A DNA stretch of 64,000 bases, taken from positions 1-64,000 of the forward strand of contig JAJVHV010000011.1 in assembly GCA_022072445.1 (NCBI GenBank), given 5' to 3'. Position numbers and translations under genes: made by a program. The notes below the pieces were generated by a model. It saw nothing but the letters and a program-made list of their open reading frames with translations, was not told the origin of the DNA and made no database searches. Shown in pieces: positions 1-64,000 of this stretch; within the stretch, counting starts at the first letter, position 1, and each line of letters starts with the position of its first letter. Source of the stretch: Phycisphaerae bacterium (GTDB lineage: Bacteria > Planctomycetota > Phycisphaerae > UBA1845 > Fen-1342).

Positions 1-1
1 A

Positions 2-130
2 TCAAACGCTCCGACCGTCGCCGCGGGCAGCACCCGGGGCGCAGCCCGCCCGCACGGTCGCCGCGGCCGGCGCGGCCGTGGTCGCCGCGGACGCCGTCGC
101 GGCGGTCGCCCGCCCACACCCGGCCCGTAG
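2..130 (+). CDS. C-terminal tail of an Arg/Gly-rich protein (partial)
   Basis: This frame is open at the left edge and stops at TAG 128-130, so only the last 42 codons are visible. The tail is dominated by Arg and Gly (GRRGRRGRGRRGRRRGG) and ends in PPTPGP. RG-rich tails are common on bacterial RNA-binding proteins such as DEAD-box helicases, but no catalytic domain is in the window, so no function is assigned. The frame starting at base 1 also stays open, to TGA 133-135, and would give an Arg/Pro/Ser-rich tail, so the true frame is uncertain. Confidence 0.35.
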   Translation, partial: SNAPTVAAGSTRGAARPHGRRGRRGRGRRGRRRGGRPPTPGP

Positions 131-300
131 CTTGAACATCTTCCCCGATTCGCGTGGAGAGCAGCCGCCCCGGCTGCACTCCGCCCCGGCTGCGCCCCCG
201 CGCCCCCGGATAACGAAACTCCAGCCGAGGCACCGCCCGCGGGGAGACTGGTAGGGCCACAGCGGGCAGGATGCCCCCTCCACTCAGCGTCGCTTCCGCT

Positions 301-1593
301 CTACGGCAGAAACTCCAGCAACCGATCCACCGTCCGTTGCGTCGCGCCCTGGCGCGACACGATCGCTGCCCGCCCGGCCTCACCCATCCGCCGCCGCCGC
401 TCCGCGTCGGCCAGCAGCTCGCCCGCCGCCCGCGCCAGCGACGCCGCGTCGCTCACGCAAATGCACGCCCCCGCCTCGCTCAGCAGCGCCACGGCTTCCG
501 CGAAATTCTCCGTGTGCGGTCCGACCAGCAACGGCTTACCCAGCCCCGCCACCTCCATCACGTCCGAACCACCCATCGGCACCAGCGTCCGCCCCACGAA
601 GACCACGCTCGCCAGCCCATAGAACTTCCGCAGCTCGCCCATCGTGTCGCCCAGAAAAACGTGCTTCCCGGGCTCCGGCACAGCCGGCATCACCGGCGTT
701 CCGCTGCTGCGCCGCAAACAGACGAATCCACGGCTCGCGATCAGCCGCGCCACCTCGTCGAATCGTTCCGGCTTTCGCGGCACGATCGCAAGCTGCACGT
801 CCGGATGAGCGCGGCGCAGCGCGTCGAACGCGTCCAGCACGAGCGCCTCTTCGTCGGTTCCGGTGCTGCCCGCCACCAGCAGCGGCCGCGCCGCGTCGAT
901 GCTCATCGCCTCCGCCAGCTGCTCCTGTCCCGCGATCCGCTCGCTCACCTCCGCCGTGTCGTACTTCAGCGATCCGGTCACCATGACCCGCCGCGCCGGC
1001 ACGCCCAGCTCGACAAAGCGTGCCGCGTAGCTCGCGTCCTGCGCCGCTACGAAACTCACCCGCCCGAACATCATCCGCGCCGCCCGCCGCACCAACGGCA
1101 GCCGGAACCGCCGCATGCTCTTGCCTTCCGTCACGCGGCCGTTTGCGATCACTACCGGAATGCCGCGCTGCTCGGCGATCAGCAGCAGATTCGGCCACGC
1201 CTCCAGCTCCATCAGCACGATGACGTGCGGCCGGATGCGGCCGAAAGCCCGCCGGAGCGCGAACGACAAATCCAGCGGAAAGCGAAACACCGTGTGATTC
1301 GGATACAGCCCCCGGGCCCGCTCCAGCCCCGTCCGCGTCGTGCTGCTGATCGCCACCACCGTGTCCGGCGAGCGCCGCCGGATGTCCGCCACCAGCGTCT
1401 GCGTCGCGTTGATCTCCCCCAGCGACACGCCGTGAATCCACACGCACCGGCTGGCGACCGGCCGCGACGGCACGCCGCCCAGCAGCTCGTTGAGCGTCGA
1501 GGTCGACGGTCCGCGCATGATCCGCCGATAGAGCAGGTACGGCCACCCGACCAGCAGCGCCAGGGCGTACACCAGGTCGTACACCAGGCTCAT
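301..1593 (-). CDS. waaA: 3-deoxy-D-manno-octulosonic acid (Kdo) transferase, GT30
   Basis: This enzyme transfers Kdo from CMP-Kdo to lipid A at the inner face of the cytoplasmic membrane. The predicted protein is 430 aa, the usual family length. An N-terminal membrane anchor lies at residues 5-21 (LVYDLVYALALLVGWPYLL). The acceptor-side motif HGVSLGE ends in Glu60, which aligns with the catalytic Glu of the family. The C-terminal half carries the GT-B nucleotide-sugar region with FVGRTLVPMGG, DVMEVAGLGKP and the following PHTENF. The ATG at 1593 is preferred because the longer upstream frame would overlap the divergent gene at 1728 and would put about 70 unrelated basic residues before the anchor. 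It implies an LPS-like outer membrane. Confidence 0.93.
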   Translation of the reverse strand: MSLVYDLVYALALLVGWPYLLYRRIMRGPSTSTLNELLGGVPSRPVASRCVWIHGVSLGEINATQTLVADIRRRSPDTVVAISSTTRTGLERARGLYPNHTVFRFPLDLSFALRRAFGRIRPHVIVLMELEAWPNLLLIAEQRGIPVVIANGRVTEGKSMRRFRLPLVRRAARMMFGRVSFVAAQDASYAARFVELGVPARRVMVTGSLKYDTAEVSERIAGQEQLAEAMSIDAARPLLVAGSTGTDEEALVLDAFDALRRAHPDVQLAIVPRKPERFDEVARLIASRGFVCLRRSSGTPVMPAVPEPGKHVFLGDTMGELRKFYGLASVVFVGRTLVPMGGSDVMEVAGLGKPLLVGPHTENFAEAVALLSEAGACICVSDAASLARAAGELLADAERRRRMGEAGRAAIVSRQGATQRTVDRLLEFLP

Positions 1594-1727
1594 GGCGCGC
1601 TGCGACCCCGCTGCCCCGCGTGACGTGCCGCTGCCCGCCGGCCGCGATGCCGGGAAGTCCGTCTGAATTGGCGGCGCCGCCGAATCGTCATTAAGATCAT
1701 GACGCTCTGTGCGTGGGAGAAACCAAC

Positions 1728-2561
1728 GTGCCGAACCCTCGAAACCCGCGTCTGCCGCGCATCGTAGCCGCTGCCGTCGCGATCGTCGCGGCCACCGTGG
1801 CGGGCGCACAGGAATCGCGCCCCGCCGCTCCGCTCGATCCCGAAGTCGACAAGATACTCTCGCGCCTCGAAGACGCCGACATCCGCGACGTCCGCGCCCG
1901 GCTCGAATGGTCGATCCGCTACACGATCGAGGACACCGTCGATACCAAGCTCGGCGAAATCTGGTACAAGCAGCTTCAGCCGGTGGCGAGATTCAAAGTC
2001 CGCTTTGAAGCCGTCATCCGCGATGAACGACGCACCAAACTCGACGAGACCCACATGTTCGACGGTCGCTGGTACGTCGAACTCCGCAGCGACACGCGCA
2101 CCGTCACTCGTCGAGAGCTGCGTCGCCCCGACGAAATCGGCAACCCCTATCGCCTGGGCGAAGGATTGTTCCCCGTCCCGTTTGGCCAGAAGAAAGCCGA
2201 CATTCTCAGCGAATTCGACGTCGCCCTGGCGCCGCCCGTCGACGCCGACCCGCCGCATTCCGACCACCTGCTGCTCACCCCGCGACCCGGAACGCGCACC
2301 GCCGAGCGCTACTCACGCATCGAGTTCTGGGTCGATCGCAACCGCCGCGGCCTGCCGGTTCGCGTTCGCGCCGTTCGCAATGACGGCCATGAGCGGCCCA
2401 ACGAGATCCTCACCATCTCGTTTACCGACATCGACGTAAACGCCGGCTTCGCCGCCAGCATCTTCGAAATCGAGAAACCGGCCGGCTATCGCGAAGAGGT
2501 CGAGCCGCTGCCGCCGCCCGACGTCCTCGTGCCCCCCACGTCCGCGCCTTCGACGCCCTGA
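1728..2561 (+). CDS. Exported protein of unknown function
   Basis: The predicted protein is 277 aa from the GTG at 1728, which has GGGAGA about 7 bases upstream; a second in-frame GTG lies at 1713. Residues about 8-28 form a signal peptide (LPRIVAAAVAIVAATVAGAQ). The mature part is rich in charged beta-strand-like segments (RFKVRFEAVIRDERRTK, YSRIEFWVDRNRRGLPVRV) and ends in a Pro-rich tail. The pattern of paired strands and the phrase on a residue's relation to a hydrophobic sheet recalls LolA/DUF2092-type periplasmic proteins, but this resemblance is weak and I do not assign a family. It is divergent from waaA and lies 7 bases upstream of the DUF309 gene. Confidence 0.8.
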   Translation: MPNPRNPRLPRIVAAAVAIVAATVAGAQESRPAAPLDPEVDKILSRLEDADIRDVRARLEWSIRYTIEDTVDTKLGEIWYKQLQPVARFKVRFEAVIRDERRTKLDETHMFDGRWYVELRSDTRTVTRRELRRPDEIGNPYRLGEGLFPVPFGQKKADILSEFDVALAPPVDADPPHSDHLLLTPRPGTRTAERYSRIEFWVDRNRRGLPVRVRAVRNDGHERPNEILTISFTDIDVNAGFAASIFEIEKPAGYREEVEPLPPPDVLVPPTSAPSTP

Positions 2562-2568
2562 GGTTCGC

Positions 2569-3570
2569 GTGCTCGCCGAACCGGAACCGCCGCAGCCCGC
2601 TGTCCCGCGCCTCAGCGACTGGCCTTTCCCGCCTTACCGTTTCGTCCCCGGCCTGAATCCTCACCCCAGCACCCTGAGCCTGCCGCCCGAGCCGCGACCA
2701 TACCCGCCCGAGCCGCGACCGCATCCGCCCGAGCCGCGACCGCATCCGCCCGAGCCGCGACCGCATCCGCCCGAGCCGCGACCGCATCCGCCCGAGCCGC
2801 GACCGTCAGGGAGCGGTTTCCTAGCCCCGCGCGAAAACCCCTCGACCGCAGCTCGCACTCCGGCTCGGCCACGAAACCGCTTGCTGACGCGCGCGGCTCG
2901 GCACCCACATTCGCCCGAGCCGCGACCACACCCGCCCGAGCCGCGACCACACCCGCCCGAGCCGCGACCGCATCCGCCCGAGCCGCGACCGTCAGGGAGC
3001 GGTTTCCTAGCCCCGCGCGAAAACCCCTCGACCGCAGCTCGCACTCCGGCTCGGCCACGAAACCGCTTGCTGACGCGCGCGGCTCGGCACCCACATTCGC
3101 CCGAGCCGCGACCACACCCGCCCGAGCCGCGACCGTCAGGGAGCGGCGGCCGACAAGGACGCCCCCAACCTCAATTGAGCCACGCCGAACCGGAAGCACG
3201 CCTCTTTCCGACCCGCTGGCACGACTGCCCGCACTACCTTTTTGGCGTTGATCTCTACAACTTCGCATACTGGTGGGAAGCACACGAAGCCTGGGAAGAC
3301 ATCTGGCGAGAACTTCCGCCTACCGACCCGTGCCGCGCTTTCCTCCAATGCCTCATCCAGGTCTCCGCGGCCCACCTCAAGCGGCACCTCGGCGTCGAGC
3401 GCGGCGTGCACGAACTGCTCTCCCGCGCCCAGCGCAATTTCAACGCCGCTGCCGCCGCCCCACCGCACACCGGCGGCATCGACCGCCTCGCCTGGTGGAC
3501 CGCCGTGCAGCGCTACTTCTCCGGTCAGACCACCCATTTCCCGTTTCTTCAGCCGCACGCAGATGCCTGA
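2569..3570 (+). CDS. DUF309-domain protein with a large proline-rich repeat insertion
   Basis: The predicted protein is 333 aa, starting at GTG 2569 with GAGG 5 bases upstream. The last third, from about residue 200, is a DUF309 domain: YLFGVDLYNFAYWWEAHEAW, then DPCRAFLQCLIQVSAAHLKR. DUF309 proteins are usually small (roughly 100-180 aa) and of unknown biochemical role. Residues about 40-195 are almost wholly composed of a repeated heptad PPEPRPH and of two copies of a block containing SGSGFLAPRENPSTAARTPA. This part corresponds to the DNA repeat array at 2686-3146 and looks like an in-frame expansion rather than a domain. The N-terminal 30 residues (EPPQPAVPRLSDWPFPPYRF) look native and match no repeat. 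Confidence 0.85.
   Translation: MLAEPEPPQPAVPRLSDWPFPPYRFVPGLNPHPSTLSLPPEPRPYPPEPRPHPPEPRPHPPEPRPHPPEPRPHPPEPRPSGSGFLAPRENPSTAARTPARPRNRLLTRAARHPHSPEPRPHPPEPRPHPPEPRPHPPEPRPSGSGFLAPRENPSTAARTPARPRNRLLTRAARHPHSPEPRPHPPEPRPSGSGGRQGRPQPQLSHAEPEARLFPTRWHDCPHYLFGVDLYNFAYWWEAHEAWEDIWRELPPTDPCRAFLQCLIQVSAAHLKRHLGVERGVHELLSRAQRNFNAAAAAPPHTGGIDRLAWWTAVQRYFSGQTTHFPFLQPHADA
2794..2899. mobile_element. Small inverted-repeat (MITE/REP-like) element, copy 1
   Basis: A 26-bp left arm at 2794-2819 starts GAGCCGCGACCGTCAGGGAG. The right arm at 2874-2899 is its imperfect reverse complement, with about five mismatches. The arms flank 54 bp of unique-looking sequence. There is no room for a transposase, so any mobility would be in trans. 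It is copied at 2980-3085, and related arms lie at 7107-7130 and 28195-28218. Confidence 0.6.
2980..3085. mobile_element. Small inverted-repeat (MITE/REP-like) element, copy 2
   Basis: This copy lies exactly 186 bp after copy 1 and has the same arms (2980-3005 and 3060-3085) and the same core. The flanking 21-bp units are duplicated with it, so this copy more likely arose by tandem duplication of the whole 186-bp block than by an independent insertion. Confidence 0.6.
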
Positions 3571-3672
3571 CGCCGCGCAGCTCACGCTTCACCCGCCGCA
3601 CGCAAAGTGCCGATAACAACGCGAGCGAATACGCGCGCCGTCGTCACCGCGCGCGATCAACGGACCGCGAAC

Positions 3673-4806
3673 ATGACCGCCCGATTCCGACCGATTCTGA
3701 TCCCCGCTGCCCTCGTGACGCTCGTCGGCTGCGCAGCGCACTCAGCTTCCGAGCGCTCGATCGCACCCGCCGCCAGATCGTCCGAGCCGACGGAGTCGAC
3801 GCCTTCGCGCGGCTTCGCCCTCCGCCAAACCGAGCCGCCCGACGCCGACGGCGCCGATGCCGTACGCCTCTTCGGCGATCAGCCGGAGAGCTCCGTTCCG
3901 CCGTTCGAAGATCGCCTGCTCGCGAATCTGGTGCGACACACCGACACCGACGATGGCGCCGACTTCGATCCCGATATCGATGCGACCGGCAAGCTGCTCG
4001 TCTATGCCACCACGCTCCATGCTCAGCGTCCGAATATCTGCCTGAAGCGCGTCGACGGCTCGGCCATCACCGAACTGGTATCGGACCCCGCCGACGATCT
4101 GCAGCCGCGCTTCAGCCCCGACGGCCGCCGCATCGCATTCGCCTCCAATCGGTCCGGTAACTGGGACATCTGGTTGGTTGACCTGGACGGCAGCCGGCTG
4201 ACGCAACTCACCAGCGACGAGTCGGACGATATCGCTCCATGCTGGTCGCCGGACGGTCAGACGGTGGCATTTACGAGCTGGAATGTCCGCGCTCGACGCT
4301 GGGAGATTTGCAGCGTCGCCCCCGCGCAGCCGTTGCTCCGTCGATTCCTGACGACCGGCATGTTTCCGGACTGGTCCCCAGACGGCCGGCGGCTGGCGTT
4401 CCAACGGCCGCGGCAGCGCGGCAAACGACTTTTCGGAATCTGGACCGTCGATGTCAACGGCGCGGATGTCGGCACACCGATGGAAATCGTTCACAGCCAA
4501 GAGTTTGCGTGCATCACACCGCGCTGGTCGCCCAGGTCCGACTCAATCGTCTACGCAAGCGTCCGAGACGGTAACGATTCACGATACATTGTGTCCACAT
4601 TGTGGCTGGTGAGTGCCGATGGCGGTCATCGGATCCAGTTGACCGACGCCTCGGCTTTGGCGTTCAATCCGGCGTTCGGCGCGGACGGTCGTATCTATTT
4701 TGTCTCGGACCGCGCGAAGACCGAGAACATCTGGTCGCTGCCGGTCGGCGTATCTGAGGACGCCAGCGCGGTCCGGAAACCTCCCAACCCGCCGAGCCCG
4801 CAATAG
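3673..4806 (+). CDS. TolB-like beta-propeller lipoprotein (PD40 repeats)
   Basis: The predicted protein is 377 aa. The ATG at 3673 is chosen because it directly precedes a signal peptide with a lipobox (ILIPAALVTLVGCAAHS), giving a lipid-anchored Cys near residue 20. The body contains WD40-like PD40 repeats: LQPRFSPDGRRIAFASNRSG, IAPCWSPDGQTVAFTSWN, MFPDWSPDGRRLAFQRP, ITPRWSPRSDSIVYASV and FNPAFGADGRIYFVSDRA. Such propellers are found in TolB and in many exported proteins of Planctomycetota, and they usually serve binding rather than catalysis. No Pal-binding partner or tol gene lies nearby, so it is not called TolB. The next gene is also a putative lipoprotein, 30 bases downstream. Confidence 0.88.
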   Translation: MTARFRPILIPAALVTLVGCAAHSASERSIAPAARSSEPTESTPSRGFALRQTEPPDADGADAVRLFGDQPESSVPPFEDRLLANLVRHTDTDDGADFDPDIDATGKLLVYATTLHAQRPNICLKRVDGSAITELVSDPADDLQPRFSPDGRRIAFASNRSGNWDIWLVDLDGSRLTQLTSDESDDIAPCWSPDGQTVAFTSWNVRARRWEICSVAPAQPLLRRFLTTGMFPDWSPDGRRLAFQRPRQRGKRLFGIWTVDVNGADVGTPMEIVHSQEFACITPRWSPRSDSIVYASVRDGNDSRYIVSTLWLVSADGGHRIQLTDASALAFNPAFGADGRIYFVSDRAKTENIWSLPVGVSEDASAVRKPPNPPSPQ

Positions 4807-4836
4807 CGGCTTGATTTATCGGTAGTTCTTGCGCCT

Positions 4837-5625
4837 ATGATAGATTACAGAGGCGAGATAGCGGAGATCTTAACCGGGCAGAGATCGCCGGTCCGCCGCG
4901 CCGATTTTCGGCGCTTTCGAAAGGCGATTCCGCTCGTCGTGTTATTCACATACGCATCGTGTGCGCGACACGAAATGGCGACCGTGCACCCGCACGTCGA
5001 ACCGCCGCTGGTTGTCGTCGTCGCCCCGGTCGTGAATCTGACCGGCGGGACGGACCTGGACCCGCTGCAGGTTACCGACATCATTGCGTCGGAATTCGTG
5101 GCGCGGGGCAACATCTCGGTCGTACCGGTCAATCTGACACTGGCCGCCCTGGCGCGGCGGGGTGTGACGCAGGTCGAGTCGGCGGCGGAAGCGATCGAGT
5201 TGGCGCGCGAGCTGGGCGCCGATGCGACCGTTGTGGCCGCGGTGACCGAATATCGGACCTATGAGCCGTTCATTGTGGGCATGGTGCTGCAATGGTACGA
5301 GCCGCGGGAACTGGCACCGGCCGAGCGATTCGACCCGGTTGGCGCGTCGCGTGCTGCCTGCCCGGTAGAGCACGCCTCCGATGCCGGCGACGCCCTCGAG
5401 CCGCGGTTTCAGATTCAGCGGACGTTCAACGCGGCGGAGGGCTGGGTGCTGGAGGATGTGCGGCGGCACGCTGCGGCTCGTCCGGGCGCCGATGGACCGT
5501 ACGGCTGGCGCGTGCACCTGAAGAGCCAGGATTTATTCGTGCGGTACTGTTCCAGGAGCCTTATTGAGACGATCAGCACGTTGGGTCGGTCGCGACAGGG
5601 CGCGGCGACGGAGACTGGAACGTGA
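4837..5625 (+). CDS. Putative lipoprotein of unknown function
   Basis: The predicted protein is 262 aa. There is no alternative in-frame ATG, GTG or TTG before the hydrophobic stretch, so ATG 4837 is the likely start. A basic stretch (RRADFRRFRK) precedes AIPLVVLFTYASC, a plausible though imperfect lipobox with Cys near residue 42. The following part, VVVVAPVVNLTGGTDLDP with LGADATVVAAVTEYRTYEPF, has the alternating pattern seen in CsgG- and DUF799-type outer-membrane lipoproteins that collect regulators of copy number or export. That is a suggestion only. It overlaps the next small gene by 4 bases (GTGA), so the two are probably cotranslated. Confidence 0.75.
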   Translation: MIDYRGEIAEILTGQRSPVRRADFRRFRKAIPLVVLFTYASCARHEMATVHPHVEPPLVVVVAPVVNLTGGTDLDPLQVTDIIASEFVARGNISVVPVNLTLAALARRGVTQVESAAEAIELARELGADATVVAAVTEYRTYEPFIVGMVLQWYEPRELAPAERFDPVGASRAACPVEHASDAGDALEPRFQIQRTFNAAEGWVLEDVRRHAAARPGADGPYGWRVHLKSQDLFVRYCSRSLIETISTLGRSRQGAATETGT

Positions 5626-5828
5626 GCGGCGCCATGAGACGGCTGAGCCTTGTAAAGGGTGAGCATACGTTCGTGTTTCAGTATCCGCCGGGCGCAGAGA
5701 GCCAGATAGTGGCGTCGTTTGCCGAGCTGGCGGGCGACCCGGAGAGCGAGTTCGACTGGTACGACGCGGCAGTTCTTTCGTACCAGATGGGCCGCCAGAT
5801 CGAAGCGGAACTGAGCGCGGAAGTTTGA
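5622..5828 (+). CDS. Small conserved-looking protein
   Basis: The predicted protein is 68 aa from GTG 5622, which overlaps the stop of the preceding lipoprotein gene in a GTGA. An in-frame ATG at 5634 would give 64 aa. No signal peptide or transmembrane segment is visible. The sequence has a defined core (EHTFVFQYPPGAESQIVASF, then WYDAAVLSYQMGRQIEAEL) that looks like a folded alpha/beta protein, not a shadow of another frame. The family is not recognised. It is placed between the lipoprotein gene and xerC. Confidence 0.65.
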   Translation: MSGAMRRLSLVKGEHTFVFQYPPGAESQIVASFAELAGDPESEFDWYDAAVLSYQMGRQIEAELSAEV

Positions 5829-5906
5829 CGGCCCTGCCACACGGATGTGTGTGGAGCAAGACACCAGGATGGACCTGCGACACCCGGCGAGCGGCGTGAC
5901 AAGCGC

Positions 5907-6908
5907 ATGAGCACTCAAAAGAGCCTGATCTCGGAATTCATCAACTATCTGCGGCACGAGCGGTATTTCTCGCCGCACACGGCCAAATGCTACGCCGCGG
6001 ACCTGCAGCAGTTCTGCGGGTATCTGTGCCACGTTGACACGAAGCTGGCGCAACTGGTGGGGCACGCGCCCGGGACGAACGGGCACACCCGGCCGAGCGC
6101 GGGCGACCTTCCGCTGGTCGACGTGGACGCGATGGCGCTGACGGCGCCGCTGCGGGGCGTGACGACGGAGAAGGTGCGCGAGTTTCTGGCGTATCTGCGC
6201 GACAAGAACTACTGCAAGAGCACGTCGGCGCGGAAGCTGGCGACGCTGCGGTCGTTCTACAAGTTTCTGGTGCGGCGGGGCTACGTCGAATCGAATCCGG
6301 TGGCGCCGATCCGCACGCCGAAGCAGGACAAGCGGCTGCCGAAGTGTCTGGAGGTCGAGCAGATCGACAAGCTGCTGTCGATTCCGGACGCCAAGTCGCT
6401 GCTGGGCGCCCGGGACCGGGCGATGCTGGAGATGCTCTACTCGACGGGCATGCGCGTCAGCGAGCTGGTGGCGATGAACATCGAGGACGCGGATCTCGGG
6501 CAGAACGTGGTTCGCATCCGCGGCAAGGGCAAGAAGCAGCGGATGGTGCCGCTGGGCCCGGGCGCGGTGAAGTCGCTGCTGAACTATCTCGATCTGCGGC
6601 GCGGCGATTCGAAGAATTCGTCGTTCGACGCCGACGCGCTGTTCATCAACAAACACGGCCAGCGGCTGAGCACGCGCAGCGTGCGCCGCAAGCTGGACAA
6701 GTATCTGCTGGAAGCGGGCATTCCGCTGTCGGTCAGCCCGCACACGCTGCGGCACAGCTTTGCGACGCACATGCTGCGGAACGGGGCCGACATCCGCGTG
6801 TTGCAGGAGCTGCTGGGTCACCAGACGCTGAGCACGACGCAGATTTACACGCAGCTTTCGTCGGCGCACATCAAGGAAGAGTACGAGGAAGCGCACCCGC
6901 GGGCGTGA
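5907..6908 (+). CDS. xerC: Tyrosine recombinase XerC/XerD family
   Basis: Xer recombinases resolve chromosome dimers at dif sites by strand exchange through a phosphotyrosine intermediate. From ATG 5907 the protein is 333 aa. The catalytic set is complete: Arg183 (STGMRVSEL), Lys207 (RGKGKKQRMVPL), His279 and Arg282 (HTLRHSFATHML), His305 (ELLGHQTLSTTQ) and Tyr314. The N-terminal SAM-like domain (residues 5-120) carries an extra loop of about 40 residues around 42-85 (HAPGTNGHTRPSAGD), which makes the protein longer than the usual 300 aa. It stands alone with housekeeping-type neighbours and no phage or integron genes, so a chromosomal Xer role is more likely than a mobile integrase. XerC versus XerD cannot be decided here. 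Confidence 0.93.
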   Translation: MSTQKSLISEFINYLRHERYFSPHTAKCYAADLQQFCGYLCHVDTKLAQLVGHAPGTNGHTRPSAGDLPLVDVDAMALTAPLRGVTTEKVREFLAYLRDKNYCKSTSARKLATLRSFYKFLVRRGYVESNPVAPIRTPKQDKRLPKCLEVEQIDKLLSIPDAKSLLGARDRAMLEMLYSTGMRVSELVAMNIEDADLGQNVVRIRGKGKKQRMVPLGPGAVKSLLNYLDLRRGDSKNSSFDADALFINKHGQRLSTRSVRRKLDKYLLEAGIPLSVSPHTLRHSFATHMLRNGADIRVLQELLGHQTLSTTQIYTQLSSAHIKEEYEEAHPRA

Positions 6909-6942
6909 GCCGCGGCACGTGAGGCGATCGACAATCTGATAC

Positions 6943-6971
6943 CGCGGCCGGCCTTATGGTCGGCCGCGTTT
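6943..6971 (+). terminator. Rho-independent terminator after xerC
   Basis: Arms CGCGGCCG (6943-6950) and CGGCCGCG (6961-6968) pair perfectly around a 10-base loop and are followed by TTT. It lies 34 bases after the xerC stop codon. Confidence 0.75.
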
Positions 6972-7231
6972 GCATTGTTGGATTGTGCCGCGGTCGGCAC
7001 CCGACGAATGATGGAATACGTCGAAGGGCGCTCGGCCTGACGCGCGACCCGAGCGCGGAACACTCGGAAGCGCGTTTGCGCGAAGGTACGCGCACTGGCG
7101 GACAAGACCCCTCGCTGACGCTCGGGGCTCGGCTGGGGGCGCCGCTATGTGATCGTGTGCGGTTGACGGCGCTTGCCGCCAGGAATATGCATGTCTGCGC
7201 ATGGGAGACGCGCCCCTTCGCGCAAACAAGC
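6972..7231. other. Non-coding stretch with a palindromic repeat motif
   Basis: With the terminator, this forms a 320-base interval between xerC and the next gene. An open frame continues leftward from the next gene to 6956, but its translation is low-complexity and crosses a repeat, so I do not count it as coding. At 7107-7130 lies ACCCCTCGCTGACGCTCGGG plus GCTC. This is the reverse complement of the proS-embedded motif at 28195-28218 with three differences, and is related to the arms at 2794-2819. No promoter was convincing. Confidence 0.6.
7107..7130 (-). repeat. Copy of the GAGCC-family interspersed motif
   Basis: This is a 24-bp copy of the motif also found in frame in the DUF309 gene (2794-2817 and 2980-3003) and in proS (28195-28218). 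Here it is intergenic and inverted relative to those copies. Confidence 0.7.
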
Positions 7232-7864
7232 ATGAGCGACGACCTCGCAAAGGCCCGGACCGACGACCTCGCCGATGCCCGCGCCACAGCCCTCGACTAC
7301 CTGCACGCCGAACTCGGCGCCCGCGCGCCCGCCGAGCTGCTGCACTGCGCCTGGTTCGACGAATCCCCGCTCGACGGCGAGGGCCGCGCCGCCGTGTTCC
7401 GCTTCAGCGCCGAGGTCGCCTCGACGTTCGACCCGCGCTGCTCCAGCCCCTCCGATTTCTACGTGGTCGCCGGCCGCACGACGCCGAACTACTTCCCCGC
7501 CTACGGGCTCGACGCGGACGACGCGTACAGCCTGCACGTCGGCACGCGCTTCATGCTCGAGATGCGCGTCGGCCTGATCGATTCCGCGGCCGAGCCGCCC
7601 GCGGCCCGCGACGCGCTTCGCGCTTTGATCGCCGAGGTCGCACCCGGCGCCAACCTCACCCGGCTGGACCTGGCCGCCCTCTTCCGCGCCGACGATTCGA
7701 TTTTCGCCGTCTATTCCGCCGACATCGATGGCGAGCGGGTCTACGTGTTCGGTGCCGACTGCCCGCCCGGCTTCTACCGTCGGCCAGATCTGCCACCACA
7801 GGCCGTCCTGCGCCTGCACCTTGGAAAGCTGATCCGCGCCGAGCGCGACGCGCCAGCGGCTTGA
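7232..7864 (+). CDS. Hypothetical protein
   Basis: The predicted protein is 210 aa. The ATG at 7232 (MSDDLAKARTDD) is chosen over a longer upstream frame because coding character begins here and the upstream part crosses a repeat. No signal peptide or transmembrane segment is seen. Recognisable stretches such as SPSDFYVVAGRTTPNYFPAY and DADDAYSLHVGTRFMLEMRV, plus a Pro-rich C-terminus, suggest a compact cytoplasmic alpha/beta protein, but I do not recognise a family. The stop codon lies inside the first unit of the 25-bp tandem repeat at 7851. Confidence 0.75.
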   Translation: MSDDLAKARTDDLADARATALDYLHAELGARAPAELLHCAWFDESPLDGEGRAAVFRFSAEVASTFDPRCSSPSDFYVVAGRTTPNYFPAYGLDADDAYSLHVGTRFMLEMRVGLIDSAAEPPAARDALRALIAEVAPGANLTRLDLAALFRADDSIFAVYSADIDGERVYVFGADCPPGFYRRPDLPPQAVLRLHLGKLIRAERDAPAA

Positions 7865-7925
7865 CGCGCGGGCTACGCCAGCGACTTGACCCGCGGGCCG
7901 CGCCACCGACTTGACCCACGCGCAG
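7851..7925. repeat. Three tandem 25-bp repeats spanning a stop codon
   Basis: The units are 7851-7875, 7876-7900 and 7901-7925, on the theme CGCCAGCGACTTGACCCGCG plus GGCCG. The first unit supplies the last codons and the TGA of the preceding gene. The 25-bp length is not a multiple of three, in contrast to the arrays inside genes. Confidence 0.85.
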
Positions 7926-7939
7926 CGCCCGGACCTAGA

Positions 7940-8317
7940 ATGGGTATGGGGAAAGCCGCACTCGCAGGTCTGATAGTCCTTTGCCTCACCGGCTGCGCCG
8001 AGCGCCCGCCGGCCATCGTCCTCCGCGCCGCCGACGGCGACGCTCCGTGCCACCGGCGCGCGTGCCCCGCGCGCGTCCGATATGAGCCGCGCCGCAGCCG
8101 GCCCAACCTGGTTCTCGGGCCGACCGCCGAGCACGCCCGGATCGCCGCTCTCCTTGACGAGCGTGGCGCGCGGCGCGCCGTGATCAGCGGCTGGCGTCTC
8201 GAGGATTACCAGCAGTTCGACGAGCTGATCTACGACGACCAGTCCTTCTCCGACACGCTCGGCGGATATTTCTACCGCACTGGCCTGGGATACCGCCGCA
8301 GCGCCATCGTTCGCTGA
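7940..8317 (+). CDS. Small putative lipoprotein
   Basis: The predicted protein is 125 aa from ATG 7940; a second ATG at 7946 would remove two residues. MGMGKAALAGLIVLCLTGC is a clear lipoprotein signal, with Cys at about residue 19. The mature part has an Arg-rich segment (RVRYEPRRSRPNLVLGPT), then an acidic/aromatic segment ending GGYFYRTGLGYRRSAIVR. The family is not recognised. The gene follows the 25-bp repeats and precedes glgP by about 150 bases. Confidence 0.7.
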   Translation: MGMGKAALAGLIVLCLTGCAERPPAIVLRAADGDAPCHRRACPARVRYEPRRSRPNLVLGPTAEHARIAALLDERGARRAVISGWRLEDYQQFDELIYDDQSFSDTLGGYFYRTGLGYRRSAIVR

Positions 8318-8465
8318 CCGTGCGGCGCCGGCGCATCGACCTCCGCGCATTCCATTTGCCCGCTCTGCCGCCTACAGTGCCCCATCCCGGCGCCCCGATT
8401 GGCGGTGCGCGGCGGACGGGCCGCACGACGATTCGCCGGCGGCGTGAGAAATCGCGAGGACTGGC

Positions 8466-10646
8466 GTGCCGAAGCAATCACCAGCGGCCCCCCGACCAGC
8501 GCTCGTTCACGAGCTTCGCGTTCGGCTGACGAATCTCGCCAGCAACCTCTGGTGGACTTGGAACGGGCCAGCGCAGGCCCTTTTTGCTTCGCTCGATCCA
8601 CCGCTCTGGGACGCCCTGCATCACAGCCCGATCGCACTGCTCCGGCGCCTCGACGACCAGGCCCTCGCCGCGCCGGCCCGCGACCCGTCGTTCCTGGCGC
8701 GCCTCGCGGCGTGCGAAGCCGACCTGCACGCCTACCTGACGTCGCGGACCTGGTTTGCACGCACCTTTCGCGGCGACGACCGCCGCCTGTGCGTCGCATA
8801 CTTCTGCGCCGAGTTTGCCCTGCACGAGTCGCTCCCGCTCTACGCCGGCGGCCTCGGCGTTCTAGCCGGCGACCACGTCAAGTCGGCCTCGGACCTGGGC
8901 GTGCCGCTCGTCGGCGTCGGACTGCTCTATCGCAACGGCTACTACGTTCAGCGCTTCGCCGCCGACGGCTCGACGCACGTCGACTACCCGACGCACGACT
9001 GGTCGGACTGGCCGCTGGCCGACACCGGCCATCTGGTCAGCGTCCCGATCGGCCGACGGCTCCTTCGCGCCAAAGTCTGGAAGCTCTCGGTCGGCCGCGT
9101 CCCGCTCCTCCTGCTCGACGCCGACATTCCCCAGAACCGCCCCGCCGACCGCGCGCTCACGCATCAGCTCTACGGCGGCGACGAGCACACTCGCATCCAG
9201 CAGGAGCTGCTGCTGGGCGTCGGCGGCGTCCGCGCGGTGCGCTCGCTGGGAATCACGCCCAGCGTCTATCATCTGAACGAGGGTCACGCCGCGTTCTGCG
9301 GCCTCGAGCGGCTCCGCGAGTTCCGCGACGCCGGGGTCTCGCCGCTCGACGCCATCGTGCGGGTGCGCGCTTCCACGGCGTTCACGTCTCACACGCCCGT
9401 CCCCGCCGGCCACGACCGTTTTTCCCCCGGTCTGATGCGCCGCTACGTCGCGCCGCTGGCGCTCGAAGCACTGGGCAAGCTCGACAGCGCCCTGGCCCTC
9501 GGCCGTGAGCAGCCGACCGACCGCGGCGCGCCATTCTGCATGACCGTCCTGGCGCTATCCCTCGCGGGCCGGGCCAATGGCGTCTCGCGCATCCACGGCC
9601 GTGTCAGCCGCGAGATGTGGCGACACCTGCCCGACGTCGCCGGCGCCATCCAGCCGACGCGCATCGAGCACGTCACCAACGGCGTTCATCCGCAGACGTG
9701 GCTGGCCCCCGAGGCGCTCGCCCTCTATGAGCGCTACCTCAAGCCGCGCTGGGTCGGCGCCGCGCCCGACGACGACTGGTGGGCCAACGCCCACAGAATT
9801 CCACCCGTCGAGTTCTGGGCGCTGCGCAACGTGCTGCGCCGCCGGCTCGTCCATTTCGTCCGCCAGCGGCTCGGTGAGCAGCTCGGCCGACGGCGCGCGC
9901 CCGCCGCCGATCTCGCGGCCGCCCTCGAAGCGCTCGACGAGGACGCGCTGACGGTTGGCTTCGCTCGGCGTTTCGCGACGTATAAGCGCGCCACGCTCAT
10001 CTTCCGCGACCCGCGTCGCCTGGAGCGCATCCTGTGCGACGCCCGCCGGCCGGTCCAGTTCATTTTCGCCGGCAAGGCCCATCCGCGCGACCTGGCTGGA
10101 CAGGACTTCGCCCGCCGCGTCGTCGCTCAGGCCGCGTCGCGCCGTTTTCGCGGACGCGTCGTGGTGCTGGAGAACTACGACATGGAAGTCGGCCGGATGC
10201 TCACCTCTGGCTGCGACGTGTGGCTCAACAATCCCACCCCCCCACAGGAAGCCTCGGGCACTAGCGGCATGAAACCGCCGCTGCACGGCGGCCTGAACTG
10301 CTCGATTCTGGACGGCTGGTGGCCGGAGGCGTTCGACGGACGGAACGGCTGGGCGATCGACCGCCAACATCCGGCTTCTGTCCGTCGCGCCGCGTCCGGC
10401 CGCGGTGATGTGCGCAGTGGCTCGGTCGCCGCCAGCCGCAGCGACGCGAACGACGCCGCCGCGATTTACGAACTCCTCGAAAACCGGATTGCGCCGTTGT
10501 TCTACGCGCGCGATCGGGCGGGCGTCCCGCAGCGTTGGGTGAAGATGATGGTCGCGTCGATGAAGTCGATCTGCTGCCGCTTCAGCTCGCACCGCATGCT
10601 GGCCGAATACGTACGCCAGTCGTACCTGCCCCGCCCCGCGCCGTAG
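8466..10646 (+). CDS. glgP: Alpha-glucan phosphorylase (GT35)
   Basis: This cytoplasmic PLP enzyme releases glucose-1-phosphate from alpha-1,4-glucans such as glycogen. The predicted protein is 726 aa from GTG 8466, matching the short bacterial glucan phosphorylase subfamily with an N-terminal DUF3417 segment (NLASNLWWTWNG at residues 25-36). Further marks are CAEFALHESLPLYAGGLGVL (substrate domain), YHLNEGHAAFCGLERL, HTPVPAGHDRF and FARRFATYKRATLI. Near residue 600, EASGTSGMKPPLHGGLN contains the PLP-binding Lys. No other glycogen gene is adjacent, so it appears as a single transcription unit. The region from 10379 to 10460 (SVRRAASGRGDVRSGSVAAS) looks like a small family-atypical insert. 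Confidence 0.95.
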   Translation: MPKQSPAAPRPALVHELRVRLTNLASNLWWTWNGPAQALFASLDPPLWDALHHSPIALLRRLDDQALAAPARDPSFLARLAACEADLHAYLTSRTWFARTFRGDDRRLCVAYFCAEFALHESLPLYAGGLGVLAGDHVKSASDLGVPLVGVGLLYRNGYYVQRFAADGSTHVDYPTHDWSDWPLADTGHLVSVPIGRRLLRAKVWKLSVGRVPLLLLDADIPQNRPADRALTHQLYGGDEHTRIQQELLLGVGGVRAVRSLGITPSVYHLNEGHAAFCGLERLREFRDAGVSPLDAIVRVRASTAFTSHTPVPAGHDRFSPGLMRRYVAPLALEALGKLDSALALGREQPTDRGAPFCMTVLALSLAGRANGVSRIHGRVSREMWRHLPDVAGAIQPTRIEHVTNGVHPQTWLAPEALALYERYLKPRWVGAAPDDDWWANAHRIPPVEFWALRNVLRRRLVHFVRQRLGEQLGRRRAPAADLAAALEALDEDALTVGFARRFATYKRATLIFRDPRRLERILCDARRPVQFIFAGKAHPRDLAGQDFARRVVAQAASRRFRGRVVVLENYDMEVGRMLTSGCDVWLNNPTPPQEASGTSGMKPPLHGGLNCSILDGWWPEAFDGRNGWAIDRQHPASVRRAASGRGDVRSGSVAASRSDANDAAAIYELLENRIAPLFYARDRAGVPQRWVKMMVASMKSICCRFSSHRMLAEYVRQSYLPRPAP

Positions 10647-10676
10647 CGTCGGCCCTCTGTGGCCACGCGGAATAGC

Positions 10677-10764
10677 GAATGGCGCATAGCGAATAACGAG
10701 TTCAGCCGCGCGGCGACGAATTCCGCGGTCGCAGTTCAATTCGTTATTCTGAACTCGCCATTCG
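10677..10764. repeat. AT-rich interspersed inverted-repeat element, copy A
   Basis: The left arm around 10677-10706 contains ATAGCGAATAACGAGTTCAG. The right arm around 10737-10764 contains TTCGTTATTCTGAACTCGCC, an imperfect reverse complement. The element lies between the convergent ends of glgP and the ABC permease gene and is much AT-richer than its surroundings. Related sequences are at 21948-22023 and, as a half copy, at 55408-55436. Confidence 0.8.
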
Positions 10765-10775
10765 CAATTACCATC

Positions 10776-11594
10776 CTACACGGCCGGAATATCGCGCCGC
10801 GAAAAATGCCACAACCCCGCGCACCAGGCCGACGCACCCACGCCCAACAGCACCAGGCAGTCGCGCCACGGCCCCGCGCCCCCGCCTACGATCGGCAGCG
10901 CCCGGTAGTACCTGAGCAGGCCCAGATACGTCAGCGGCGCGATCGCGTCCCAGAATTGCGACAGCAGATTCAGGAGCAGCGAGACCAAGAGGATCGCCAG
11001 CACACCGCCGATCGCGACTCCCCGGCGCCGCGCGATCGCACCCAGCAGTGCCGCCAGACCGCAGACCGCCAGATACAGCGCCGCAAAGTTCACCGCCAGC
11101 GGCACGAAGCGCTCCAGCGCCACGGTCTCCGACAGCGGCCGAATCCGGATTCCCAGCCACAGCCCGGCCAGCGGTGCCGCGCACAGCGGCAGCCCGGCCA
11201 GCGCCCCTCCCAGCGTCCCGCCCGCGTACGCCGCCCCGCGCGACACCGGCAGCGTCAGAAGCAGCTCCGCGGTGCCGCGCTCAATCTCCGCCACCGTGAC
11301 CCGCGTCAGCGCCGCGATTGCCGCGCCGAACACGCAGACCAGCAGAATCGGATGCACGAACCCGATCGTCAGCAGCGCCGCCGGACCGATCTCCGCGCCC
11401 ATCTCCGCGCCCATGAACAGCCGCGCGAATCGTTGCAGTGCCGGCCGGGCCGCCCAGATGCCGGCGATCTCGCGTGAGAATGATTCGATCGCCCACACCA
11501 GGAGCGTCTCGAACACGATGATCGCAGAAAAGAGAATCGGCACGCTTGGAACACTGTCGCGCAGCGCCTTGCGGAAGATCGCCCCGTTGCTCAC
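10776..11594 (-). CDS. ABC transporter permease (ABC-2 type)
   Basis: The predicted protein is 272 aa from GTG 11594, which overlaps the TGA of the upstream ATPase gene (GTGA). About six hydrophobic segments are visible: near residues 20-38 (PILFSAIIVFETLLVWAI), 75-97 (LLTIGFVHPILLVCVFGAAI), 120-145, 160-185, 195-215 and 245-262. The sequence EIERGTAELLLTLPVSR resembles the cytoplasmic coupling segment of NatB/ABC-2 permeases that follows the second transmembrane helix. With the ATPase it would form a heteromeric or homodimeric exporter. The substrate is unknown. Confidence 0.85.
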   Translation of the reverse strand: MSNGAIFRKALRDSVPSVPILFSAIIVFETLLVWAIESFSREIAGIWAARPALQRFARLFMGAEMGAEIGPAALLTIGFVHPILLVCVFGAAIAALTRVTVAEIERGTAELLLTLPVSRGAAYAGGTLGGALAGLPLCAAPLAGLWLGIRIRPLSETVALERFVPLAVNFAALYLAVCGLAALLGAIARRRGVAIGGVLAILLVSLLLNLLSQFWDAIAPLTYLGLLRYYRALPIVGGGAGPWRDCLVLLGVGASAWCAGLWHFSRRDIPAV

Positions 11595-12481
11595 GCCGCT
11601 TCCCCGCCCTGCTCCGCGTAGTACGCCAGAAAGAGGTCTTCCAGCTCCGGCGGCGAAATGACGACGTCGAGCGCTCCACGCGACGCCAGCCACGCCACGA
11701 GCGGACCGACGCTGCCGCGCCAGGTCCCCTCCAGCCGTCCACCTCGCGCCGCACGCAGCGTCAACCCGTCCGGCGGATCGACCGCCGCGCCCGCGGGCAG
11801 CAGCGCCTCCACCCGCCGCAGCGACTTGCCGCGCAGCGCCTCGACCCGCTCTTGCGCGACCAGCCGGCCGCCGCGGAGGATGCCGACGTGATCGCATAGC
11901 TCGTCGACCTCGCTCAGCGTGTGGCTCGAAAACACCACGGTGCGGCCCTGTTCCGAAACTCGGCGCAGCTCGTCAAACAGTGCGTGCCGGACGAGCGGGT
12001 CGAGCCCGGTGGTCGGTTCATCGAGGATCAGCAGCTCCGGCTCGTGCATCAGGGCCGCGATCAGCCCGAGCTTTTGTTTCATGCCGCGCGAATAGGCCCT
12101 CACGCGGCGGTCCAGCGCCAGTCCGAAAACCTCGGCCAGCCGTGAGACCTCGCGCGACGTGTCTCGCCGCCGCGCCGCGGCAAAGTAACGAAGCGTTTGC
12201 GAGCCGGTCATGCCGTCGTACAGCCGTAGCTCCCCCGGCAGGTATCCCACTCGGCCACGAAGGGCGGCGCCGTCGCGCCAGGCGTCTCCGCCGAGGGCGC
12301 GTGCGGTGCCGGAGGTGGCCCGCAGGAGTCCGAGCAGAATGCGGATGGTGGTGCTCTTCCCGGAGCCGTTGGGACCTAGAAACCCGTATCGTGCGCCCTC
12401 CGGCACCACGAGATGCACGTCCCGCAGCGCCTCGAATCGCCCGTAGCGCTTGCACAACCCCGCGGTCTCCACTGCGTTCAT
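11591..12481 (-). CDS. ABC transporter ATP-binding protein
   Basis: The predicted protein is 296 aa. Walker A is FLGPNGSGKST at residues 34-44; a Q-loop region lies near residue 81 (YLPGELRLYDGMTG). The signature is degenerate at 130-138 (YSRGMKQKL), as is usual for NatA/CcmA-type exporters. Walker B with D-loop is LLILDEPTTGLDP at 150-162, and the H-loop lies in VVFSSHTLSE. The C-terminal 80 residues form the extra regulatory region typical of ABC-2 ATPases. It is coupled by a 4-base overlap to the permease gene. The transported compound cannot be told from sequence. Confidence 0.95.
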   Translation of the reverse strand: MNAVETAGLCKRYGRFEALRDVHLVVPEGARYGFLGPNGSGKSTTIRILLGLLRATSGTARALGGDAWRDGAALRGRVGYLPGELRLYDGMTGSQTLRYFAAARRRDTSREVSRLAEVFGLALDRRVRAYSRGMKQKLGLIAALMHEPELLILDEPTTGLDPLVRHALFDELRRVSEQGRTVVFSSHTLSEVDELCDHVGILRGGRLVAQERVEALRGKSLRRVEALLPAGAAVDPPDGLTLRAARGGRLEGTWRGSVGPLVAWLASRGALDVVISPPELEDLFLAYYAEQGGEAA

Positions 12482-12578
12482 GGCCAGCCATTACACGTGC
12501 CGAGCGAAGCGTGCACAAGGAGCCGCGAATTCGGCCTCATTCCGATAACGACAATTCGTCGCCAATTGTCGTTTTTGC

Positions 12579-12607
12579 TTGACCGTGCGCGGTATAGGTG
12601 CGAGAAT
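12579..12607 (+). promoter_or_regulatory. Putative sigma70-type promoter for the exported propeller gene
   Basis: TTGACC (12579-12584) and GAGAAT (12602-12607) are separated by 17 bases, about 118 bases upstream of the ATG at 12725. The -35 matches consensus at five of six positions, the -10 at four of six. It lies in a locally AT-rich patch between divergent genes. Confidence 0.35.
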
Positions 12608-12724
12608 ATCCGCCTGGAGGAGTTTGGGCGGCGACATCCCGTCGGCTCACGCCCAGGTACACGAAGCAATCGCGCGAATACTACGCGCGCCGTGCCGCGG
12701 CGACAAACGCGGCGGGAGGGAAGA

Positions 12725-14893
12725 ATGAACCGGCTCATCGCAACATTGGCTTTCTCGTCCGTGCTCGCTGCCGCTGCACTGGCGCAGGATTTCGAAAGCG
12801 GCGACGTATTCGCAGCGACTGCGAACGGCGAGTACAAGCACTACGACCCGGCCGGGAACTTTCTGCAAATCCTGTCGACCGGTCTGGGTGGGTACACGAC
12901 CGGCATGGCGACGGACGCGTCCGGGAATCTGTACGGCACAAATTTCAGTGCCGGCAACATCTCGCGCTTCACCGGACCTCCGGCCCCGCACAATCACTCG
13001 ATCTGGGCGTCGCCCGGCGGCACTCCCGAATCCATTGTCTTTGACGGCTCGGGTAACGCCTTCGTGGGCAATGCCAGCCAGAGCGTGATCCGCAAGTATG
13101 ATCCGGCAGGCAACGAGCTGGCGGCCTACCCGGTGCAGATCGAGGCCCGCGGCACGGACTGGGTCGATCTGGCCTCCGACCAGTGCACGATCTTCTACAC
13201 GTCCGAAGGCCGCCGTGTCATGCGGTACAACACCTGCACCATGACGCAGCTCGCCGACTTCAACGCCAACCCGCTGCCCGGCTCGGTCGCCTACGCGTTG
13301 CGCATCATGCCCGACGGCGGAGTCCTCGTCGCCGACACGCAAGTCATCGTGCGGCTCGACAACGCCGGCAATGTCGTCACGACCTATGACGTCGCGGGTG
13401 AGGACCAGTGGTTCGCCCTCAACCTCGACCCCGACGGAACCTCCTTCTGGAGCGGTTCCTTCGACAACGACCGCTTCTTCAAGTTCGACATCGCCACCGG
13501 AAACGTCCTCATCGGCCCGATTCAGGCCTCGACGGGCGGCTTCCTTTTCGGGCTCTCGGTCTACGGCGAGCGCACCGCCGGCCGCGAAATCTGCGACAAC
13601 GACCTGGATGACGACGGCGACGGGTTCGTCGACTGCGACGATCCCGATTGCGCCACCTTCCCCGGTTGCCAGGGTCCTCCCGGCCACGCCGGCCGCGGCC
13701 ATTTCGGCAAGAAGGGCAGCGTCCTGATTCTGCCCAAGATCGAAGTGCATTGGGCCGACCTCGACGGCAGCGGCGACATCGACGTGAGCGAAGTCGTTCG
13801 CGATACGTTCGTCCAGCTCGAGAACGACGGCCCCAGCCAGATTCAGGTCAAGATGTACTTCATCCAGGGCGACCCGCCGATCGACAACGGCGTCGAATTC
13901 GAGCCCGGCTGCATCAAGATCGACTTTACCGGCATCCTCACCGCCGAACAGCCCGCCTATTGGTCGGCCTTCAGCGGTGCGCCGGGCATCGGTGTTCCCG
14001 CGTCGCCGCTGAACCGCTGGGACGAGCTCGATCCGGGCACGCCGCCCGGTCGCGCCGACCCGAACGGCTCGGATCGTCGCGTGCTCCGCGGCTACATCAT
14101 CATCTACGCCTGCAACGTGGATGAGCTGCCGATCCGCTACAACCGGCTGAGCGCCTCGGCCACGATCATCGACTACCTGGAAGTCGCGGGCAGCGAATAC
14201 AACGCCTACGCCTTCGCGGCCGGCACCGGCGTTGAAGAGGGTCAGGTCGTCAACGACAAGTACGAGCTGAACTTCGACGGGATCGAATTTGACAAGGCCC
14301 CCGGCAAGCTGCTGCTGGAGTTCTACGCTGATTCGACCGCGCAACTGGCCAACACCGCCCTGACCGGCAGTCAGTCGGTCGTCACCACGGTCGACACCGA
14401 GCTGACGCTCGTGCCGCTGAACGCCGACCTGCACGACTGCATCCCGACGACCACGCTGGCCGAATACGTCCTGCACGATCAGAACGAGAACCGCCGCAGC
14501 TTCACCAGCACGCACTGCATCACCTGCTGGTCGTCGCTGTGGCTCGATCAGATTCACCCGATCTTCACGCGTTTCTTCCTGCAGCAGGACAAGGGCAAGG
14601 CCCGCATCGACAGCAAGGCCGGCATCACGTTCTGCGACACTGAGTTCGACGAGACCACCACCGCCACCTCGCTGCTGGGCGTCGCCATTCGCCGGCTCGA
14701 CTTTGCCGGTGTCGGCGTCGCGCATGCCGGCTCGTCGCTCGTCATCCAGGAAGAGGAAGTCGGCTCGATCCTGCTCGGCCCGACCTCCGGCGGCGGTGAA
14801 ATCCACGACGGCGGCAAGGACGTGAAACAGTCGGGCTTCGACCCGTCGATCACGCCCGCCAGCCCCAAGGCGTTCAAGCTCAAGCGCAAGTAG
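12725..14893 (+). CDS. Exported beta-propeller protein with a shared C-terminal domain
   Basis: The predicted protein is 722 aa. ATG 12725 starts a signal peptide (MNRLIATLAFSSVLAAAALA) cleaved near AQ. Residues about 25-285 form an NHL/SMP-30-like propeller (GMATDASGNLYGTNF, SIVFDGSGNAFVGNA, ALRIMPDGGVLVADT). Residues about 288-312 carry an Asp-rich calcium-type motif CDNDLDDDGDGFVDCDDPDC. From about residue 320 starts a 400-residue domain (RGHFGKKGSVLILPKIEV) also present in the next large gene. It contains several Cys (for example HCITCWSSLW) and an internal LDGSGDIDVSEVVRDTF EF-hand-like loop. I do not recognise this domain. The tail is basic (SPKAFKLKRK). Confidence 0.88.
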   Translation: MNRLIATLAFSSVLAAAALAQDFESGDVFAATANGEYKHYDPAGNFLQILSTGLGGYTTGMATDASGNLYGTNFSAGNISRFTGPPAPHNHSIWASPGGTPESIVFDGSGNAFVGNASQSVIRKYDPAGNELAAYPVQIEARGTDWVDLASDQCTIFYTSEGRRVMRYNTCTMTQLADFNANPLPGSVAYALRIMPDGGVLVADTQVIVRLDNAGNVVTTYDVAGEDQWFALNLDPDGTSFWSGSFDNDRFFKFDIATGNVLIGPIQASTGGFLFGLSVYGERTAGREICDNDLDDDGDGFVDCDDPDCATFPGCQGPPGHAGRGHFGKKGSVLILPKIEVHWADLDGSGDIDVSEVVRDTFVQLENDGPSQIQVKMYFIQGDPPIDNGVEFEPGCIKIDFTGILTAEQPAYWSAFSGAPGIGVPASPLNRWDELDPGTPPGRADPNGSDRRVLRGYIIIYACNVDELPIRYNRLSASATIIDYLEVAGSEYNAYAFAAGTGVEEGQVVNDKYELNFDGIEFDKAPGKLLLEFYADSTAQLANTALTGSQSVVTTVDTELTLVPLNADLHDCIPTTTLAEYVLHDQNENRRSFTSTHCITCWSSLWLDQIHPIFTRFFLQQDKGKARIDSKAGITFCDTEFDETTTATSLLGVAIRRLDFAGVGVAHAGSSLVIQEEEVGSILLGPTSGGGEIHDGGKDVKQSGFDPSITPASPKAFKLKRK

Positions 14894-14908
14894 GAGCGCC
14901 TATCCAGA

Positions 14909-14928
14909 CCCCGCACGCGAGTGCGGGG
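14909..14928. terminator. GC hairpin with tetraloop, possible terminator
   Basis: Arms CCCCGCAC and GTGCGGGG pair perfectly around the tetraloop GCGA, 16 bases after the stop of the propeller gene. There is no T tract, so intrinsic termination is uncertain. It has the same form as the hairpins at 14933-14960 and 33396-33550. Confidence 0.45.
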
Positions 14929-14932
14929 CGGC

Positions 14933-14960
14933 AGAACCCACCACGCGCGTGGTGGGTTCT
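14933..14960. repeat. 28-bp perfect palindrome
   Basis: Arms AGAACCCACCAC and GTGGTGGGTTCT (12 bp each) flank the tetraloop GCGC. It follows the hairpin at 14909-14928 by 4 bases. Perfect symmetry suggests an RNA hairpin acting in both directions, or a member of a palindromic repeat family. Confidence 0.75.
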
Positions 14961-15077
14961 GTCAGCGGTTCCAGGTAGTTTCGCAGGTCACGGATCGACC
15001 TGACATCGAAGTCAAACAGGGCGGCGGCCCGGATACGCGAGCCACCGGGGCACGAAGGACACGAAGGAGAGGATTGG

Positions 15078-16973
15078 ATGAAGGCCATTTTGCTGCGCGC
15101 GGCGATTCTCGCCGCAATCGCGGTGCCCGCCCTCGCGGGCGGACCGGTTGTCTTGATGGGTATTGACGCGGAGGATGGCGGCGTGGGCGGCCATGGACCC
15201 ATCAGCGTTTACGTCGACGTGGTGAACAGCATTCTCTCGACCGCCAGCAACGGTGGCGCGGGGATTCTGGTGCTGGGCGGCGGCAAGGACAATGTCACTC
15301 CCGATCACGTCACCGAATTCTGGGACGAGATCGCCAGCCAGACCGGCGTTCCGGTCACCTATGCCAACGGAATCGAGCTCCTCAACCAGTCGTTCAACGG
15401 CTTCAAGATGCTCGCCGTCGTCAGCGACGAGAATGAAACCTCCAGCGGCGGCCTCACCCAAGCCGAAAACGACACGCTCGGCTCGCGCTTTCAGGATTTT
15501 GCCGCGTTCGTCAACAACGGTGGCGGGCTCTTGGGCTTCAGCTCCAACTTCCCGAACCCCGTGCCTTATCTCGACGCACTCGGTGCGTTCACCGTCGAGA
15601 CCAATCTGGATTACGACGACATCACGCCCACGGCCGAGGGTCTTGCCATCGGCATCACCGACGACCTCGACGTCTGCTGCTGGCACAACCACTACCTGAC
15701 GTTTCCCGACTTCCTGAAGGTTCTGGCGGTTGATGCGACCGGCGGAGGCGAAGGTCCGGAGGTTGCGGCCGCCATCGGCGGTCAAGACGTCACGGTTTCG
15801 GTCGCCGGCCGCGGCCACTTTGGCAAGAAGGGCAGCGTCCTGATTCTGCCGAAGGTCGAAGTGCAGTGGGCGGATCAGAACGGCGACGGCGTGGTTGACA
15901 TTACCGAAGTCGTGCGCGACACGATCATCCAGCTCGAGAACGACGGTCCGCTCCAGGTTCGCGTCAAGATGTACTTCATCCAGGGCGACCCGCAGATTCT
16001 CGACGGCAACGGGGTCGAGCTCGAACCGGGCTGCATCAAGATCAACTTCACCGGCACGCTCACGCCCGAACAGCCCGCGTTCTGGTCGGCCTACAGTGGC
16101 GCACCCGGCATCGGCGTCCCGAACTCTCCGCTGAATCGCTGGGACGAGCTCGACCCGAGCGATCCGCCCGGCCGGGCCGATCCCAATGGCTCCGACCGTC
16201 GCGTGCTCCGCGGTTACATCATCATCTTCGCGGTAGACGCGGCCGAGTGCGCGATCCGCTACAACCGGCTGTCGGCTTCGGCGACGATCATCGACTACGA
16301 GGAAGTCGCCGCCAGCGAATACAACGCCTACGCCTTCGCGGCTGGCACCGGCGTGAAGGAAGGCGAGGTCGTCAACTGCAAGGGCGAGCTGAACTTCGAC
16401 GGGATCGAATTTGACAAGGCCCCCGGCAAGCTGCTGCTGGAGTTCTACGCTGATTCGACCGCGCAACTGGCCAACACCGCCCTGACCGGCAGTCAGTCGG
16501 TCGTCACGACGGTCGACACCGAGCTGACGCTCGTGCCGCTGAACGCCGACCTGCACGACTGCATCCCGACGACCACGCTGGCCGAATACGTCCTGCACGA
16601 TCAGAACGAGAACCGCCGCAGCTTCACCAGCACGCACTGCATCACCTGCTGGTCGTCGCTGTGGCTCGATCAGATTCACCCGATCTTCACGCGTTTCTTC
16701 CTGCAGCAGGACAAGGGCAAGGCCCGCATCGACAGCAAGGCCGGCATCACGTTCTGCGACACTGAGTTCGACGAGACCACCACCGCCACCTCGCTGCTGG
16801 GCGTCGCGATCAAACGCCTGACGTGGGACGGCGGCGGCGTGGCCTACGCCGGCTCTTCGCTCGTGATCCAGGAAGAGGAGGAAGGTTACATCTGGTATGA
16901 ACCGGCCTCCGGCGGCGGAGAGGTTCACGACGGCAGTGACAAGGGCGACCGGCTCAACCGCAATCGCCCGTAA
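15078..16973 (+). CDS. Exported protein sharing the C-terminal domain of the upstream gene
   Basis: The predicted protein is 631 aa from ATG 15078, with a signal peptide (LLRAAILAAIAVPALAGG). Residues about 40-240 form an alpha/beta region (AGILVLGGGKDNVTPDHVTE, FVNNGGGLLGFSSNFPNPVP) that recalls glutamine-amidotransferase/ThuA-like flavodoxin folds. From about residue 245 it has the same RGHFGKKGSVLILPK domain as the gene at 12725. The two domains are roughly 75-80% alike overall by eye, but the stretch 16385-16807 is identical to 14263-14685 except for one base. The two proteins thus have different N-terminal modules on a common C-terminal domain, which may be a cell-surface or complex-forming module. 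Confidence 0.88.
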   Translation: MKAILLRAAILAAIAVPALAGGPVVLMGIDAEDGGVGGHGPISVYVDVVNSILSTASNGGAGILVLGGGKDNVTPDHVTEFWDEIASQTGVPVTYANGIELLNQSFNGFKMLAVVSDENETSSGGLTQAENDTLGSRFQDFAAFVNNGGGLLGFSSNFPNPVPYLDALGAFTVETNLDYDDITPTAEGLAIGITDDLDVCCWHNHYLTFPDFLKVLAVDATGGGEGPEVAAAIGGQDVTVSVAGRGHFGKKGSVLILPKVEVQWADQNGDGVVDITEVVRDTIIQLENDGPLQVRVKMYFIQGDPQILDGNGVELEPGCIKINFTGTLTPEQPAFWSAYSGAPGIGVPNSPLNRWDELDPSDPPGRADPNGSDRRVLRGYIIIFAVDAAECAIRYNRLSASATIIDYEEVAASEYNAYAFAAGTGVKEGEVVNCKGELNFDGIEFDKAPGKLLLEFYADSTAQLANTALTGSQSVVTTVDTELTLVPLNADLHDCIPTTTLAEYVLHDQNENRRSFTSTHCITCWSSLWLDQIHPIFTRFFLQQDKGKARIDSKAGITFCDTEFDETTTATSLLGVAIKRLTWDGGGVAYAGSSLVIQEEEEGYIWYEPASGGGEVHDGSDKGDRLNRNRP

Positions 16974-17059
16974 CAAGCGATGGGCCCGGCCCAGCCCTCG
17001 CGGGGCACGTGGCCGGCGATGTGAGCCGCCCGGCGAGCGCCGGCGCGCAACTCAAGACG

Positions 17060-17091
17060 ACGCCCGCGGTCGAACCGGCCGCGGGCGTTTC
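17060..17091 (+). terminator. Rho-independent terminator
   Basis: Arms CGCCCGCGG (17061-17069) and CCGCGGGCG (17079-17087), extended by an A-T pair, are followed by TTTCC. It lies about 90 bases downstream of the stop at 16973 and faces the convergent WD40 gene. Confidence 0.75.
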
Positions 17092-17174
17092 CTCATTCCG
17101 TGTTGCAGCAGTGTCGGCCACGAGGGCATTCGGCACGATGATCGCCGGCTCGTGCGGGTCGCGCCGATCACTCC

Positions 17175-19199
17175 TTACGCGCCTCCCGTCAGCGCGGCGA
17201 TGAACGCGTCGACGTCGAACGCGTCCACACTACCGTCATCATTGGCATCCGCATTGCTGAGTGGACAGTCCGGGAATCGCGCCTCATAGTCCGTCGGGTC
17301 GCTGATTGCCAGCACGAACGGGTCGATGTCATACGCGTTCCGCGTGCCGTCGCAGTTCACATCTCCGGTAATAAACCGGTTTCGGATCGCCAGGATGGTC
17401 GCGTCGGTTCGCGTCAGCACGATCGCGCGATCTTCGCGGTCGAACTCGGCTCCAAGCGTAAACAAAGTCTGCTGATCGAACTTGGCCACTGCTGCCCCAT
17501 CGCGAATTCGCCACACCACCGTACCAAGGCTGCCCGCCGCGAGCAACAATCGACCGTCCGACGAAAAGTCGACCGACACCGTTTCGAATCCCGGAAGAGC
17601 CCGAACGACACCGCCGTCCGCCGTGCGTCGCAGCTCGACGCCGCCGTAAACTGACCCTGCCGCGAAGCACTCGCCGTCCGGCGCCACGGCGAGAGGTGCG
17701 CGCCCCGGTACGGCGTATCGCTGTTGACCCGTGAAGCTGTCCCAGATCCGCACGTTGTCGCCGTCGTCCGCCGAGAGAATCTCGTCTCCGTCGCGGGAAA
17801 ACGCCAGATCCGTGAATCCGTGTGTGGACCTTGGAAAGGATCGCACCAGGCTGCCATCGAGAACGGACCACATCTGAATCCGGGTGTCCGTGTTGGCCGT
17901 GGCCAGCGTGACACCATCCGGCGAAAACGCCAACACGCGAAAGCGATGTACCGGACTGCTGATCGTGAGGTAATTCGAGAGATCCGTCAGGCTCCAGAGT
18001 CGGACGTCACGCCACGCCGCGGAAGCCAGTATCGGAAGCTGCGTCGAAAACCCGATCGCATCAACGCCCTGCTCGTGACCGCTGAGAACGCCCACCAGCT
18101 CGCCGTCGCTCACGCGCCGCAGACCCACGCCGTGTGAATGCTCACCGAGCTGCATCGGTGTAGCGAACAGGTCGCTTCGCGGCGACACGCTCGGCGCCCC
18201 ATTGAGCTGACCGTCGATCAGTGTCGCCAGGCGTGCGCCGTCGGTGAGCCGCCAGACGTGCACGCTCGCGTCGCCGCCGCCTCCGGTCACAGCGACACCG
18301 CCGTTCGGCGAAACAGCCACGGACGACACCCTACCGTCATGCGCGGTCGCTTCCCACAGCACGCGACCTGAAGTTGCCTCCATCCCGACCAATGAGCCCA
18401 GGTAGTCGCCGGCGACGAGCAGCGCGCCGTCCGGCGAATACGCCAGCGTATCGAACCGTCGCTCGCCCAGCTTCCGCAAGCGCGCCAACTCGTCGGTCGC
18501 CCAGATCTCGACACCGTCGATGCGCGCGATCGCGAGAAACCGTCCGTCCGGCGAGAACCGAACGTCCTCTCCACTTGCGGCGGCTGAATCGAGCAGTGCG
18601 TGGCTCGAAGTGTCCCAAAGACGCAAGAGCCCGTCGTGGCACAGCGTGGCCAGCAACGGTGCGACGGGCGAATGATCCAGCGCGTCGATCTCGTGTCCGT
18701 GACCGTTCAGTCGCCCCAGCGGCGCGCCATCGAGCGCCCACAGTCGAACCTGCCGGTCGACGTCACTGTAGCCCCGGCCGCTCGTTGCAAGCGTTTGGCC
18801 ATCCGACGTGAAAGCCAACTCATAGACCGAACCCGACGCTTGAAAGCGACTTTCCTGCGTCCAATGTGAAGTGCGATAGACGTTGACATTGGCGCCGCGG
18901 AAATTCGAGCCGGCCGCCAGGTGACTTCCGTCTCGAGAAAAAGCGATCACTTCGGTGCTCCCGGTCTGGGGAAACAGCGACGCGATGCGCGGGTAGCCGG
19001 GCGCCGTGGACCAGATGTGAATCGTCCCTCTTCCAGCGGCCGCGATAGTCGATCCGTCCGGGGAGAACGCGACGCAGGTGACGGCGGGCAGTCCAGGTCG
19101 ACACCAGAGAATCTCGTCGCTCGATTGCGACGTCGCGATCGGGCTGCATAACAGCGACAATGACAACGCAATGCTGACCGCGCACCAGCGCTGGCACAT
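17175..19199 (-). CDS. Exported WD40-repeat protein with C-terminal dockerin-like domain
   Basis: The predicted protein is 674 aa. ATG 19199 is supported by GCGGAGG 8 bases upstream and directly precedes a signal peptide (MCQRWCAVSIALSLSLLCSP). At least a dozen WD40/PQQ-like repeats follow, with the marks TCVAFSPDGSTIAAAG, VIAFSRDGSHLAAGSN, VLAFSPDGVTLATANTDT and DLAFSRDGDEILSADD. The last 60 residues, from about 612, contain two calcium-binding-like loops (DVNCDGTRNAYDIDPF and DANDDGSVDAFDVDAF) in the spacing of type I dockerins common in Planctomycetota. The protein is probably secreted and may dock on a cohesin-like or surface partner, none of which is visible here. Confidence 0.9.
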   Translation of the reverse strand: MCQRWCAVSIALSLSLLCSPIATSQSSDEILWCRPGLPAVTCVAFSPDGSTIAAAGRGTIHIWSTAPGYPRIASLFPQTGSTEVIAFSRDGSHLAAGSNFRGANVNVYRTSHWTQESRFQASGSVYELAFTSDGQTLATSGRGYSDVDRQVRLWALDGAPLGRLNGHGHEIDALDHSPVAPLLATLCHDGLLRLWDTSSHALLDSAAASGEDVRFSPDGRFLAIARIDGVEIWATDELARLRKLGERRFDTLAYSPDGALLVAGDYLGSLVGMEATSGRVLWEATAHDGRVSSVAVSPNGGVAVTGGGGDASVHVWRLTDGARLATLIDGQLNGAPSVSPRSDLFATPMQLGEHSHGVGLRRVSDGELVGVLSGHEQGVDAIGFSTQLPILASAAWRDVRLWSLTDLSNYLTISSPVHRFRVLAFSPDGVTLATANTDTRIQMWSVLDGSLVRSFPRSTHGFTDLAFSRDGDEILSADDGDNVRIWDSFTGQQRYAVPGRAPLAVAPDGECFAAGSVYGGVELRRTADGGVVRALPGFETVSVDFSSDGRLLLAAGSLGTVVWRIRDGAAVAKFDQQTLFTLGAEFDREDRAIVLTRTDATILAIRNRFITGDVNCDGTRNAYDIDPFVLAISDPTDYEARFPDCPLSNADANDDGSVDAFDVDAFIAALTGGA

Positions 19200-19329
19200 T
19201 TGCACGCCTCCGCACTTTGGGCGTCTGATAGAAAGTGAGTTGAGATTGACCTGCACATGCTATGACTCCAGACACTTCAAGTCAAGCTTCCTGCGCCGCG
19301 CCCGGCCGTTGAGTGTTGCTTGCGATGAG

Positions 19330-20754
19330 TTACGTGGGGCACGCCTGTTGCAGCGCCCGCCGCCGATAAAGCAACTCGAACAGATTTCCCTCGTGCGGCT
19401 GGTCCCAGCGGATTTTCCACGTGGGGATCGGCCCGATGTTCAGCCGGTCGATGCAGCGCGCCTCGCACAGTTGCCGAATCCAGCCCGCATCGCCCGTCAG
19501 GGCGGTGCACACCAGCGTCGGGCCGATCCGCGCCAGCATCTCCTCCTGCGCACACTCCACCACTGCCGCGTACGGCAGCAGGAATTCGCGATTCGCCAGC
19601 GGATGCTCGTGCGAGGCGCAAGACACCACGGTCGGCAGCACGTACGCGCAGCCCTCCAAGCGCACCAGGCGCGGCCCGCGGCGCTGCCGCGCCGTCATCT
19701 CCTCCGCGCCCGGCACCTGCAAGCCGTGCTCGATGGCCTGATCGAAGAACTCCGCCGTCTTCGGGTTGTTGAACGCCGCCAGCGCCGCCCGCTCGTCCTC
19801 CGCCGGCAACGCCTCGATTCTGGCCAGCTCCGCCGCCACCGCCTGCGCGATCTCCCGTCCGTGCCGCGGCGTCCAGATTGCCGATGCGTTCAGACAGCTC
19901 CGCCCGCCGTTCTCCGCGATCGACGACGCCAGCAGGGGCACAAACTCCGCCCACCGATCCGCCCAGTCCTCCCCGATCAGCACCTTGCTGTAGCCCGGCC
20001 CGTGCAGCTCGACACGGCGATCATGTGCGTACGGCTCCGTCGTGGCGCTGTCGCCAAACAACATGCTCCGCCCGCACAGCCGCAGAATCTCCGTCGCGCC
20101 GGCGTGATCGGTCGGATAGAACCCGAACGCCTCCCGCGGAGACCCGGCCGCCAGAAAAGCCTGCATGATGCGGTGCGGCGTCCAGGGCTCCTCGCGGCCC
20201 GGCTTGAGCACCAGAGGAATCTTCAGCGCCACCGCCGGCAGCCACAGCCCGTGCACTCCCGACGAATTGCTCGGCATCACGGCGCCGAGGCAATCGGTCT
20301 CCGCGCGATACGCCGGCGCCAGACTCGCATTGCCAGCGTCGTCATCCAGCACGCTCAGGTCCAGCCCGCGCGTCAAGCCCGACAGCACCGCCGGCATGTT
20401 GCTCAGCACGTCCGCGATCTTCTGCATGTTCCGCCGGCAAAGCGTCCGCGGCATCCCGGTCGTCGCCGAAAGCTGCTCGACGTACTTCTCGGGCGACTGC
20501 CCCTCCGCTCCGATCGGCAGCTCCGCATGCAGGAACGATTCCGCCGCCTGGGCGCACCAGCTCAGGAACTGCGCCATCGGCACGCCGCGCAACCGCCCGC
20601 GCGCCTCGGCTACCCGCCGCAGATCGCGTGCGATCAGACCGGCGTTGAGCTGACTGACGCGCGCGACCGGCGCGCGCGTGCGGTGGTGCACGATCTCGAC
20701 GGTCTCAAGACTCTCGTAGGCCTTGCCGAATCGCAGTCCAGGAATGTGAAGCAT
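19330..20754 (-). CDS. Aldehyde dehydrogenase family protein
   Basis: The predicted protein is 474 aa, from ATG 20754 with AGAGGG about 6 bases upstream. It belongs to the NAD(P)-dependent aldehyde dehydrogenase superfamily: GAVMPSNSSGVHGLWLPAVA (cofactor-binding strand), KIPLVLKPGREEPWTP (the Lys that contacts the cofactor phosphates or ribose), and the catalytic Cys287 in ENGGRSCLNASAIW. The N-terminal 100 residues (FGKAYESLETVEIVHHRTRA) are not typical of the common substrate-specific classes, so the substrate is unknown. Downstream at 20790 lies an unrelated membrane protein gene on the same strand, with only 35 bases between, so the two may share a transcript. Confidence 0.88.
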   Translation of the reverse strand: MLHIPGLRFGKAYESLETVEIVHHRTRAPVARVSQLNAGLIARDLRRVAEARGRLRGVPMAQFLSWCAQAAESFLHAELPIGAEGQSPEKYVEQLSATTGMPRTLCRRNMQKIADVLSNMPAVLSGLTRGLDLSVLDDDAGNASLAPAYRAETDCLGAVMPSNSSGVHGLWLPAVALKIPLVLKPGREEPWTPHRIMQAFLAAGSPREAFGFYPTDHAGATEILRLCGRSMLFGDSATTEPYAHDRRVELHGPGYSKVLIGEDWADRWAEFVPLLASSIAENGGRSCLNASAIWTPRHGREIAQAVAAELARIEALPAEDERAALAAFNNPKTAEFFDQAIEHGLQVPGAEEMTARQRRGPRLVRLEGCAYVLPTVVSCASHEHPLANREFLLPYAAVVECAQEEMLARIGPTLVCTALTGDAGWIRQLCEARCIDRLNIGPIPTWKIRWDQPHEGNLFELLYRRRALQQACPT

Positions 20755-20789
20755 GAAGCCCTCTCTTGCACCCTGCCCGCGCCGTCACG

Positions 20790-21923
20790 TCAATGCCCGA
20801 ACCCCGGACTCAGCGATATCAGAATCGACGCCGCAATCAGCAGGATGATAATCCACTCCAGCACCTCCATCCGCAGCGCCGAGGCCTGATCCGAGAACTT
20901 GCCATAGATGCTGTCGAGCGTCTCGAGCTTGCGGATGATCGTCGCGTCCCAGTCCGGCAGGTGAAAGCGCTGCGACGCCAGCCGGTAGACGCGCGCCAGA
21001 TACTGATCGCCCAGCAGTTTCAGCGAGTTGTTGACACCCTCAAACAGCAGCGCCCCGTCCGCCTGAAGCCGCGAGAGCCGCCGCAGATCGGCGAGGTCGC
21101 GCCGCACCGAGAGCCGCCGGCCGCGGGCCATCAGCGTGCGATAGGCCTCGTCGAGGGCGCGGTCAAGCTGCTGATCCAGCCAGCGCAGCTCCAGCAGCTC
21201 GACATTGGCGAACTCGAGCACGCGCCGCACATCCTCCATGTCCCGGCCGATCAGCAGTGCACCGCTCCAATCGATCACCGCCGCGTCGGTCGGCGAATAG
21301 GAAACGCGGCAGGCGAGCGCGTCCTGCTGCTCATCGTCGCTCAAGCGCGACGAGTCGCACCGCAGGATCCGCGCGAAGGTATCCGCATGCTGCTCGATCA
21401 ACGTTCGGGCCGGCCGCTCCGGCGAGATTTCGTCGAGCTGAAACACGAAGTAGTCCTCGACGGCGTCCGCGAATCCGGCCCGGTCCATCGCCGGCCCGAT
21501 GGTCGCGAGCAACTCCTCGGCGCAGCGCCGCGCCTGCCGCCGAAGCAGAGCGTGGTCGTAGAGCGCTTCCGACAGCGCCAGCAGGTTGTCGAGCTGCGGA
21601 CTCAGCGCGAATTCGAACGTCACCGAAATCGCGCCAAACTCGTAGATCGCGATCTCCACGGTTTCGGCGCTTGGACAGGCGCCCACCCGCACCGGCTCGG
21701 CGGCCGTCACGATCCGCAGCGGCTGCTGGCCGCTGTGGACCCACTGCGGCGCGCGACGCTGGTGCCGAATTGTCTCGCGCTGCTTATCAGCCGTGATGAT
21801 GCGGTCCACGTGGTCAAGATCGATCGCGGCGGCCACGTCGTGCGCATAGTGCACGTAGCACCGCCCCGCACGGATGGTCAGCGGTGTGGATGGCGTCACG
21901 TTTGTCGGTTGCGAATCGTGCAT
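20790..21923 (-). CDS. RMND1/DUF155-like membrane-anchored protein
   Basis: The predicted protein is 377 aa. The central and C-terminal part has the DUF155 (RMND1/Sif2/YDR282C) layout: an alpha/beta N-terminal part (VEIAIYEFGAISVTFEFA), a long helical region (FANVELLELRWLDQQLDRAL), a helical pair ending in LKLLGDQYLARVYRLASQRF, and a single transmembrane helix at the extreme C-terminus (LEWIIILLIAASILISL). Members are membrane proteins of mitochondria and bacteria whose biochemical function is not settled. No clear Shine-Dalgarno sequence precedes ATG 21923. The family match is by eye, from layout rather than a defined catalytic motif. Confidence 0.65.
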   Translation of the reverse strand: MHDSQPTNVTPSTPLTIRAGRCYVHYAHDVAAAIDLDHVDRIITADKQRETIRHQRRAPQWVHSGQQPLRIVTAAEPVRVGACPSAETVEIAIYEFGAISVTFEFALSPQLDNLLALSEALYDHALLRRQARRCAEELLATIGPAMDRAGFADAVEDYFVFQLDEISPERPARTLIEQHADTFARILRCDSSRLSDDEQQDALACRVSYSPTDAAVIDWSGALLIGRDMEDVRRVLEFANVELLELRWLDQQLDRALDEAYRTLMARGRRLSVRRDLADLRRLSRLQADGALLFEGVNNSLKLLGDQYLARVYRLASQRFHLPDWDATIIRKLETLDSIYGKFSDQASALRMEVLEWIIILLIAASILISLSPGFGH

Positions 21924-21947
21924 GCACAGGATGTTACGCGGCCAGGC

Positions 21948-22023
21948 CGAATGGCGAGTATTGCATAGCGAATAACGAATTGGGCCGTTGAGGTTTCATT
22001 CGTTATTCTCAACTCGCCGTTCG
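21948..22023. repeat. AT-rich interspersed inverted-repeat element, copy B
   Basis: The left arm starts at 21948 (CGAATGGCGAGTATTGCATA) and continues through AGCGAATAACGAATT. The right arm at about 21997-22023 contains TTCGTTATTCTCAACTCGCC. It lies between two divergently transcribed genes and forms an imperfect hairpin. The layout is the same as at 10677-10764, in the same orientation. Confidence 0.8.
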
Positions 22024-22172
22024 ACACTCGCGTGCCGCGGCCAGACAGTGCGGGGCCGGCCCTTGGCGGCGACGCGCCGCGCACGCGATTCCGCGTACAA
22101 TTCCGTATTGCGACGTCCGCACGGAGTCGATCTCCGCCAGTCGCGCGCCGCTGTTGAACCGAGGTCGCGCCT

Positions 22173-23501
22173 GTGCCTGTTGCACTGCTCATCGCGGCTG
22201 TGGCCGCACAATCGGCTCCTGGGATCAGGCCGTTTCAACCGGCCGTCATCCTGGCCCGCGACGACGCGCGCGGCCTGCTCACCGTGGCCGCACCGCCCAC
22301 GCCAAGCAGCGCCGTTCCGCCCGCGCTGGCCGTCGTCGCCGACGGCCGCCCGGTCTCCTGGGCGCGGCCGGTCGTCGTCGGCGCCGCCGAGTGGCAATAT
22401 CAGCTCGCCGCGCCCGTGCTGGGCGAAGCGGATGTCCGCGAGCTGTCGGGCTGGTTCGTCGACTCGGCGGGGCTTGACGCCCAGGTTGACGCCTGGCCCG
22501 CCGGCGCCGCTCCACACGCGCGACTCGAATCGCTCACGCCCGGCGCCCGCGGCGTTTGGCTGGAAATCACGCCCGGCTGGAACGTGCGCCGCGGCGATTC
22601 CTGGTTCGTCCGCCGTGGACGCCGGCCGGTTGCCCGCCTCGACGTCACACACGTCGCCGACGATCGCGCCTTTTGCCGCGTCGTGCCGCTGGCCGCAGCT
22701 CCCGACCTGGCCGCCGGTCAGCGCGCCGCTGCCTGGCCCAGCCCTTCCGATCGGCGGCACGGCATCGCGCGCTCCTCGGTGGTGGGCGTCCGGCGTATCG
22801 AGGACGTGCAGGTCGCGCAGATTCCGGCGCCGTGCGGCGTCGAGTGTCCCGCGGAAGCCCGCGTCGAGGTCTATCGCGACGGCACGTTCGTCGCCGACGG
22901 CGTGGTCGAATCGGCGGACGCGCGCTTCTGGCAGGTGCGGATCAGCGAATCGGCCGAGCACAACGCCGTCCAGGCGGATGACGAAGTGCTGGCGCGCTCG
23001 CGGCGGCAGGTCGAGCAGCGGGCGTTCTCGGCGCGCGTGCTCGAAGTGCGGCCGCGCTCGTTTTTGATCAACGCCGGCGAGATCGACGACGTCCGCCCCG
23101 GCGAAGTGGTCTGGCTGCTGCGCCCGGGCGAGACGCCGCGCGACGTGCGCATCGCCCGCGTGCAGCGCGACTACGCCGAGGCGCAATTCGCCCAGGCTGC
23201 CGACATCGTGCCGCGCCCCGGCGACGAGGTGCGCTTCGCGCCGACGCGCGGCTCGCCGCGGACCGTCGCCCGCATCGAGTCGATCGCGCAGGAGACGCTC
23301 CTGGGCGTCGAGTGGACCGCTCCCGACGTCACACCCGACGACGCCGCACTGGCAATCGTCGACCGCGGCGTCGTCGTCGGCGTCGCGCGCGTCGCGGCGT
23401 CGCGCGGCGACCGCGCCATCGCCGTAGCGGTCGAACCGTCGCTGGCCTGCCGTCTGGAACGCGGCATGACGCTCCGTCGCGACGCCGGGGCCGCCGAATG
23501 A
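22173..23501 (+). CDS. Exported protein of unknown function
   Basis: The predicted protein is 442 aa from GTG 22173, which has GAGG about 9 bases upstream. A short hydrophobic start (MPVALLIAAVAAQSA) may be a signal peptide. The body is beta-strand rich, with several similar small modules such as RRPVARLDVTHVADDRAFCR, SFLINAGEIDDVRPGEVVWL and DVRIARVQRDYAEAQFAQA. The INAGEIDDVRPGE phrase resembles the 'dialogue with G-x-K-D-G-V-x-x-G' loops seen in FlgT and several envelope proteins, but I make no family call. It ends in an ATGA overlap with the Fe-S protein gene, so the two are probably cotranslated. Confidence 0.8.
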   Translation: MPVALLIAAVAAQSAPGIRPFQPAVILARDDARGLLTVAAPPTPSSAVPPALAVVADGRPVSWARPVVVGAAEWQYQLAAPVLGEADVRELSGWFVDSAGLDAQVDAWPAGAAPHARLESLTPGARGVWLEITPGWNVRRGDSWFVRRGRRPVARLDVTHVADDRAFCRVVPLAAAPDLAAGQRAAAWPSPSDRRHGIARSSVVGVRRIEDVQVAQIPAPCGVECPAEARVEVYRDGTFVADGVVESADARFWQVRISESAEHNAVQADDEVLARSRRQVEQRAFSARVLEVRPRSFLINAGEIDDVRPGEVVWLLRPGETPRDVRIARVQRDYAEAQFAQAADIVPRPGDEVRFAPTRGSPRTVARIESIAQETLLGVEWTAPDVTPDDAALAIVDRGVVVGVARVAASRGDRAIAVAVEPSLACRLERGMTLRRDAGAAE

Positions 23502-24796
23502 GCACCCCAGCGACCGCGTCGCTCGACGAGATCGCCCGCCGCTGCATCCATTGCGGGTTGTGCCTGTCGGAGTGTCCGACCTATCTCGAAGTCGGCAGCG
23601 AGCCCGACTCGCCGCGCGGCCGCATTCAGCTCATGCGGCACCTGGCCGACGGGGCGCTGGCTCCGACGCCCGCGGTCCGCACGCATCTCGACCGCTGCCT
23701 CGATTGCCGGGCTTGCGAAGCGGCCTGCCCATCCGACGTGCGCTACGGCGAGCTGATCGAGCACGCCCGCGGCGCGCTGCTCGCCGCACCCGCCGAGCAT
23801 CCGCCGGCGCTCGAACGCCGGCTGGTCGATTGGGTCGTGCACGAGATTCTGCCGTATCCGCGGCGCTGCGCGGCGCTGCTCGGCGCCGCCCGCGCCGCCG
23901 GCACGCTCGGACTGACGTCGCTGCTGCGACGGTCGAGCTGGCTGGCGGCGCGCTTCCCGGCGCTGCGCCAAGCGCTTGATCTCCTGCCCGACCGAAGCGA
24001 CCGGCGACGCGCCGGCGATTCGGTGCCGCACGCCGCGCCGCCCACCGGCACCCGGCGCGTCATCCTGTTTCGCGGCTGTGTCACTAGCGTCCTCACGCCG
24101 CGCACCGCCGGCAATGTCCAGCGGTTGCTCGTGCATCACGGCTGCGCCGTCGATGTCCCCGAAGGGCAGGTCTGTTGCGGCGCGATTCACTATCACTCCG
24201 GCCGGCGATTCGAGGCCCGTCAGTTTGCGCGCGCCAACCTCGCGGCGCTCGCCGGGGACGAGCCGATCGTGACCTTTGCGGCGGGCTGCGGCGCCATGCT
24301 GCGGCAATACGCGGCGCTGTTCGCCGGCGAGCCTGATGATTCAGCCCGCGCCGCGGCCCTGGCGGCGCGCGTCGTCGACGTCAGTCAGGTTCTGCTGCCG
24401 CTGGAGCCGGCCAAACCGTTGGCGCGCGTGCCGCTGCGCGTCAGCTACCACGATGCGTGTCATCACGCACACGCGCAGCGGCTTCGCACACCGCCGCGCC
24501 AGCTCCTGGTGCGAATTCCGGGACTTGAGCTGCTGCCGTGCGCCGAATCGGACGTGTGCTGCGGCGCCGCCGGCTCCTATAACCTGTTGCAACCGCGGAT
24601 CGCCGGGCAACTGGCCCGCCGCAAGCTCGCCTGTCTGAACGAGAGCGGTGCGGCGCTGGCCGCGGCCGGGAACGTGGGTTGCATCCTGCACTTGCGTGCC
24701 GCGGCCCGCCGCGCGGGTTCGGGGCTGCGCATCGCGCACTTCGCCGACATTCTGGCGCTGGCGTGCGGACTCGACACGAATCCCGATTGGAGCTGA
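23498..24796 (+). CDS. glcF: Glycolate oxidase Fe-S subunit-like protein (GlcF family)
   Basis: The predicted protein is 432 aa from ATG 23498, overlapping the previous stop. Two [4Fe-4S] motifs lie at C16-x2-C19-x2-C22-x3-C26 (CIHCGLCLSECP) and C67-x2-C70-x2-C73-x3-C77 (CLDCRACEAACP). Two CCG domains follow (VCCGAIHYHSG near residue 228 and VCCGAAGSYNLLQP near residue 350, with YHDACHHAHAQ before the latter). In E. coli the Fe-S subunit works with flavoprotein subunits GlcD and GlcE to oxidise glycolate. No glcD or glcE is in this window, so the partner may be elsewhere, or the protein may be a relative with another 2-hydroxyacid substrate. Confidence 0.9.
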   Translation: MSTPATASLDEIARRCIHCGLCLSECPTYLEVGSEPDSPRGRIQLMRHLADGALAPTPAVRTHLDRCLDCRACEAACPSDVRYGELIEHARGALLAAPAEHPPALERRLVDWVVHEILPYPRRCAALLGAARAAGTLGLTSLLRRSSWLAARFPALRQALDLLPDRSDRRRAGDSVPHAAPPTGTRRVILFRGCVTSVLTPRTAGNVQRLLVHHGCAVDVPEGQVCCGAIHYHSGRRFEARQFARANLAALAGDEPIVTFAAGCGAMLRQYAALFAGEPDDSARAAALAARVVDVSQVLLPLEPAKPLARVPLRVSYHDACHHAHAQRLRTPPRQLLVRIPGLELLPCAESDVCCGAAGSYNLLQPRIAGQLARRKLACLNESGAALAAAGNVGCILHLRAAARRAGSGLRIAHFADILALACGLDTNPDWS

Positions 24797-24800
24797 CCCG

Positions 24801-25652
24801 ATGCCCATCCGCCTGTCGTGCCACGCCATCACCTGGGGTCCCGATTCGCTCGGCGCCATCAAGGACATCTCCGACCTCGGCTTCCGCGGCATCGAGTGCT
24901 TCACGCAGGTCGCCGACCAGTATGCCGACAAACCCGCCCTCTTCCGCCGCGTCCTCGACGACCACGGCATCCGGCTGACGGCGCTCTACGGCGGCGGGAA
25001 GATGCTGCGTGAGACCCGCGCCGCCGACGTCGAGTACAACCGCCGCGTGGCCGAGTTCGTCGCCGCCGTGGGTGGCGACCGGCTCGTGCTGGGCGGCGGC
25101 GACCGCCGGCAGGACGCCGCCGGCGCCGATCACTTCACCCCCGAGGACGTGTCCGATCTGTGCGAGACGATGAACCGCATCGGCGAAGCGTGCCTGGGCG
25201 TGGGCGTGAAAGCGTGCTATCACCCGCACGTCGGTACGATCGGCGAGGAGCGCGCCAACATCGATCGCATCTTCGGCGGAACCGACGTGTCTCTGCTGTT
25301 TGCCGGTCCTGACCCGGCGCATCTGTTCCTGGGCGGCTACGATCCGCTCGAATTCTTCCGCCGCTACGCCGCGCGGATCGCCTACCTGCATTTCAAGGAC
25401 GTCACGAACGGCTACACGCGTGCGAACTGGCGCTCGCGCTGGCAGGCGGCCCGCACGGGCGGCGACCCGCCCCCGTTCTGCGAGCTGGGTCGCGGCCAGC
25501 TCGACCTGAAGGGTCTGCTCGAGCAGCTAACAAGCGCGAACTACGACGGCTGGATCACCACCGAAATCGACGAGACGCGGCTCGCCTCCCCGCGCGATTC
25601 CGCGCGCGTCAACCGCGACTGGTGGCAGGCACGGGGCTATCGGCTGGGCTGA
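24801..25652 (+). CDS. Sugar phosphate isomerase/epimerase (TIM barrel)
   Basis: The predicted protein is 283 aa from ATG 24801, four bases after glcF, so the two are probably in one operon. It belongs to the AP endonuclease-2-like TIM-barrel family (IolE, xylose isomerase-like). Metal and substrate residues are expected at the beta-strand ends: ISDLGFRGIECFTQ, GVKACYHPHVGTIGEE (His pair), YLHFKDVTNGYTR (His) and YDGWITTEIDE (Glu). The CYHPHVGT and EIDET motifs match inosose dehydratase-type members best. A role in sugar or inositol metabolism is inferred from family only. Confidence 0.88.
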   Translation: MPIRLSCHAITWGPDSLGAIKDISDLGFRGIECFTQVADQYADKPALFRRVLDDHGIRLTALYGGGKMLRETRAADVEYNRRVAEFVAAVGGDRLVLGGGDRRQDAAGADHFTPEDVSDLCETMNRIGEACLGVGVKACYHPHVGTIGEERANIDRIFGGTDVSLLFAGPDPAHLFLGGYDPLEFFRRYAARIAYLHFKDVTNGYTRANWRSRWQAARTGGDPPPFCELGRGQLDLKGLLEQLTSANYDGWITTEIDETRLASPRDSARVNRDWWQARGYRLG

Positions 25653-25697
25653 TTCAGGCGGCGGCGCGGCACGCCGCCCATGCGGAGGGAACAGGCG

Positions 25698-26828
25698 ATG
25701 GGTGGATCGGACGATTCGCAGTTGGCGCCCGCCCCCGACGGCCTGCAACGGCATTTCCCATGCCAGCAGTGCGGCGCCGCGCTGCAATTCGCACCGCAGG
25801 TTCAGTCGCTCGTCTGCCCGTACTGCGGCGTGCAAACCGCCGTGCCGCAGACTTCTGCCCGCGTCTCCGAGCTCGACTTTCGCGCGCACCTGCGCCAATT
25901 GGCCGATTCCGCCGAGACGCTCGACACCGTCGTCGTGCGCTGCCGGCAATGTGCCGCCGAAGTCACGGCCCCGCCCGACCGGACCGCGTTCGCCTGCCCG
26001 TATTGCGGAACCGACGTCGTGCTGCAAGGCGCCACGCGCCGCCTGCTCCGCCCGGGTGGGCTGCTGACGTTCCAGATCGAACGCGACGCGGCCCTGGCCG
26101 CATTCCGCCACTGGCTCCGCCGGCTCTGGTTTGCCCCATCCGCCCTGAAGCGCATGAGCGACGTCGATCAACGGCTTTGCGGCATGTACGTGCCCTATTG
26201 GACTTACGACTGCCGCGCCACCAGCCACTACACCGGAATGCGCGGCGACAACTACACGGACACCGAGACCTACACGACCGTCGAGAACGGACGACCCGTC
26301 ACGCGAACGCGAACGGTCGTCCGCACCCGCTGGACGCCCGTCTCCGGCAGCGTGAGTAACACGTTCGACGACCTGCTCGTGCTGGCGAGCCGCTCGCTGC
26401 CGCGGAAATACGCCGACCGGCTCGAGCCGTGGGACCTGCCGCATCTCACGCCGTTCCGCGAGGAATACCTGAGCGGATTTCAGGCCGAGAGCTATCAGAT
26501 CGACCTGGCGGAGGGCTTCGAGTCGGCCCGCGCCATCATGGACGGCGTCATCGCCGGCAGCGTGCGGAGCGACATTGGCGGCGACCACCAGCAGATTCAC
26601 TCGATCGACACGCGCTACGACGCGATCACGTTCAAGCACGTGCTGCTGCCGGTCTGGATCAGCACGTATCGCTATCGCGAGCACGCGTACCGCTTTCTGG
26701 TCAACGCCCGCAGCGGCGAGGTGCAGGGCGAGCGGCCGTGGAGCGCCTGGAAGATCGTGGGATTCGTGCTGTTGCTTGCGGCCCTCGCCGCCGCAGTCGT
26801 CGCCTTGGCGTATCTCTTTGCGCGTTAG
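25698..26828 (+). CDS. Zinc-ribbon protein with C-terminal membrane anchor
   Basis: The predicted protein is 376 aa from ATG 25698, preceded by GGAGG about 9 bases upstream (a further ATG lies at 25680). Two zinc ribbons are visible: CQQCGAALQFAPQVQSLVCPYC and CRQC...ACPYCG, residues about 22-110, like those of TFIIB/PriA-type proteins. Next comes a large folded region with Tyr-rich segments (YVPYWTYDCRATSHYTGMRG, DTETYTTVENGRPVTRTRT) and the sequence LPVWISTYRYREHAYRFLVN. The C-terminus is one transmembrane helix (IVGFVLLLAALAAAVVALAY). Such proteins are often annotated 'TFIIB-type zinc ribbon-containing protein'; their function is unknown. Confidence 0.8.
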   Translation: MGGSDDSQLAPAPDGLQRHFPCQQCGAALQFAPQVQSLVCPYCGVQTAVPQTSARVSELDFRAHLRQLADSAETLDTVVVRCRQCAAEVTAPPDRTAFACPYCGTDVVLQGATRRLLRPGGLLTFQIERDAALAAFRHWLRRLWFAPSALKRMSDVDQRLCGMYVPYWTYDCRATSHYTGMRGDNYTDTETYTTVENGRPVTRTRTVVRTRWTPVSGSVSNTFDDLLVLASRSLPRKYADRLEPWDLPHLTPFREEYLSGFQAESYQIDLAEGFESARAIMDGVIAGSVRSDIGGDHQQIHSIDTRYDAITFKHVLLPVWISTYRYREHAYRFLVNARSGEVQGERPWSAWKIVGFVLLLAALAAAVVALAYLFAR

Positions 26829-26852
26829 AGCCTATCCTAAATCCTGGGGCCT

Positions 26853-27014
26853 CTGGCCGGTCTCGCGCGCGTGCGAGTCTCTGACATTCCAGCCGTGCTG
26901 ACGAGCAACGAGCCGGTCTGGCCGGTCTCGCGCGCGTGCGAGTCTCTGAGCCGAAAGTCGCCGCCGATTGCGATGGGGCCAGCTGGCCGGTCTCGCGCGC
27001 GTGCGAGTCTCTGA
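26853..27014. repeat. Three 32-bp palindromic repeats with two 33-bp unique spacers
   Basis: Identical 32-bp copies lie at 26853-26884, 26918-26949 and 26983-27014. They start CTGGCCGGTCTCGCGCGCGT and end GCGAGTCTCTGA. The core CTCGC-GCGCGT-GCGAG is an inverted repeat. The two spacers (26885-26917 and 26950-26982) are each exactly 33 bp and unlike each other. The geometry matches a minimal CRISPR array, but no cas gene is within the window. The interval 26829-27166 contains no gene; besides these repeats it holds a CTGAACCCC stretch near 27050-27070. Confidence 0.85.
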
Positions 27015-27166
27015 AGTATGGGCTCGCTTGGCGAAAAGACCGGGCCGAGTCCCTGAACCCCGAACCTTGCACGTCGCCCGTCCACTCGTGCCAACCAGCC
27101 CGGACGGCCCTAAGATACCGCGCTTCGATAGGCCGGCTCCGCCCCGGCCGAAAGGACGCTGACGCG

Positions 27167-29164
27167 ATGCGCTGGAGCCAGTTCTTCATCCCGACCACCA
27201 AGGAATCCCCTAAGGACGCCACCGCCGCGTCGCACATTCTCATGCTGCGTGCCGGCCTCATCCGCCAGCTCGCCGCCGGCATCTACTCGTACCTACCGCT
27301 TGGCTATCGCACGCTCCGCAAAGTCGCCGAGATCGTCCGCCAGGAAATGAACCGCGCCGGCGCCGTCGAGCTCAACATGCCGGTCCTCCAGCCGGTCGAC
27401 CTCTGGGAGCAGACCGGCCGGACCGCCGCCATGGGAGACGTGCTCCTGCGGCTCCGCCCCATTCACAGCGGCGACCACAGCGATTGGCGCTCGCACACCG
27501 TCCTGGGCCCCACGCATGAAGAAGTTGTCACCGAGATCGCGCGGGCCTATCTGAACAGCTACAAGCAGCTTCCCATCACGCTCTACCAGATTCAGGTGAA
27601 GTTCCGCGGCGAAGCACGCCCCAAGAGCGGCGTTCTGCGGACGCGCGAATTCCTCATGAAAGACGCTTACAGCTTCGACGCCGACACGGCCGGCCTCGAC
27701 CTCAGCTACCAGAAGATGTACGACGCCTACTGCCGCATCTTCAGCCGCTGCGGCCTGCCCTACGTCGCGGTCGAAGCCGACACCGGCGCCATCGGCGGCG
27801 ACGTCTCGCACGAGTTCATGGTGCTGACCGACGCCGGCGAAGACACCGTCGCGATCAGCGAAAGCGGCGACTACGCGGCGAACACGGAACGCGCCACGGC
27901 GTTTTTCGACGCCAGCCACGAAGCCACGCGGCCACGAAGCCACACAGAGCAAGAGCCGGCGGAGGGTGAGGCTCCTGCCGAGCCGCTGCGCGAGGTGCAC
28001 ACGCCCGGCGCCGGCCGCGTCGACGACGTCTGCAAGCTCCTCGGCACCGCGCCCGCACAGATGATCAAGACACTCATCTACACCGGCACATACCCCACGA
28101 ACCCGAGCAACGCCACCCAGCCGAGCAACGCCACCCAGCCGAGCAACGCCACCCAGCCGAGCAACGCCACCCGGCCGAGCAACGCCACCCGGCCGAGCCC
28201 CGACCGTAAGGGAGGGGTCTCGTCCCAAAGCGCACCGGCCACCGACATCGCGCCGACGATCCGCCTCGTCGTGCTCGTCCGCGGCGACCACGAAATCAAC
28301 GAGATCAAGCTCCGTAAAGCCGCCGAAGCCGCCTGCGGGCAAATGGGTCTCACGCTCGAACTCGCCGACCCGCGCACTATCGAGGGCCTGACCGGCGCCG
28401 CCGTCGGCTTCGCCGGCCCGCAGGGCCTTGCGGCGCGCTTCCGCCAAGGCGACCTGCTGCTCATCGACCGCGACGTCACACGCATGCGCTCCGCCGCCAG
28501 CGGCGCCAATCGCACCGACTACCACGTCACCGGCGTGACGCCCGGCCGCGATTTCCCGCTCGAAACGCCACCTGGAGCGGCGTTCGTCGTCGCCGTCGCC
28601 GACATTCGCATGGTGGTGGACGGCGATCGTTCGCCCACTGGCAGCGGCGCGCCGATCCGCCTGAAGACCGCCATTGAAGTCGGCCACGTCTTCAAGCTCG
28701 GCACCAAATACAGCCAGTCGATGGACGCCACTTTCCTGACGCGCGAGGGCAAGCCGCATCCGTTCGTCATGGGCTGCTACGGCATCGGCGTGAACCGCAT
28801 CATCGCCGCTGCGATCGAGTCGAACCACGACGCCAACGGCATCATCTGGCCGCTCTCGATCGCCCCGTTCGAGGTGCTCATCGTCGCCCTCGACCCTAAG
28901 GACGAGCACGTCATGCAGACCGCCGCCAGCCTGCACGACCAGCTCGAAGCCGCCGGCGCCGAAGCGCTGCTCGACGACCGCGACGAACGCGCCGGCTTCA
29001 AGTTCAAGGACGCCGACCTGATCGGGATTCCCCTCCGCGTCGTCGTCGGCAAGAAAAGCCTCGCCGACGGCGTGGTCGAATTCAGCCGCCGCCGCGACGG
29101 CGAAAAACGCCTGCTCGCCCCGGCCGCCGCCGTCGCCGAAGTCCTGTCACAACGGACACCCTGA
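27167..29164 (+). CDS. proS: Prolyl-tRNA synthetase with repeat-derived insertions
   Basis: This class II synthetase charges tRNA-Pro. From ATG 27167 it has 665 aa, against about 570 for the E. coli enzyme. Class II motifs are visible: motif 1 (NRAGAVELNMPVLQPVDLWE), motif 2 near residue 145 (QIQVKFRGEARPKSGVLRTREF) and motif 3 near residue 545 (GCYGIGVNRIIAA). The C-terminal anticodon-binding domain starts at about 565 (PFEVLIVALD). Extra length sits in the YbaK-type editing domain: a 25-residue segment at about 248-272 (HEATRPRSHTEQEPAEGEAP) and a 50-residue segment at about 309-358 with five SNATQP/SNATRP repeats. All known conserved motifs are intact, so the gene is probably functional. 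Confidence 0.95.
   Translation: MRWSQFFIPTTKESPKDATAASHILMLRAGLIRQLAAGIYSYLPLGYRTLRKVAEIVRQEMNRAGAVELNMPVLQPVDLWEQTGRTAAMGDVLLRLRPIHSGDHSDWRSHTVLGPTHEEVVTEIARAYLNSYKQLPITLYQIQVKFRGEARPKSGVLRTREFLMKDAYSFDADTAGLDLSYQKMYDAYCRIFSRCGLPYVAVEADTGAIGGDVSHEFMVLTDAGEDTVAISESGDYAANTERATAFFDASHEATRPRSHTEQEPAEGEAPAEPLREVHTPGAGRVDDVCKLLGTAPAQMIKTLIYTGTYPTNPSNATQPSNATQPSNATQPSNATRPSNATRPSPDRKGGVSSQSAPATDIAPTIRLVVLVRGDHEINEIKLRKAAEAACGQMGLTLELADPRTIEGLTGAAVGFAGPQGLAARFRQGDLLLIDRDVTRMRSAASGANRTDYHVTGVTPGRDFPLETPPGAAFVVAVADIRMVVDGDRSPTGSGAPIRLKTAIEVGHVFKLGTKYSQSMDATFLTREGKPHPFVMGCYGIGVNRIIAAAIESNHDANGIIWPLSIAPFEVLIVALDPKDEHVMQTAASLHDQLEAAGAEALLDDRDERAGFKFKDADLIGIPLRVVVGKKSLADGVVEFSRRRDGEKRLLAPAAAVAEVLSQRTP
28106..28218 (+). 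repeat. Five 18-bp tandem units plus a GAGCC-family motif inside proS
   Basis: The 18-bp unit AGCAACGCCACCCAGCCG is repeated at 28106, 28124, 28142, 28160 and 28178; the last two have CGG for CAG. At 28195-28218 follows GAGCCCCGACCGTAAGGGAG plus GGGT, a copy of the motif seen at 2794-2817 (three differences) and, inverted, at 7107-7130. The unit is a multiple of three and the proS frame is maintained. Confidence 0.9.
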
Positions 29165-29200
29165 ATGCGACCCTTCCGCCCCTGCGTCCCCTGTTCTCTC

Positions 29201-29770
29201 TCACCGCGACGCCGCGCAGTTCGACCCTGACGCGCAGACCAGCGTCGGATCGAGCAGCCGCGCGAAATCCCGCACCGCCTGCCGCTCGGAGAGCCGCGAG
29301 TTCACGTGTGGGCGGGCCGTCTTGAGCCGTGTCTGGGCCGACCGCGGGTCGAGCCCGTAGCGCCGCATCAGGTAACAAAGCACCAGCGTCGCGCTGCGCC
29401 CGCGGCCGGCCTTGCAGTGCACGTACACCTTGCGGCCTTCCGCGATCTGCCGCTCGATGAACTCGACGCCTTCCCGCAGCCGCGCAGCGCTGGGGCTGTG
29501 ATAGTCGAGCGTCGGCAGGTAGAGCTGCCGCATGTCCAGGGCCCGCAGCTCCGGCGCAAAGCCCGAGAACTCCTCGCACATGTTCACGATCGCGCCGACC
29601 CGCATCCCCGCCAGCTCGCGCAGATCGCCGCGCGTCGGCACCGCTCCGATCAGCACGTCGTCGTCCACCCAGTTCCAACGCCGCCACAACCCGGTCGCGC
29701 ACATCAACCGGTTGAACCACAGCGACGGGAAGTAGGTCACGTGAACCGCGACACGCAGCAGGGCGACCAT
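29201..29770 (-). CDS. Dual-specificity (tyrosine) protein phosphatase family
   Basis: The predicted protein is 189 aa from ATG 29770, overlapping the stop of the upstream gene by one base (TGATG); GTG 29773 is an alternative. The catalytic P-loop VHCKAGRGRS contains Cys119 and Arg125. Asp89 in PTLDYHSP is the likely general acid. The N-terminus is hydrophobic (MVALLRVAVHVTYFPSLWF), suggesting membrane association. The layout resembles PTPMT1-type phosphatases, which in mitochondria act on phosphatidylglycerol phosphate; a lipid substrate is therefore conceivable. It lies last in a three-gene overlapping operon with a rhodanese and a phosphodiesterase-like lipoprotein. Confidence 0.88.
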   Translation of the reverse strand: MVALLRVAVHVTYFPSLWFNRLMCATGLWRRWNWVDDDVLIGAVPTRGDLRELAGMRVGAIVNMCEEFSGFAPELRALDMRQLYLPTLDYHSPSAARLREGVEFIERQIAEGRKVYVHCKAGRGRSATLVLCYLMRRYGLDPRSAQTRLKTARPHVNSRLSERQAVRDFARLLDPTLVCASGSNCAASR

Positions 29771-31446
29771 CACGATGGCATCTCCGCGGCGTGCTTCAGT
29801 TGCGGCGCGATACTCCGGCCGTCGATCCGCACGCCGAGGTCCTCGATCCCGGCTTGCAGCAGTTCCAGCAGTGTGGGCGTCACGTCAACCATCCGCGCGG
29901 CTCCAATCTCACAACCTCCCGGCAGGTCCGGGCCAGCAAAGAATAGCGTGATCCGCATGTCCGACGCCAGACATGACCCATGCCCGGATCGTTCGTCATT
30001 CTGAAACGTCCCGCGCTCCGAGGCAAACAGCACGATGTCGCCGCTCCGCCGCGACCGGAACATCTCCACCACCTGCGGAACAAAATCCGGCACGCGCAGC
30101 TCCGCCGTCGCAGTCAGCCACGCTTGCGAATCGTGCCAGCCCGCTTCGACGAACGCCCGCTGCTCGGCCGTCTGCCCATATCCTAGCGCGTCGCCCACCT
30201 CGTTGATCAGCCGGTACCTCAGGCCCGACCCGCCACCCGCCTCGGCGGACTCCGCTTCCACCACGGCTCGCCCGTGCCGCGAGTACACCTCCACGCGGTC
30301 TGCCCCCGCCGAAACCACCGCCAGCTCAACCCCGCGCTGCGCGAACAGTGCCGCCGGATCGCTCAGCGCACCCGTCGCGCCCTCCGGCCACAGCAACGCC
30401 CGCAGTCGCTCCAGCGGCGGCGACGTGTGCCAGCCGTCCGGCCCGCGCACGTGAATCGCGCTGCCGCGAAACGAGCCGTTCGCCACGTACGCGTCATACG
30501 GCGCAAACGCCGCGTACCGCCGCGCATAGTCCCCCGCGGGCGCATCCTCCTGGCTGACGCGCAGGGCGTGCGTGCGGCGGAACCAGCCCGCCACGTCGAG
30601 GTACTCGTCCGCGCCGTACGCGACGTGTCCATGGTCGCTCACCAGCACCCAATACGTGTTCTCCAGCAGCCCGGCCTGCTCCCACGCCGACACGATGCGG
30701 CCGATCTGCACGTCGGCGTTGCGGACGGCGTCGCGATACTGTCTGGAATCTGTGCTGAAGCGATGCCCAAGTTCGTCGATGCCCGGAAAGTAAAACACCG
30801 TCAGCGCCGGCCAGCGGCCGGCCGACCGCGCCACGTCGTCGATCTGCGCGGCGTAGTCGCCCGTCTGCCGGTCGTGCCCGACGTAGTCGCCGGTCATCCA
30901 GCGCAGCGCCATCCGCAGATCGTCCTCGAGCACGACGCTCGCGCCGCGCCGCGTGTGAAGCTGCACCGCGAGGGTCAGCCGGTCGGCCAGCCGCTCGAAA
31001 ATCGTCGGCGCCAGAAACTGCTGGTTGACGTTGCGAAACGTGTCGGCACGGATGTAGTACTCCGTCGCCAGCGCATGGCGATCAAACCAGCGATTGCCGA
31101 CGATCCCGTGCCGACCCGGAAAAACGCCCGTCACCAGTGAGACTGTGTTCGGATACGTGTTCGACGGCATCGAGGCTATGGCGTTCCGCACGCGCACGCC
31201 GCCGCGCACGAACCGCCGCGCGACGTTTGGCAGCTCTCCCGCCGCCAGCATCTCGTCGAGCACGCCCGCGTCCAGCCCGTCGGTGAAAAGCACCACCGCG
31301 CTGCGCTCCGGACGCACGACCCGCGGCGGCACGTCGAGCTTGATCGGTCCATCCAGCGCGCAGCCCGCCGCCAACAGCGCCGCGTGCATCGCCGCCAGCG
31401 CCACTCCCACCGCACCCGCCCTCATTCTCCGTCGCCCCCGTCTCAT
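29770..31446 (-). CDS. Alkaline phosphatase/phosphodiesterase-superfamily lipoprotein
   Basis: The predicted protein is 558 aa from ATG 31446, which overlaps the rhodanese stop (ATGA). The signal RMRAGAVGVALAAMHAALLA ends in AAGC, placing a lipidated Cys at residue 29. The nucleotide pyrophosphatase/phosphodiesterase motifs are: metal Asp in VVLFTDGLDAG, the Thr nucleophile in SNTYPNTVSLVTGVFPGRHG, PGIDELGHRF (Asp/His), and SDHGH (Asp/His/His). These match the two-zinc NPP/type I phosphodiesterase family. The protein should act outside the cytoplasm on a phosphodiester or phosphomonoester; the substrate is unknown. The neighbouring intracellular phosphatase and rhodanese suggest a shared function. 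Confidence 0.9.
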   Translation of the reverse strand: MRRGRRRMRAGAVGVALAAMHAALLAAGCALDGPIKLDVPPRVVRPERSAVVLFTDGLDAGVLDEMLAAGELPNVARRFVRGGVRVRNAIASMPSNTYPNTVSLVTGVFPGRHGIVGNRWFDRHALATEYYIRADTFRNVNQQFLAPTIFERLADRLTLAVQLHTRRGASVVLEDDLRMALRWMTGDYVGHDRQTGDYAAQIDDVARSAGRWPALTVFYFPGIDELGHRFSTDSRQYRDAVRNADVQIGRIVSAWEQAGLLENTYWVLVSDHGHVAYGADEYLDVAGWFRRTHALRVSQEDAPAGDYARRYAAFAPYDAYVANGSFRGSAIHVRGPDGWHTSPPLERLRALLWPEGATGALSDPAALFAQRGVELAVVSAGADRVEVYSRHGRAVVEAESAEAGGGSGLRYRLINEVGDALGYGQTAEQRAFVEAGWHDSQAWLTATAELRVPDFVPQVVEMFRSRRSGDIVLFASERGTFQNDERSGHGSCLASDMRITLFFAGPDLPGGCEIGAARMVDVTPTLLELLQAGIEDLGVRIDGRSIAPQLKHAAEMPS

Positions 31447-31769
31447 GCGTAACGCGGCACACTCGGGTCGAGCTGCTCCGACCACGCGTCGATCCCGCCA
31501 CGCATGCTGCTTACCCGCGCGAATCCCTGCTGCTGAAGGAATGCGGCGACACTGCGGCTGCGCACGCCATGGTGGCAAAACACCACGCACTCCACGTCCG
31601 GATCAAGCTCACCCGCCCGGCGGGCGATATCCCCCATCGGAATGTGCACCGCGCCGGCGATCCGCGCCAGCCGCAGCTCATCGTGCTCGCGGCAATCGAG
31701 CAGCACCAGCCGCTCCCGTTGATCAAGCCTCCGCCGAACGTCGGCGGGCGATACTTCGTTCACGTGCAT
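31443..31769 (-). CDS. Single-domain rhodanese
   Basis: The predicted protein is 108 aa from ATG 31769 (MHVNEVSPADVRRRL). The longer upstream frame is Arg-rich and has no homologous look, so it is rejected. The catalytic loop is CHHGVRS with Cys65, and the rhodanese signature LLDCREHDELRLARIAGAVH is at residues 24-43. It has the size of GlpE/PspE proteins, which transfer sulfane sulfur from thiosulfate to thiophilic acceptors. It has no signal peptide, so it is cytoplasmic. It is the first gene of the rhodanese-phosphodiesterase-phosphatase operon. Confidence 0.9.
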   Translation of the reverse strand: MHVNEVSPADVRRRLDQRERLVLLDCREHDELRLARIAGAVHIPMGDIARRAGELDPDVECVVFCHHGVRSRSVAAFLQQQGFARVSSMRGGIDAWSEQLDPSVPRYA

Positions 31770-32056
31770 AGCGTTGTCCCACTCATCGAAGTCGCCGCCG
31801 GCCTCCAAATCCAGCGCCGGAGCCGCGCGCGTCAGCCAGCGGCGGACGGTCCGGGCGCGCCTGGTGCGCTCCGGTCCGAGCCCGGAGCGGCAGCGACGAG
31901 CCTGGTCCGCCAAGCCCGCGGCAGTATTCCCGCAACCCGCCCGCACGGTCAAGCCACGACTCGACCCCGAACGCCTGAGTCCTGAACCCTGAACCCCGGA
32001 CCCCTCCCCGCACTATCATGATGGAGTACACTTGGTGTCCCCGTGGAGCGGCGAAT

Positions 32057-33328
32057 ATGACGCGCAGCAGCGCAGCAACGGCCGGCGAATCACCTTTCAG
32101 CCCGATTGAGACCATCATTGACGAGCTGCGCCGCGGCCGGATCATCGTGCTGGTCGACGACGAGGACCGCGAGAACGAGGGCGACTTCGTCTGCGCCGCC
32201 GAGCACATCACGCCCGAAAAGGTCAACTTCATGCTCCGGCACGGCCGCGGCACGCTCTGTGTTCCCCTGACGCGCAGCCGCTGCGAACAGCTTCAGCTCG
32301 CCCCGCAATCCGCGATCAACACGACGCGCTTCGCCACGGCCTTCACCGTCACCGTCGACGCGTCCCCGCGCTTCGGCGTCAGCACGGGCGTTTCGGCGCA
32401 CGACCGGGCGGCGACGATCCGGCTGATGGCGGACGAGGCTGCACAGGCGGAAGATTTCGTCCGCCCGGGGCATGTGAATCCGCTCATGGCCCGCGACGGA
32501 GGCGTGCTGGTGCGCGCCGGTCAGACCGAGGGCTCCGTCGATCTGTGCCGGCTGGCCGGGCTGTTCCCCGCCGCCGCGATCATTGAGATTCTGAACGAAG
32601 ACGGCACGATGGCGCGCGTTCCGCAGCTCGCCGAGATCTGCCGCCGGCTCGACGTCAGGATGTGCACCATCGCCGACCTGATCGAGTATCGCATGCGCCG
32701 CGAGCGGATCGTCGAGCGCGTCGAGGCCGTGCCGATCCGCAACCAGTATGGCGAGTGGCTGCTGGTGGCGTACCGCAGCCCGACCGACGGCGGTACGCAC
32801 GTGGCAATGTGCATGGGTGACGTCGGCCGCGTCGACGAGGCCGGCCGCCCGATCGCGTCGGACCAGCCGGCACTGGTACGCGTGCACTCCGAGTGCCTCA
32901 CCGGCGACGTGTTCGGCTCGATGCGCTGCGAATGTGGCGAGCAACTGGCCCTGGCGATGGAGGCCATCGCGCGCGAGGGGCGCGGCGTGCTCGTCTACCT
33001 GCGGCAGGAGGGGCGCGGCATCGGCCTGGTGAACAAGCTGCATGCCTACCGGCTTCAGGACGAGGGGCTCGACACGGTCGAGGCGAACCAGGCCCTGGGC
33101 CTGCCGGTCGACCGCCGCGACTACGGCATCGGCGCCCAGATTCTGCGTGACGTCGGCGTGTCGCGCGTCCGCATCCTGACCAACAATCCCAAGAAAGTCT
33201 CGCGGCTGGCGGTTTATGGTCTCGAGGTCGTCGAGCAGCTCCCGCTCGAAGTGCCGCCGAACGATTCCAACCGCCGCTATCTCCAGGCTAAGAAGAGCAA
33301 GCTGGGCCACACGCTGCGCGAAGTGTGA
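32057..33328 (+). CDS. ribBA: Bifunctional DHBP synthase / GTP cyclohydrolase II
   Basis: This enzyme makes two riboflavin precursors: 3,4-dihydroxy-2-butanone 4-phosphate from ribulose 5-phosphate, and 2,5-diamino-6-ribosylamino-4-pyrimidinone phosphate from GTP. From ATG 32057 (GGAG about 10 bases upstream) the protein is 423 aa. The RibB half (about 15-220) shows [22 protein letters not shown] and RPGHVNPL. The RibA half (about 228-423) shows [20 protein letters not shown] (three zinc Cys), [15 protein letters not shown] and [10 protein letters not shown]. Both active sites look complete. No other rib gene and no FMN riboswitch-like structure were seen upstream. Confidence 0.97.
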
Positions 33329-33395
33329 GGCGGCGGCGTTGCGCTTGCGCCGGGGGCTCGGTTCGGGTCCGCGCGACTTGTGTCGACCTATCAGA

Positions 33396-33550
33396 ACCCC
33401 TCACGCCCGTGAGGGGTCGGAGGCGGGAGGCATGCCGGGCCGGGAACGTCGTCAGGGCGCAGGAGCGTCGCGCCGTGCGGCCCCCGACTGGCGTCGGGGG
33501 TTCGGATTTCGGCGACTTGCGTCGGGTATCTCCCCCGACTTGCGTCGGGG
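33396..33550. repeat. Cluster of GC-rich tetraloop palindromes
   Basis: Perfect hairpins lie at 33396-33417 (ACCCCTCAC-gccc-GTGAGGGGT), 33481-33500 (CCCCCGAC-tggc-GTCGGGGG) and 33533-33550 (CCCCGAC-ttgc-GTCGGGG). Degenerate copies of CGACTTGCGTCG lie at about 33374-33386 and 33513-33525. They fill the space between ribBA and the convergent coiled-coil gene and could terminate transcription from both sides. Confidence 0.85.
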
Positions 33551-33563
33551 TGCGCTTGGCTAA

Positions 33564-34628
33564 CTAGCCCTGCTTCGGCCTTTCGGCCTTGCGGCTGCGC
33601 TGCTCGCGGGTGGGCAGCTTCTCCAGATCGTCCTTGAGCTGCTGGAAGTAACGATCGACGCGTGAGGTCAGCTCGGTAATCTCCTTGTCAACTGCCGTCC
33701 GCTCTTCGTCGTTCTGCGCCGCCTTGCGCTTTTTATCCAGGCGGTCCATGGCGGCGACGGTCGAGGACTTGCGCAGGAACTGATCGCGCAGCTCGCGATA
33801 CTTGCGGAGCGACTTGCGAGCCGAGTTCTGCTGGGCCGAATCCAGGTCGTACATGCGGATGAAGTCTTCGACGTACCGGGTCCACTCATCGGCCGGCTCG
33901 GCCGCTTTGGCCGCCGGCTTGCCGTTCTTGGGCTGGTTGGCGGCGACGACAACTTGTGCCTCGGCACCATCGCGCTTGGCGACACCGCTCTCCTGAAGCA
34001 CCTCGCTGCGGGCCTTGTCCATCTCCTGCTGCGCGATGCGGTTCTCCTCGCGCTCCCGCTTGCGCCGCTCACGCTCGTTGGGGGCCCAGTCGGCCGGATC
34101 GAAGCCGCCCTCGCTCCACTCACCGACCTTGTTGCGCGCCATGCTGAAGCCCGTGTCGAACGCCGCCCACTCGGCGTCGAGCTGAATCTGCTGATCGTCG
34201 GTCATGAACTCGCGCATCTTGTCGGTCGATTCGTGCACGACGTCCTTGAATTTGTCCAGCAGCGGCAGGGCACGCTGCGCCCAGTCGGCGACAAACTCCG
34301 GCGTGGGCGGCTCATCGCCGAACTGCGCTTGCATGAACTGGTTGGTCAGCTCCTGAATCTCCTCGCGGTGCTCGAGCAGATAACGCGGCAGGGCCTCGCG
34401 AAATATCTCGCGCGTCCGCTCGTTCTGCTCCTCGTCGAAGCCGTAGCGCTCCGTGCTGTCGTCCACCATCCGGTTGACCCACAGCTCGATGGTCTTCTGC
34501 GAGAAGCCCATGAAGAGCGGTTCCTCGCGACGGCGGGCGCGACCCTCGTCTGCGTCGCGGACCTCCTGTCCAGCGGCAAGCAGGCTCCCCAGCAGGGCGA
34601 CGGCGACAAGCGACACCTTCTGGCGCAT
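33564..34628 (-). CDS. Exported coiled-coil-rich protein of unknown function
   Basis: The predicted protein is 354 aa from ATG 34628, with GGAGG about 8 bases upstream. A signal peptide (MRQKVSLVAVALLGSLLAAG) is followed by a highly charged, mostly helical protein. Segments such as NERTREIFREALPRYLLEHREE, RERRKREREENRIAQQEMDKA and EITELTSRVDRYFQQLKDDL have heptad-like patterns and no Cys. No catalytic motif is seen. The layout resembles periplasmic Spy/CpxP-like or 'DUF' helical proteins only in a general way. It lies convergent to ribBA and 145 bases downstream of pyrB on the same strand. Confidence 0.82.
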   Translation of the reverse strand: MRQKVSLVAVALLGSLLAAGQEVRDADEGRARRREEPLFMGFSQKTIELWVNRMVDDSTERYGFDEEQNERTREIFREALPRYLLEHREEIQELTNQFMQAQFGDEPPTPEFVADWAQRALPLLDKFKDVVHESTDKMREFMTDDQQIQLDAEWAAFDTGFSMARNKVGEWSEGGFDPADWAPNERERRKREREENRIAQQEMDKARSEVLQESGVAKRDGAEAQVVVAANQPKNGKPAAKAAEPADEWTRYVEDFIRMYDLDSAQQNSARKSLRKYRELRDQFLRKSSTVAAMDRLDKKRKAAQNDEERTAVDKEITELTSRVDRYFQQLKDDLEKLPTREQRSRKAERPKQG

Positions 34629-34773
34629 TGTGTGATCCTCCAATGACCCATGGTGCATGATAGCAGGCAATCGATCGACAGGCGAGAGCCGGAAGCGCTT
34701 CCGGCCGCGGGGGTGGACGAGGCGGCTGCCATACCGCTGATTTACGCACGGCACAGCGCGGGGTTGCAGCCGG

Positions 34774-35724
34774 CTACGCGGCGTTGCTGGCCTGCTGGCA
34801 GAGGAACAGCACAGCCATGCGCACGGCCAGTCCGTTGCTGACCTGCCGCAGGATGCTGGAGTTCGGTCCGTCGGCGACGTCGGCGGCCAGCTCGATGCCG
34901 CGGTTGACCGGGCCGGGGTGCATGATGAGCACGTCGGGCTTGCAGCGCGCCAGCCGCTCGCGGTTCATGCCGTACAGAAACACGTATTCGCGCAGCGATG
35001 GAAACACGTTGCTGCTGATGCGCTCCGACTGGATGCGCAGCATGCTGATGACGTCCATCTCCGGCAGCACCGTCTCCAGGTCGTGCACGACGCGCGCCCC
35101 AAGCGCCTCGAACGTCCGCGGGACGAGCGTCGGCGGGCCGACCAGCGTCACCCGCGCGCCCAGCTTCACCAGACCCGCCACGTCGGAGCGCGCCACGCGC
35201 GAGTGCGCCACGTCGCCTACGATCGCCACGTTCAGCCCCTCGACGCGCCCCTTCACCTCGCGGATCGTGAACAGGTCGAGCAGGCCCTGCGTCGGGTGCG
35301 CGTGCTGGCCGTCGCCGGCGTTCACCACGCAGCAGGCCGTGGATTCGGCGATCTGCTGCGCGGCGCCGGCCGCCGGATGCCGGACGACCATGATGTCGAC
35401 GCCCATGGCTTCGATGTTGCGGGCGGTGTCGCGCAGCGATTCGCCCTTCTTGACCGACGAGAGTTTTTCGCTGAACTCGACCACGTCGGCGCTGAGCCGC
35501 TGCGCCGCGAGCGTGAAGCTCGTGCGGGTGCGCGTGCTCTCCTCGAAGAACATGTTCACCACGACGTGCCCGCGCAACGCGGGGACCTTCTTCACGCTGC
35601 GGGTCGAGACCTGCTTAAAACTTTCGGCGGTGTCGAGGAGAAAGCGAATTTCGTCGGCGGTGAGTTCGTCGAGGCTCAGCAGGTGGCGGCGCGTCCAGAC
35701 GGGGCGTTCGGGCTCGGAAGTCAT
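34774..35724 (-). CDS. pyrB: Aspartate carbamoyltransferase catalytic subunit
   Basis: This enzyme makes carbamoyl aspartate, the committed step of pyrimidine synthesis. From ATG 35724 the protein is 316 aa, the usual length. The carbamoyl-phosphate motif FFEESTRTRTSF is at about residues 54-65, followed by FSEKLSSVKKGESLRDT, NAGDGQHAHPTQGLLDL and MHPGPVNRGIEL. The start overlaps the pyrR stop (ATGA). There is no pyrI in view, so it is a PyrR-associated class B- or C-type enzyme. An 18-bp palindrome at 34688-34705 lies downstream of the stop; it lacks a T tract and is not claimed as a terminator. Confidence 0.97.
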   Translation of the reverse strand: MTSEPERPVWTRRHLLSLDELTADEIRFLLDTAESFKQVSTRSVKKVPALRGHVVVNMFFEESTRTRTSFTLAAQRLSADVVEFSEKLSSVKKGESLRDTARNIEAMGVDIMVVRHPAAGAAQQIAESTACCVVNAGDGQHAHPTQGLLDLFTIREVKGRVEGLNVAIVGDVAHSRVARSDVAGLVKLGARVTLVGPPTLVPRTFEALGARVVHDLETVLPEMDVISMLRIQSERISSNVFPSLREYVFLYGMNRERLARCKPDVLIMHPGPVNRGIELAADVADGPNSSILRQVSNGLAVRMAVLFLCQQASNAA

Positions 35725-36242
35725 ATCAGATCGACGCGCTCCTCCCCGTCCACCTCGAGCAGGCGGACTTTCACGTTGTCGGCCGGTTCGGTGTCGATTC
35801 TCAGGCCGGTGAAGTCGGGTTGGATGGGAAGCTCGCGCCAGCCGCGGTCGACCAGCACGCACAGCCGGATGGCCTGCGGGCGGCCGAGGTCGGTCAGCGC
35901 GTCCAGCGCGGCCCGCACGCTGCGGCCCGTATAGAGCACGTCGTCGACCAGCACCAGCCAGGTGTCTGTGATGTCGAAGTAGATTTCCGTCTTGCGAACC
36001 GTGGCGCTCGGGCCAATCGTCGTCAGATCGTCGCGATACAGCGTGATGTCGACCGCACCGTGCTGAATCCCATCCAGCCCCGCCTCACGCACCAGCGGCA
36101 GCAGCCGGTGCGCCAGCGTCTCGCCCCGCCGGCGAATGCCGACGATGGCGACCTGAGCGTTCCGGGGCGCCTGCTGGGCAATTTCAGATGCCAGGCGGCG
36201 CAGGGTGTGCTGGATGCCATCCTTGTCGAGAAGTGTGGACAT
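35721..36242 (-). CDS. pyrR: Pyrimidine operon regulator / uracil phosphoribosyltransferase PyrR
   Basis: The predicted protein is 173 aa from ATG 36242. It has the type I phosphoribosyltransferase fold with the PRPP-binding loop VLVDDVLYTGRSVRAALD at about residues 96-113 and DITLYRDDLTTIGPSATV typical of PyrR. In Bacillus, PyrR binds pyr mRNA with UMP and promotes attenuation. The leader between 36243 and 36291 is only 49 bases here, so a classical long attenuator is not possible in that gap. It may instead act as a uracil phosphoribosyltransferase or at another RNA site. It is coupled to pyrB by a 4-base overlap. Confidence 0.95.
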   Translation of the reverse strand: MSTLLDKDGIQHTLRRLASEIAQQAPRNAQVAIVGIRRRGETLAHRLLPLVREAGLDGIQHGAVDITLYRDDLTTIGPSATVRKTEIYFDITDTWLVLVDDVLYTGRSVRAALDALTDLGRPQAIRLCVLVDRGWRELPIQPDFTGLRIDTEPADNVKVRLLEVDGEERVDLI

Positions 36243-36291
36243 GGACGGATAGACTACCCGCCCATCGTCGGCTGGCAAGCGGCCGTGCGAC

Positions 36292-36972
36292 TCAACGCCC
36301 GTCCACCACGAATGACCGGGACACAAGCGTAACCTCGACCGGCAGGCACGCCCGCACCGTCGACGCGACCAGCGCCGGATCGACCTCCGCCCCCTCCGGA
36401 ACCGGAATCTCGTTCAGGCACGCCAGCAAGGCCTCGGCCTGCTCGCACGTGCCGGGAAGATCGCGCGCCCGCCGCGCCGCCGCCACGACCACCACCTGCT
36501 CCACGGGTGGATCGTCGCTGACGTCCAGCGGAAAGCTGACGCTGCGGTTCGGGCCCGCACTCGCGGTCATCACCCCGCCGTCCCACTCGTGAATTTGCCA
36601 GGACAAGCACTCGCACGCGCTCTCCCAGGTGCGATAAACGGCCAGCAACACGCAGGGCTCGCCGGCGGTGGACTGAAAGTGGGCGATCGACTCGCCGCTC
36701 GACGTCGCCGTCGCCGGCACGTAGCGCACGTGCAGCGGAACGTGCCGCAGACCGTCGTCCGACGCCTTCCACGGCCAGACCAGGTACATCAGGCAGGCCG
36801 CCGCCGCCAGCACCGCCGCAACTCGAGATACCGGACCGCCCACGCCTATCCGTCCGATACGGACGACGCGCGCTGGGGGGTCGAGCCGGCGAGGCGGGGC
36901 GGCGGAGTCGTATTCCAGCGACTCAACGTCCGCGACCATGCGAATCAGTTGTTCAAGCTGGCGTTCATTCAT
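36292..36972 (-). CDS. Putative anti-sigma factor (single transmembrane segment)
   Basis: The predicted protein is 226 aa from ATG 36972. The start lies 20 bases after the stop of the ECF sigma gene, so the two are probably cotranscribed. The short N-terminal cytoplasmic part (MNERQLEQLIRMVADVESLE) is followed by a transmembrane segment at about residues 50-66 (VAAVLAAAACLMYLVWPW). A periplasmic domain follows with several Cys (WESACECLSWQ, LPGTCEQAEALLACL). The zinc-binding HxxxCxxC of ZAS anti-sigma factors is not seen, so the anti-sigma role rests on position and topology. The Cys could make it a redox sensor, but this is inference. Confidence 0.65.
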   Translation of the reverse strand: MNERQLEQLIRMVADVESLEYDSAAPPRRLDPPARVVRIGRIGVGGPVSRVAAVLAAAACLMYLVWPWKASDDGLRHVPLHVRYVPATATSSGESIAHFQSTAGEPCVLLAVYRTWESACECLSWQIHEWDGGVMTASAGPNRSVSFPLDVSDDPPVEQVVVVAAARRARDLPGTCEQAEALLACLNEIPVPEGAEVDPALVASTVRACLPVEVTLVSRSFVVDGR

Positions 36973-36992
36973 CGCAAAGCTCCCACAACCGG

Positions 36993-37619
36993 TTATTCGT
37001 CGTGCGGCGACCCGCGCTCGAAAATGTCGCCGCGGAATCCTTTCGCGGCCAGGCAGCGTCGCAACTTTGCGAATGCCGCTCTCTTCCAGGCGTTGACGGT
37101 GCTGGCGGCGACGCCCAGCTCCCGTGCGATGGTGCGTTCAGGCACACCCGCCGCGATCTGGGTTATCAGACCTCGCTCGCGATCGGTGAGCGCCAGCGGC
37201 GAATCGCTGGATTGGAGGCAGTCACGGGCAGCCTCGATCAGCTCGGCGAGCGGGAGCGCGCCGCGGGGGTCGGCGTCGTCCGATGAGAGCGCTTCGTGTT
37301 CACCGGGAGCGATTGCGGGCCGACGTCCGGCGCGGCGGGCTGCCTGAAGCCACAGCTTGTAACTAATTGCGTAGACAAATGTTGAGATCGAAGACCGGTC
37401 CGCATCATAACGGCCCTTGCACAGCGCATCCCACACCGCCACCCAGGTCTGCTGCGCGATTTCGTCGGCAACATCATGCTGCCCGTGTGTCCGCCGCAGC
37501 AGCACGCGCACAAGCCCAGGATGAAGCCGGTCGTGGAGAGCGCGGAAAGCCTCCTGGTCGCCCGAGGCGCAGCGCCGCGCCAAGCTGACGAGCGAATTAT
37601 CGGGCGACGACGGCAACAT
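36993..37619 (-). CDS. ECF-type RNA polymerase sigma factor
   Basis: The predicted protein is 208 aa from ATG 37619. The longer upstream frame is repeat-like and overlaps the divergent DUF1573 promoter region, so it is rejected. Sigma region 2 spans residues about 8-80 (ASGDQEAFRALHDRLHPGLV, VADEIAQQTWVAVWDALCKG, SISTFVYAISYKLWLQAARR). Region 4 spans about 135-195 (LTDRERGLITQIAAGVPERT, ARELGVAASTVNAWKRAAFA) and has a helix-turn-helix. It lacks the region 3 expected of housekeeping sigma factors. The likely partner is the adjacent anti-sigma factor, and a target may be the divergently encoded DUF1573/rhodanese/MauE run. Confidence 0.9.
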   Translation of the reverse strand: MLPSSPDNSLVSLARRCASGDQEAFRALHDRLHPGLVRVLLRRTHGQHDVADEIAQQTWVAVWDALCKGRYDADRSSISTFVYAISYKLWLQAARRAGRRPAIAPGEHEALSSDDADPRGALPLAELIEAARDCLQSSDSPLALTDRERGLITQIAAGVPERTIARELGVAASTVNAWKRAAFAKLRRCLAAKGFRGDIFERGSPHDE

Positions 37620-37833
37620 CACAGCGCGGCTCCGGTACGATTCCGCCTTTTCTTGTCGCTTCAAAGGGCGAGCGATCGGAGAGTTTCGCGTTTTTTTTCC
37701 GAGCGCACAACGCGAGCGGGCGAAGAACCGGTAGTCGGGCCGAATCGAGCGTCGGACGGTGGGAGGCGTGGTGGTGCTGCTCCCGGCTGCTTCCCCGGGA
37801 CGCTCGTTGGGCGGAGTCGCTTTCGTTAACATG

Positions 37834-37849
37834 TCCGGTTTCGACCGGA
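37834..37849 (+). promoter_or_regulatory. Perfect UUCG-tetraloop hairpin in a leader
   Basis: TCCGGT-TTCG-ACCGGA forms a 6-bp stem with a very stable UUCG tetraloop if transcribed in the + direction. It lies 35 bases upstream of ATG 37884, between the divergent ECF sigma and DUF1573 genes. It could be a leader structure or part of an operator; the latter is not supported by a second copy. Confidence 0.4.
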
Positions 37850-37883
37850 ACGAGTCTGGCCACATTTGCCTGGAGTCTTGACC

Positions 37884-39233
37884 ATGAGTTTTCGAGTCGC
37901 CGCAATCGCATCGAGTCTGGCGCTGACGCTCAGCGCGATGGGTTGGCAGGAGCAGAATCCGCCCACCCAGAATCCTCCCACCCAGAATCCGCCCACGCCG
38001 CAGGTGACGCCCGGCACGCCACAACCCGTGCCGCAGGTCATCCCGGCGGGCCCGAAGCCCAAGCTGACGCTGTCCGCGACGTCGTGGGATTTCGGCACGG
38101 CGATCTACGGCGATTCGCCGACGTATACGCTGACGCTCAAGAACGAGGGCGACGCGGACCTGACCGGATTGAAGGTGCGCGGGAGCTGCTCGTGCACCGT
38201 GCCGCAGCTCAAGACCGACATGCTCAAGCCGGGCGAGTCGACCGAGGTGTCGGTGACGTTTAACACCAAGAAGAAGCAGGGCGACATCTCGACGATGGTG
38301 ACGATCAACAGCAACGACCCGGTGCAGCCGACCGCGTATTTCAAGGTGTCGGGCAACGTGTCGAAGATCGTCGCGTTCGAGCCCGCGATGGTGAAGTTCC
38401 AGGCGACCGAGCCGACCGCCGAGCTGTCAGCGACGGTGAAGATGATCAACAAGTACAACGAGCCGATGAAGCCGGAGTTCGCGAGCATCAACTCCGACAC
38501 GTTCGACGTTTCGCTCAAGGAGATCGAGGCCGGGCAGGTGTACGAGGTGGTGGTGAAGGCCAAGAACCCGCTGCCCTACGGCCCGACCAACGCGACCGCG
38601 AAGTTCAAGACCGGCATCGCGCGCATGGCTGAGGCCGAGCTGAACGTCTCGGCCGACATCAAAGCCCGCGTCACGGCCGTCCCGGCGGTGGTGTGGCTCG
38701 ACGACCGGACCGACACGGTGCAACGCCGCAACGTGCGGGTTCAGTATTTCGGCGAGGACGCGAATTTCGCTGTTACCGAGGTGAAGTCGGCCGATCCCGC
38801 CCTGGTGGTGGTCGAGGCCAAGCCGATCATCCGCCACAACGCGGTGGCCAAGCCGGCCGGCGCCGCGACGGTTGGCCAAGCCGAGACGGCCAACGTTCCG
38901 CTGATGCTCAGCGTCGAGTCGCCCAAGAAACTGCCCAAGGAAGGCGTCAAGGTCATCTGCAAGACCAACGACCCCAAGTTCCCCGAGCTCGAAGTCCTGG
39001 TGACCACCGACAAATCGCAACTGCTGCGCGGGATGGGGTTCCGTGGCGGAACGACGGCGGCCGCCGGACCGGCGCCGGCCAAGCCCGGCACGCCGACCAA
39101 CCCGTCTCAGGAAGAGAGCCTGCGGCGGCTGCGCGAGCTGAGCGAGCGAATGAAGGCTCAGCAGCAGGTGACGCCCGGCGAGACGCCGACCGAGCCGGCC
39201 AAGCCGCAAAGCGATGAAAAGCAGAACCCCTAG
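37884..39233 (+). CDS. Exported DUF1573 protein, copy 1
   Basis: The predicted protein is 449 aa from ATG 37884 (GGAG about 8 bases upstream). A signal peptide (VAAIASSLALTLSAMGWQ) is followed by a low-complexity linker of NPPTQ repeats. Next is a DUF1573 domain (LTLSATSWDFGTAIYGDSPT, then LTGLKVRGSCSCTVPQL) with the paired Cys usual in this family. Further immunoglobulin-like domains follow up to about residue 380. The tail is Pro/Thr/Lys-rich. DUF1573 domains are ASPM-SPD2-Hydin-like beta-sandwiches found on exported proteins of Bacteroidota and Planctomycetota, with unknown function. A paralogue follows at 39440. Confidence 0.9.
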   Translation: MSFRVAAIASSLALTLSAMGWQEQNPPTQNPPTQNPPTPQVTPGTPQPVPQVIPAGPKPKLTLSATSWDFGTAIYGDSPTYTLTLKNEGDADLTGLKVRGSCSCTVPQLKTDMLKPGESTEVSVTFNTKKKQGDISTMVTINSNDPVQPTAYFKVSGNVSKIVAFEPAMVKFQATEPTAELSATVKMINKYNEPMKPEFASINSDTFDVSLKEIEAGQVYEVVVKAKNPLPYGPTNATAKFKTGIARMAEAELNVSADIKARVTAVPAVVWLDDRTDTVQRRNVRVQYFGEDANFAVTEVKSADPALVVVEAKPIIRHNAVAKPAGAATVGQAETANVPLMLSVESPKKLPKEGVKVICKTNDPKFPELEVLVTTDKSQLLRGMGFRGGTTAAAGPAPAKPGTPTNPSQEESLRRLRELSERMKAQQQVTPGETPTEPAKPQSDEKQNP

Positions 39234-39439
39234 TGCGCGCGCCGCGCCCGCGCCAGCGGTCCTTTCCGCGCGGCGCGGGCGGGCCACGGCGCGGGAGGAC
39301 GTGGGCGGCGTAGCGGATGCGTCGCGCGTGCAAAGGCAAGAGGAATTACCGAAGCGTGAGACGCTCTGATTCACTCACCTGCGGGACATCAGCCGTATCC
39401 GGGCGCTTGAAAGGGTCCTGCCCGAGAAGGAAACTCAAC

Positions 39440-40633
39440 GTGAGAAGAACGAGAATGACAGTCGTGCTGCTGCTGACGGCCGGCGCGAGCCCGCTGCTCT
39501 TCGCGCAGGACAACCCCGCCCCGCCGCCCGCCGCCCCGCCCGCCGCGACGCAGCCGAGCAGCGGTCCGTCGCCGCGGATCGAGGTCAGCGAGCCTGAGAT
39601 CAGTTTCGGGACGGTGTGGCAGGGCGAGCCGCTCAAGCACGACATCACGCTGAAGAATTCGGGTGTGGCGACGCTGAAGATTCTGGACGTGAGCGCGTCG
39701 TGCGGCTGCACGCGCGGCGAGCTGGGCAAGAACGAGCTGGCGCCGGGCGAATCCACCTCGTTCAGCATCTCGGTCGATTCGCTGAAGCGCAAGGGCGATC
39801 TGGAGACCTACGTCTCGGTGAAGTCGAACGACCCGGCGAACTTTGACCTGCGGGTGAAGGTCAAGGCGTTCATCAAGCCGGTGTTCGACATCACCCCGTC
39901 CGCGTCGCTGGCATTCGGGCGCGTGGGCACGAGCGACAATCACGTCGCCAACGCCGAGATCACGAGCTTTTCCGAGACACCGGTTGAGCTGAAGCTGGGC
40001 GAGCTGAAGGACGGCGACAATTTCGACGTATCGCTCGAGGAGGTCGAGAAGGGCAAGCGCTGGAAGGTCATCGCCCGCACCAAGCCGCCGATGAAAGTCG
40101 GCTTCCTGCGATCGACGGCGATCATCAAGACCGGCCACGACAAGATGCCGGAGCTTCAGATTCCGATCTCGTGCTCGGTGGCGGCGCGGGTGACGTTCAG
40201 CCCGACCGTGCTGTACGTCGCACCAAGCGTGAAGAACCGCACCGATAATTTCGTGCGGGTGCAGTTCAGCGCATCCCAGCCGCTGAACATCAAGGAGGTC
40301 AAAGTGACCGGCGACGCGGGTTTCGCGGAGAAGGTCACGACCGAGGTCGTGCCGCTGACGCGTAAGCCGACCGGCCAGACCTTCATCACGCAGATGATCC
40401 GCGTCAAGATGCCCGACGACGTTGAAGTGCCGGAGGCCGGAGCGGCGATCGAAATCCTGACCGACGACGCCGAGTTCGCCCGGATCAGCATCCCGGTGCA
40501 GAAAGCGCCGGTTACGGCCCGCAAGGTGGTTCCGCGCACGCTGCCGCTGACGTCGCAGGCCGCGACGGGCCCCGTGCCGCCGGCCGGCGCGATCGTCCCC
40601 GCCGGGCAACAGCGGCCGGGTGGCGGCGAGTGA
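39440..40633 (+). CDS. Exported DUF1573 protein, copy 2
   Basis: The predicted protein is 397 aa. GTG 39440 is chosen: AAGGAA lies 8 bases upstream, and the signal peptide then has a basic start (MRRTRMTVVLLLTAGASPLL). ATG 39455 is the alternative. A Pro/Ala linker is followed by DUF1573 (IEVSEPEISFGTVWQGEPLK, then SASCGCTRGELGKNELAPGE), with the CGC pair conserved. Two more beta-sandwich regions follow. Copy 1 and copy 2 align along their length (both have FDVSLEEVEKGK/FDVSLKEIEAGQ and a Pro-rich end), so they are an old duplication. Its 3' end overlaps the rhodanese gene by 14 bases. Confidence 0.9.
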   Translation: MRRTRMTVVLLLTAGASPLLFAQDNPAPPPAAPPAATQPSSGPSPRIEVSEPEISFGTVWQGEPLKHDITLKNSGVATLKILDVSASCGCTRGELGKNELAPGESTSFSISVDSLKRKGDLETYVSVKSNDPANFDLRVKVKAFIKPVFDITPSASLAFGRVGTSDNHVANAEITSFSETPVELKLGELKDGDNFDVSLEEVEKGKRWKVIARTKPPMKVGFLRSTAIIKTGHDKMPELQIPISCSVAARVTFSPTVLYVAPSVKNRTDNFVRVQFSASQPLNIKEVKVTGDAGFAEKVTTEVVPLTRKPTGQTFITQMIRVKMPDDVEVPEAGAAIEILTDDAEFARISIPVQKAPVTARKVVPRTLPLTSQAATGPVPPAGAIVPAGQQRPGGGE

Positions 40634-41249
40634 GGCCGCGAGGCGCCCCGTGATTCTGACCCTCGCCCGATTTCTGCTGATCCTGATGCTCGCGGCCGGG
40701 TCGGCGACGGCCTACGTCCGCGTGCGCTACCCGAAGGCGTCGTGGGTCTACGTGCCGCCACCCCCCGGCGTGCGCATGTCGCTCGAGGAATTGCGGGCGG
40801 CGATCGAGGAGTCGCGGAGCGGGGCGGAAGTCGTGCTGGTCGACGCGCGCGAGCCGGCCGAGTACGCCAAGGGCCGCATCCCAGCGCCCACCATCATCAA
40901 CATTCCGGCCGACGAAGTCGATGAGTATCTGCACAAGATGGAGATGTTCCGCGGCTGGCGCATCATGCTCTACTGCACGTCCGTCACCTGCGATGCCGCC
41001 GAACGCGTCTTCGAGCGCCTGACGCGGAACGGATTCGACCAGATGCGAATCTATCACGAAGGCTGGGAAGGCTGGCTGGCGGCCGGCGAACTGCCCGAGG
41101 CCGGCCCCGACCTGTACATGGGGCTGCCCCTTGACGAAAGCGGCGCCCCGATGGAAGAACCGCCGACGGACGCGCCTGCTGACGCCGCGGGCGGCGAGGC
41201 CGAGCCGGAGCCCGGTTCGGAGCCGGCCGGCAGCGGAGAATCGCCATGA
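40620..41249 (+). CDS. Membrane-anchored rhodanese
   Basis: The predicted protein is 209 aa from GTG 40620, inside the end of the preceding gene. An N-terminal membrane anchor (ILTLARFLLILMLAAGSATA) at residues 12-31 is followed by a periplasmic rhodanese domain, residues about 53-155 (LVDAREPAEYAKGRIPAP, YHEGWEGWLAAGELPEAG). Cys119 sits in the active-site loop LYCTSVTCDAAERV, and Cys124 gives a CxxxxC pair that could form a disulfide. The C-terminal 45 residues are acidic and Pro-rich. It overlaps the MauE/DoxX gene (ATGA), so the pair is probably made together. Confidence 0.88.
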   Translation: MAASEAARRPVILTLARFLLILMLAAGSATAYVRVRYPKASWVYVPPPPGVRMSLEELRAAIEESRSGAEVVLVDAREPAEYAKGRIPAPTIINIPADEVDEYLHKMEMFRGWRIMLYCTSVTCDAAERVFERLTRNGFDQMRIYHEGWEGWLAAGELPEAGPDLYMGLPLDESGAPMEEPPTDAPADAAGGEAEPEPGSEPAGSGESP

Positions 41250-41779
41250 CGCCCGCGCGCGGCCGCGGCTTCTGGGTTCGCTGGTGGTGCTCGCTGGCGC
41301 TGCGCGTGCTGGTGGGCGGCGTCTTCATCTACTATGCCTACGGCAAGCTGGCTGAACCGCCCGAGAAATTCGCCCGCGCGATCCGCGGGTTTCAGATGGT
41401 GCCCGAAAGCTGGACCAACGGAATGGCGATTGTCATGCCGTGGGTCGAAATGTACGCCGGCGTCCTGCTCGTGCTGGGTGTCTTCCTGCCCGAGGCCCGC
41501 GTGCTGACCGCCGCCATGCTCCTGGCTTTCATCGCCGCGTTCATCTTCGCAATCTCGATGGGATTGAAGATCGAGGATTGCGGCTGCGGCGGGGCGAAGA
41601 AGGGCGGGGCGCCGCCCAATCTCTGGTTGCTGATGCTCCGCAATTTCGGCCTGCTGGCGTGCCTGGCGGTCGACGCCGTAATTCACCAGCCCCGGTGGCG
41701 CGGCGCGCGGCGCTCGGGCGCCGCCGACCCTGGCAAAGGCGACCTCGCGCCGGCGGCGGCTGCCCCGCACCCGGGCTGA
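41246..41779 (+). CDS. MauE/DoxX-family integral membrane protein
   Basis: The predicted protein is 177 aa from ATG 41246. Four transmembrane helices are seen at about residues 14-33 (LALRVLVGGVFIYYAYGKLA), 58-80 (GMAIVMPWVEMYAGVLLVLG), 86-106 (VLTAAMLLAFIAAFIFAISM) and 125-145. A Cys motif GLKIEDCGCGGAKKGG follows helix 3, at the place where MauE-family proteins carry redox Cys. MauE is needed for disulfide formation in methylamine dehydrogenase; in this locus the partner is probably the anchored rhodanese or the DUF1573 proteins. The C-terminal tail is Arg/Ala-rich and probably cytoplasmic. Confidence 0.88.
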   Translation: MTPARGRGFWVRWWCSLALRVLVGGVFIYYAYGKLAEPPEKFARAIRGFQMVPESWTNGMAIVMPWVEMYAGVLLVLGVFLPEARVLTAAMLLAFIAAFIFAISMGLKIEDCGCGGAKKGGAPPNLWLLMLRNFGLLACLAVDAVIHQPRWRGARRSGAADPGKGDLAPAAAAPHPG

Positions 41780-41810
41780 ACCCCTCGACCCAGCAATCGG
41801 ACCGACACGC

Positions 41811-43622
41811 ATGCCCGATCTCGCGCTGTCCGGCCTGGACGAAGGCTCCGACGCCCGCCTCGATCCGGACGTGTGGCAGCGGAATCTCGCGGCGCTCGCA
41901 GCCGTCGGCTGGCCAGCGCTGAACGTGCTGGCAGCGACGACGCTGCCGCCGCACTTCCGCCTGCGGCGCTCGATCGATGGCTGGCTTTCGTTCCGCGTCG
42001 AACCGGCCGGCGAGCAGCCCTGCTGGCTCGATCGCAGCGGTGCGCCGCTGACGCGTGCCGAGGCGTTGCTCTCGATGTATGCGTGCGGCGAGCTGAACGC
42101 GACCATGCCGGGTGCGGGCAGCGGCGCCGAGCTGTCGCTGCTGCTGGAGCGGCTGCCGCGGCACAAGGCGGTGTTTGTCTGGGAGTGGGCGTGGCTCGCG
42201 CTGGCGGCCGCGCTGCACGTGGTCGACGTTGCCGAGGCGATACGATCGCGACGACTGATTCTCATCCCACCCGACGGCGGCGCGTATCTCGAGTCGTTGC
42301 TTGACGCGGAGCCCGGGCTGCTGCCGCCCGGGAACATCCTGCGTTTGCCGCACGTCAGCGGCGAGTGGATCGAGCAGGTTCACGCGCGCTGCGCGCGACT
42401 GTCGGCGGAAGTGCTGGCGCGGCGCAGCGCGGCGCTGCGCGAACTGAAGGTGCCAGCGCCAGTGCCGGCGGCGGCCGGACCGCCGCGACTGGCGCTGCTC
42501 ACGACACAACCGGACGGGCTGGCGCGATTCGCGACGGCGCTGGTGCGCGACTCATGCGGCGGTTCGGTCGAGACGCTGCGCAGCGCCGTCGATGATCCGC
42601 CCGGCGCGCATCCACTGATACACGCGCGACGTCTGGTGGAATTTGCTCCGACGCACACGATTTTCGTGAATCAGCCGCCACTGCCCGTCTGCGGCGACTC
42701 GCCGGCAGCCAGCCAGTGGTATCTCAGCACAGGCGCCGCGGCGCGCGCGGTGCCAGGCTCCGCGGCGCTGCTCCCGGCGACGCCCGCGGTTGAGGCGGCG
42801 TTGCGGCGCTGCGTCGCGGCATCGCAGGGCGTGGTTCCGTTTTACTGGGCGTGCGTCGGGGACGAATCGCCGAACGACGAGCTGGGCGACGAGATCGCGT
42901 TGTGTGTCGACCGCCACGACGATTCGGCGGCGGCCTGCGGGGTTGATCAGCCCACGCATCGCATGCTGTGGGACAAGATGCGCGATCTGGCGCGGCGGCT
43001 GTGGGAAACGCCCGACGGCCAGCGGGCGGACGCACTGCTGGCGCGCGCCGAGCGCGAGACTGGCCTGGGCGTCGCCGAACGCGATGTCCGCGAAAAACTC
43101 GTGCAGTTGGCCGCGGGCGAGTTGATTCCCGCGGCGACGACGGAAAGAATAATTGAGCTGCTCCGCCACGATGATCAGCGCGCCGTTCTTGTCGGCTCAG
43201 GTTGGGGCCGGCCGGCGCGGGCCACGTGGGTCCCGGGCGGCGCCATCCAGCCGGGCACTGGAGAGGATTTCTGGACGCAGGTGCGCTTGAATCGTCCCCG
43301 CGCGCCCTTGGCCGCGGTCTTCGCCGGCGGGGCGGATCCGTTCGCCGCGGCGCTGCCGATTGCCGGCGCCATGGGCTGGCCGCTGATCGTGCACGCGCCG
43401 GCGGCCGATGTGCTCGGCCGCGCCCTGGGAGGATTGCTGACACCTGGGCAGCACGTCGCCCCATTCGCCTCGTATCGCGACCTGATCGCCGCCCTGCGCC
43501 GGCTGCGCGACGACCCGCGCGAGCGGCAGCGGATCGGCCGGCGGACGCACGAGCATCTCGTCGCGCGTCACACCTATCGCCAGAGAGTCGCAGCGCTGCT
43601 GACGTCTCAGGGCGGGCCGTGA
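41811..43622 (+). CDS. Glycosyltransferase-like protein (CgeB-like C-terminus)
   Basis: The predicted protein is 603 aa from ATG 41811, with no signal peptide or transmembrane segment. The N-terminal half is unusual (GLDEGSDARLDPDVWQRN, LSMYACGELNATMPG, KAVFVWEWAWLALAAALHVV). The C-terminal part, from about residue 480, looks like a GT-B/CgeB C-terminal domain (GAMGWPLIVHAPAADVLGRA, GGLLTPGQHVAPFASYRDLI, RQRIGRRTHEHLVARHTYRQ), which in such proteins ends with this 'RIGRRTHE...HTYRQR' helix. It may modify a glycan or protein in the cytoplasm. A GTGA overlap couples it to the following exported protein gene. Confidence 0.7.
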   Translation: MPDLALSGLDEGSDARLDPDVWQRNLAALAAVGWPALNVLAATTLPPHFRLRRSIDGWLSFRVEPAGEQPCWLDRSGAPLTRAEALLSMYACGELNATMPGAGSGAELSLLLERLPRHKAVFVWEWAWLALAAALHVVDVAEAIRSRRLILIPPDGGAYLESLLDAEPGLLPPGNILRLPHVSGEWIEQVHARCARLSAEVLARRSAALRELKVPAPVPAAAGPPRLALLTTQPDGLARFATALVRDSCGGSVETLRSAVDDPPGAHPLIHARRLVEFAPTHTIFVNQPPLPVCGDSPAASQWYLSTGAAARAVPGSAALLPATPAVEAALRRCVAASQGVVPFYWACVGDESPNDELGDEIALCVDRHDDSAAACGVDQPTHRMLWDKMRDLARRLWETPDGQRADALLARAERETGLGVAERDVREKLVQLAAGELIPAATTERIIELLRHDDQRAVLVGSGWGRPARATWVPGGAIQPGTGEDFWTQVRLNRPRAPLAAVFAGGADPFAAALPIAGAMGWPLIVHAPAADVLGRALGGLLTPGQHVAPFASYRDLIAALRRLRDDPRERQRIGRRTHEHLVARHTYRQRVAALLTSQGGP

Positions 43623-46567
43623 CGGCGGCGCGGAAATGGGCGCGTTGGCTCGGAATAGGGCTACTCGTGCTCGTCGCGTCGAGCGCCGCGCCTGACGCCG
43701 CCTTGGTTCAGGCGAGCGAGCCGGTTCACACGATCGTGGCCGATTTCGAGGACGACTCGGCCGCGACGACCATCGGCGCCGTGCAGAACGTCGTCGCCGC
43801 CGACTGCCTGGCCAAGCGGGCCGCGATTCCGGCGCGAGGACGATTCAGTCTGGCCGTGGAGGCGGGCGCGACAACGCGCGGCGTCTCGGTCGTCTGTGAG
43901 CTGGTGCTGCGCGTGCCGCTCCGCGTTTCGGGCGTGGAGCGGATCGGCACGTTCGCATTCATCAAGGGCGCGGCGGTGCGGGTCGCGTTTCTGGTTCGCG
44001 ACGCGCGCGGCCGCACGTTCGAGACCGGCCTGGTCACGCTGCGCGAGGCGAATCGCTGGATCGCGCTGGAGGCGCCGGCCACGCCCGAGACGCTGAAACG
44101 CGTCGCCGGCGACGACGGCCCGCTTGCGTGGCCCGTGCAGGTCGTGGGCTATCGCGTCGAATGCGACGAGATCGGGCGGCAGTCGGTCTTTCTGGACGAT
44201 CTCTACGTGCAGCACCGCGTCAGCCCCACCGATTCGATCCTGGGCGATTTTGCGTTCGACTCGGACACGCGGCTTTATCCGCCCGGTGCCTCCGTGCGAG
44301 CAGTCGTTTCGCTGGAGAACCGCTCGCGCGAGCACGCCACGCTCGCCGCGATCGAGCTGGCGTGGATTCGCGGCGACGGGACGGTCATCAAGACCGATCA
44401 CCGCACGGACGTGAACCTGCCGGCCAGCGGGGTGGACTATCGCTCGCGGCAGCCGATCGACTTTTCGCAGAGAATCGCCGAGCCCGGGCTCTACCGCCTC
44501 GTGGCGCGGGTCCGCGCCGCCGGGTGGCTGTCGCCGGCGGTCTTCGAGAGCACCATCGGGGTGACGCCGAGCAACCGGCTCGCGCCGCGCGGCCGCGCGA
44601 CGTTCTTCGGGATGAGGGCGAATCTGCTGCGCGAGTCGAATGCGGACCGGCTGCGCGAGGTCGACCTGGCGCGCGAGATCGGCGTGCAGATGCTGACGGT
44701 GGACACGCCCTGGCGGACGATCCAGCCGACCGAGGCGCGCTGGGAGCTTTCCGAGCTCGACGCGCTGGTGCAGGGCGTCGCCGAGCGCGACATGGCCCTG
44801 CTGATCGCCCTGACCGACACGCCCGAGTGGGCGGCGGCCGACGCGGCCGGCGCGCTGCGCACGAGCGTGGCCTTCCTGGCGAAGCGCTACGGCACGCGCG
44901 TGCGCGGATTTCAGATCGCTGACGACGTCGCGCCACCCTTGCAGCCGCACGCCCTCGGCGCGCTGCTCCGCGAGATTCGCACCGCGGCGGTGCGCGGCGC
45001 CCCGGAGACGCGGGTCATCTCCGCGCCGCTGCCGCTGCCGATCGGCGACCAGGCGGCGTTGAGCGCTGCGCAGTTCGCCGACGGCGCGGCCGATTGGTGC
45101 TTTGCCACGTCCGGCCAGGCCGAGGCCGCCGCGCTGCGCGAGCAGCTTCGGGCGCGCGTCGGCGCGTCGTGGTCGCCGCATCACTGGTGGCAGCAGCGCG
45201 GCACCCCGCGCGCCGACGCCGGCGTGCTCCTCGACGCCGAGCAGGTCCTGCGGCAGCACGTGGCCGCGGCGGCGGCCGGCGTGGGCGGAATGATCTGGTC
45301 GGAGCTCCGCGACGACGACAACGACCCCACCGTCGAAGGAGCTCTCACCGGGCTGGTGCGGCGGGATTTCAGCCCGCGGCTGGGTCTGCTCGGCTATTGC
45401 GCCACGGCCGGCCTGCTCGCCGGCCTGCGCTATGCCGGCACCGTGGCCGGCACGCCGCCGGAGTTTGAGTCGGCGATCTTCTGCGGCAGCGATCGGCAGG
45501 TCGCGGTCATCCTGCCGCGGCCGAACCGCGTGCTGCCGGCGTTTGTCATGCCGCAGGCCGGAGCAGCGGGGACGCTGCGCGTGCACGACTTTCTGCGCGC
45601 CGAGCAGCCGCTCGTGAAGTCGCTCGGCGCGCCGCTCGTCGCGGTCAACGACCGCCCGCAGTTCGTCACGCTCCAGATCGAGAAACACCAGGACCAACCG
45701 CAGATCAGCCTCGCCAAGCCGTGGCTGCGCATCCCGTCCGCCGTTTACCTGTCCGACGCCGGCGATATTCCCGTCGAACTGACCGCGCCGCGGGCGCTGG
45801 TGGGCGCCTCGGCGCAGCTTGTCCTGCCGGCCAAGAGTGGGCTGGAATCGTCGGCACCGCCGGCGGCGCTGAACGCCGCGAGCGGCGCCGTTGCCCGCGC
45901 GGCTCTTCCGCTGCGCGTGATTGATCCGATGTTCAGCCGCGCGCGGGTGACATTGCGGCTGACACTGGGCACCGCGGCGCTCGACGTACCGGTCGACGTG
46001 CTGCGCGAGTTCGCCTGTCCGTCGGCGTCGGTCATCGACGAAGCCTCGCCGCCGCTGGCGATGCTGGCGGGGCCGCCGCGAGGCTCGGCGAAGATCGTGG
46101 TACGCGCCACACGAGCCGCGGGCGGGCACATGCTGCGAATCGACGTCGAAGACGATGCGTTCCTGCCGCTGGCGGCCGCCGGCGACGGGCGTCTGACCGG
46201 CGACGAACTGCGGCTGGGCTGGGCGGTCGACGAGGCCGCGCAGCACGTCGAAGTCCGCGTCGACGCCGCAGCGCACGATGCCGCGCTGGTCCCCATCAAC
46301 GGCACAACGGCCGATCTGCTCCGCGGCTGGATATGCCGCGCCCAGCGCGCCGACGACGGCAAGTCGCTCCGCATCGAGCTGCTGATTCCGGACGCCGTCA
46401 CCGGTCGCGGCGGCGCGAGTGCCGCGGCGCGGCACCTGCTCGCGCTGCGCTATCGCGACGACGACGGCAGCCCGCTGGGAAGCGACGATTACCTGCTGGG
46501 TGCCGGTCTGGCAGGCGAATACTCGACGCGCGGTTTTGTCGCCTTGCGCGGCGCCGCGGCCCGGTGA
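43619..46567 (+). CDS. Large exported glycosidase-like (TIM-barrel) protein
   Basis: The predicted protein is 982 aa from GTG 43619, overlapping the previous stop. A signal peptide (WARWLGIGLLVLVASSAAP) is followed by beta-sandwich domains to about residue 320 (TIVADFEDDSAATTIGAVQN). From about 325 to 620 lies a clan GH-A-like TIM barrel: FFGMRANLLRESNADRLREV, DTPWRTIQPTEARWELSELD, LLIALTDTPEWAA. No unambiguous acid/base pair of Glu residues was placed, so activity is unproven. The C-terminal 360 residues are further beta-rich domains. The gene pair with the GT-like protein suggests glycan synthesis or turnover at the surface, but this is inference. Confidence 0.75.
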   Translation: MTAARKWARWLGIGLLVLVASSAAPDAALVQASEPVHTIVADFEDDSAATTIGAVQNVVAADCLAKRAAIPARGRFSLAVEAGATTRGVSVVCELVLRVPLRVSGVERIGTFAFIKGAAVRVAFLVRDARGRTFETGLVTLREANRWIALEAPATPETLKRVAGDDGPLAWPVQVVGYRVECDEIGRQSVFLDDLYVQHRVSPTDSILGDFAFDSDTRLYPPGASVRAVVSLENRSREHATLAAIELAWIRGDGTVIKTDHRTDVNLPASGVDYRSRQPIDFSQRIAEPGLYRLVARVRAAGWLSPAVFESTIGVTPSNRLAPRGRATFFGMRANLLRESNADRLREVDLAREIGVQMLTVDTPWRTIQPTEARWELSELDALVQGVAERDMALLIALTDTPEWAAADAAGALRTSVAFLAKRYGTRVRGFQIADDVAPPLQPHALGALLREIRTAAVRGAPETRVISAPLPLPIGDQAALSAAQFADGAADWCFATSGQAEAAALREQLRARVGASWSPHHWWQQRGTPRADAGVLLDAEQVLRQHVAAAAAGVGGMIWSELRDDDNDPTVEGALTGLVRRDFSPRLGLLGYCATAGLLAGLRYAGTVAGTPPEFESAIFCGSDRQVAVILPRPNRVLPAFVMPQAGAAGTLRVHDFLRAEQPLVKSLGAPLVAVNDRPQFVTLQIEKHQDQPQISLAKPWLRIPSAVYLSDAGDIPVELTAPRALVGASAQLVLPAKSGLESSAPPAALNAASGAVARAALPLRVIDPMFSRARVTLRLTLGTAALDVPVDVLREFACPSASVIDEASPPLAMLAGPPRGSAKIVVRATRAAGGHMLRIDVEDDAFLPLAAAGDGRLTGDELRLGWAVDEAAQHVEVRVDAAAHDAALVPINGTTADLLRGWICRAQRADDGKSLRIELLIPDAVTGRGGASAAARHLLALRYRDDDGSPLGSDDYLLGAGLAGEYSTRGFVALRGAAAR

Positions 46568-46613
46568 GCGCCGGCACACGCCGTCGCGAAACGCGGCCAC
46601 TACTCCCGTTGCG

Positions 46614-47687
46614 TCAGTCCGCGCCGCAACCAGAGCGGCGAATGCACTTCGGCACGCGCCATGCTCGGCCCGTCTCCACCGAACGCTGCTCCAGCAACGC
46701 CAGCCCAATGCTGACGCGCGACGACTCAGGCAAACAGCGCGCCACCGGCGCGCCGCCGTGCAGGCAATCGATCAGATAGTCCAGTTCGCGCGTCCAGCCG
46801 GTCGCGCCGTCGACCGCGATCCGCCGCGGCTCGCTGGCGCTCTCGAATGCGAGCACTTCCGGCCCGCCGCGCATGCTCCACGCGAGCGTGCCACGCTCAC
46901 CGACCACGGTGATGGCCATGTCGAACTGCCAGGGCGGCGTGAACACCCAGCCGCCTTCGAGCAGCGCGTAGCGGCCATCGTCGTAGCGATGCGTGGCGAC
47001 GACGTGGTCGATGCCGCCCGACGGCCCGCGGCAACCGACCGCGCTGACGCTCTGCGGAACTCCCAGGAGATGGTGAGCAAAGTCGACGTCGTGGATGTGC
47101 AGGTCGAAGAGCGCACCGCCGCTCTGCAAGTGGTCCATCAGCCAGTTGCCAGTCGAATACGTCGGGGGCGGCCCGACCCGCCGCAGGCTGGCGAAGCGGA
47201 TCGCGCCGATCTCGCCGCCGTCCACCAGCGACTGAATCGCCTCGTACTGCGGCCAGAAGCGGATGCACTGCGCGATCATGAGCGTGCGGCGGCAGCGCTG
47301 CGCCGCGGCGATCATCCGGTCGCAGTCGCGCAGCTTCAGCGCCATCGGCTTCTCGCAAATGACGTGCTTACCGGCCTGCAGCGCGGCGCAGACCGTGGCG
47401 CCATGCAGGGGCGTCGGCAGCGTCACCGCGACGACGTCGACGGACGGATCATTCAGCAGGTGCTCCAGCGCCGCGTACGCCCGGACGCCCTCCATTGCGA
47501 CGCGCTGACCGCCCGCCCTGGCGATGTTGCCGGTCGCCTCCAGCCATTCGCCGCGACGGTTTTCCTCGCGCTCGTCGAAAACCGCCGTCACGTGCGCCTC
47601 GGCGTGCTGCTGCAAGTGGCCGAAATAGGTCCGCCCCATGAACCCCAGCCCGCAGATGCCGAATCCCAGTTTCCGCACGCGCCTCAC
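46614..47687 (-). CDS. Gfo/Idh/MocA-family oxidoreductase
   Basis: The predicted protein is 357 aa from GTG 47687; GTG 47711 directly after the hutI stop and GTG 47678 are alternatives. The Rossmann motif GFGICGLGFMGRTYF is at the N-terminus; the family signature VICEKPMALKLRDCDRMI (EKP) lies near residue 110. The C-terminal part has the usual open beta-sheet with HIHDVDFAHHLLG (the His of the substrate site). Substrates of this family are NAD(P)-linked sugars, inositols or dipyrroles; which one applies cannot be told. It is downstream of hutI on the same strand, but the two pathways are not obviously related. Confidence 0.92.
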   Translation of the reverse strand: MRRVRKLGFGICGLGFMGRTYFGHLQQHAEAHVTAVFDEREENRRGEWLEATGNIARAGGQRVAMEGVRAYAALEHLLNDPSVDVVAVTLPTPLHGATVCAALQAGKHVICEKPMALKLRDCDRMIAAAQRCRRTLMIAQCIRFWPQYEAIQSLVDGGEIGAIRFASLRRVGPPPTYSTGNWLMDHLQSGGALFDLHIHDVDFAHHLLGVPQSVSAVGCRGPSGGIDHVVATHRYDDGRYALLEGGWVFTPPWQFDMAITVVGERGTLAWSMRGGPEVLAFESASEPRRIAVDGATGWTRELDYLIDCLHGGAPVARCLPESSRVSIGLALLEQRSVETGRAWRVPKCIRRSGCGAD

Positions 47688-47711
47688 GCGTCCTTTCTTA
47701 CTCGAAAGCAC

Positions 47712-48941
47712 TTACCGCGCGTACACGACGCGGCCGCGCTTCAGCACCGCGCGAACCGCGCTGCAACCCACGCGGTAGAACCAATGCGCCAGACTCCGCG
47801 CATCGACGATCAGCAGGTCGGCGTCGTGACCCACCGCGATCGCTCCAAGCCGGTCCTGCCGCCCGATCGCCGCCGCCGCATTTGCCGTACATGCCGTCAA
47901 CACCTCCTCGGGAGTCATCCGAAGCTGGCAGCAGGCGACGTTCATGACCAGCGGCAGCGACTCGATCATGCACGACCCGGGGTTGCAGTCGGTCGCCAGC
48001 GCCACGGCGAGCCCCTCGGTGATCATCCGCCGCGCGTCGGCGTGCGGAATTCCCAGAAAGAATGACGTTCCCGGCAGTACGACCGCGACCGTTCCGGCGG
48101 CCCGCATCGCGGCAAGCCCGGAATCGTCCAGGTGTTCGAGATGATCCGCGGAGACAGCCCCCAGTTCGCCGGCCAGCGCGCTGGCCCCGATCGCCGCCAG
48201 CTCATCGGCATGCAGCTTCAGCCGCAAGCCCGCCGCCGCGGCCCGGCGCAGCACGCGCCGCGCCTGATCCACGTCGAACGCACCGCGGTCGCAGAAGATG
48301 TCGCAGAACTCGGCCAGCCCCTCGGTTGCGATCTGACGCAGCGCGGCGTCGCTGCAGATTGAGTCGAGAAAGGCGTCGGCGTGGCCGTCGAATTCGGCCG
48401 GGACGGCATGCGCCCCCATGTACGTGGGAACCAGCTCGACGGCTTGCAACCCGCGCATCGTGCGAATCGCGCGAAGCTGCTTGCGCTCGTCGTCAAGTGA
48501 CAGCCCGTAGCCGCTCTTGCACTCGACCGTCGTCACGCCGCCGGCCAGCATCCGCGCCAGCCGCGGCAGATTCTCACGCACCAGCGCGTCTTCCTCGGCG
48601 GCGCGCACGGCGGTCGTCGTGACGCAGATGCCGCCGCCCGACTGCATGATCGCCAAATACGATTCGCCCGCTGCTCGCCGCACAAACTCCCCGGCCCGGT
48701 CGCCGGCGAACGGAATGTGCGTGTGGCAGTCGATCAGCGCGGGTGTAACCAGACCACCCCCGGCCGACATTTGCTCCTGGCGCTCCGCGCTGGGCGCGTC
48801 GCCGCGCGGGCCGTACCACGCAATCTTCCCAGCGCGCATCAGCAAAGCTGCATCGGGAAGCATTCGGACATGCCGCATCGCCCCGCCGCGGTGCGGACCG
48901 GGCGCGACAACCGCCAGCGCGCCGATGTCGGTCAGCAGCAT
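47712..48941 (-). CDS. hutI: Imidazolonepropionase
   Basis: This enzyme hydrolyses 4-imidazolone-5-propionate to formiminoglutamate in histidine degradation. The predicted protein is 409 aa from ATG 48941, the usual length. The amidohydrolase metal motif CHTHIPFAGDRAGEF is near residue 73; VECKSGYGLSLDDERKQL, KLHADELAAIGASAL (His), SADHLEHLDDSG (His) and ATDCNPGSCM (Asp) follow in the standard order. No hutH, hutU or hutG is adjacent, so the rest of the pathway must be encoded elsewhere. The lipoprotein gene at 49059 is divergent with 117 bases between. Confidence 0.96.
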   Translation of the reverse strand: MLLTDIGALAVVAPGPHRGGAMRHVRMLPDAALLMRAGKIAWYGPRGDAPSAERQEQMSAGGGLVTPALIDCHTHIPFAGDRAGEFVRRAAGESYLAIMQSGGGICVTTTAVRAAEEDALVRENLPRLARMLAGGVTTVECKSGYGLSLDDERKQLRAIRTMRGLQAVELVPTYMGAHAVPAEFDGHADAFLDSICSDAALRQIATEGLAEFCDIFCDRGAFDVDQARRVLRRAAAAGLRLKLHADELAAIGASALAGELGAVSADHLEHLDDSGLAAMRAAGTVAVVLPGTSFFLGIPHADARRMITEGLAVALATDCNPGSCMIESLPLVMNVACCQLRMTPEEVLTACTANAAAAIGRQDRLGAIAVGHDADLLIVDARSLAHWFYRVGCSAVRAVLKRGRVVYAR

Positions 48942-49058
48942 CGCCGTGCTCGCTTGCCGGCCACTTTGCGAACGGCGATAATCTCCATCGGGCTCTTCGA
49001 AAGCGCGGTATGCGGCGCGCCGCGGAGCGCGCCATCGGTCAACCCTGCGAGAACTCTC

Positions 49059-49556
49059 ATGAGCATCGTTCGGTCGCGGCGTGCGTGTCTTTGGTTCGCA
49101 TGGCCCATCCTGGCCGCCGGCTGCATCATTACCGATGGCGGCGGCGACGACAATAACAACGACAACGGCGGCGGGGGCGGCGGCGCCAACAGCATCACGA
49201 TTCGACTCATCAACACCACCAGTGTCACGCTCGACCCCGAGATCTACCTCACCACCGACGCCATCACCGACCCCGACCAGCTCTTCACGGCCGATCGCAA
49301 GTACACCAGCTTCGGCGTCGGCGGACGCGGCCTGCTGGCCGATTTCGACAGCGACTCGTTCACGCTCGCCTGCACCGCCGTCCGCGTTATCGGCACGCGC
49401 GGCGGCCTGTTCGGCGACGACCTGAACAACCCCGACGGCGCCGGCCAGCAGCGCATCCTGGCCCAGGACGCCGGCTTCGTCTGCGGCGACGTCATCACGC
49501 TGACGTACTCGCGCAGCGGTGGGGAGTACACCACGTCCATCTCGGTGTCGCGATGA
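49059..49556 (+). CDS. Small lipoprotein, first of a tandem pair
   Basis: The predicted protein is 165 aa from ATG 49059. The signal RRACLWFAWPILAAGC ends in a good lipobox, Cys near residue 22. After it comes an Asp/Asn/Gly-rich linker (DGGGDDNNNDNGGGGGG), then a beta-rich domain (ITIRLINTTSVTLDPEIYLT, RKYTSFGVGGRGLLADFDSD, CTAVRVIGTRGGLFGDDLNN). The family is not recognised. It overlaps the next gene (ATGA); both encode proteins with the same order of segments, so they appear to be diverged paralogues. Confidence 0.82.
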   Translation: MSIVRSRRACLWFAWPILAAGCIITDGGGDDNNNDNGGGGGGANSITIRLINTTSVTLDPEIYLTTDAITDPDQLFTADRKYTSFGVGGRGLLADFDSDSFTLACTAVRVIGTRGGLFGDDLNNPDGAGQQRILAQDAGFVCGDVITLTYSRSGGEYTTSISVSR

Positions 49557-50086
49557 GCGCCCGCGGCGCGTTCGACCCGTCGATCGCGGTATCGCATCCG
49601 TTCAGGCGGATCGCGCTGCGCCGCCCGTCGCAGCGTATCGCGGTGCTCCTGACGCTGCTGGCGGTCACGCTGCAGGGTTGCATCATCGTCCGCGATGGCG
49701 ATGGTGACATCCCGCCCGCGCCGTCCTACATCGAGCTGATCAACCTCACCGGCCTGGTGATCGACGCGAACTTCTTCATCAGCGGTTCGGCGACCGACGA
49801 GGTGGGTCTCTTCGTGCGCGAAAACATCTACACGGCCTACAGCACGCACGTCATCCCGACGCTCGGCGCGCACGAGACCGCCGCCTTCTTCCTGGAATGC
49901 GATGCCACACGCAGCATCGGCGTGCGCCGTCCAGTCTTTCAGAACCTCTTCACCCTCACCGGCGGCGAGTCGAGCGACGTGATCTTCCTGCTGCGCGCGC
50001 GAGATTTCTCGTGTGGCGAGCGGCTGCGCTTCGTGTATTTCGCCGAGGGCGACCAATACCACGTCCGCCTCGAGCGCCCGCAGTAG
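49553..50086 (+). CDS. Small lipoprotein, second of a tandem pair
   Basis: The predicted protein is 177 aa from ATG 49553, overlapping the stop of the first gene. A basic N-terminal stretch precedes RIAVLLTLLAVTLQGC, a lipobox with Cys near residue 43. The mature part begins IIVRDGDGDIPPAPSYIELI and then follows the same layout as the first lipoprotein: NLTGLVIDANFFISGSATDE aligns with NTTSVTLDPEIYLTTDAITD, and ECDATRSIGVRRPVFQNLFT aligns with ACTAVRVIGTRGGLFGDDLN. The C-terminus has a further conserved-looking segment, RARDFSCGERLRFVYF. The function is unknown. Confidence 0.82.
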   Translation: MSARGAFDPSIAVSHPFRRIALRRPSQRIAVLLTLLAVTLQGCIIVRDGDGDIPPAPSYIELINLTGLVIDANFFISGSATDEVGLFVRENIYTAYSTHVIPTLGAHETAAFFLECDATRSIGVRRPVFQNLFTLTGGESSDVIFLLRARDFSCGERLRFVYFAEGDQYHVRLERPQ

Positions 50087-50298
50087 CGTCACCGGTTGGC
50101 ACGCCTGCGACCCATCGCCCGCCGATCCGCCTGGACGCTTTCGCCGGGCGGGAGGTATGTCTTCGCGGAGGTCGCGGGCGTTCCGGAGGCGATGGCGGGC
50201 CTCGCCGTCGGGTTCTGGCATGCACTCATCGCTCGCGACGCCCGATTGGCCCGACCGCGGTTCTCGCAATCGCTCCCGAAATCGTGAAAGATGGATGG

Positions 50299-50327
50299 TT
50301 GAAGTCGCCCTTCACGCAACCTATACT
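50299..50327 (+). promoter_or_regulatory. Sigma70-type promoter upstream of rpsO-pnp
   Basis: TTGAAG (50299-50304) and TATACT (50322-50327) are separated by 17 bases. They lie about 90 bases upstream of ATG 50420 in an otherwise gene-free interval, 50087-50419. I see no other feature in that interval. Confidence 0.65.
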
Positions 50328-50419
50328 CCGCCTCATTGAATTCAGGCGGTTCTGGCCGACCCCGTGCCCTGGGGTGCGCGGGCTGGGACCGACCCATGTT
50401 ACGAAAGGAACAGGGCCAC

Positions 50420-50689
50420 ATGGCGATTGACGGGACGCGCAAGACGGAGCTCGTACGGGGCCATCAGAGGCATGACGGAGACACCGGCTCGGCCGAGGTC
50501 CAGATCGCGCTCCTGACCGAACGCATTACTCAACTGACTGATCACCTCAAGTCGCACGTCAAGGATCATTCCTCGCGGCGCGGGTTGCTCAAGATGGTGG
50601 GAAAGCGTTCATCACTGCTCAAGTACCTGATGAACCGCGATCGCACGCGCTATCTGGGAATCATCGGCAAACTCGGGCTGCGCAAGTAG
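50420..50689 (+). CDS. rpsO: 30S ribosomal protein S15 (uS15)
   Basis: The predicted protein is 89 aa, the standard length. ATG 50420 follows AAAGGAA about 9 bases upstream. Conserved S15 sequences are present: [40 protein letters not shown] and [20 protein letters not shown]. It binds 16S rRNA in the central domain and helps S6/S18 assemble. The rpsO-pnp gene order is the same as in E. coli and most bacteria, which supports both calls. The 84-base gap to pnp contains short GC-rich inverted repeats (near 50701-50720) that could be the site of mRNA processing. Confidence 0.98.
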
Positions 50690-50773
50690 AGCGGCCGGCG
50701 CCGCGCGTGCGGCGACACGGCCCGATCGCACCCCCGACCCGCGCCGGATCACGATACAGAAAAGTGAAGGAAG

Positions 50774-52900
50774 ATGTTGGTCAAGGTTGAGAGAGAAATC
50801 GGCGGTCAGTTGCTGTCCATCGAAACCGGCAAGCTCGCGCGCCAGGCGCACGGCTCCGCCGTCGTGCGCTACGGCGACACGATCGTGCTCGGAACCGTCG
50901 TGTCCGCCGCGCCGCGGCCGGGCGTGGACTTTTTCCCGCTCACGGTGGACTACCGTGAGAAGATGTCCGCCGCCGGCAAGTTCCCCGGCGGCTTTTTCAA
51001 ACGTGAGGGTCGTCCGACGCACAAGGAGATTCTCACGATGCGGATGATCGACCGCCCGATGCGGCCGCTCTTTCCCGACGGGTTCATCGACGAGGTTCAG
51101 ATTCAGGTCATGGTGTTGTCGGCCGACCTGCAGAACAACCCCGACATTCTGGGCATGATCGCCGCCTCGGCCGCGGTGTGCGCGTCGCCGATTCCGTTCG
51201 ACGGACCGCTCGGCGCCGTCCGCGTGGCGCGCGTCGACGGCAAGTTCGTCATCAACCCGACCAGCGCCCAGATGGAATATTCCGATCTCGAGGCGGTTTT
51301 GGGCGGCACGATCGAAGCCGTGAACATGATCGAAGTCGGGGCGCGTGAAGTGCCCGACGACGCGGTCGTCGACGCCATCCGCCACGGCCACGAGCAGGGT
51401 GTTGTCCCCGTGGCCGAGATGATCCGCGAGCTTCAGCGGCAGTGCAAGGTCGAGAAGAACTGGACTCCGCCCGCGCGCGACGAGAAGTTTTATGCCGAGA
51501 TCGATCGCCGCGTGCGCGGGCCGCTGGTGGAAGCCAAGAAGATCAAGGGCAAGCAGGACCGCAACGAGCAGGTCGCCGAGATTTACAAACAGACGGTCGA
51601 GGCGATGTGTCCGGCCGATGCGGCCGTCGCGCCGGACCCGCTCAAGGTCAAGGACGCCATCTCGCGCATCGAGGAGCAGGTGGTCCGGTCGCAGATTCTC
51701 AACGACGGTCGCCGGCCCGACGGCCGCAAGAATGACGAGATCCGCCCGCTGGCGATGGAGATCGGCTGGTTGCCGCGCGTGCACGGCTCGGCGCTCTTCG
51801 CCCGCGGCGAGACGCAGGCCATGGTCACCGTCACGCTCGGAACCTCGCAGGACGAGCAGCTCGTCGACGAGCTGATGGACGACTACAGCAAGAAATTCAT
51901 GCTGCATTACAATTTCCCGCCGTTCTCCGTCGGCGAGGTGCGGCGCATCGGTTCGCCCGGGCGACGCGAGATCGGCCACGGCGCGCTGGCTGAAAAAAGC
52001 CTCGAGAGCATCCTGCCGGATCCCGAGACGTTCCCGTACACGATCCGGCTGGTCAGCGACATTCTCGAATCCAACGGCTCCAGCTCGATGGCCACCGTTT
52101 GCGGCGGGACGCTGAGCCTGATGGACGCCGGCGTGCCGATTCGCGCCCCGGTCGCGGGCATCTCGATCGGCATGGTCGAGGAGGACGGCAAGCACGTCCT
52201 GCTGACCGACATCATCGGCGAGGAAGACCATTTCGGCGACATGGACTTCAAGGTCGCCGGCACCAGCGAGGGTGTGACGGGCGTCCAGGTTGACCTGAAG
52301 CGCCGCGGCCTGACGCACAAGCAGATCAAGGAGGCCGTGCAGCGGGCCCGCAAGGCGATCGGTTTTCTGCTGGGCGAGATGACCCGTGTCATCGACAAGC
52401 CGCGGCCGAACATCAGCCAGTACGCGCCGCGCATCCTGACCATCAAGATCAACCCGGAGAAGATCGGCAAAGTCATCGGCCCGGGCGGCAAGGGCATCAA
52501 GGGCCTGGAAGCCGACACCGGCGCCAAGATTTCGATCGAGGACGACGGCACGGTTTTCATCGCCTGCATCGACGCCGACGGCGCCGAACGGGCCCGCCAG
52601 GCGATCGAGGCGATCGCCGAGGACGTGCAGGTCGGGCGGATTTACGAGGGCCGCGTGACGACGGTCAAGGATTTCGGCGCCTTCGTCGAGCTGACCGCCG
52701 GCCAGGATGGCCTGTGCCACATCAGCGAGCTGGACGATTCGTACGTCAAGGCGGTATCGGACGTAGTGCGGATCGGCGACCGAGTGAAGGTGAAGGTTAT
52801 CGCCATCGACGAGCAGGGCCGCGTGAAGCTCTCGCGCAAGGCCGCGCTGCGCGACGGCGCCGTCGACTCGAAGGTCGCCCAGACCAGCGGAAAGGCATGA
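50774..52900 (+). CDS. pnp: Polynucleotide phosphorylase
   Basis: This 3'-5' exoribonuclease degrades RNA by phosphorolysis as part of the mRNA decay machinery. From ATG 50774 (GAAGGAA just upstream) the protein is 708 aa, the normal size. The order is complete: RNase PH-like core 1 (GSAVVRYGDTIVLGTVV, KFPGGFFKREGRPTHKEI), helical linker, core 2 (EIGWLPRVHGSALFARGETQ, SSSMATVCGGTLSLMDAGVP, with active-site Asp in LTDIIGEEDHFGDMDFKVAG), KH domain (VIGPGGKGIKGLEADTGAKI) and S1 domain (GRIYEGRVTTVKDFGAFVEL). It is the second gene after rpsO. Confidence 0.98.
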   Translation: MLVKVEREIGGQLLSIETGKLARQAHGSAVVRYGDTIVLGTVVSAAPRPGVDFFPLTVDYREKMSAAGKFPGGFFKREGRPTHKEILTMRMIDRPMRPLFPDGFIDEVQIQVMVLSADLQNNPDILGMIAASAAVCASPIPFDGPLGAVRVARVDGKFVINPTSAQMEYSDLEAVLGGTIEAVNMIEVGAREVPDDAVVDAIRHGHEQGVVPVAEMIRELQRQCKVEKNWTPPARDEKFYAEIDRRVRGPLVEAKKIKGKQDRNEQVAEIYKQTVEAMCPADAAVAPDPLKVKDAISRIEEQVVRSQILNDGRRPDGRKNDEIRPLAMEIGWLPRVHGSALFARGETQAMVTVTLGTSQDEQLVDELMDDYSKKFMLHYNFPPFSVGEVRRIGSPGRREIGHGALAEKSLESILPDPETFPYTIRLVSDILESNGSSSMATVCGGTLSLMDAGVPIRAPVAGISIGMVEEDGKHVLLTDIIGEEDHFGDMDFKVAGTSEGVTGVQVDLKRRGLTHKQIKEAVQRARKAIGFLLGEMTRVIDKPRPNISQYAPRILTIKINPEKIGKVIGPGGKGIKGLEADTGAKISIEDDGTVFIACIDADGAERARQAIEAIAEDVQVGRIYEGRVTTVKDFGAFVELTAGQDGLCHISELDDSYVKAVSDVVRIGDRVKVKVIAIDEQGRVKLSRKAALRDGAVDSKVAQTSGKA

Positions 52901-53038
52901 TCGCAGCCGGCGCCCGCCGGCGCCGGCCTCGAAAAGACTTGCAAAGTTCGGACACACGCGCGGGCACATCTGACTGCCAACCGCGCGGTGCCGGACGGCG
53001 TTTCCGGGAGAGCGCTCCCGGGGTCGTTCTGGGTTCAT

Positions 53039-53062
53039 GGCCCGACGGCAGCGGGCCTTTTT
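53039..53062 (+). terminator. Rho-independent terminator
   Basis: Arms GGCCCG (53039-53044) and CGGGCC (53052-53057) enclose a 7-base loop and are followed by TTTTT. It lies 138 bases after the pnp stop and 54 bases before the cold-shock gene, so it should separate the two units. Confidence 0.85.
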
Positions 53063-53115
53063 CGGACGAGGGCCGGCTGGTCATTTCTTGTGACCGGTTC
53101 TCGGGAGGTCGTCTT

Positions 53116-53334
53116 ATGCCGCACGGGCGCGTCAAGTGGTTTGACTCCAAGAAGGGGTTCGGGTTCATCGTCGGCGAAGAGGGGCAGGATGTGTTCGTGC
53201 ACTACACGAACATCGACGGTGAGGGATTTCGTGCGCTGAAAGACGGGGAACTCGTCGAGTACGAGGCCCGCACCTCCGAGAAAGGGCTGCAGGCCTCGAA
53301 GGTCCGATTGGCGCGCGCCTCGCCGGCGCAGTAG
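53116..53334 (+). CDS. Cold-shock domain protein
   Basis: The predicted protein is 72 aa from ATG 53116, with GGGAGG about 7 bases upstream. It has the RNP1 motif KKGFGFIV and RNP2 motif VFVHYTNI of the CspA OB fold, which binds single-stranded RNA or DNA and often melts mRNA structure. It is of the common CspA length. The small extra C-terminal stretch (RLARASPAQ) is unremarkable. It follows the pnp terminator and has its own leader (53063-53115), in which no certain promoter was found. Confidence 0.95.
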   Translation: MPHGRVKWFDSKKGFGFIVGEEGQDVFVHYTNIDGEGFRALKDGELVEYEARTSEKGLQASKVRLARASPAQ

Positions 53335-53519
53335 GCCAGCGGCGACGCGGCGTCGGCGCGTCGCCGGGTGAACATTTCCGCTGATCGGGCGTATACAATG
53401 AGGCAGGGCGGTCGGTGCAGTTCTGCCGCCCCAGGTCTTGCTGCGCGCATCACCGCCTCGGCCACGTCCTGCGCCGTGCGGGATTCGTCGGTTCAGGATG
53501 GACCGGCTGGGAGTTTCGT

Positions 53520-55196
53520 GTGGCCACGCTTTTGGTTCTGCAAGGCCCGGACAAGGGCAAGACGTTCAAGACCACCGACGAGGTGGTGGTTCTCGGACGT
53601 GGCCGCGACCAGGTGCCGCTGACCGACCGCACCATCAGCCGGCAGCACGCCGAGCTGTCCAATTCCGATAACGGCTGGATCATCACGGATCAGCGCAGCG
53701 CGAACGGAACGTACGTCAACGGCGTGCGGATCACTAAGCCGTATCACCTGAAGCACGGCGACCAGATCCGCATGGGCAGCACGCTGCTGGTTTACACGGG
53801 CGACGAGTCGGTCGAGCAGCTTTCGGGGGCGAGCATTCCGCGCGACCTGGTGACGCTGGACGCGGGCAGCGACCACATCGACTCGGCGATTCACGCCAGC
53901 GTGCCGTCGAACGACGACAGCGTGGTGATGGCGGCGCCGGAGACTGCGGACGCGGTGAAGGCGTGGAATGTGCTTCGCGGGCTGACGGAAGTGATCGGGC
54001 ACTTTCTGCCGCCCGACCAGCTTCTGGCGCGCTGCATGGACATCATCCTCGAGGAAGTGGACGTCGAGCGCGGGGTGGTGTTTGTGAGCGACGAAGAGAG
54101 CCGGGAGCTGATTCCCGAGGTGGTGCGTTTCAAGAGCGCCAAGTCGCGGAAAGAGGGCAGCGCCGGGGCCATTTTCGCGTCGCGGACGATCATGAACCAC
54201 GTGGTCGAATCGCGCTCGGGCGTGCTGTGCTCCAACGTGGTGACCGACAAGCGCTTCGAGAGCGGCAAGAGCGTTCAGAACCTGGGCATGCGCTCGGTGA
54301 TCTGCGTGCCGATCATGGCGCGCGAGAGGGTGCTGGGCGTGATCCACCTGGACTGCCCGGTGACGCGGCACACGTATACCGAGCAGGAGCTGCGGCTGCT
54401 CACCGCGATCGGTTACCAGACCGGGCTGGCGATCGAGAACGCGCGACTGGTGCAGGCGCAGGTGCAGCGCGAGAGGCTGGCCGCCGCGGGCGAGACGGTC
54501 GCGTACCTGTCGCACTCGATCAAGAACATTCTGCAGGGCATGCGGGCGGGGGCGGACGTGGTGACGCGCGGCATCGAAAAGCGCGACTTCGCCATCACGA
54601 CGCAGGGCTGGCAGATCGTCGACCGCAACCTCGACAAATGCTTCCGGCTGATGCTGAACATGCTGGCGTTCAGCAAGGAGCGCGAGCCGCGCATGGAGAT
54701 GCTCCAGCTCAACACCATCGTCCACGACGCGGTCGGCCTGGTGCAGAAGCAGGCCGACGCCGCCGGCGTCATGCTGCTGGCCGACCTGGACGAGAATCTG
54801 CCCGCCATTCCGCTCGACTACGACGGCCTGCATCAGGTCATTCTCAATCTTGTCATCAACGCCATCGAGGCCGTGCCGCGCGCCGGCGGGCGGATCAACA
54901 TCCGCACCGAGTACGACGCCGCCCTGCGGCACGTGGCGCTGAGCGTGGCGGACAACGGGCCGGGCGTGCCCGCCGCGGAACGAGCGAAGATCTTCTCGGC
55001 GTTTCACTCCACCAAGGGGCATGGCGGCACGGGGCTGGGTCTGGCGGTCGCCCGCAAGATCGTCGGCGAGCTGAACGGCACGATCGAACTGATCTCACCG
55101 CCCGACGGCGGAGCCGAGTTCCGCGTGCGTCTGCCGGCGTACGATGTCCGCATGGCCAGCGCCGATGACACGCACGCCGCGGCGACACGCATCTGA
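53520..55196 (+). CDS. FHA-GAF sensor histidine kinase
   Basis: The predicted protein is 558 aa from GTG 53520, with GGGAG about 7 bases upstream. An FHA domain lies at residues about 22-92 (VLGRGRDQVPLTDRTISRQH, SANGTYVNG), which binds phosphothreonine. A GAF domain follows at about 165-310 (SVICVPIMARERVLGVIHLD). The kinase part has the phosphoacceptor His332 (YLSHSIKNILQGMRAGADVV), N box (VILNLVINAIEAVPRAGG), G1 (VADNGPGVP) and G2 (GTGLGLAVARKI). There is no transmembrane segment, so it is cytoplasmic, and no response regulator is adjacent. It could link Ser/Thr kinase signalling, through FHA, to a two-component output. Confidence 0.95.
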   Translation: MATLLVLQGPDKGKTFKTTDEVVVLGRGRDQVPLTDRTISRQHAELSNSDNGWIITDQRSANGTYVNGVRITKPYHLKHGDQIRMGSTLLVYTGDESVEQLSGASIPRDLVTLDAGSDHIDSAIHASVPSNDDSVVMAAPETADAVKAWNVLRGLTEVIGHFLPPDQLLARCMDIILEEVDVERGVVFVSDEESRELIPEVVRFKSAKSRKEGSAGAIFASRTIMNHVVESRSGVLCSNVVTDKRFESGKSVQNLGMRSVICVPIMARERVLGVIHLDCPVTRHTYTEQELRLLTAIGYQTGLAIENARLVQAQVQRERLAAAGETVAYLSHSIKNILQGMRAGADVVTRGIEKRDFAITTQGWQIVDRNLDKCFRLMLNMLAFSKEREPRMEMLQLNTIVHDAVGLVQKQADAAGVMLLADLDENLPAIPLDYDGLHQVILNLVINAIEAVPRAGGRINIRTEYDAALRHVALSVADNGPGVPAAERAKIFSAFHSTKGHGGTGLGLAVARKIVGELNGTIELISPPDGGAEFRVRLPAYDVRMASADDTHAAATRI

Positions 55197-55273
55197 GCCG
55201 ACACCGCACCACGCGCAAGCGGGTCGCCATGCGGGTACGAGGGGAGAGCATGCTCACGCCTGACGGCGAGAGG

Positions 55274-55385
55274 ATGCCACCCACGAGCGCATGCCACCGA
55301 CGAGAGCATGCCAGCGGGGCGAGAGCATGCCACCCACGAGCGCATGCCACCGACGAGAGCACGCCAGCGGGGCGAGAGCATGCCA
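55274..55385. repeat. Tandem 53-bp repeats built of GCATGCCA subunits
   Basis: Two units, 55274-55326 and 55327-55379, differ at one base and are followed by the start of a third (ATGCCA). Each is built of three shorter subunits around GCATGCCA and GAGCATGCC. Sequence from 55197 onward, before the first unit, also holds related pieces. The 53-bp unit is not a multiple of three and no gene covers it. Confidence 0.9.
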
Positions 55386-55407
55386 GGGGGGCATGCCAGC
55401 GCGGGCA

Positions 55408-55436
55408 CAATTCGTTATTCTTCACTCGCTATTCGC
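55408..55436. repeat. Half copy of the AT-rich interspersed element
   Basis: CAATTCGTTATTCTTCACTC plus GCTATTCG matches the right arm of the elements at 10677-10764 and 21948-22023. No left arm is seen before it; the 53-bp repeats abut instead. It lies just upstream of the Tat-exported isomerase gene. Confidence 0.7.
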
Positions 55437-55459
55437 TCTTACTCGCCACGGAGAAACCC

Positions 55460-56422
55460 ATGTTCGCTGACACCCGACTGACCCGCCGCGACGCACTTCG
55501 TCAGACCGCGCTCGCCGCCGCCACGCTGGCCGCCCCAGCTGCCGCGCTCGCCGCCCCCGCTGCCTCGCTGCTGCCCACGGCCGCGGCAGGTGCCTTCGCC
55601 GGCCCGCAGAGCGGCGGTGAGCGCAAAGCCGCGTTCGACATCTCGCTGGCGGCCTGGTCGGTCAACCGCATGTTTTACTCGGGCCGTTTGAAGCAGATCG
55701 ACATGCCCGAACTGGCCCGCAAGCAGTGCGACCTGGCCGGCCTCGAACTGGTCAACAGCTTCTTCCCCAGCCCGCAATACCGCTATTGCCAGGACCTCAG
55801 CAAACGCGCCACCGACCATGGCGTGCGCATTCTGCTCATCATGTGCGACGGCGAGGGCGACCTCTCCGCGGCCGACAAAGCCCAGCGCGCCCAGGCCGTC
55901 CGCAACCATCGCAAGTGGGTCGACGTCGCCGCCGCCCTCGGCTGCCACTCGATCCGCTGCAACAGCGGCGGCGAGGCGAAGAACGCCGATTCCATCAAGC
56001 GTTGCGCCGAGGCCTGCGCCGCGCTGGTCGAATACGCCCGCGCCGACAAGATCAACATCATCATCGAGAATCACGGCGGGCTGTCGGCCGACCCCGGCTC
56101 GATGCTCGAGGTCATCAAGCAGGTGAACGATCCGCTCTTCGGCACGCTGCCCGACTTCGGTAATTTTCCGAAAGAGGTCGACCGCTACGAAGCTGTCCGG
56201 GCGTGGATGCCGCACGCCAGGGCCGTCAGCGCCAAGTGCCACGAATTCGACGACAAGGGCGAGGAGACCGCGACCGACTACCACAAGATGATGCGGATCG
56301 TCGTCGAAGCCGGCTACCACGGTTTCGTCGGCATCGAATACGAAGGCAAGAGCGACGACGAAATCGCGGGCGTGCTGACCTGCAAGCGCCTGCTCGAGCG
56401 CTGCCGGCAGGAACTGGGATGA
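55460..56422 (+). CDS. Tat-exported sugar phosphate isomerase/epimerase
   Basis: The predicted protein is 320 aa from ATG 55460, with GGAGA about 7 bases upstream. The N-terminus has a twin-arginine signal (TRRDALRQTALAAATLAAPA), so it is probably folded before export. The rest is a TIM-barrel isomerase/epimerase of the xylose isomerase-like family: NIIIENHGGLSADPGSMLEV (Glu and His), GTLPDFGNFPKEVDRYEAV (Asp), VSAKCHEFDDKGEETATD and GIEYEGKSDDEI (Glu). Metal-binding positions appear intact. Tat-exported members of this family are frequent in Planctomycetota. It overlaps the following lipoprotein gene (ATGA). Confidence 0.92.
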   Translation: MFADTRLTRRDALRQTALAAATLAAPAAALAAPAASLLPTAAAGAFAGPQSGGERKAAFDISLAAWSVNRMFYSGRLKQIDMPELARKQCDLAGLELVNSFFPSPQYRYCQDLSKRATDHGVRILLIMCDGEGDLSAADKAQRAQAVRNHRKWVDVAAALGCHSIRCNSGGEAKNADSIKRCAEACAALVEYARADKINIIIENHGGLSADPGSMLEVIKQVNDPLFGTLPDFGNFPKEVDRYEAVRAWMPHARAVSAKCHEFDDKGEETATDYHKMMRIVVEAGYHGFVGIEYEGKSDDEIAGVLTCKRLLERCRQELG

Positions 56423-57510
56423 TGCCGACCGTGCGGACCGCGCCGACCATCGGCCTCCTGATCCTCGCGGGCTGCGCCGTCCCGCACGTCGGCCAGCGGG
56501 CCGCGAAACCGCCCAAGGCCATGCGCTGGGAGGTCGTCACGCCGGGCCCCGCGGTCAGTCTGCGCGGCGTCGGGGCGGTGAGCGCGCGCGTCGTCTGGGC
56601 GAGCGGCGCCGACGGCACGTTTCTGCGCTCCGACGACGCCGGCCGCACCTGGCGGATCGGCCGCGTCCCGGGTTGCGAAGCGCTTGATTTCCGCGACCTG
56701 CACGCCTTTGACGAAAACCGCGCCCTGCTGGTCAACGCCGGCGAGCCGGCGCGCATCGTCGAAACCTCCGACGGCGGCATCTCCTGGACGATTCGGCACC
56801 GCGACGAGCGTACCGGAATCTTCTTCGACTCGCTCGCCTTCTGGGACGACGAGCGCGGCCTGGCCATTGGCGACCCGCTCGACGGCCAATTCGTCGCAAT
56901 CGCCACTTCCGATGGCGGTCGGCACTGGTCCGCGGCCTCCGCCTTACCGACGCCCTTACCCGGCGAAGCCTGCTTCGCCGCCAGCGGAACCGCCCTCACC
57001 GTCGCTCCGCCCGAGTCGGTCTGGGTGGCCACCGGCGGCGGCGCGGCGGCGCGCGTCTTGCGCAGCAGCGACCAGGGTCGGAGCTGGAGCGTGAGCGATT
57101 CGCCGCTCGCCGCGGGTGGCGCCTCGCGCGGCATCTTCTCGATCGCCTTCCGCGACGCCGCCGTCGGCGTCATCGTCGGCGGCGACTATCGGTCGCCCGC
57201 ATGTGCCGACGCTGTTGCCGCCTGCACGCGTGACGGTGGCGCGTCCTGGAAGCTCTCCAGTCGGCCACCCGGCGGCTACCGTTCATGTGTTGCGTTTGTC
57301 CCGTCGCCACGGCCGACGTGGATCGCGGTCGGCCCGTCGGGCAGCGATGTTTCTCTCGACAACGGCCAGACCTGGACGGCGTTCAGCAGCACCGGCTTCC
57401 ACGCGCTCAGCGTCGCCCCCGACGGCGCGTGCTGGGCCGTTGGCAGCGACGGTTGTGTCGCCCGACTGCAATCGAATCGCGAAATCAGCCTCTATGCGAA
57501 CCGCACCTAG
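56419..57510 (+). CDS. BNR/Ycf48-like beta-propeller lipoprotein
   Basis: The predicted protein is 363 aa from ATG 56419. The lipobox TIGLLILAGCAVPHVG places Cys near residue 19. The rest is a seven-bladed BNR/photosystem-II-stability-factor (Ycf48)-type propeller with Asp-box repeats: FLRSDDAGRTWRIGR, VETSDGGISWTIRHR, IATSDGGRHWSAAS, LRSSDQGRSWSVSD and ACTRDGGASWKLSS. Such proteins are often called 'oxidoreductase' but usually have no catalytic motif; a binding role is more likely. It is coupled to the upstream Tat-exported isomerase gene, so the pair may act on or bind the same extracellular sugar. This is inferred. Confidence 0.9.
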   Translation: MMPTVRTAPTIGLLILAGCAVPHVGQRAAKPPKAMRWEVVTPGPAVSLRGVGAVSARVVWASGADGTFLRSDDAGRTWRIGRVPGCEALDFRDLHAFDENRALLVNAGEPARIVETSDGGISWTIRHRDERTGIFFDSLAFWDDERGLAIGDPLDGQFVAIATSDGGRHWSAASALPTPLPGEACFAASGTALTVAPPESVWVATGGGAAARVLRSSDQGRSWSVSDSPLAAGGASRGIFSIAFRDAAVGVIVGGDYRSPACADAVAACTRDGGASWKLSSRPPGGYRSCVAFVPSPRPTWIAVGPSGSDVSLDNGQTWTAFSSTGFHALSVAPDGACWAVGSDGCVARLQSNREISLYANRT

Positions 57511-57645
57511 TCCTCCTCCGTTGAGTCGCCTGCCGCCGAGTCGCGTTCTAACATTCTGTCGATACCGAAGTTGCGCGTTTTTTTTTCCTGGATTTTCCGC
57601 CCAGGCGCGAGAATACTTTATGGGTCGGCCCATCGGAGACCATCC

Positions 57646-58002
57646 ATGAAACGACTGTCAACCTCGGAGTGTATGCTGGCGATTTGGGTGTGCGTGCTGG
57701 GAGCTGCGGTACCGTTGCTCACTGCGGCAGTCAGACCCAACTACAAATGCAGTCCGACCTTCATTTCCCACTGCGTTGAGCCTTACAACTGCACGGTGTG
57801 GGGAGGATACACTTGTACCGACGGTTCGACCTCGGGCTCGAAAAAGGGACAAGGCGTGCCATTCCGCGTGTGCGTCACGTCACCAGGCGACAATTGCTCA
57901 GAAGAGTCGGTTCGTTGCTTCAAAGACGTGTACTACAAGAACACAATCTGCACCGGCGACATTTGCGCGATTTACTATTACTACACCGATGGTTGCGAGT
58001 AG
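57646..58002 (+). CDS. Exported cysteine-rich peptide of unknown function
   Basis: The predicted protein is 118 aa from ATG 57646, with GGAG about 7 bases upstream. Residues about 10-28 form a signal peptide (MLAIWVCVLGAAVPLLTAAV). The mature part of about 90 residues has ten Cys (in NYKCS, SHCVE, YNCTV, YTCTD, FRVCV, DNCSE, VRCFK, TICTG, DICAI and DGCE), enough for five disulfides. Tyr is also frequent near the end (CAIYYYYTDGCE). No family is recognised. It is followed, 9 bases later, by an anchored protein and then a MauE-like redox membrane protein, which fits a need for disulfide formation. Confidence 0.8.
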   Translation: MKRLSTSECMLAIWVCVLGAAVPLLTAAVRPNYKCSPTFISHCVEPYNCTVWGGYTCTDGSTSGSKKGQGVPFRVCVTSPGDNCSEESVRCFKDVYYKNTICTGDICAIYYYYTDGCE

Positions 58003-58011
58003 GAGAGCATC

Positions 58012-59040
58012 ATGACGATTCGCTGCGTCGCCAAATCGTGGAAATCGTGCGAAGTGCTGGCGATCATTTCAATCTCGTTGCCGAGTTACGCGATGCAGTC
58101 GGCTGAGTTCGTGCCCGGACGACTCTCAGACAGCGAGACGAACGAGGTCGTTCAGCGCGTGGCTCAGCAACAGAGCGTCGTCGACAACCTGATGGCCGAG
58201 TTCCGGCTGGAGTTTGAACTGAAGACCGGCGAGCAGTTCTCCGCCACCTACGATTGGGCGCGGTCCGTTCCTTCAGAGCGGCTGGAAACCAGGTTCACGG
58301 ACGTGCCCGAATGGGCAAAGTACCACGGGTTTGACGACGAGCTATTCGTCGCGACGTCCGACCGGACGGTCGAGCTGCTTGTCCGGAGCAATCAAGTCAT
58401 CATCATGGCACAGCCGCATCCGCTTGCCACGGTCTTCACGCCGCTCGATTTCCTGAGACCCGGAACACGCCGCAGTTTCGATGAGCTGGCTAGAGACGGT
58501 GCCAAGTTCGACGCGAGCCGTTTGGGTCCGCAGCTGATCGAGTTGTGTTTTGCGATGCCGGAGGCCCCGGACCGATCGACCTCCGTGCTCTTGGAAGTCC
58601 GTGAAGGACATTACTTGGTGACTGCCTGGAAGTGCGACGCGTGCAAGTCAGCCGCGGAGATCGAGTACGAGAGACAGGACGACGGGCAGTGGTTTCCGAG
58701 TTTCGCGACGTTCAACTCCGACGAGGCACCCGTCGTGCGGCAGGCCACCATGAAAACCACCAAGCTGGCGCTGTGGCCGCCCGCCGAGAGTGCATTTGCG
58801 TTCGAATTCAGACGGGGCATGACCGTTACTGATACGCGGGACGCCGATAATGACGGGAATTCTCCCGGGTTCATGGTTGACGAAAACGGTAATCTGGTGC
58901 CCGCGCACGTGGTTTATCCGGTAGGCGCGGGCGGTCCGGTCAATACAGCCAGCGCGCTCCGCGCGGGAGCAGCTTCCGCAGGTCTAATCCTCGCCGTGCT
59001 GGCCGGGAGACACCTCCATCGTCGAAAGCAGCTCGCGTGA
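58012..59040 (+). CDS. Exported, C-terminally anchored protein of unknown function
   Basis: The predicted protein is 342 aa from ATG 58012, preceded by GGAGAG about 7 bases upstream. A signal peptide (VLAIISISLPSYAMQ) is likely. The body has a layout of alternating strands (VDNLMAEFRLEFELKTGEQF, DRTVELLVRSNQVIIMAQPH, RSTSVLLEVREGHYLVTAWK) which recalls LolA-type hydrophobic-ligand folds. It contains an isolated CDAC motif. The C-terminal end has one transmembrane helix (AASAGLILAVLAGRHLHRRK) with a basic tail inside. No family is assigned. It overlaps the MauE-like gene (GTGA), so the two are coupled. Confidence 0.82.
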   Translation: MTIRCVAKSWKSCEVLAIISISLPSYAMQSAEFVPGRLSDSETNEVVQRVAQQQSVVDNLMAEFRLEFELKTGEQFSATYDWARSVPSERLETRFTDVPEWAKYHGFDDELFVATSDRTVELLVRSNQVIIMAQPHPLATVFTPLDFLRPGTRRSFDELARDGAKFDASRLGPQLIELCFAMPEAPDRSTSVLLEVREGHYLVTAWKCDACKSAAEIEYERQDDGQWFPSFATFNSDEAPVVRQATMKTTKLALWPPAESAFAFEFRRGMTVTDTRDADNDGNSPGFMVDENGNLVPAHVVYPVGAGGPVNTASALRAGAASAGLILAVLAGRHLHRRKQLA

Positions 59041-59513
59041 CTCGTCTCAGCGGAGCTTCTTGGCGGAGGGCGGCCGACGTCGCGGTCGCCTTCTTCTTCG
59101 TGTTCGCCGGCGTAACGAAATTGATGACCACCTCTGACGACGGCGTCCAGCACTTGCTCGTTCTGGCTGGAGTCACTGACTCGAGAGCGCTCATTGCCGC
59201 GGCATCCATGCTGCCGTACTTTGAAGTTGTGCTGGGGCTATGGGTCGTCCTCGAATGGCGGCCAACCGCAGCCGTCGTCGCCATGGCCGTGACTCTGGTT
59301 GGGTTTACAACGGTCATCACACTGATCGGCCTCCGGCTCGGGTGGGGCGTCAAATGCGGATGCACCGCCGGCGTCACAAACGGCTCTATCGGGACGGCGA
59401 TCTTCCGCAACGTTGCGCTGTTGGCACTCGTGCTCGCGCCACGCGCGATCAGCCGCACTCGCCGCCATCCGGCCGTGTCCAAAGCGGCCCCATCCGCATC
59501 GGTCGCCAACTGA
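59037..59513 (+). CDS. MauE/DoxX-family integral membrane protein
   Basis: The predicted protein is 158 aa from GTG 59037. Four hydrophobic segments lie at about residues 14-30 (VAVAFFFVFAGVTKLMTT), 51-72 (LIAAASMLPYFEVVLGLWVV), 77-101 (AAVVAMAVTLVGFTTVITLI) and 122-138 (NVALLALVLAPRAI). The redox-type motif GVKCGCTAGVTNGSIGT follows helix 3, the same place as the CGC of the MauE-like protein at 41246. It is the last gene of the Cys-rich peptide cassette. In MauE-type systems a partner protein is matured by disulfide formation; here the partner is most simply the Cys-rich peptide. Confidence 0.88.
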   Translation: MTRLSGASWRRAADVAVAFFFVFAGVTKLMTTSDDGVQHLLVLAGVTDSRALIAAASMLPYFEVVLGLWVVLEWRPTAAVVAMAVTLVGFTTVITLIGLRLGWGVKCGCTAGVTNGSIGTAIFRNVALLALVLAPRAISRTRRHPAVSKAAPSASVAN

Positions 59514-59901
59514 ACCGTTCGCGCGAGTTTACCGTGGCGGTCTGGTTCGGGAGATCCACTACACGCCGCGACTGAGGGCGGGCGGGCCCCCGTCCTTGAT
59601 CTGACCAGATGGACCATTAGTCGAGCGGGCAGGTCGAGACGCTGGCCCAACCTCCCTAACCCTGAGCCGACTGCAAGCGGGTGGTTAGCGACGCGGGCGT
59701 GGGGGTGGGCAGGTGAGCCCGACGGGCGGTCTGCGGCGGGCATGGCGGGTCCCCTGCGGGCAGGCTGAGAGCTCTGGCTGGCTGGAAGCTCTTGCAGGCT
59801 GAAGGCTTGCGGAAGTCTTGTAGACTGCATCCCGATCATCCGGGTAACGTATAAGGTTTGATGTGCGGGCGCGGCGGCCCGCCGGTTATTGGACGTTAGC
59901 G
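59514..59901. other. Intergenic region upstream of the type II secretion operon
   Basis: No convincing gene is seen in these 388 bases. The first third holds GC-rich sequence with a short inverted repeat near 59576-59596. The rest has irregular direct repeats of GCTGGCTGG and GGCTGAAGGC type around 59766-59812. An AT-rich patch near 59845-59856 (ACGTATAAGG) could be a -10 region, but no -35 at proper spacing was found. Confidence 0.5.
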
Positions 59902-61110
59902 ATGCCGACTTTTGCCTACAAAGCGCGAAATCAGACCGGCGATGTCGTCGGCGGGACCCTCATCGCCGAGACCCCCGCCGCCGCCGCCCGCATACTGGAC
60001 GAACGCGCCCTCGTGCCCGTTCACGTGGACGAGGTCAAGGCCGCCGGCAGGTCGTTTCTGACCGGCGGCACGCGCCGCATCGGCATCTCGAAAATCGGCG
60101 TGATCTACGAGCAACTCGCCGACCTGCTGAAGTCGGGCGTGCCGATGCTGCGGGCGCTCGACGTGCTCGCCAAGCAGGCCTCGAATCCGTCCATCTCGCG
60201 CGTGCTCCGCGAGCTGCGCGACGACATTGCCGGCGGCGACGCGCTGGCCGACGCGATGGAGAAGCACCCGCACGCGTTTCCGAACCTGCACGTGACGACG
60301 GTCCGCGCCGGTGAGGCGGGCGGATTTCTTGAGGACGTCCTGGCGCGGCTGTCCGACTTCGTCGAGCGGCAGGACGAGCTGCGGAACAAGTTCATCGGCG
60401 CGATGATCTACCCCTGCATCCTGCTGCTGGGCGGTCTGGGCGCCGTCGTTTTCCTGATGATCTACGTCGTGCCAAACATCCGCCCGGTGCTCAGCGGTCA
60501 GCAACTGCCGCTGCCGACGATCATCGTCTTCGGCCTCAGTGACGCGTTCAGCCAGCACTATCTCATGCTCGCGGGCGTGATCGTACTGATCGTCGCCGGC
60601 GTCGTCGGGTTCTTTCAGAGCGGCGCGGGACGCGTGCTGTGGGCTAAGCTGCAACTGTCGGCGCCGCTCGTGGGTAAGATATACACCATGATTTCGTTGT
60701 GCCGCTTCTGCCGCATCCTCGGCACCATGCTGGCCAACGGAATCCCGATCCTCCAGGCCCTGCGGATCGCCAAGGATTCAACCGGGAACTCCGTCCTGGC
60801 GGAGTCCATCGATCGCGCCGCGGAGAGCGTCCGCTCCGGCGACTCGCTCGCCACGCCGCTTTCCGCCAGCCGCATCTTCCCTCCGGCCGTGCTGGACATG
60901 ATCGCCGTCGCCGAGGAGAGCAACACGCTCGACAAGGTGCTGGTGGACGTGGCCGACACGCAGGAGGCCCGCACGGCCCGGCAGATCGACCTGGCCATGC
61001 GGCTGCTGGAACCGGCGATGCTCGTGGTCATGGCCGGAATCGTGATGTTTATCGCGGTGGCGCTGCTGCTGCCGATCCTGAAAATGGCGACTTCCGGATT
61101 CAAGGGCTGA
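59902..61110 (+). CDS. gspF: Type II secretion system inner-membrane protein GspF
   Basis: GspF is the polytopic platform protein that links the GspE ATPase to the pseudopilus. The predicted protein is 402 aa from ATG 59902. It has two T2SSF domains with the GE-containing cytoplasmic helices: TVRAGEAGGFLEDVLARLSD and VAEESNTLDKVLVDVADTQE. Transmembrane helices occur near residues 170-190 (AMIYPCILLLGGLGAVVFLM), 217-240 and 375-395 (LVVMAGIVMFIAVALLLPIL). The N-terminal segment MPTFAYKARNQTGDVVGGTL is standard. It is first in a run gspF-G-H-I-J. GspF and pilus assembly PilC cannot always be told apart, but the downstream pseudopilins make GspF the better call. Confidence 0.95.
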   Translation: MPTFAYKARNQTGDVVGGTLIAETPAAAARILDERALVPVHVDEVKAAGRSFLTGGTRRIGISKIGVIYEQLADLLKSGVPMLRALDVLAKQASNPSISRVLRELRDDIAGGDALADAMEKHPHAFPNLHVTTVRAGEAGGFLEDVLARLSDFVERQDELRNKFIGAMIYPCILLLGGLGAVVFLMIYVVPNIRPVLSGQQLPLPTIIVFGLSDAFSQHYLMLAGVIVLIVAGVVGFFQSGAGRVLWAKLQLSAPLVGKIYTMISLCRFCRILGTMLANGIPILQALRIAKDSTGNSVLAESIDRAAESVRSGDSLATPLSASRIFPPAVLDMIAVAEESNTLDKVLVDVADTQEARTARQIDLAMRLLEPAMLVVMAGIVMFIAVALLLPILKMATSGFKG

Positions 61111-61159
61111 GCCGGCGTCGCCGCGAACGCTATGCGACAATTGCAAGGAGCTGACAACC

Positions 61160-61618
61160 ATGAAAACCATCACACGCAATCGCAAGTCCACCCGACGCCG
61201 CGCGTTCACCCTGCTGGAAGTGCTGATGGTGATCATCATCATCGGCGTTCTGGCGGCTCTGGTCGTGCCGAGTCTGGTGGGCACGGGCGAAGGAGCCAAG
61301 GCCGACATCACCAAGGCCATCATCGAATCGGGGCTGGCCACGCCGCTGGATACGTACAAGATCCACACCGGCCACTATCCGACCGATGAGGAGGGTGGGC
61401 TGAAGGCCCTCGTCGAGCGTCCCAGCGATGAGAACGTGGCCAAGAACTGGCGCGGCCCGTACGTCAAGGACGCCAGCAAAATCAAGGACGCCTGGGGCAA
61501 CGAGCTGATCTATCAGGCGCCCGGCGAGTATCACACGGATTCGTACGACCTCTCCAGCCCCGGACCGAACGGTACGCCCGGAGACGACGACGACATCACC
61601 AACTGGCAGAAGGTGTAA
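61160..61618 (+). CDS. gspG: Major pseudopilin GspG
   Basis: GspG is the main subunit of the periplasmic pseudopilus that pushes substrates out. The predicted protein is 152 aa from ATG 61160, with a leader of 15 residues. The cleavage site is RRRA-FTLLEVLMVIII, with Ala in place of the usual Gly at -1 and Glu at +5. The C-terminal part has the GspG signature: YPTDEEGGLKALVERP, WRGPYVKDASKIKDAWGNEL and YDLSSPGPNGTPGDDDDI, with the calcium-site loop near residues 130-150. It follows gspF by 49 bases. Confidence 0.95.
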   Translation: MKTITRNRKSTRRRAFTLLEVLMVIIIIGVLAALVVPSLVGTGEGAKADITKAIIESGLATPLDTYKIHTGHYPTDEEGGLKALVERPSDENVAKNWRGPYVKDASKIKDAWGNELIYQAPGEYHTDSYDLSSPGPNGTPGDDDDITNWQKV

Positions 61619-61673
61619 ATCTGCGGCGGGTCGCGGCCGCCGCTGCGCCGCCCCGACGTGAACTGACGCGCGC

Positions 61674-62384
61674 ATGATCGTGACCACGACCCCCGCCGAC
61701 CGCGGTGCCCGACCGACGGCCGACCGCCGCCCGGCCGGCCCGCGCCGCGGCTTCACGCTTTTCGAAGCGCTGCTCGTCATCATGCTGCTCGGCGTGCTGA
61801 CCGTCTTCCTCTGGCCGGATTTCGACGTCATGAAACGCGGCGAACAGCTCAACGAGTCGATCACGCGGACGCGGGCCGCCATCGCCATGTGCCGCGCCCA
61901 GGCCATGAACGAGTCGCGGCGCTACTGCATCACGTTCAAGCCCGACGGCTCGCTCTTTCTGACTCGCCAGAAAGACCCGCTGCTGGCGCCCGAGGAATAC
62001 GTGCTGGTGGGCGACGGCTGGGCGGCGCACCCGGCCCTGCTCGACGACGTCTGGATCGAGGCCGTGCAGGCCCTGCCTCAGGGTCCGCCGCCGCTCGACG
62101 CCGAGGAAGACGACGAACTCGTCGAGCTGCTCGACAAGATCGACGAACCCGTGCCGCTGGAAGCGAATTTCGAGATCTTCTTCGAGCCCGATGGGACGAG
62201 CACCTCGTCCCGCTGGATTCTGCGCGAGACCACCGGCCACGGCCGCAAACTGACGCTCGACGGCCGCCTCGGCCGCGTCTACGTCGAAGAGGTCGAGAAG
62301 CTGCCCGAAGAGGACGTGCGGCGGCCCACGCCGGACGACGAGCGGCCCGAGCTGCAACTGGTTGTCGAAACGGTGACGCCATGA
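61674..62384 (+). CDS. gspH: Minor pseudopilin GspH
   Basis: The predicted protein is 236 aa from ATG 61674. The leader of 26 residues ends PGPRRG, and the class III signal G-FTLFEALLVIMLLGV follows (Gly26, Glu31). The N-terminal helix, then INESITRTRAAIAMCRAQA-like sequence, fits the GspH/FimT family. It is longer than usual (about 150-180 aa) because of an acidic region with DAEEDDELVELLDKI at about residues 142-156. It overlaps gspI (ATGA). GspH is thought to sit near the tip of the pseudopilus. Confidence 0.9.
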   Translation: MIVTTTPADRGARPTADRRPAGPRRGFTLFEALLVIMLLGVLTVFLWPDFDVMKRGEQLNESITRTRAAIAMCRAQAMNESRRYCITFKPDGSLFLTRQKDPLLAPEEYVLVGDGWAAHPALLDDVWIEAVQALPQGPPPLDAEEDDELVELLDKIDEPVPLEANFEIFFEPDGTSTSSRWILRETTGHGRKLTLDGRLGRVYVEEVEKLPEEDVRRPTPDDERPELQLVVETVTP

Positions 62385-63484
62385 GTATCGCGCTTTTCAA
62401 GACGGGTCTACGCGGCCGTGCGCCGCGGGCGTCGCACAACGCCGCGACGGTCCGGTGCGGCGCGCTGCTGCTCGAAGTGGTCGTCGCCATGACGATCCTG
62501 ATTGCCGCGATGGCGTTCATCGGCACGCAGATGGTGGCCGGCATCCGCACGGTCGGGCTGGGCGAGCAGGAGACGCGCCTGTCCGAGCTGGCCGACCGCC
62601 TGCTGGCGCTGCTCGAGCTCGACATGCAGACGTCGGAGCGGCTCTTCACCGACCGTTCGACCGAGGGCGATTTCGGCGACCAGTATCCCGAATACTCGTG
62701 GCAGGCGTCGGTCGAAACGACCGAGCTGCCCGGCCTCGGCCAGGTCACCATCGAGATCCTCTATCTGCCCGACACGCCCAGCAATCCCAACGACGACGAG
62801 CCGGTCGTCGTGCGGCGAATGTACCTGCTGAAGGCTGATCCGGGGCGGATCGACTTCGGTGCCGATTTCGGCATGAACGAAGAGCAGCTCACGCAACTGT
62901 CGCAGACCATCCCCATCCCCGGGTTCGATCCGACCCAGTTCAACCCGCAGGAACTTGTCTCGCAAGACCCCGCCACGCTCCTGCAAATGCTGCCCGTCAT
63001 CCTGGCCATGCTCCAGCAATACACCGGCGGACAAGGAATCGAGGAATTGCTCGGCCCCGGCGGACTCGAGGGCGCCACACCCGACCAGATTCGCGAACTC
63101 CTGGCTGGACAGCTCGGAGACCTCGCCGGCGGCGAGGGCCTGCCCGGCGGCGAGCCCGGCGACGAAGCCGGCGAACGCACCGGCGTTAACGCCGGACTGA
63201 TCGCACCCCCGCCGGGAGGCGGACGCTCCGCCACTGGCGGAACGCGCCGCGGCGGCGGCGGTGACGGGGCGACGCGAACGACGCGCGGAAACCGCGGTGG
63301 AAACGGTGGGCGTTCAGGGGCGACCGGCAACAACAACCGCTCCGGCGGCGCGAACAACCGCAGCGGCGGGACACGGCGCGGCGGCGGCAACGCCGCCGAC
63401 GAGCAGGCCCGCATCGAGGAACTCATGCGTTTGCGCGACCAGCTCAATCGCGGCGGCGGCGGGGACAACGGCGGTGGAGAATGA
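62381..63484 (+). CDS. gspI: Minor pseudopilin GspI-like with Gly/Arg-rich extension
   Basis: The predicted protein is 367 aa from ATG 62381, against about 125 aa for typical GspI. The prepilin site is RCG-ALLLEVVVAMTILIAA, with Gly27 at -1 and Glu32 at +5. The first 150 residues are pseudopilin-like (LADRLLALLELDMQTSERLF, VETTELPGLGQVTIEILYLP). After that there is a Gln/Leu-rich part (ILAMLQQYTGGQGIEELLGP). Finally, from about residue 268, a Gly/Arg/Asn-rich tail occurs (RRGGGGDGATRTTRGNRGGN). The GspI identity is based mainly on position between GspH and GspJ and on prepilin form. Confidence 0.8.
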   Translation: MSIALFKTGLRGRAPRASHNAATVRCGALLLEVVVAMTILIAAMAFIGTQMVAGIRTVGLGEQETRLSELADRLLALLELDMQTSERLFTDRSTEGDFGDQYPEYSWQASVETTELPGLGQVTIEILYLPDTPSNPNDDEPVVVRRMYLLKADPGRIDFGADFGMNEEQLTQLSQTIPIPGFDPTQFNPQELVSQDPATLLQMLPVILAMLQQYTGGQGIEELLGPGGLEGATPDQIRELLAGQLGDLAGGEGLPGGEPGDEAGERTGVNAGLIAPPPGGGRSATGGTRRGGGGDGATRTTRGNRGGNGGRSGATGNNNRSGGANNRSGGTRRGGGNAADEQARIEELMRLRDQLNRGGGGDNGGGE

Positions 63485-64000
63485 GCGCCCGTCGGCGGTC
63501 TGGCTCTCACGCCGCCCGGCCACGCGCGACCCGCAGGCTGGCGTTGACCCTCTTCGAGGTCCTCATCTCGCTGGTCATCATCGCCGTCATGCTGGCCACC
63601 ATGCTGATGTTCCTCTGGGGCTTCCTTGAGTCAAAGAAGGAAGCCGCGCTGCTGGCCGACCGCACCCAGATCGCCCGGCAGATTCTCGACCGCGTCGCCG
63701 CAGAACTCCGCGGCTGCGTCGGCATGGACGAGATCAACTTCGCCACCGAAAAGGGGCAGCGGCTGCTCGGCGAACGCCGCAGCATCACGTTCCTCACCGC
63801 CGCCGTCCCCGAGCGCTACCAGTACGAGTTTGTCGACGACCTCGCAACTCCGCCACCGGCGCAGCACGACCTGCGCAATCTCAGCTACTCGCTCTGGATC
63901 GATCCGGAGAACAAGACCGAGGACAACGAGCCGATCGTGGGCGGGATCATCCGCACCGAGAAACGCACGCTCAACCAGTTCCTGGTCGACGAGGAAGACC
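63481..64000 (+). CDS. gspJ: Minor pseudopilin GspJ (partial, runs off the window)
   Basis: ATG 63481 overlaps the gspI stop. 173 codons are visible and the frame is open at the right edge. The prepilin site is RRLA-LTLFEVLISLVIIA, with Ala at -1 and Glu26 at +5. After the helix there is ADRTQIARQILDRVAAELRG, which fits GspJ, and then beta-rich sequence (YQYEFVDDLATPPPAQHDLR, LSYSLWIDPENKTEDNEPIV). GspK would be expected next. The identity as GspJ is by order and by the first 70 residues. Confidence 0.82.
   Translation, partial: MSARRRSGSHAARPRATRRLALTLFEVLISLVIIAVMLATMLMFLWGFLESKKEAALLADRTQIARQILDRVAAELRGCVGMDEINFATEKGQRLLGERRSITFLTAAVPERYQYEFVDDLATPPPAQHDLRNLSYSLWIDPENKTEDNEPIVGGIIRTEKRTLNQFLVDEED

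What the first reader, a model, noticed from the sequence alone, without database searches (positions are those of the whole stretch)
57646..59513. Uncharacterised cassette: ten-Cys exported peptide, anchored protein, MauE-like redox protein
Three tightly packed genes (9-base gap, then GTGA overlap) encode a signal-peptide-bearing peptide with ten Cys, a signal/anchor protein with a CDAC motif, and a four-helix MauE/DoxX protein with a CGC motif. In methylamine dehydrogenase clusters, MauE is required for maturation of the multi-disulfide small subunit MauA. By analogy, this cassette could make and mature an exported disulfide-rich peptide or toxin. The family-level link for MauE is known; the application to this cassette is inference.
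Basis: partly seen in the sequence, partly recalled or inferred. Interest (0 to 1): 0.7.

Follow-up and report, generated by a model that had tools for sequence, protein, structure and literature searches.

The report
Repeat-flanked cysteine-rich exported peptide cassette
A group of planctomycete bacteria carries repeated copies of a small gene set that makes an exported, cysteine-rich peptide together with its own membrane redox protein and a membrane-anchored partner of the lipoprotein-carrier fold, usually behind short DNA repeats of the kind that can switch genes on and off.

Summary
The three genes are where stated, with the 9-base gap and GTGA overlap, and they are not a chance arrangement. 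The same genome holds two further copies in the same order (one peptide gene truncated). The order recurs in four other genomes of the order; two loci in a fifth lack MauE. Most peptide Cys are conserved. The middle protein matches no Pfam family, but its low-confidence model has the LolA/LolB fold and a C-terminal membrane helix; its CDAC motif is confined to this genome. A second Cys-rich peptide family (12-14 Cys) occurs with its own LolA-like and MauE partners. Cassette MauEs form peptide-type-specific clades. MauE tends to be lost where the peptide is broken, while the LolA-like gene persists. All seven intact type I cassettes have simple-sequence repeats just upstream (controls 11 of 257 genes), suggesting phase variation. 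Best reading: an exported multi-disulfide peptide matured with a dedicated MauE and held or received by an anchored LolA-like protein. Maturation is inferred; the role (toxin, signal or envelope part) is open. Nearest precedent: MauE-linked candidate RiPP families with precursors of at least 8 Cys in Streptomyces.

The parts
57570..57622 (+). Upstream element shared with the contig 7 copy (GTTGCGCGTTTTTTTT..TGGATTTTC..GGCGCxAGAATACTTxATG)
   Evidence: MAFFT alignment of the two upstream regions, while DNA further upstream is unrelated; TTGCGCGTTTTTTTT and GAGAATACTTTATG each occur once in the window without mismatch
57578..57586 (+). T9 homopolymer tract, 59 bases before the peptide start
   Evidence: One of only two simple-sequence repeats of this definition in the 64-kb window
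57646..58002 (+). Type I cysteine-rich exported peptide, 118 aa, ten Cys after the signal region
57646..57729 (+). Signal-peptide-like N-terminus of the peptide (residues 1 to about 28; cleavage site not computed)
   Evidence: sequence reading; conserved only as a hydrophobic segment in homologues
58012..59040 (+). Middle protein, 342 aa: LolA/LolB-fold domain (residues 37-261) and C-terminal membrane anchor
   Evidence: AlphaFold2 model pLDDT 52, pTM 0.50; Foldseek and VIA-align matches; no Pfam family
58633..58644 (+). CDAC motif of the middle protein; C-x-x-C kept in the three copies of this genome only
58948..59034 (+). C-terminal transmembrane helix (residues 313-341) with basic tail
   Evidence: hydrophobic C-terminus also in homologues
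59037..59513 (+). MauE-family four-helix membrane protein, 158 aa, GTG start overlapping the previous stop
   Evidence: Pfam PF07291 E 3.2e-13
59355..59363 (+). CGC motif of MauE; its two Cys are the only Cys columns shared by all 15 MauE proteins aligned

Best explanation
The cassette makes an exported, disulfide-rich peptide with two dedicated membrane partners. Inferred mechanism: the peptide crosses the inner membrane by its signal sequence. The MauE-family protein, through its conserved C-x-C pair, helps form or sort the peptide's disulfides, as MauE is thought to do for MauA. The LolA/LolB-fold protein, held in the inner membrane by its C-terminal helix with its cup in the periplasm, binds either the peptide or the hydrophobic site or lipid the peptide acts on, as escort or as receptor/immunity partner. 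Simple-sequence repeats upstream of the peptide gene probably make expression switchable. Shown here: gene order, Cys conservation, co-inheritance, predicted fold of the middle protein, repeats. Inferred: disulfide formation, binding, switching, topology. Unknown: what the peptide does.
For: Three cassettes in one genome in the same order. Type I peptide at nine loci, always next to a type I LolA-like gene, seven times with MauE next to that. Type II peptide and LolA-like genes keep the same company. Conserved Cys, ten in five of seven full-length type I peptides. MauE C-x-C invariant. Cassette MauEs are monophyletic by peptide type, support 0.93 and 0.91, apart from housekeeping MauEs. MauE kept with an intact peptide 13/16, with a broken or missing peptide 1/6, Fisher p 0.011. 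LolA/LolB fold, Z up to 12.6. Repeats upstream in 7/7 intact type I cassettes against 11/257 control genes. Precedent of mauE with precursors of at least 8 Cys in Streptomyces (PMC7794033).
Against: No experiment. Two type I loci (both in one genome) and some type II loci have no adjacent MauE, though those genomes hold MauE elsewhere. A few peptides have an odd Cys count (11, 13, 13). The peptide could not be modelled (pLDDT 32). The middle-protein model is of low confidence (pLDDT 52). Loci are not phylogenetically independent, so the Fisher values are too small. The repeat criterion was set after the first repeats had been seen, and no length variation within a population was observed.
Confidence: 0.5

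Rival explanations
1. Toxin and immunity: the peptide is a secreted antibacterial or kin-discrimination toxin, the anchored LolA-like protein protects the producer, and MauE serves only to fold the toxin. Repeats switch production on and off.
For: The LolA-like gene is never missing where the peptide is present, but persists where the peptide is broken or absent: truncated at contig 15, split by a transposase gene in G015, truncated beside a transposase in G023, remnant in G022, none at contig 37 and one more G023 locus. Several divergent copies per genome and patchy presence.
Against: No known toxin or bacteriocin similarity; no match in PADLOC or Pfam. The same asymmetry would arise if the LolA-like protein had another job, or simply because small genes decay fastest. 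Mature peptides are mostly weakly acidic, unlike most cationic antimicrobial peptides.
Confidence: 0.25
2. Envelope or surface component: the peptide is a disulfide-stapled surface or outer-membrane part, the LolA-like protein escorts it or a bound lipid across the periplasm, and phase variation gives antigenic or phage-receptor variation.
For: LolA, LolB and DUF1329 folds are linked to carrying lipoproteins and other hydrophobic cargo (fold matches); repeats of this kind often control surface-exposed products (general knowledge).
Against: No lipobox in the peptides by reading; no outer-membrane partner gene in the cassette; narrow and patchy distribution.
Confidence: 0.2
3. Periplasmic metal or electron-transfer protein: the conserved Cys bind metal or a cluster and MauE keeps them reduced.
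For: Cys-rich, exported, paired with a redox-type membrane protein.
Against: Cys spacing varies between members and families, no ferredoxin-like pattern by reading, no family match; exported multi-Cys proteins are usually oxidised (general knowledge).
Confidence: 0.05

Closest known systems
MauE of methylamine dehydrogenase clusters (Pfam PF07291), maturation of MauA
   Same: MauE-family membrane protein encoded with an exported protein that has many Cys; a role of MauE in disulfide formation has been proposed (as cited in PMC7794033)
   Different: No methylamine dehydrogenase genes seen in the neighbourhood; the partner is a 118-aa peptide with no family match; no MauD-like thioredoxin in the cassette; added LolA-fold protein
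decRiPPter candidate RiPP families with mauE homologues in Streptomyces (PMC7794033)
   Same: mauE homologue beside a small precursor gene with at least 8 Cys, outside any mau cluster
   Different: Different phylum; precursors could not be compared (supplement not readable here); no LolA-fold partner or upstream repeats are mentioned in the passages read
LolA/LolB superfamily, including LolA3 of Porphyromonas gingivalis (9tp6), NE2245 (3buu), DUF1329 (4z48) and RseB/MucB
   Same: Helix plus strongly curved beta-sheet cup; Z 12.6 down to about 6 over residues 37-261
   Different: C-terminal transmembrane anchor; about 15% identity or less; no Pfam match; gene partners are a Cys-rich peptide and MauE rather than Lol or sigma-E genes
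Phase-variable contingency loci with homopolymeric or short tandem repeats (known from Neisseria, Campylobacter, Helicobacter; general knowledge)
   Same: Homopolymers of 8-14 bases or 8-10-bp units in 6 to 12 copies just upstream of the first gene
   Different: Variation in length has not been observed here; no report for planctomycetes stood out in the two paper searches made

Membership tests
MauE family (PF07291) | profile score above the curated cut-off | tested here: met
   50.5 bits, cut-off 27
MauE family (PF07291) | C-x-C pair shared with other MauE proteins | tested here: met
   two Cys columns invariant in 15 aligned MauE proteins
Methylamine dehydrogenase maturation system | mau structural and maturation genes in the cluster | tested here: inconclusive
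   none seen by reading the called genes of the window and of the two paralogous loci, but the mau families were not searched genome-wide
LolA/LolB superfamily | LolA/LolB fold | tested here: met
   VIA Z 12.2 to LolA3, 11.7 to NE2245, 11.1 to LolB; Foldseek E 7.8e-6; model confidence is low
LolA/LolB superfamily | sequence match to a LolA/LolB family profile | tested here: not met
   no Pfam family for this protein or nine relatives; described as LolA-like fold, not filed as LolA
LolA/LolB superfamily | binding and transfer of lipoproteins or another hydrophobic ligand | not testable with these tools
   needs biochemistry
MauE-associated candidate RiPP families of PMC7794033 | small precursor with at least 8 Cys beside mauE | tested here: met
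   ten Cys, adjacent cassette
MauE-associated candidate RiPP families of PMC7794033 | precursor homologous to theirs and post-translationally modified | not testable with these tools
   their precursor table is in a supplement that was not available
Phase-variable locus | simple-sequence repeat in promoter, leader or coding region | tested here: met
   7/7 intact type I cassettes, 11 of 21 cassettes overall, against 11/257 control genes; frame break at a G9 tract in the MauE gene of the contig 10 cassette
Phase-variable locus | repeat length varies within a population and changes expression | not testable with these tools
   one genome per species held

The most novel reading that the evidence does not exclude
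A previously undescribed, lineage-restricted kind of phase-variable peptide system: unrelated Cys-rich exported peptides, each with its own co-inherited MauE subfamily and an anchored LolA-fold partner that acts as escort or immunity protein, used by planctomycetes as switchable secreted effectors.
Probability: 0.3. Interest if true: 0.8.

Novelty: new variant of a known kind. Interest (0 to 1): 0.62.

Why it matters
It gives MauE, whose redox role has rested on one metabolic cluster, a set of small natural partner peptides on which its function can be tested directly. It adds a peptide-linked, membrane-anchored branch to the LolA/LolB fold. If the repeats vary in length, it would be evidence of phase variation in planctomycetes. 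It also points to a source of new disulfide-rich exported peptides.

Tried and rejected
Scan of named genomes with the middle protein alone found nothing, and alignments A5 and A6 had no stretch conserved enough; a MauE-based alignment named two of the relatives. No match of the middle protein in plasmids. No PADLOC match. No Rfam match. No sigma-70-type promoter by consensus. No convincing solved-structure sequence relatives for peptide or middle protein. AlphaFold of the peptide failed. Exact search for the shared upstream element elsewhere in the genome gave zero, but the pattern was too strict even for the two known copies, so it says nothing. Type I peptide hits in G211 and G023 were discarded as chance: no partner gene beside them. 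Type I and type II peptides could not be shown to be related; the two LolA-like groups align weakly but collinearly (P 0.001). Type I peptide elsewhere in the phylum: none but this genome in an even sample of 392 genomes. A metal-binding reading was considered and ranked low.

Full report
Observation. The window holds the three genes exactly as described: peptide 57646-58002, middle gene 58012-59040, MauE gene 59037-59513, all on the + strand, with a 9-base gap and a GTGA overlap. Only the third has a family match, MauE PF07291 at 50.5 bits against a cut-off of 27. The peptide has ten Cys after a hydrophobic start.

The same genome. A search of the window's own genome (5.25 Mb in 50 contigs) finds seven MauE genes, two further copies of the middle gene (46-53% identity) and two further copies of the peptide gene. 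They form two more cassettes in the same order at contig 7 and contig 15. In the contig 15 copy the peptide gene has lost its 5' half: only 59 residues remain, next to an unrelated gene. The contig 19 (window) and contig 7 copies share a short upstream element with a T9 or T8 tract, while the DNA further upstream is unrelated.

Other genomes. The middle protein finds weak relatives in 3 of 60 other genomes, and in every case a Cys-rich peptide gene, whole or broken, lies just upstream. With peptide and middle-protein profiles the type I cassette is found at nine loci in six genomes: G000 three times, G008, G019, G040, G241, and G015 twice. MauE follows in all but the two G015 loci. One G015 peptide gene is split in two by a transposase gene. 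The distribution is narrow: 8 of 397 genomes of the class had a hit, of which two were judged chance, and only this genome in an even sample of 392 from the phylum.

A second peptide family. Of the other MauE genes of this genome, the one at 41246 of the window is a housekeeping type beside DUF1573-like and rhodanese-like genes (by reading). Those on contigs 17 and 10 lie beside another LolA-like gene and a different Cys-rich exported peptide with 13-14 Cys; the contig 37 locus has the LolA-like gene and a frame-broken MauE but no peptide. Reading the neighbours of 25 further MauE genes of the family brought the same arrangement in G008, G010, G015 and G023. Profile searches and inspection give 13 type II loci. 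Type I and type II peptides cannot be shown to be related; the LolA-like proteins align weakly but collinearly over 195 columns (P 0.001). A possible third kind (C14 tract, 8-Cys exported protein, two paralogous anchored proteins, MauE) lies in G016 (L063).

What travels with what. Of 22 loci with a LolA-like gene, 16 have an intact peptide gene and 6 a broken one or none. MauE is adjacent and unbroken in 13 of the 16 and 1 of the 6 (Fisher p 0.011; 0.054 if the frame-broken MauE of contig 37 is counted as present). In this count the MauE of contig 10, whose frame changes at a G9 tract, is counted as present. No peptide was found without a LolA-like gene, apart from one that lies at a contig end (L111). 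The peptide and MauE therefore tend to be lost together, while the LolA-like gene outlasts them. The loci are related by descent, so these values are only a guide. In a tree of 34 MauE proteins those of type I cassettes form one clade (support 0.93), those of type II another (0.91), and both stand apart from the housekeeping MauEs. MauE is thus inherited by peptide type.

Fold of the middle protein. A three-sequence AlphaFold2 run gave a low-confidence model (mean pLDDT 52, pTM 0.50), with a helix, a run of strands and a C-terminal helix at 313-341. Foldseek against solved structures puts a LolA protein first (E 7.8e-6). VIA-align gives Z 12.6 to a DUF1329 protein, 12.2 to LolA3, 11.7 to NE2245 and 11.1 to LolB over residues 37-261. 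With a signal-like N-terminus and a basic tail after the last helix, the likely topology is a periplasmic LolA-like domain anchored in the inner membrane (inference).

Repeats. Short repeats lie just upstream of the peptide in every intact type I cassette: T9 in the window, T8 at contig 7, AGCCCGTCGC 12 times in G008, a 9-bp unit 12 times in G015, CCGCCAGT 6 times in G019, G14 in G040 and C13 in G241. With one fixed definition, 7 of 7 intact type I cassettes have a repeat within 350 bases, the two broken ones have none, and 4 of 12 other cassettes do, against 11 of 257 control genes from the same loci; four of those eleven are cassette repeats seen from a divergent neighbour. With a stricter definition it is 5 of 7 against 1 of 253 (p 1.3e-8). 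In the contig 10 cassette the MauE reading frame changes at a G9 tract: its first helix is in one frame and the rest in another. This pattern resembles contingency loci. The definition was set after the first repeats had been seen, and no length variation could be tested.

Mechanism. The simplest account is a maturation unit for an exported multi-disulfide peptide, with MauE as its dedicated redox partner and the LolA-like protein as anchored escort, receptor or immunity partner. The MauE-disulfide link comes from the methylamine dehydrogenase system as cited in PMC7794033. That paper also reports three Streptomyces candidate RiPP families with mauE and precursors of at least 8 Cys, the nearest precedent. 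Persistence of the LolA-like gene without its peptide, several divergent copies per genome, switchable-looking expression and patchy distribution would fit a toxin with immunity, but they fit a surface component too, and nothing shows toxicity.

Verdict. A real, conserved, lineage-restricted cassette; interpretation partly supported; new variant of a known kind, with a novel combination of parts.

Noticed in passing
window 37691-37698: The only other repeat of this definition in the window, a T8 tract in a near-identical context (TTTCGCGTTTTTTTT), lies 185 bases before the gene at 37884, upstream of the DUF1573-like, rhodanese-like and MauE genes that end at 41779.
   Followed up: partly
L063 3878-6932: Possible third cassette kind in G016: C14 tract, 8-Cys exported protein, two near-identical anchored proteins and MauE; G021 (L060 3165-4555) has the anchored protein and MauE without a peptide.
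   Followed up: partly
L016 6001-6009: G9 tract inside the MauE gene of the contig 10 cassette, exactly where the reading frame changes.
   Followed up: yes
L044 2391-3855 and L105 5576-5737: Transposase genes split or truncate the peptide gene in two different genomes while the LolA-like gene stays intact.
   Followed up: partly
window 59902-63999: Immediately downstream lie genes that read as a type II secretion inner-membrane protein and pseudopilins (GspF, GspG, GspH and similar); probably not part of the cassette, since the paralogous copies lie elsewhere.
   Followed up: no
window 2683-3134 and 55265-55392: Longer tandem arrays (21-bp units inside a 186-bp repeat; 17-53-bp units with GAGAGCATGCCA) in or near intergenic DNA.
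   Followed up: no
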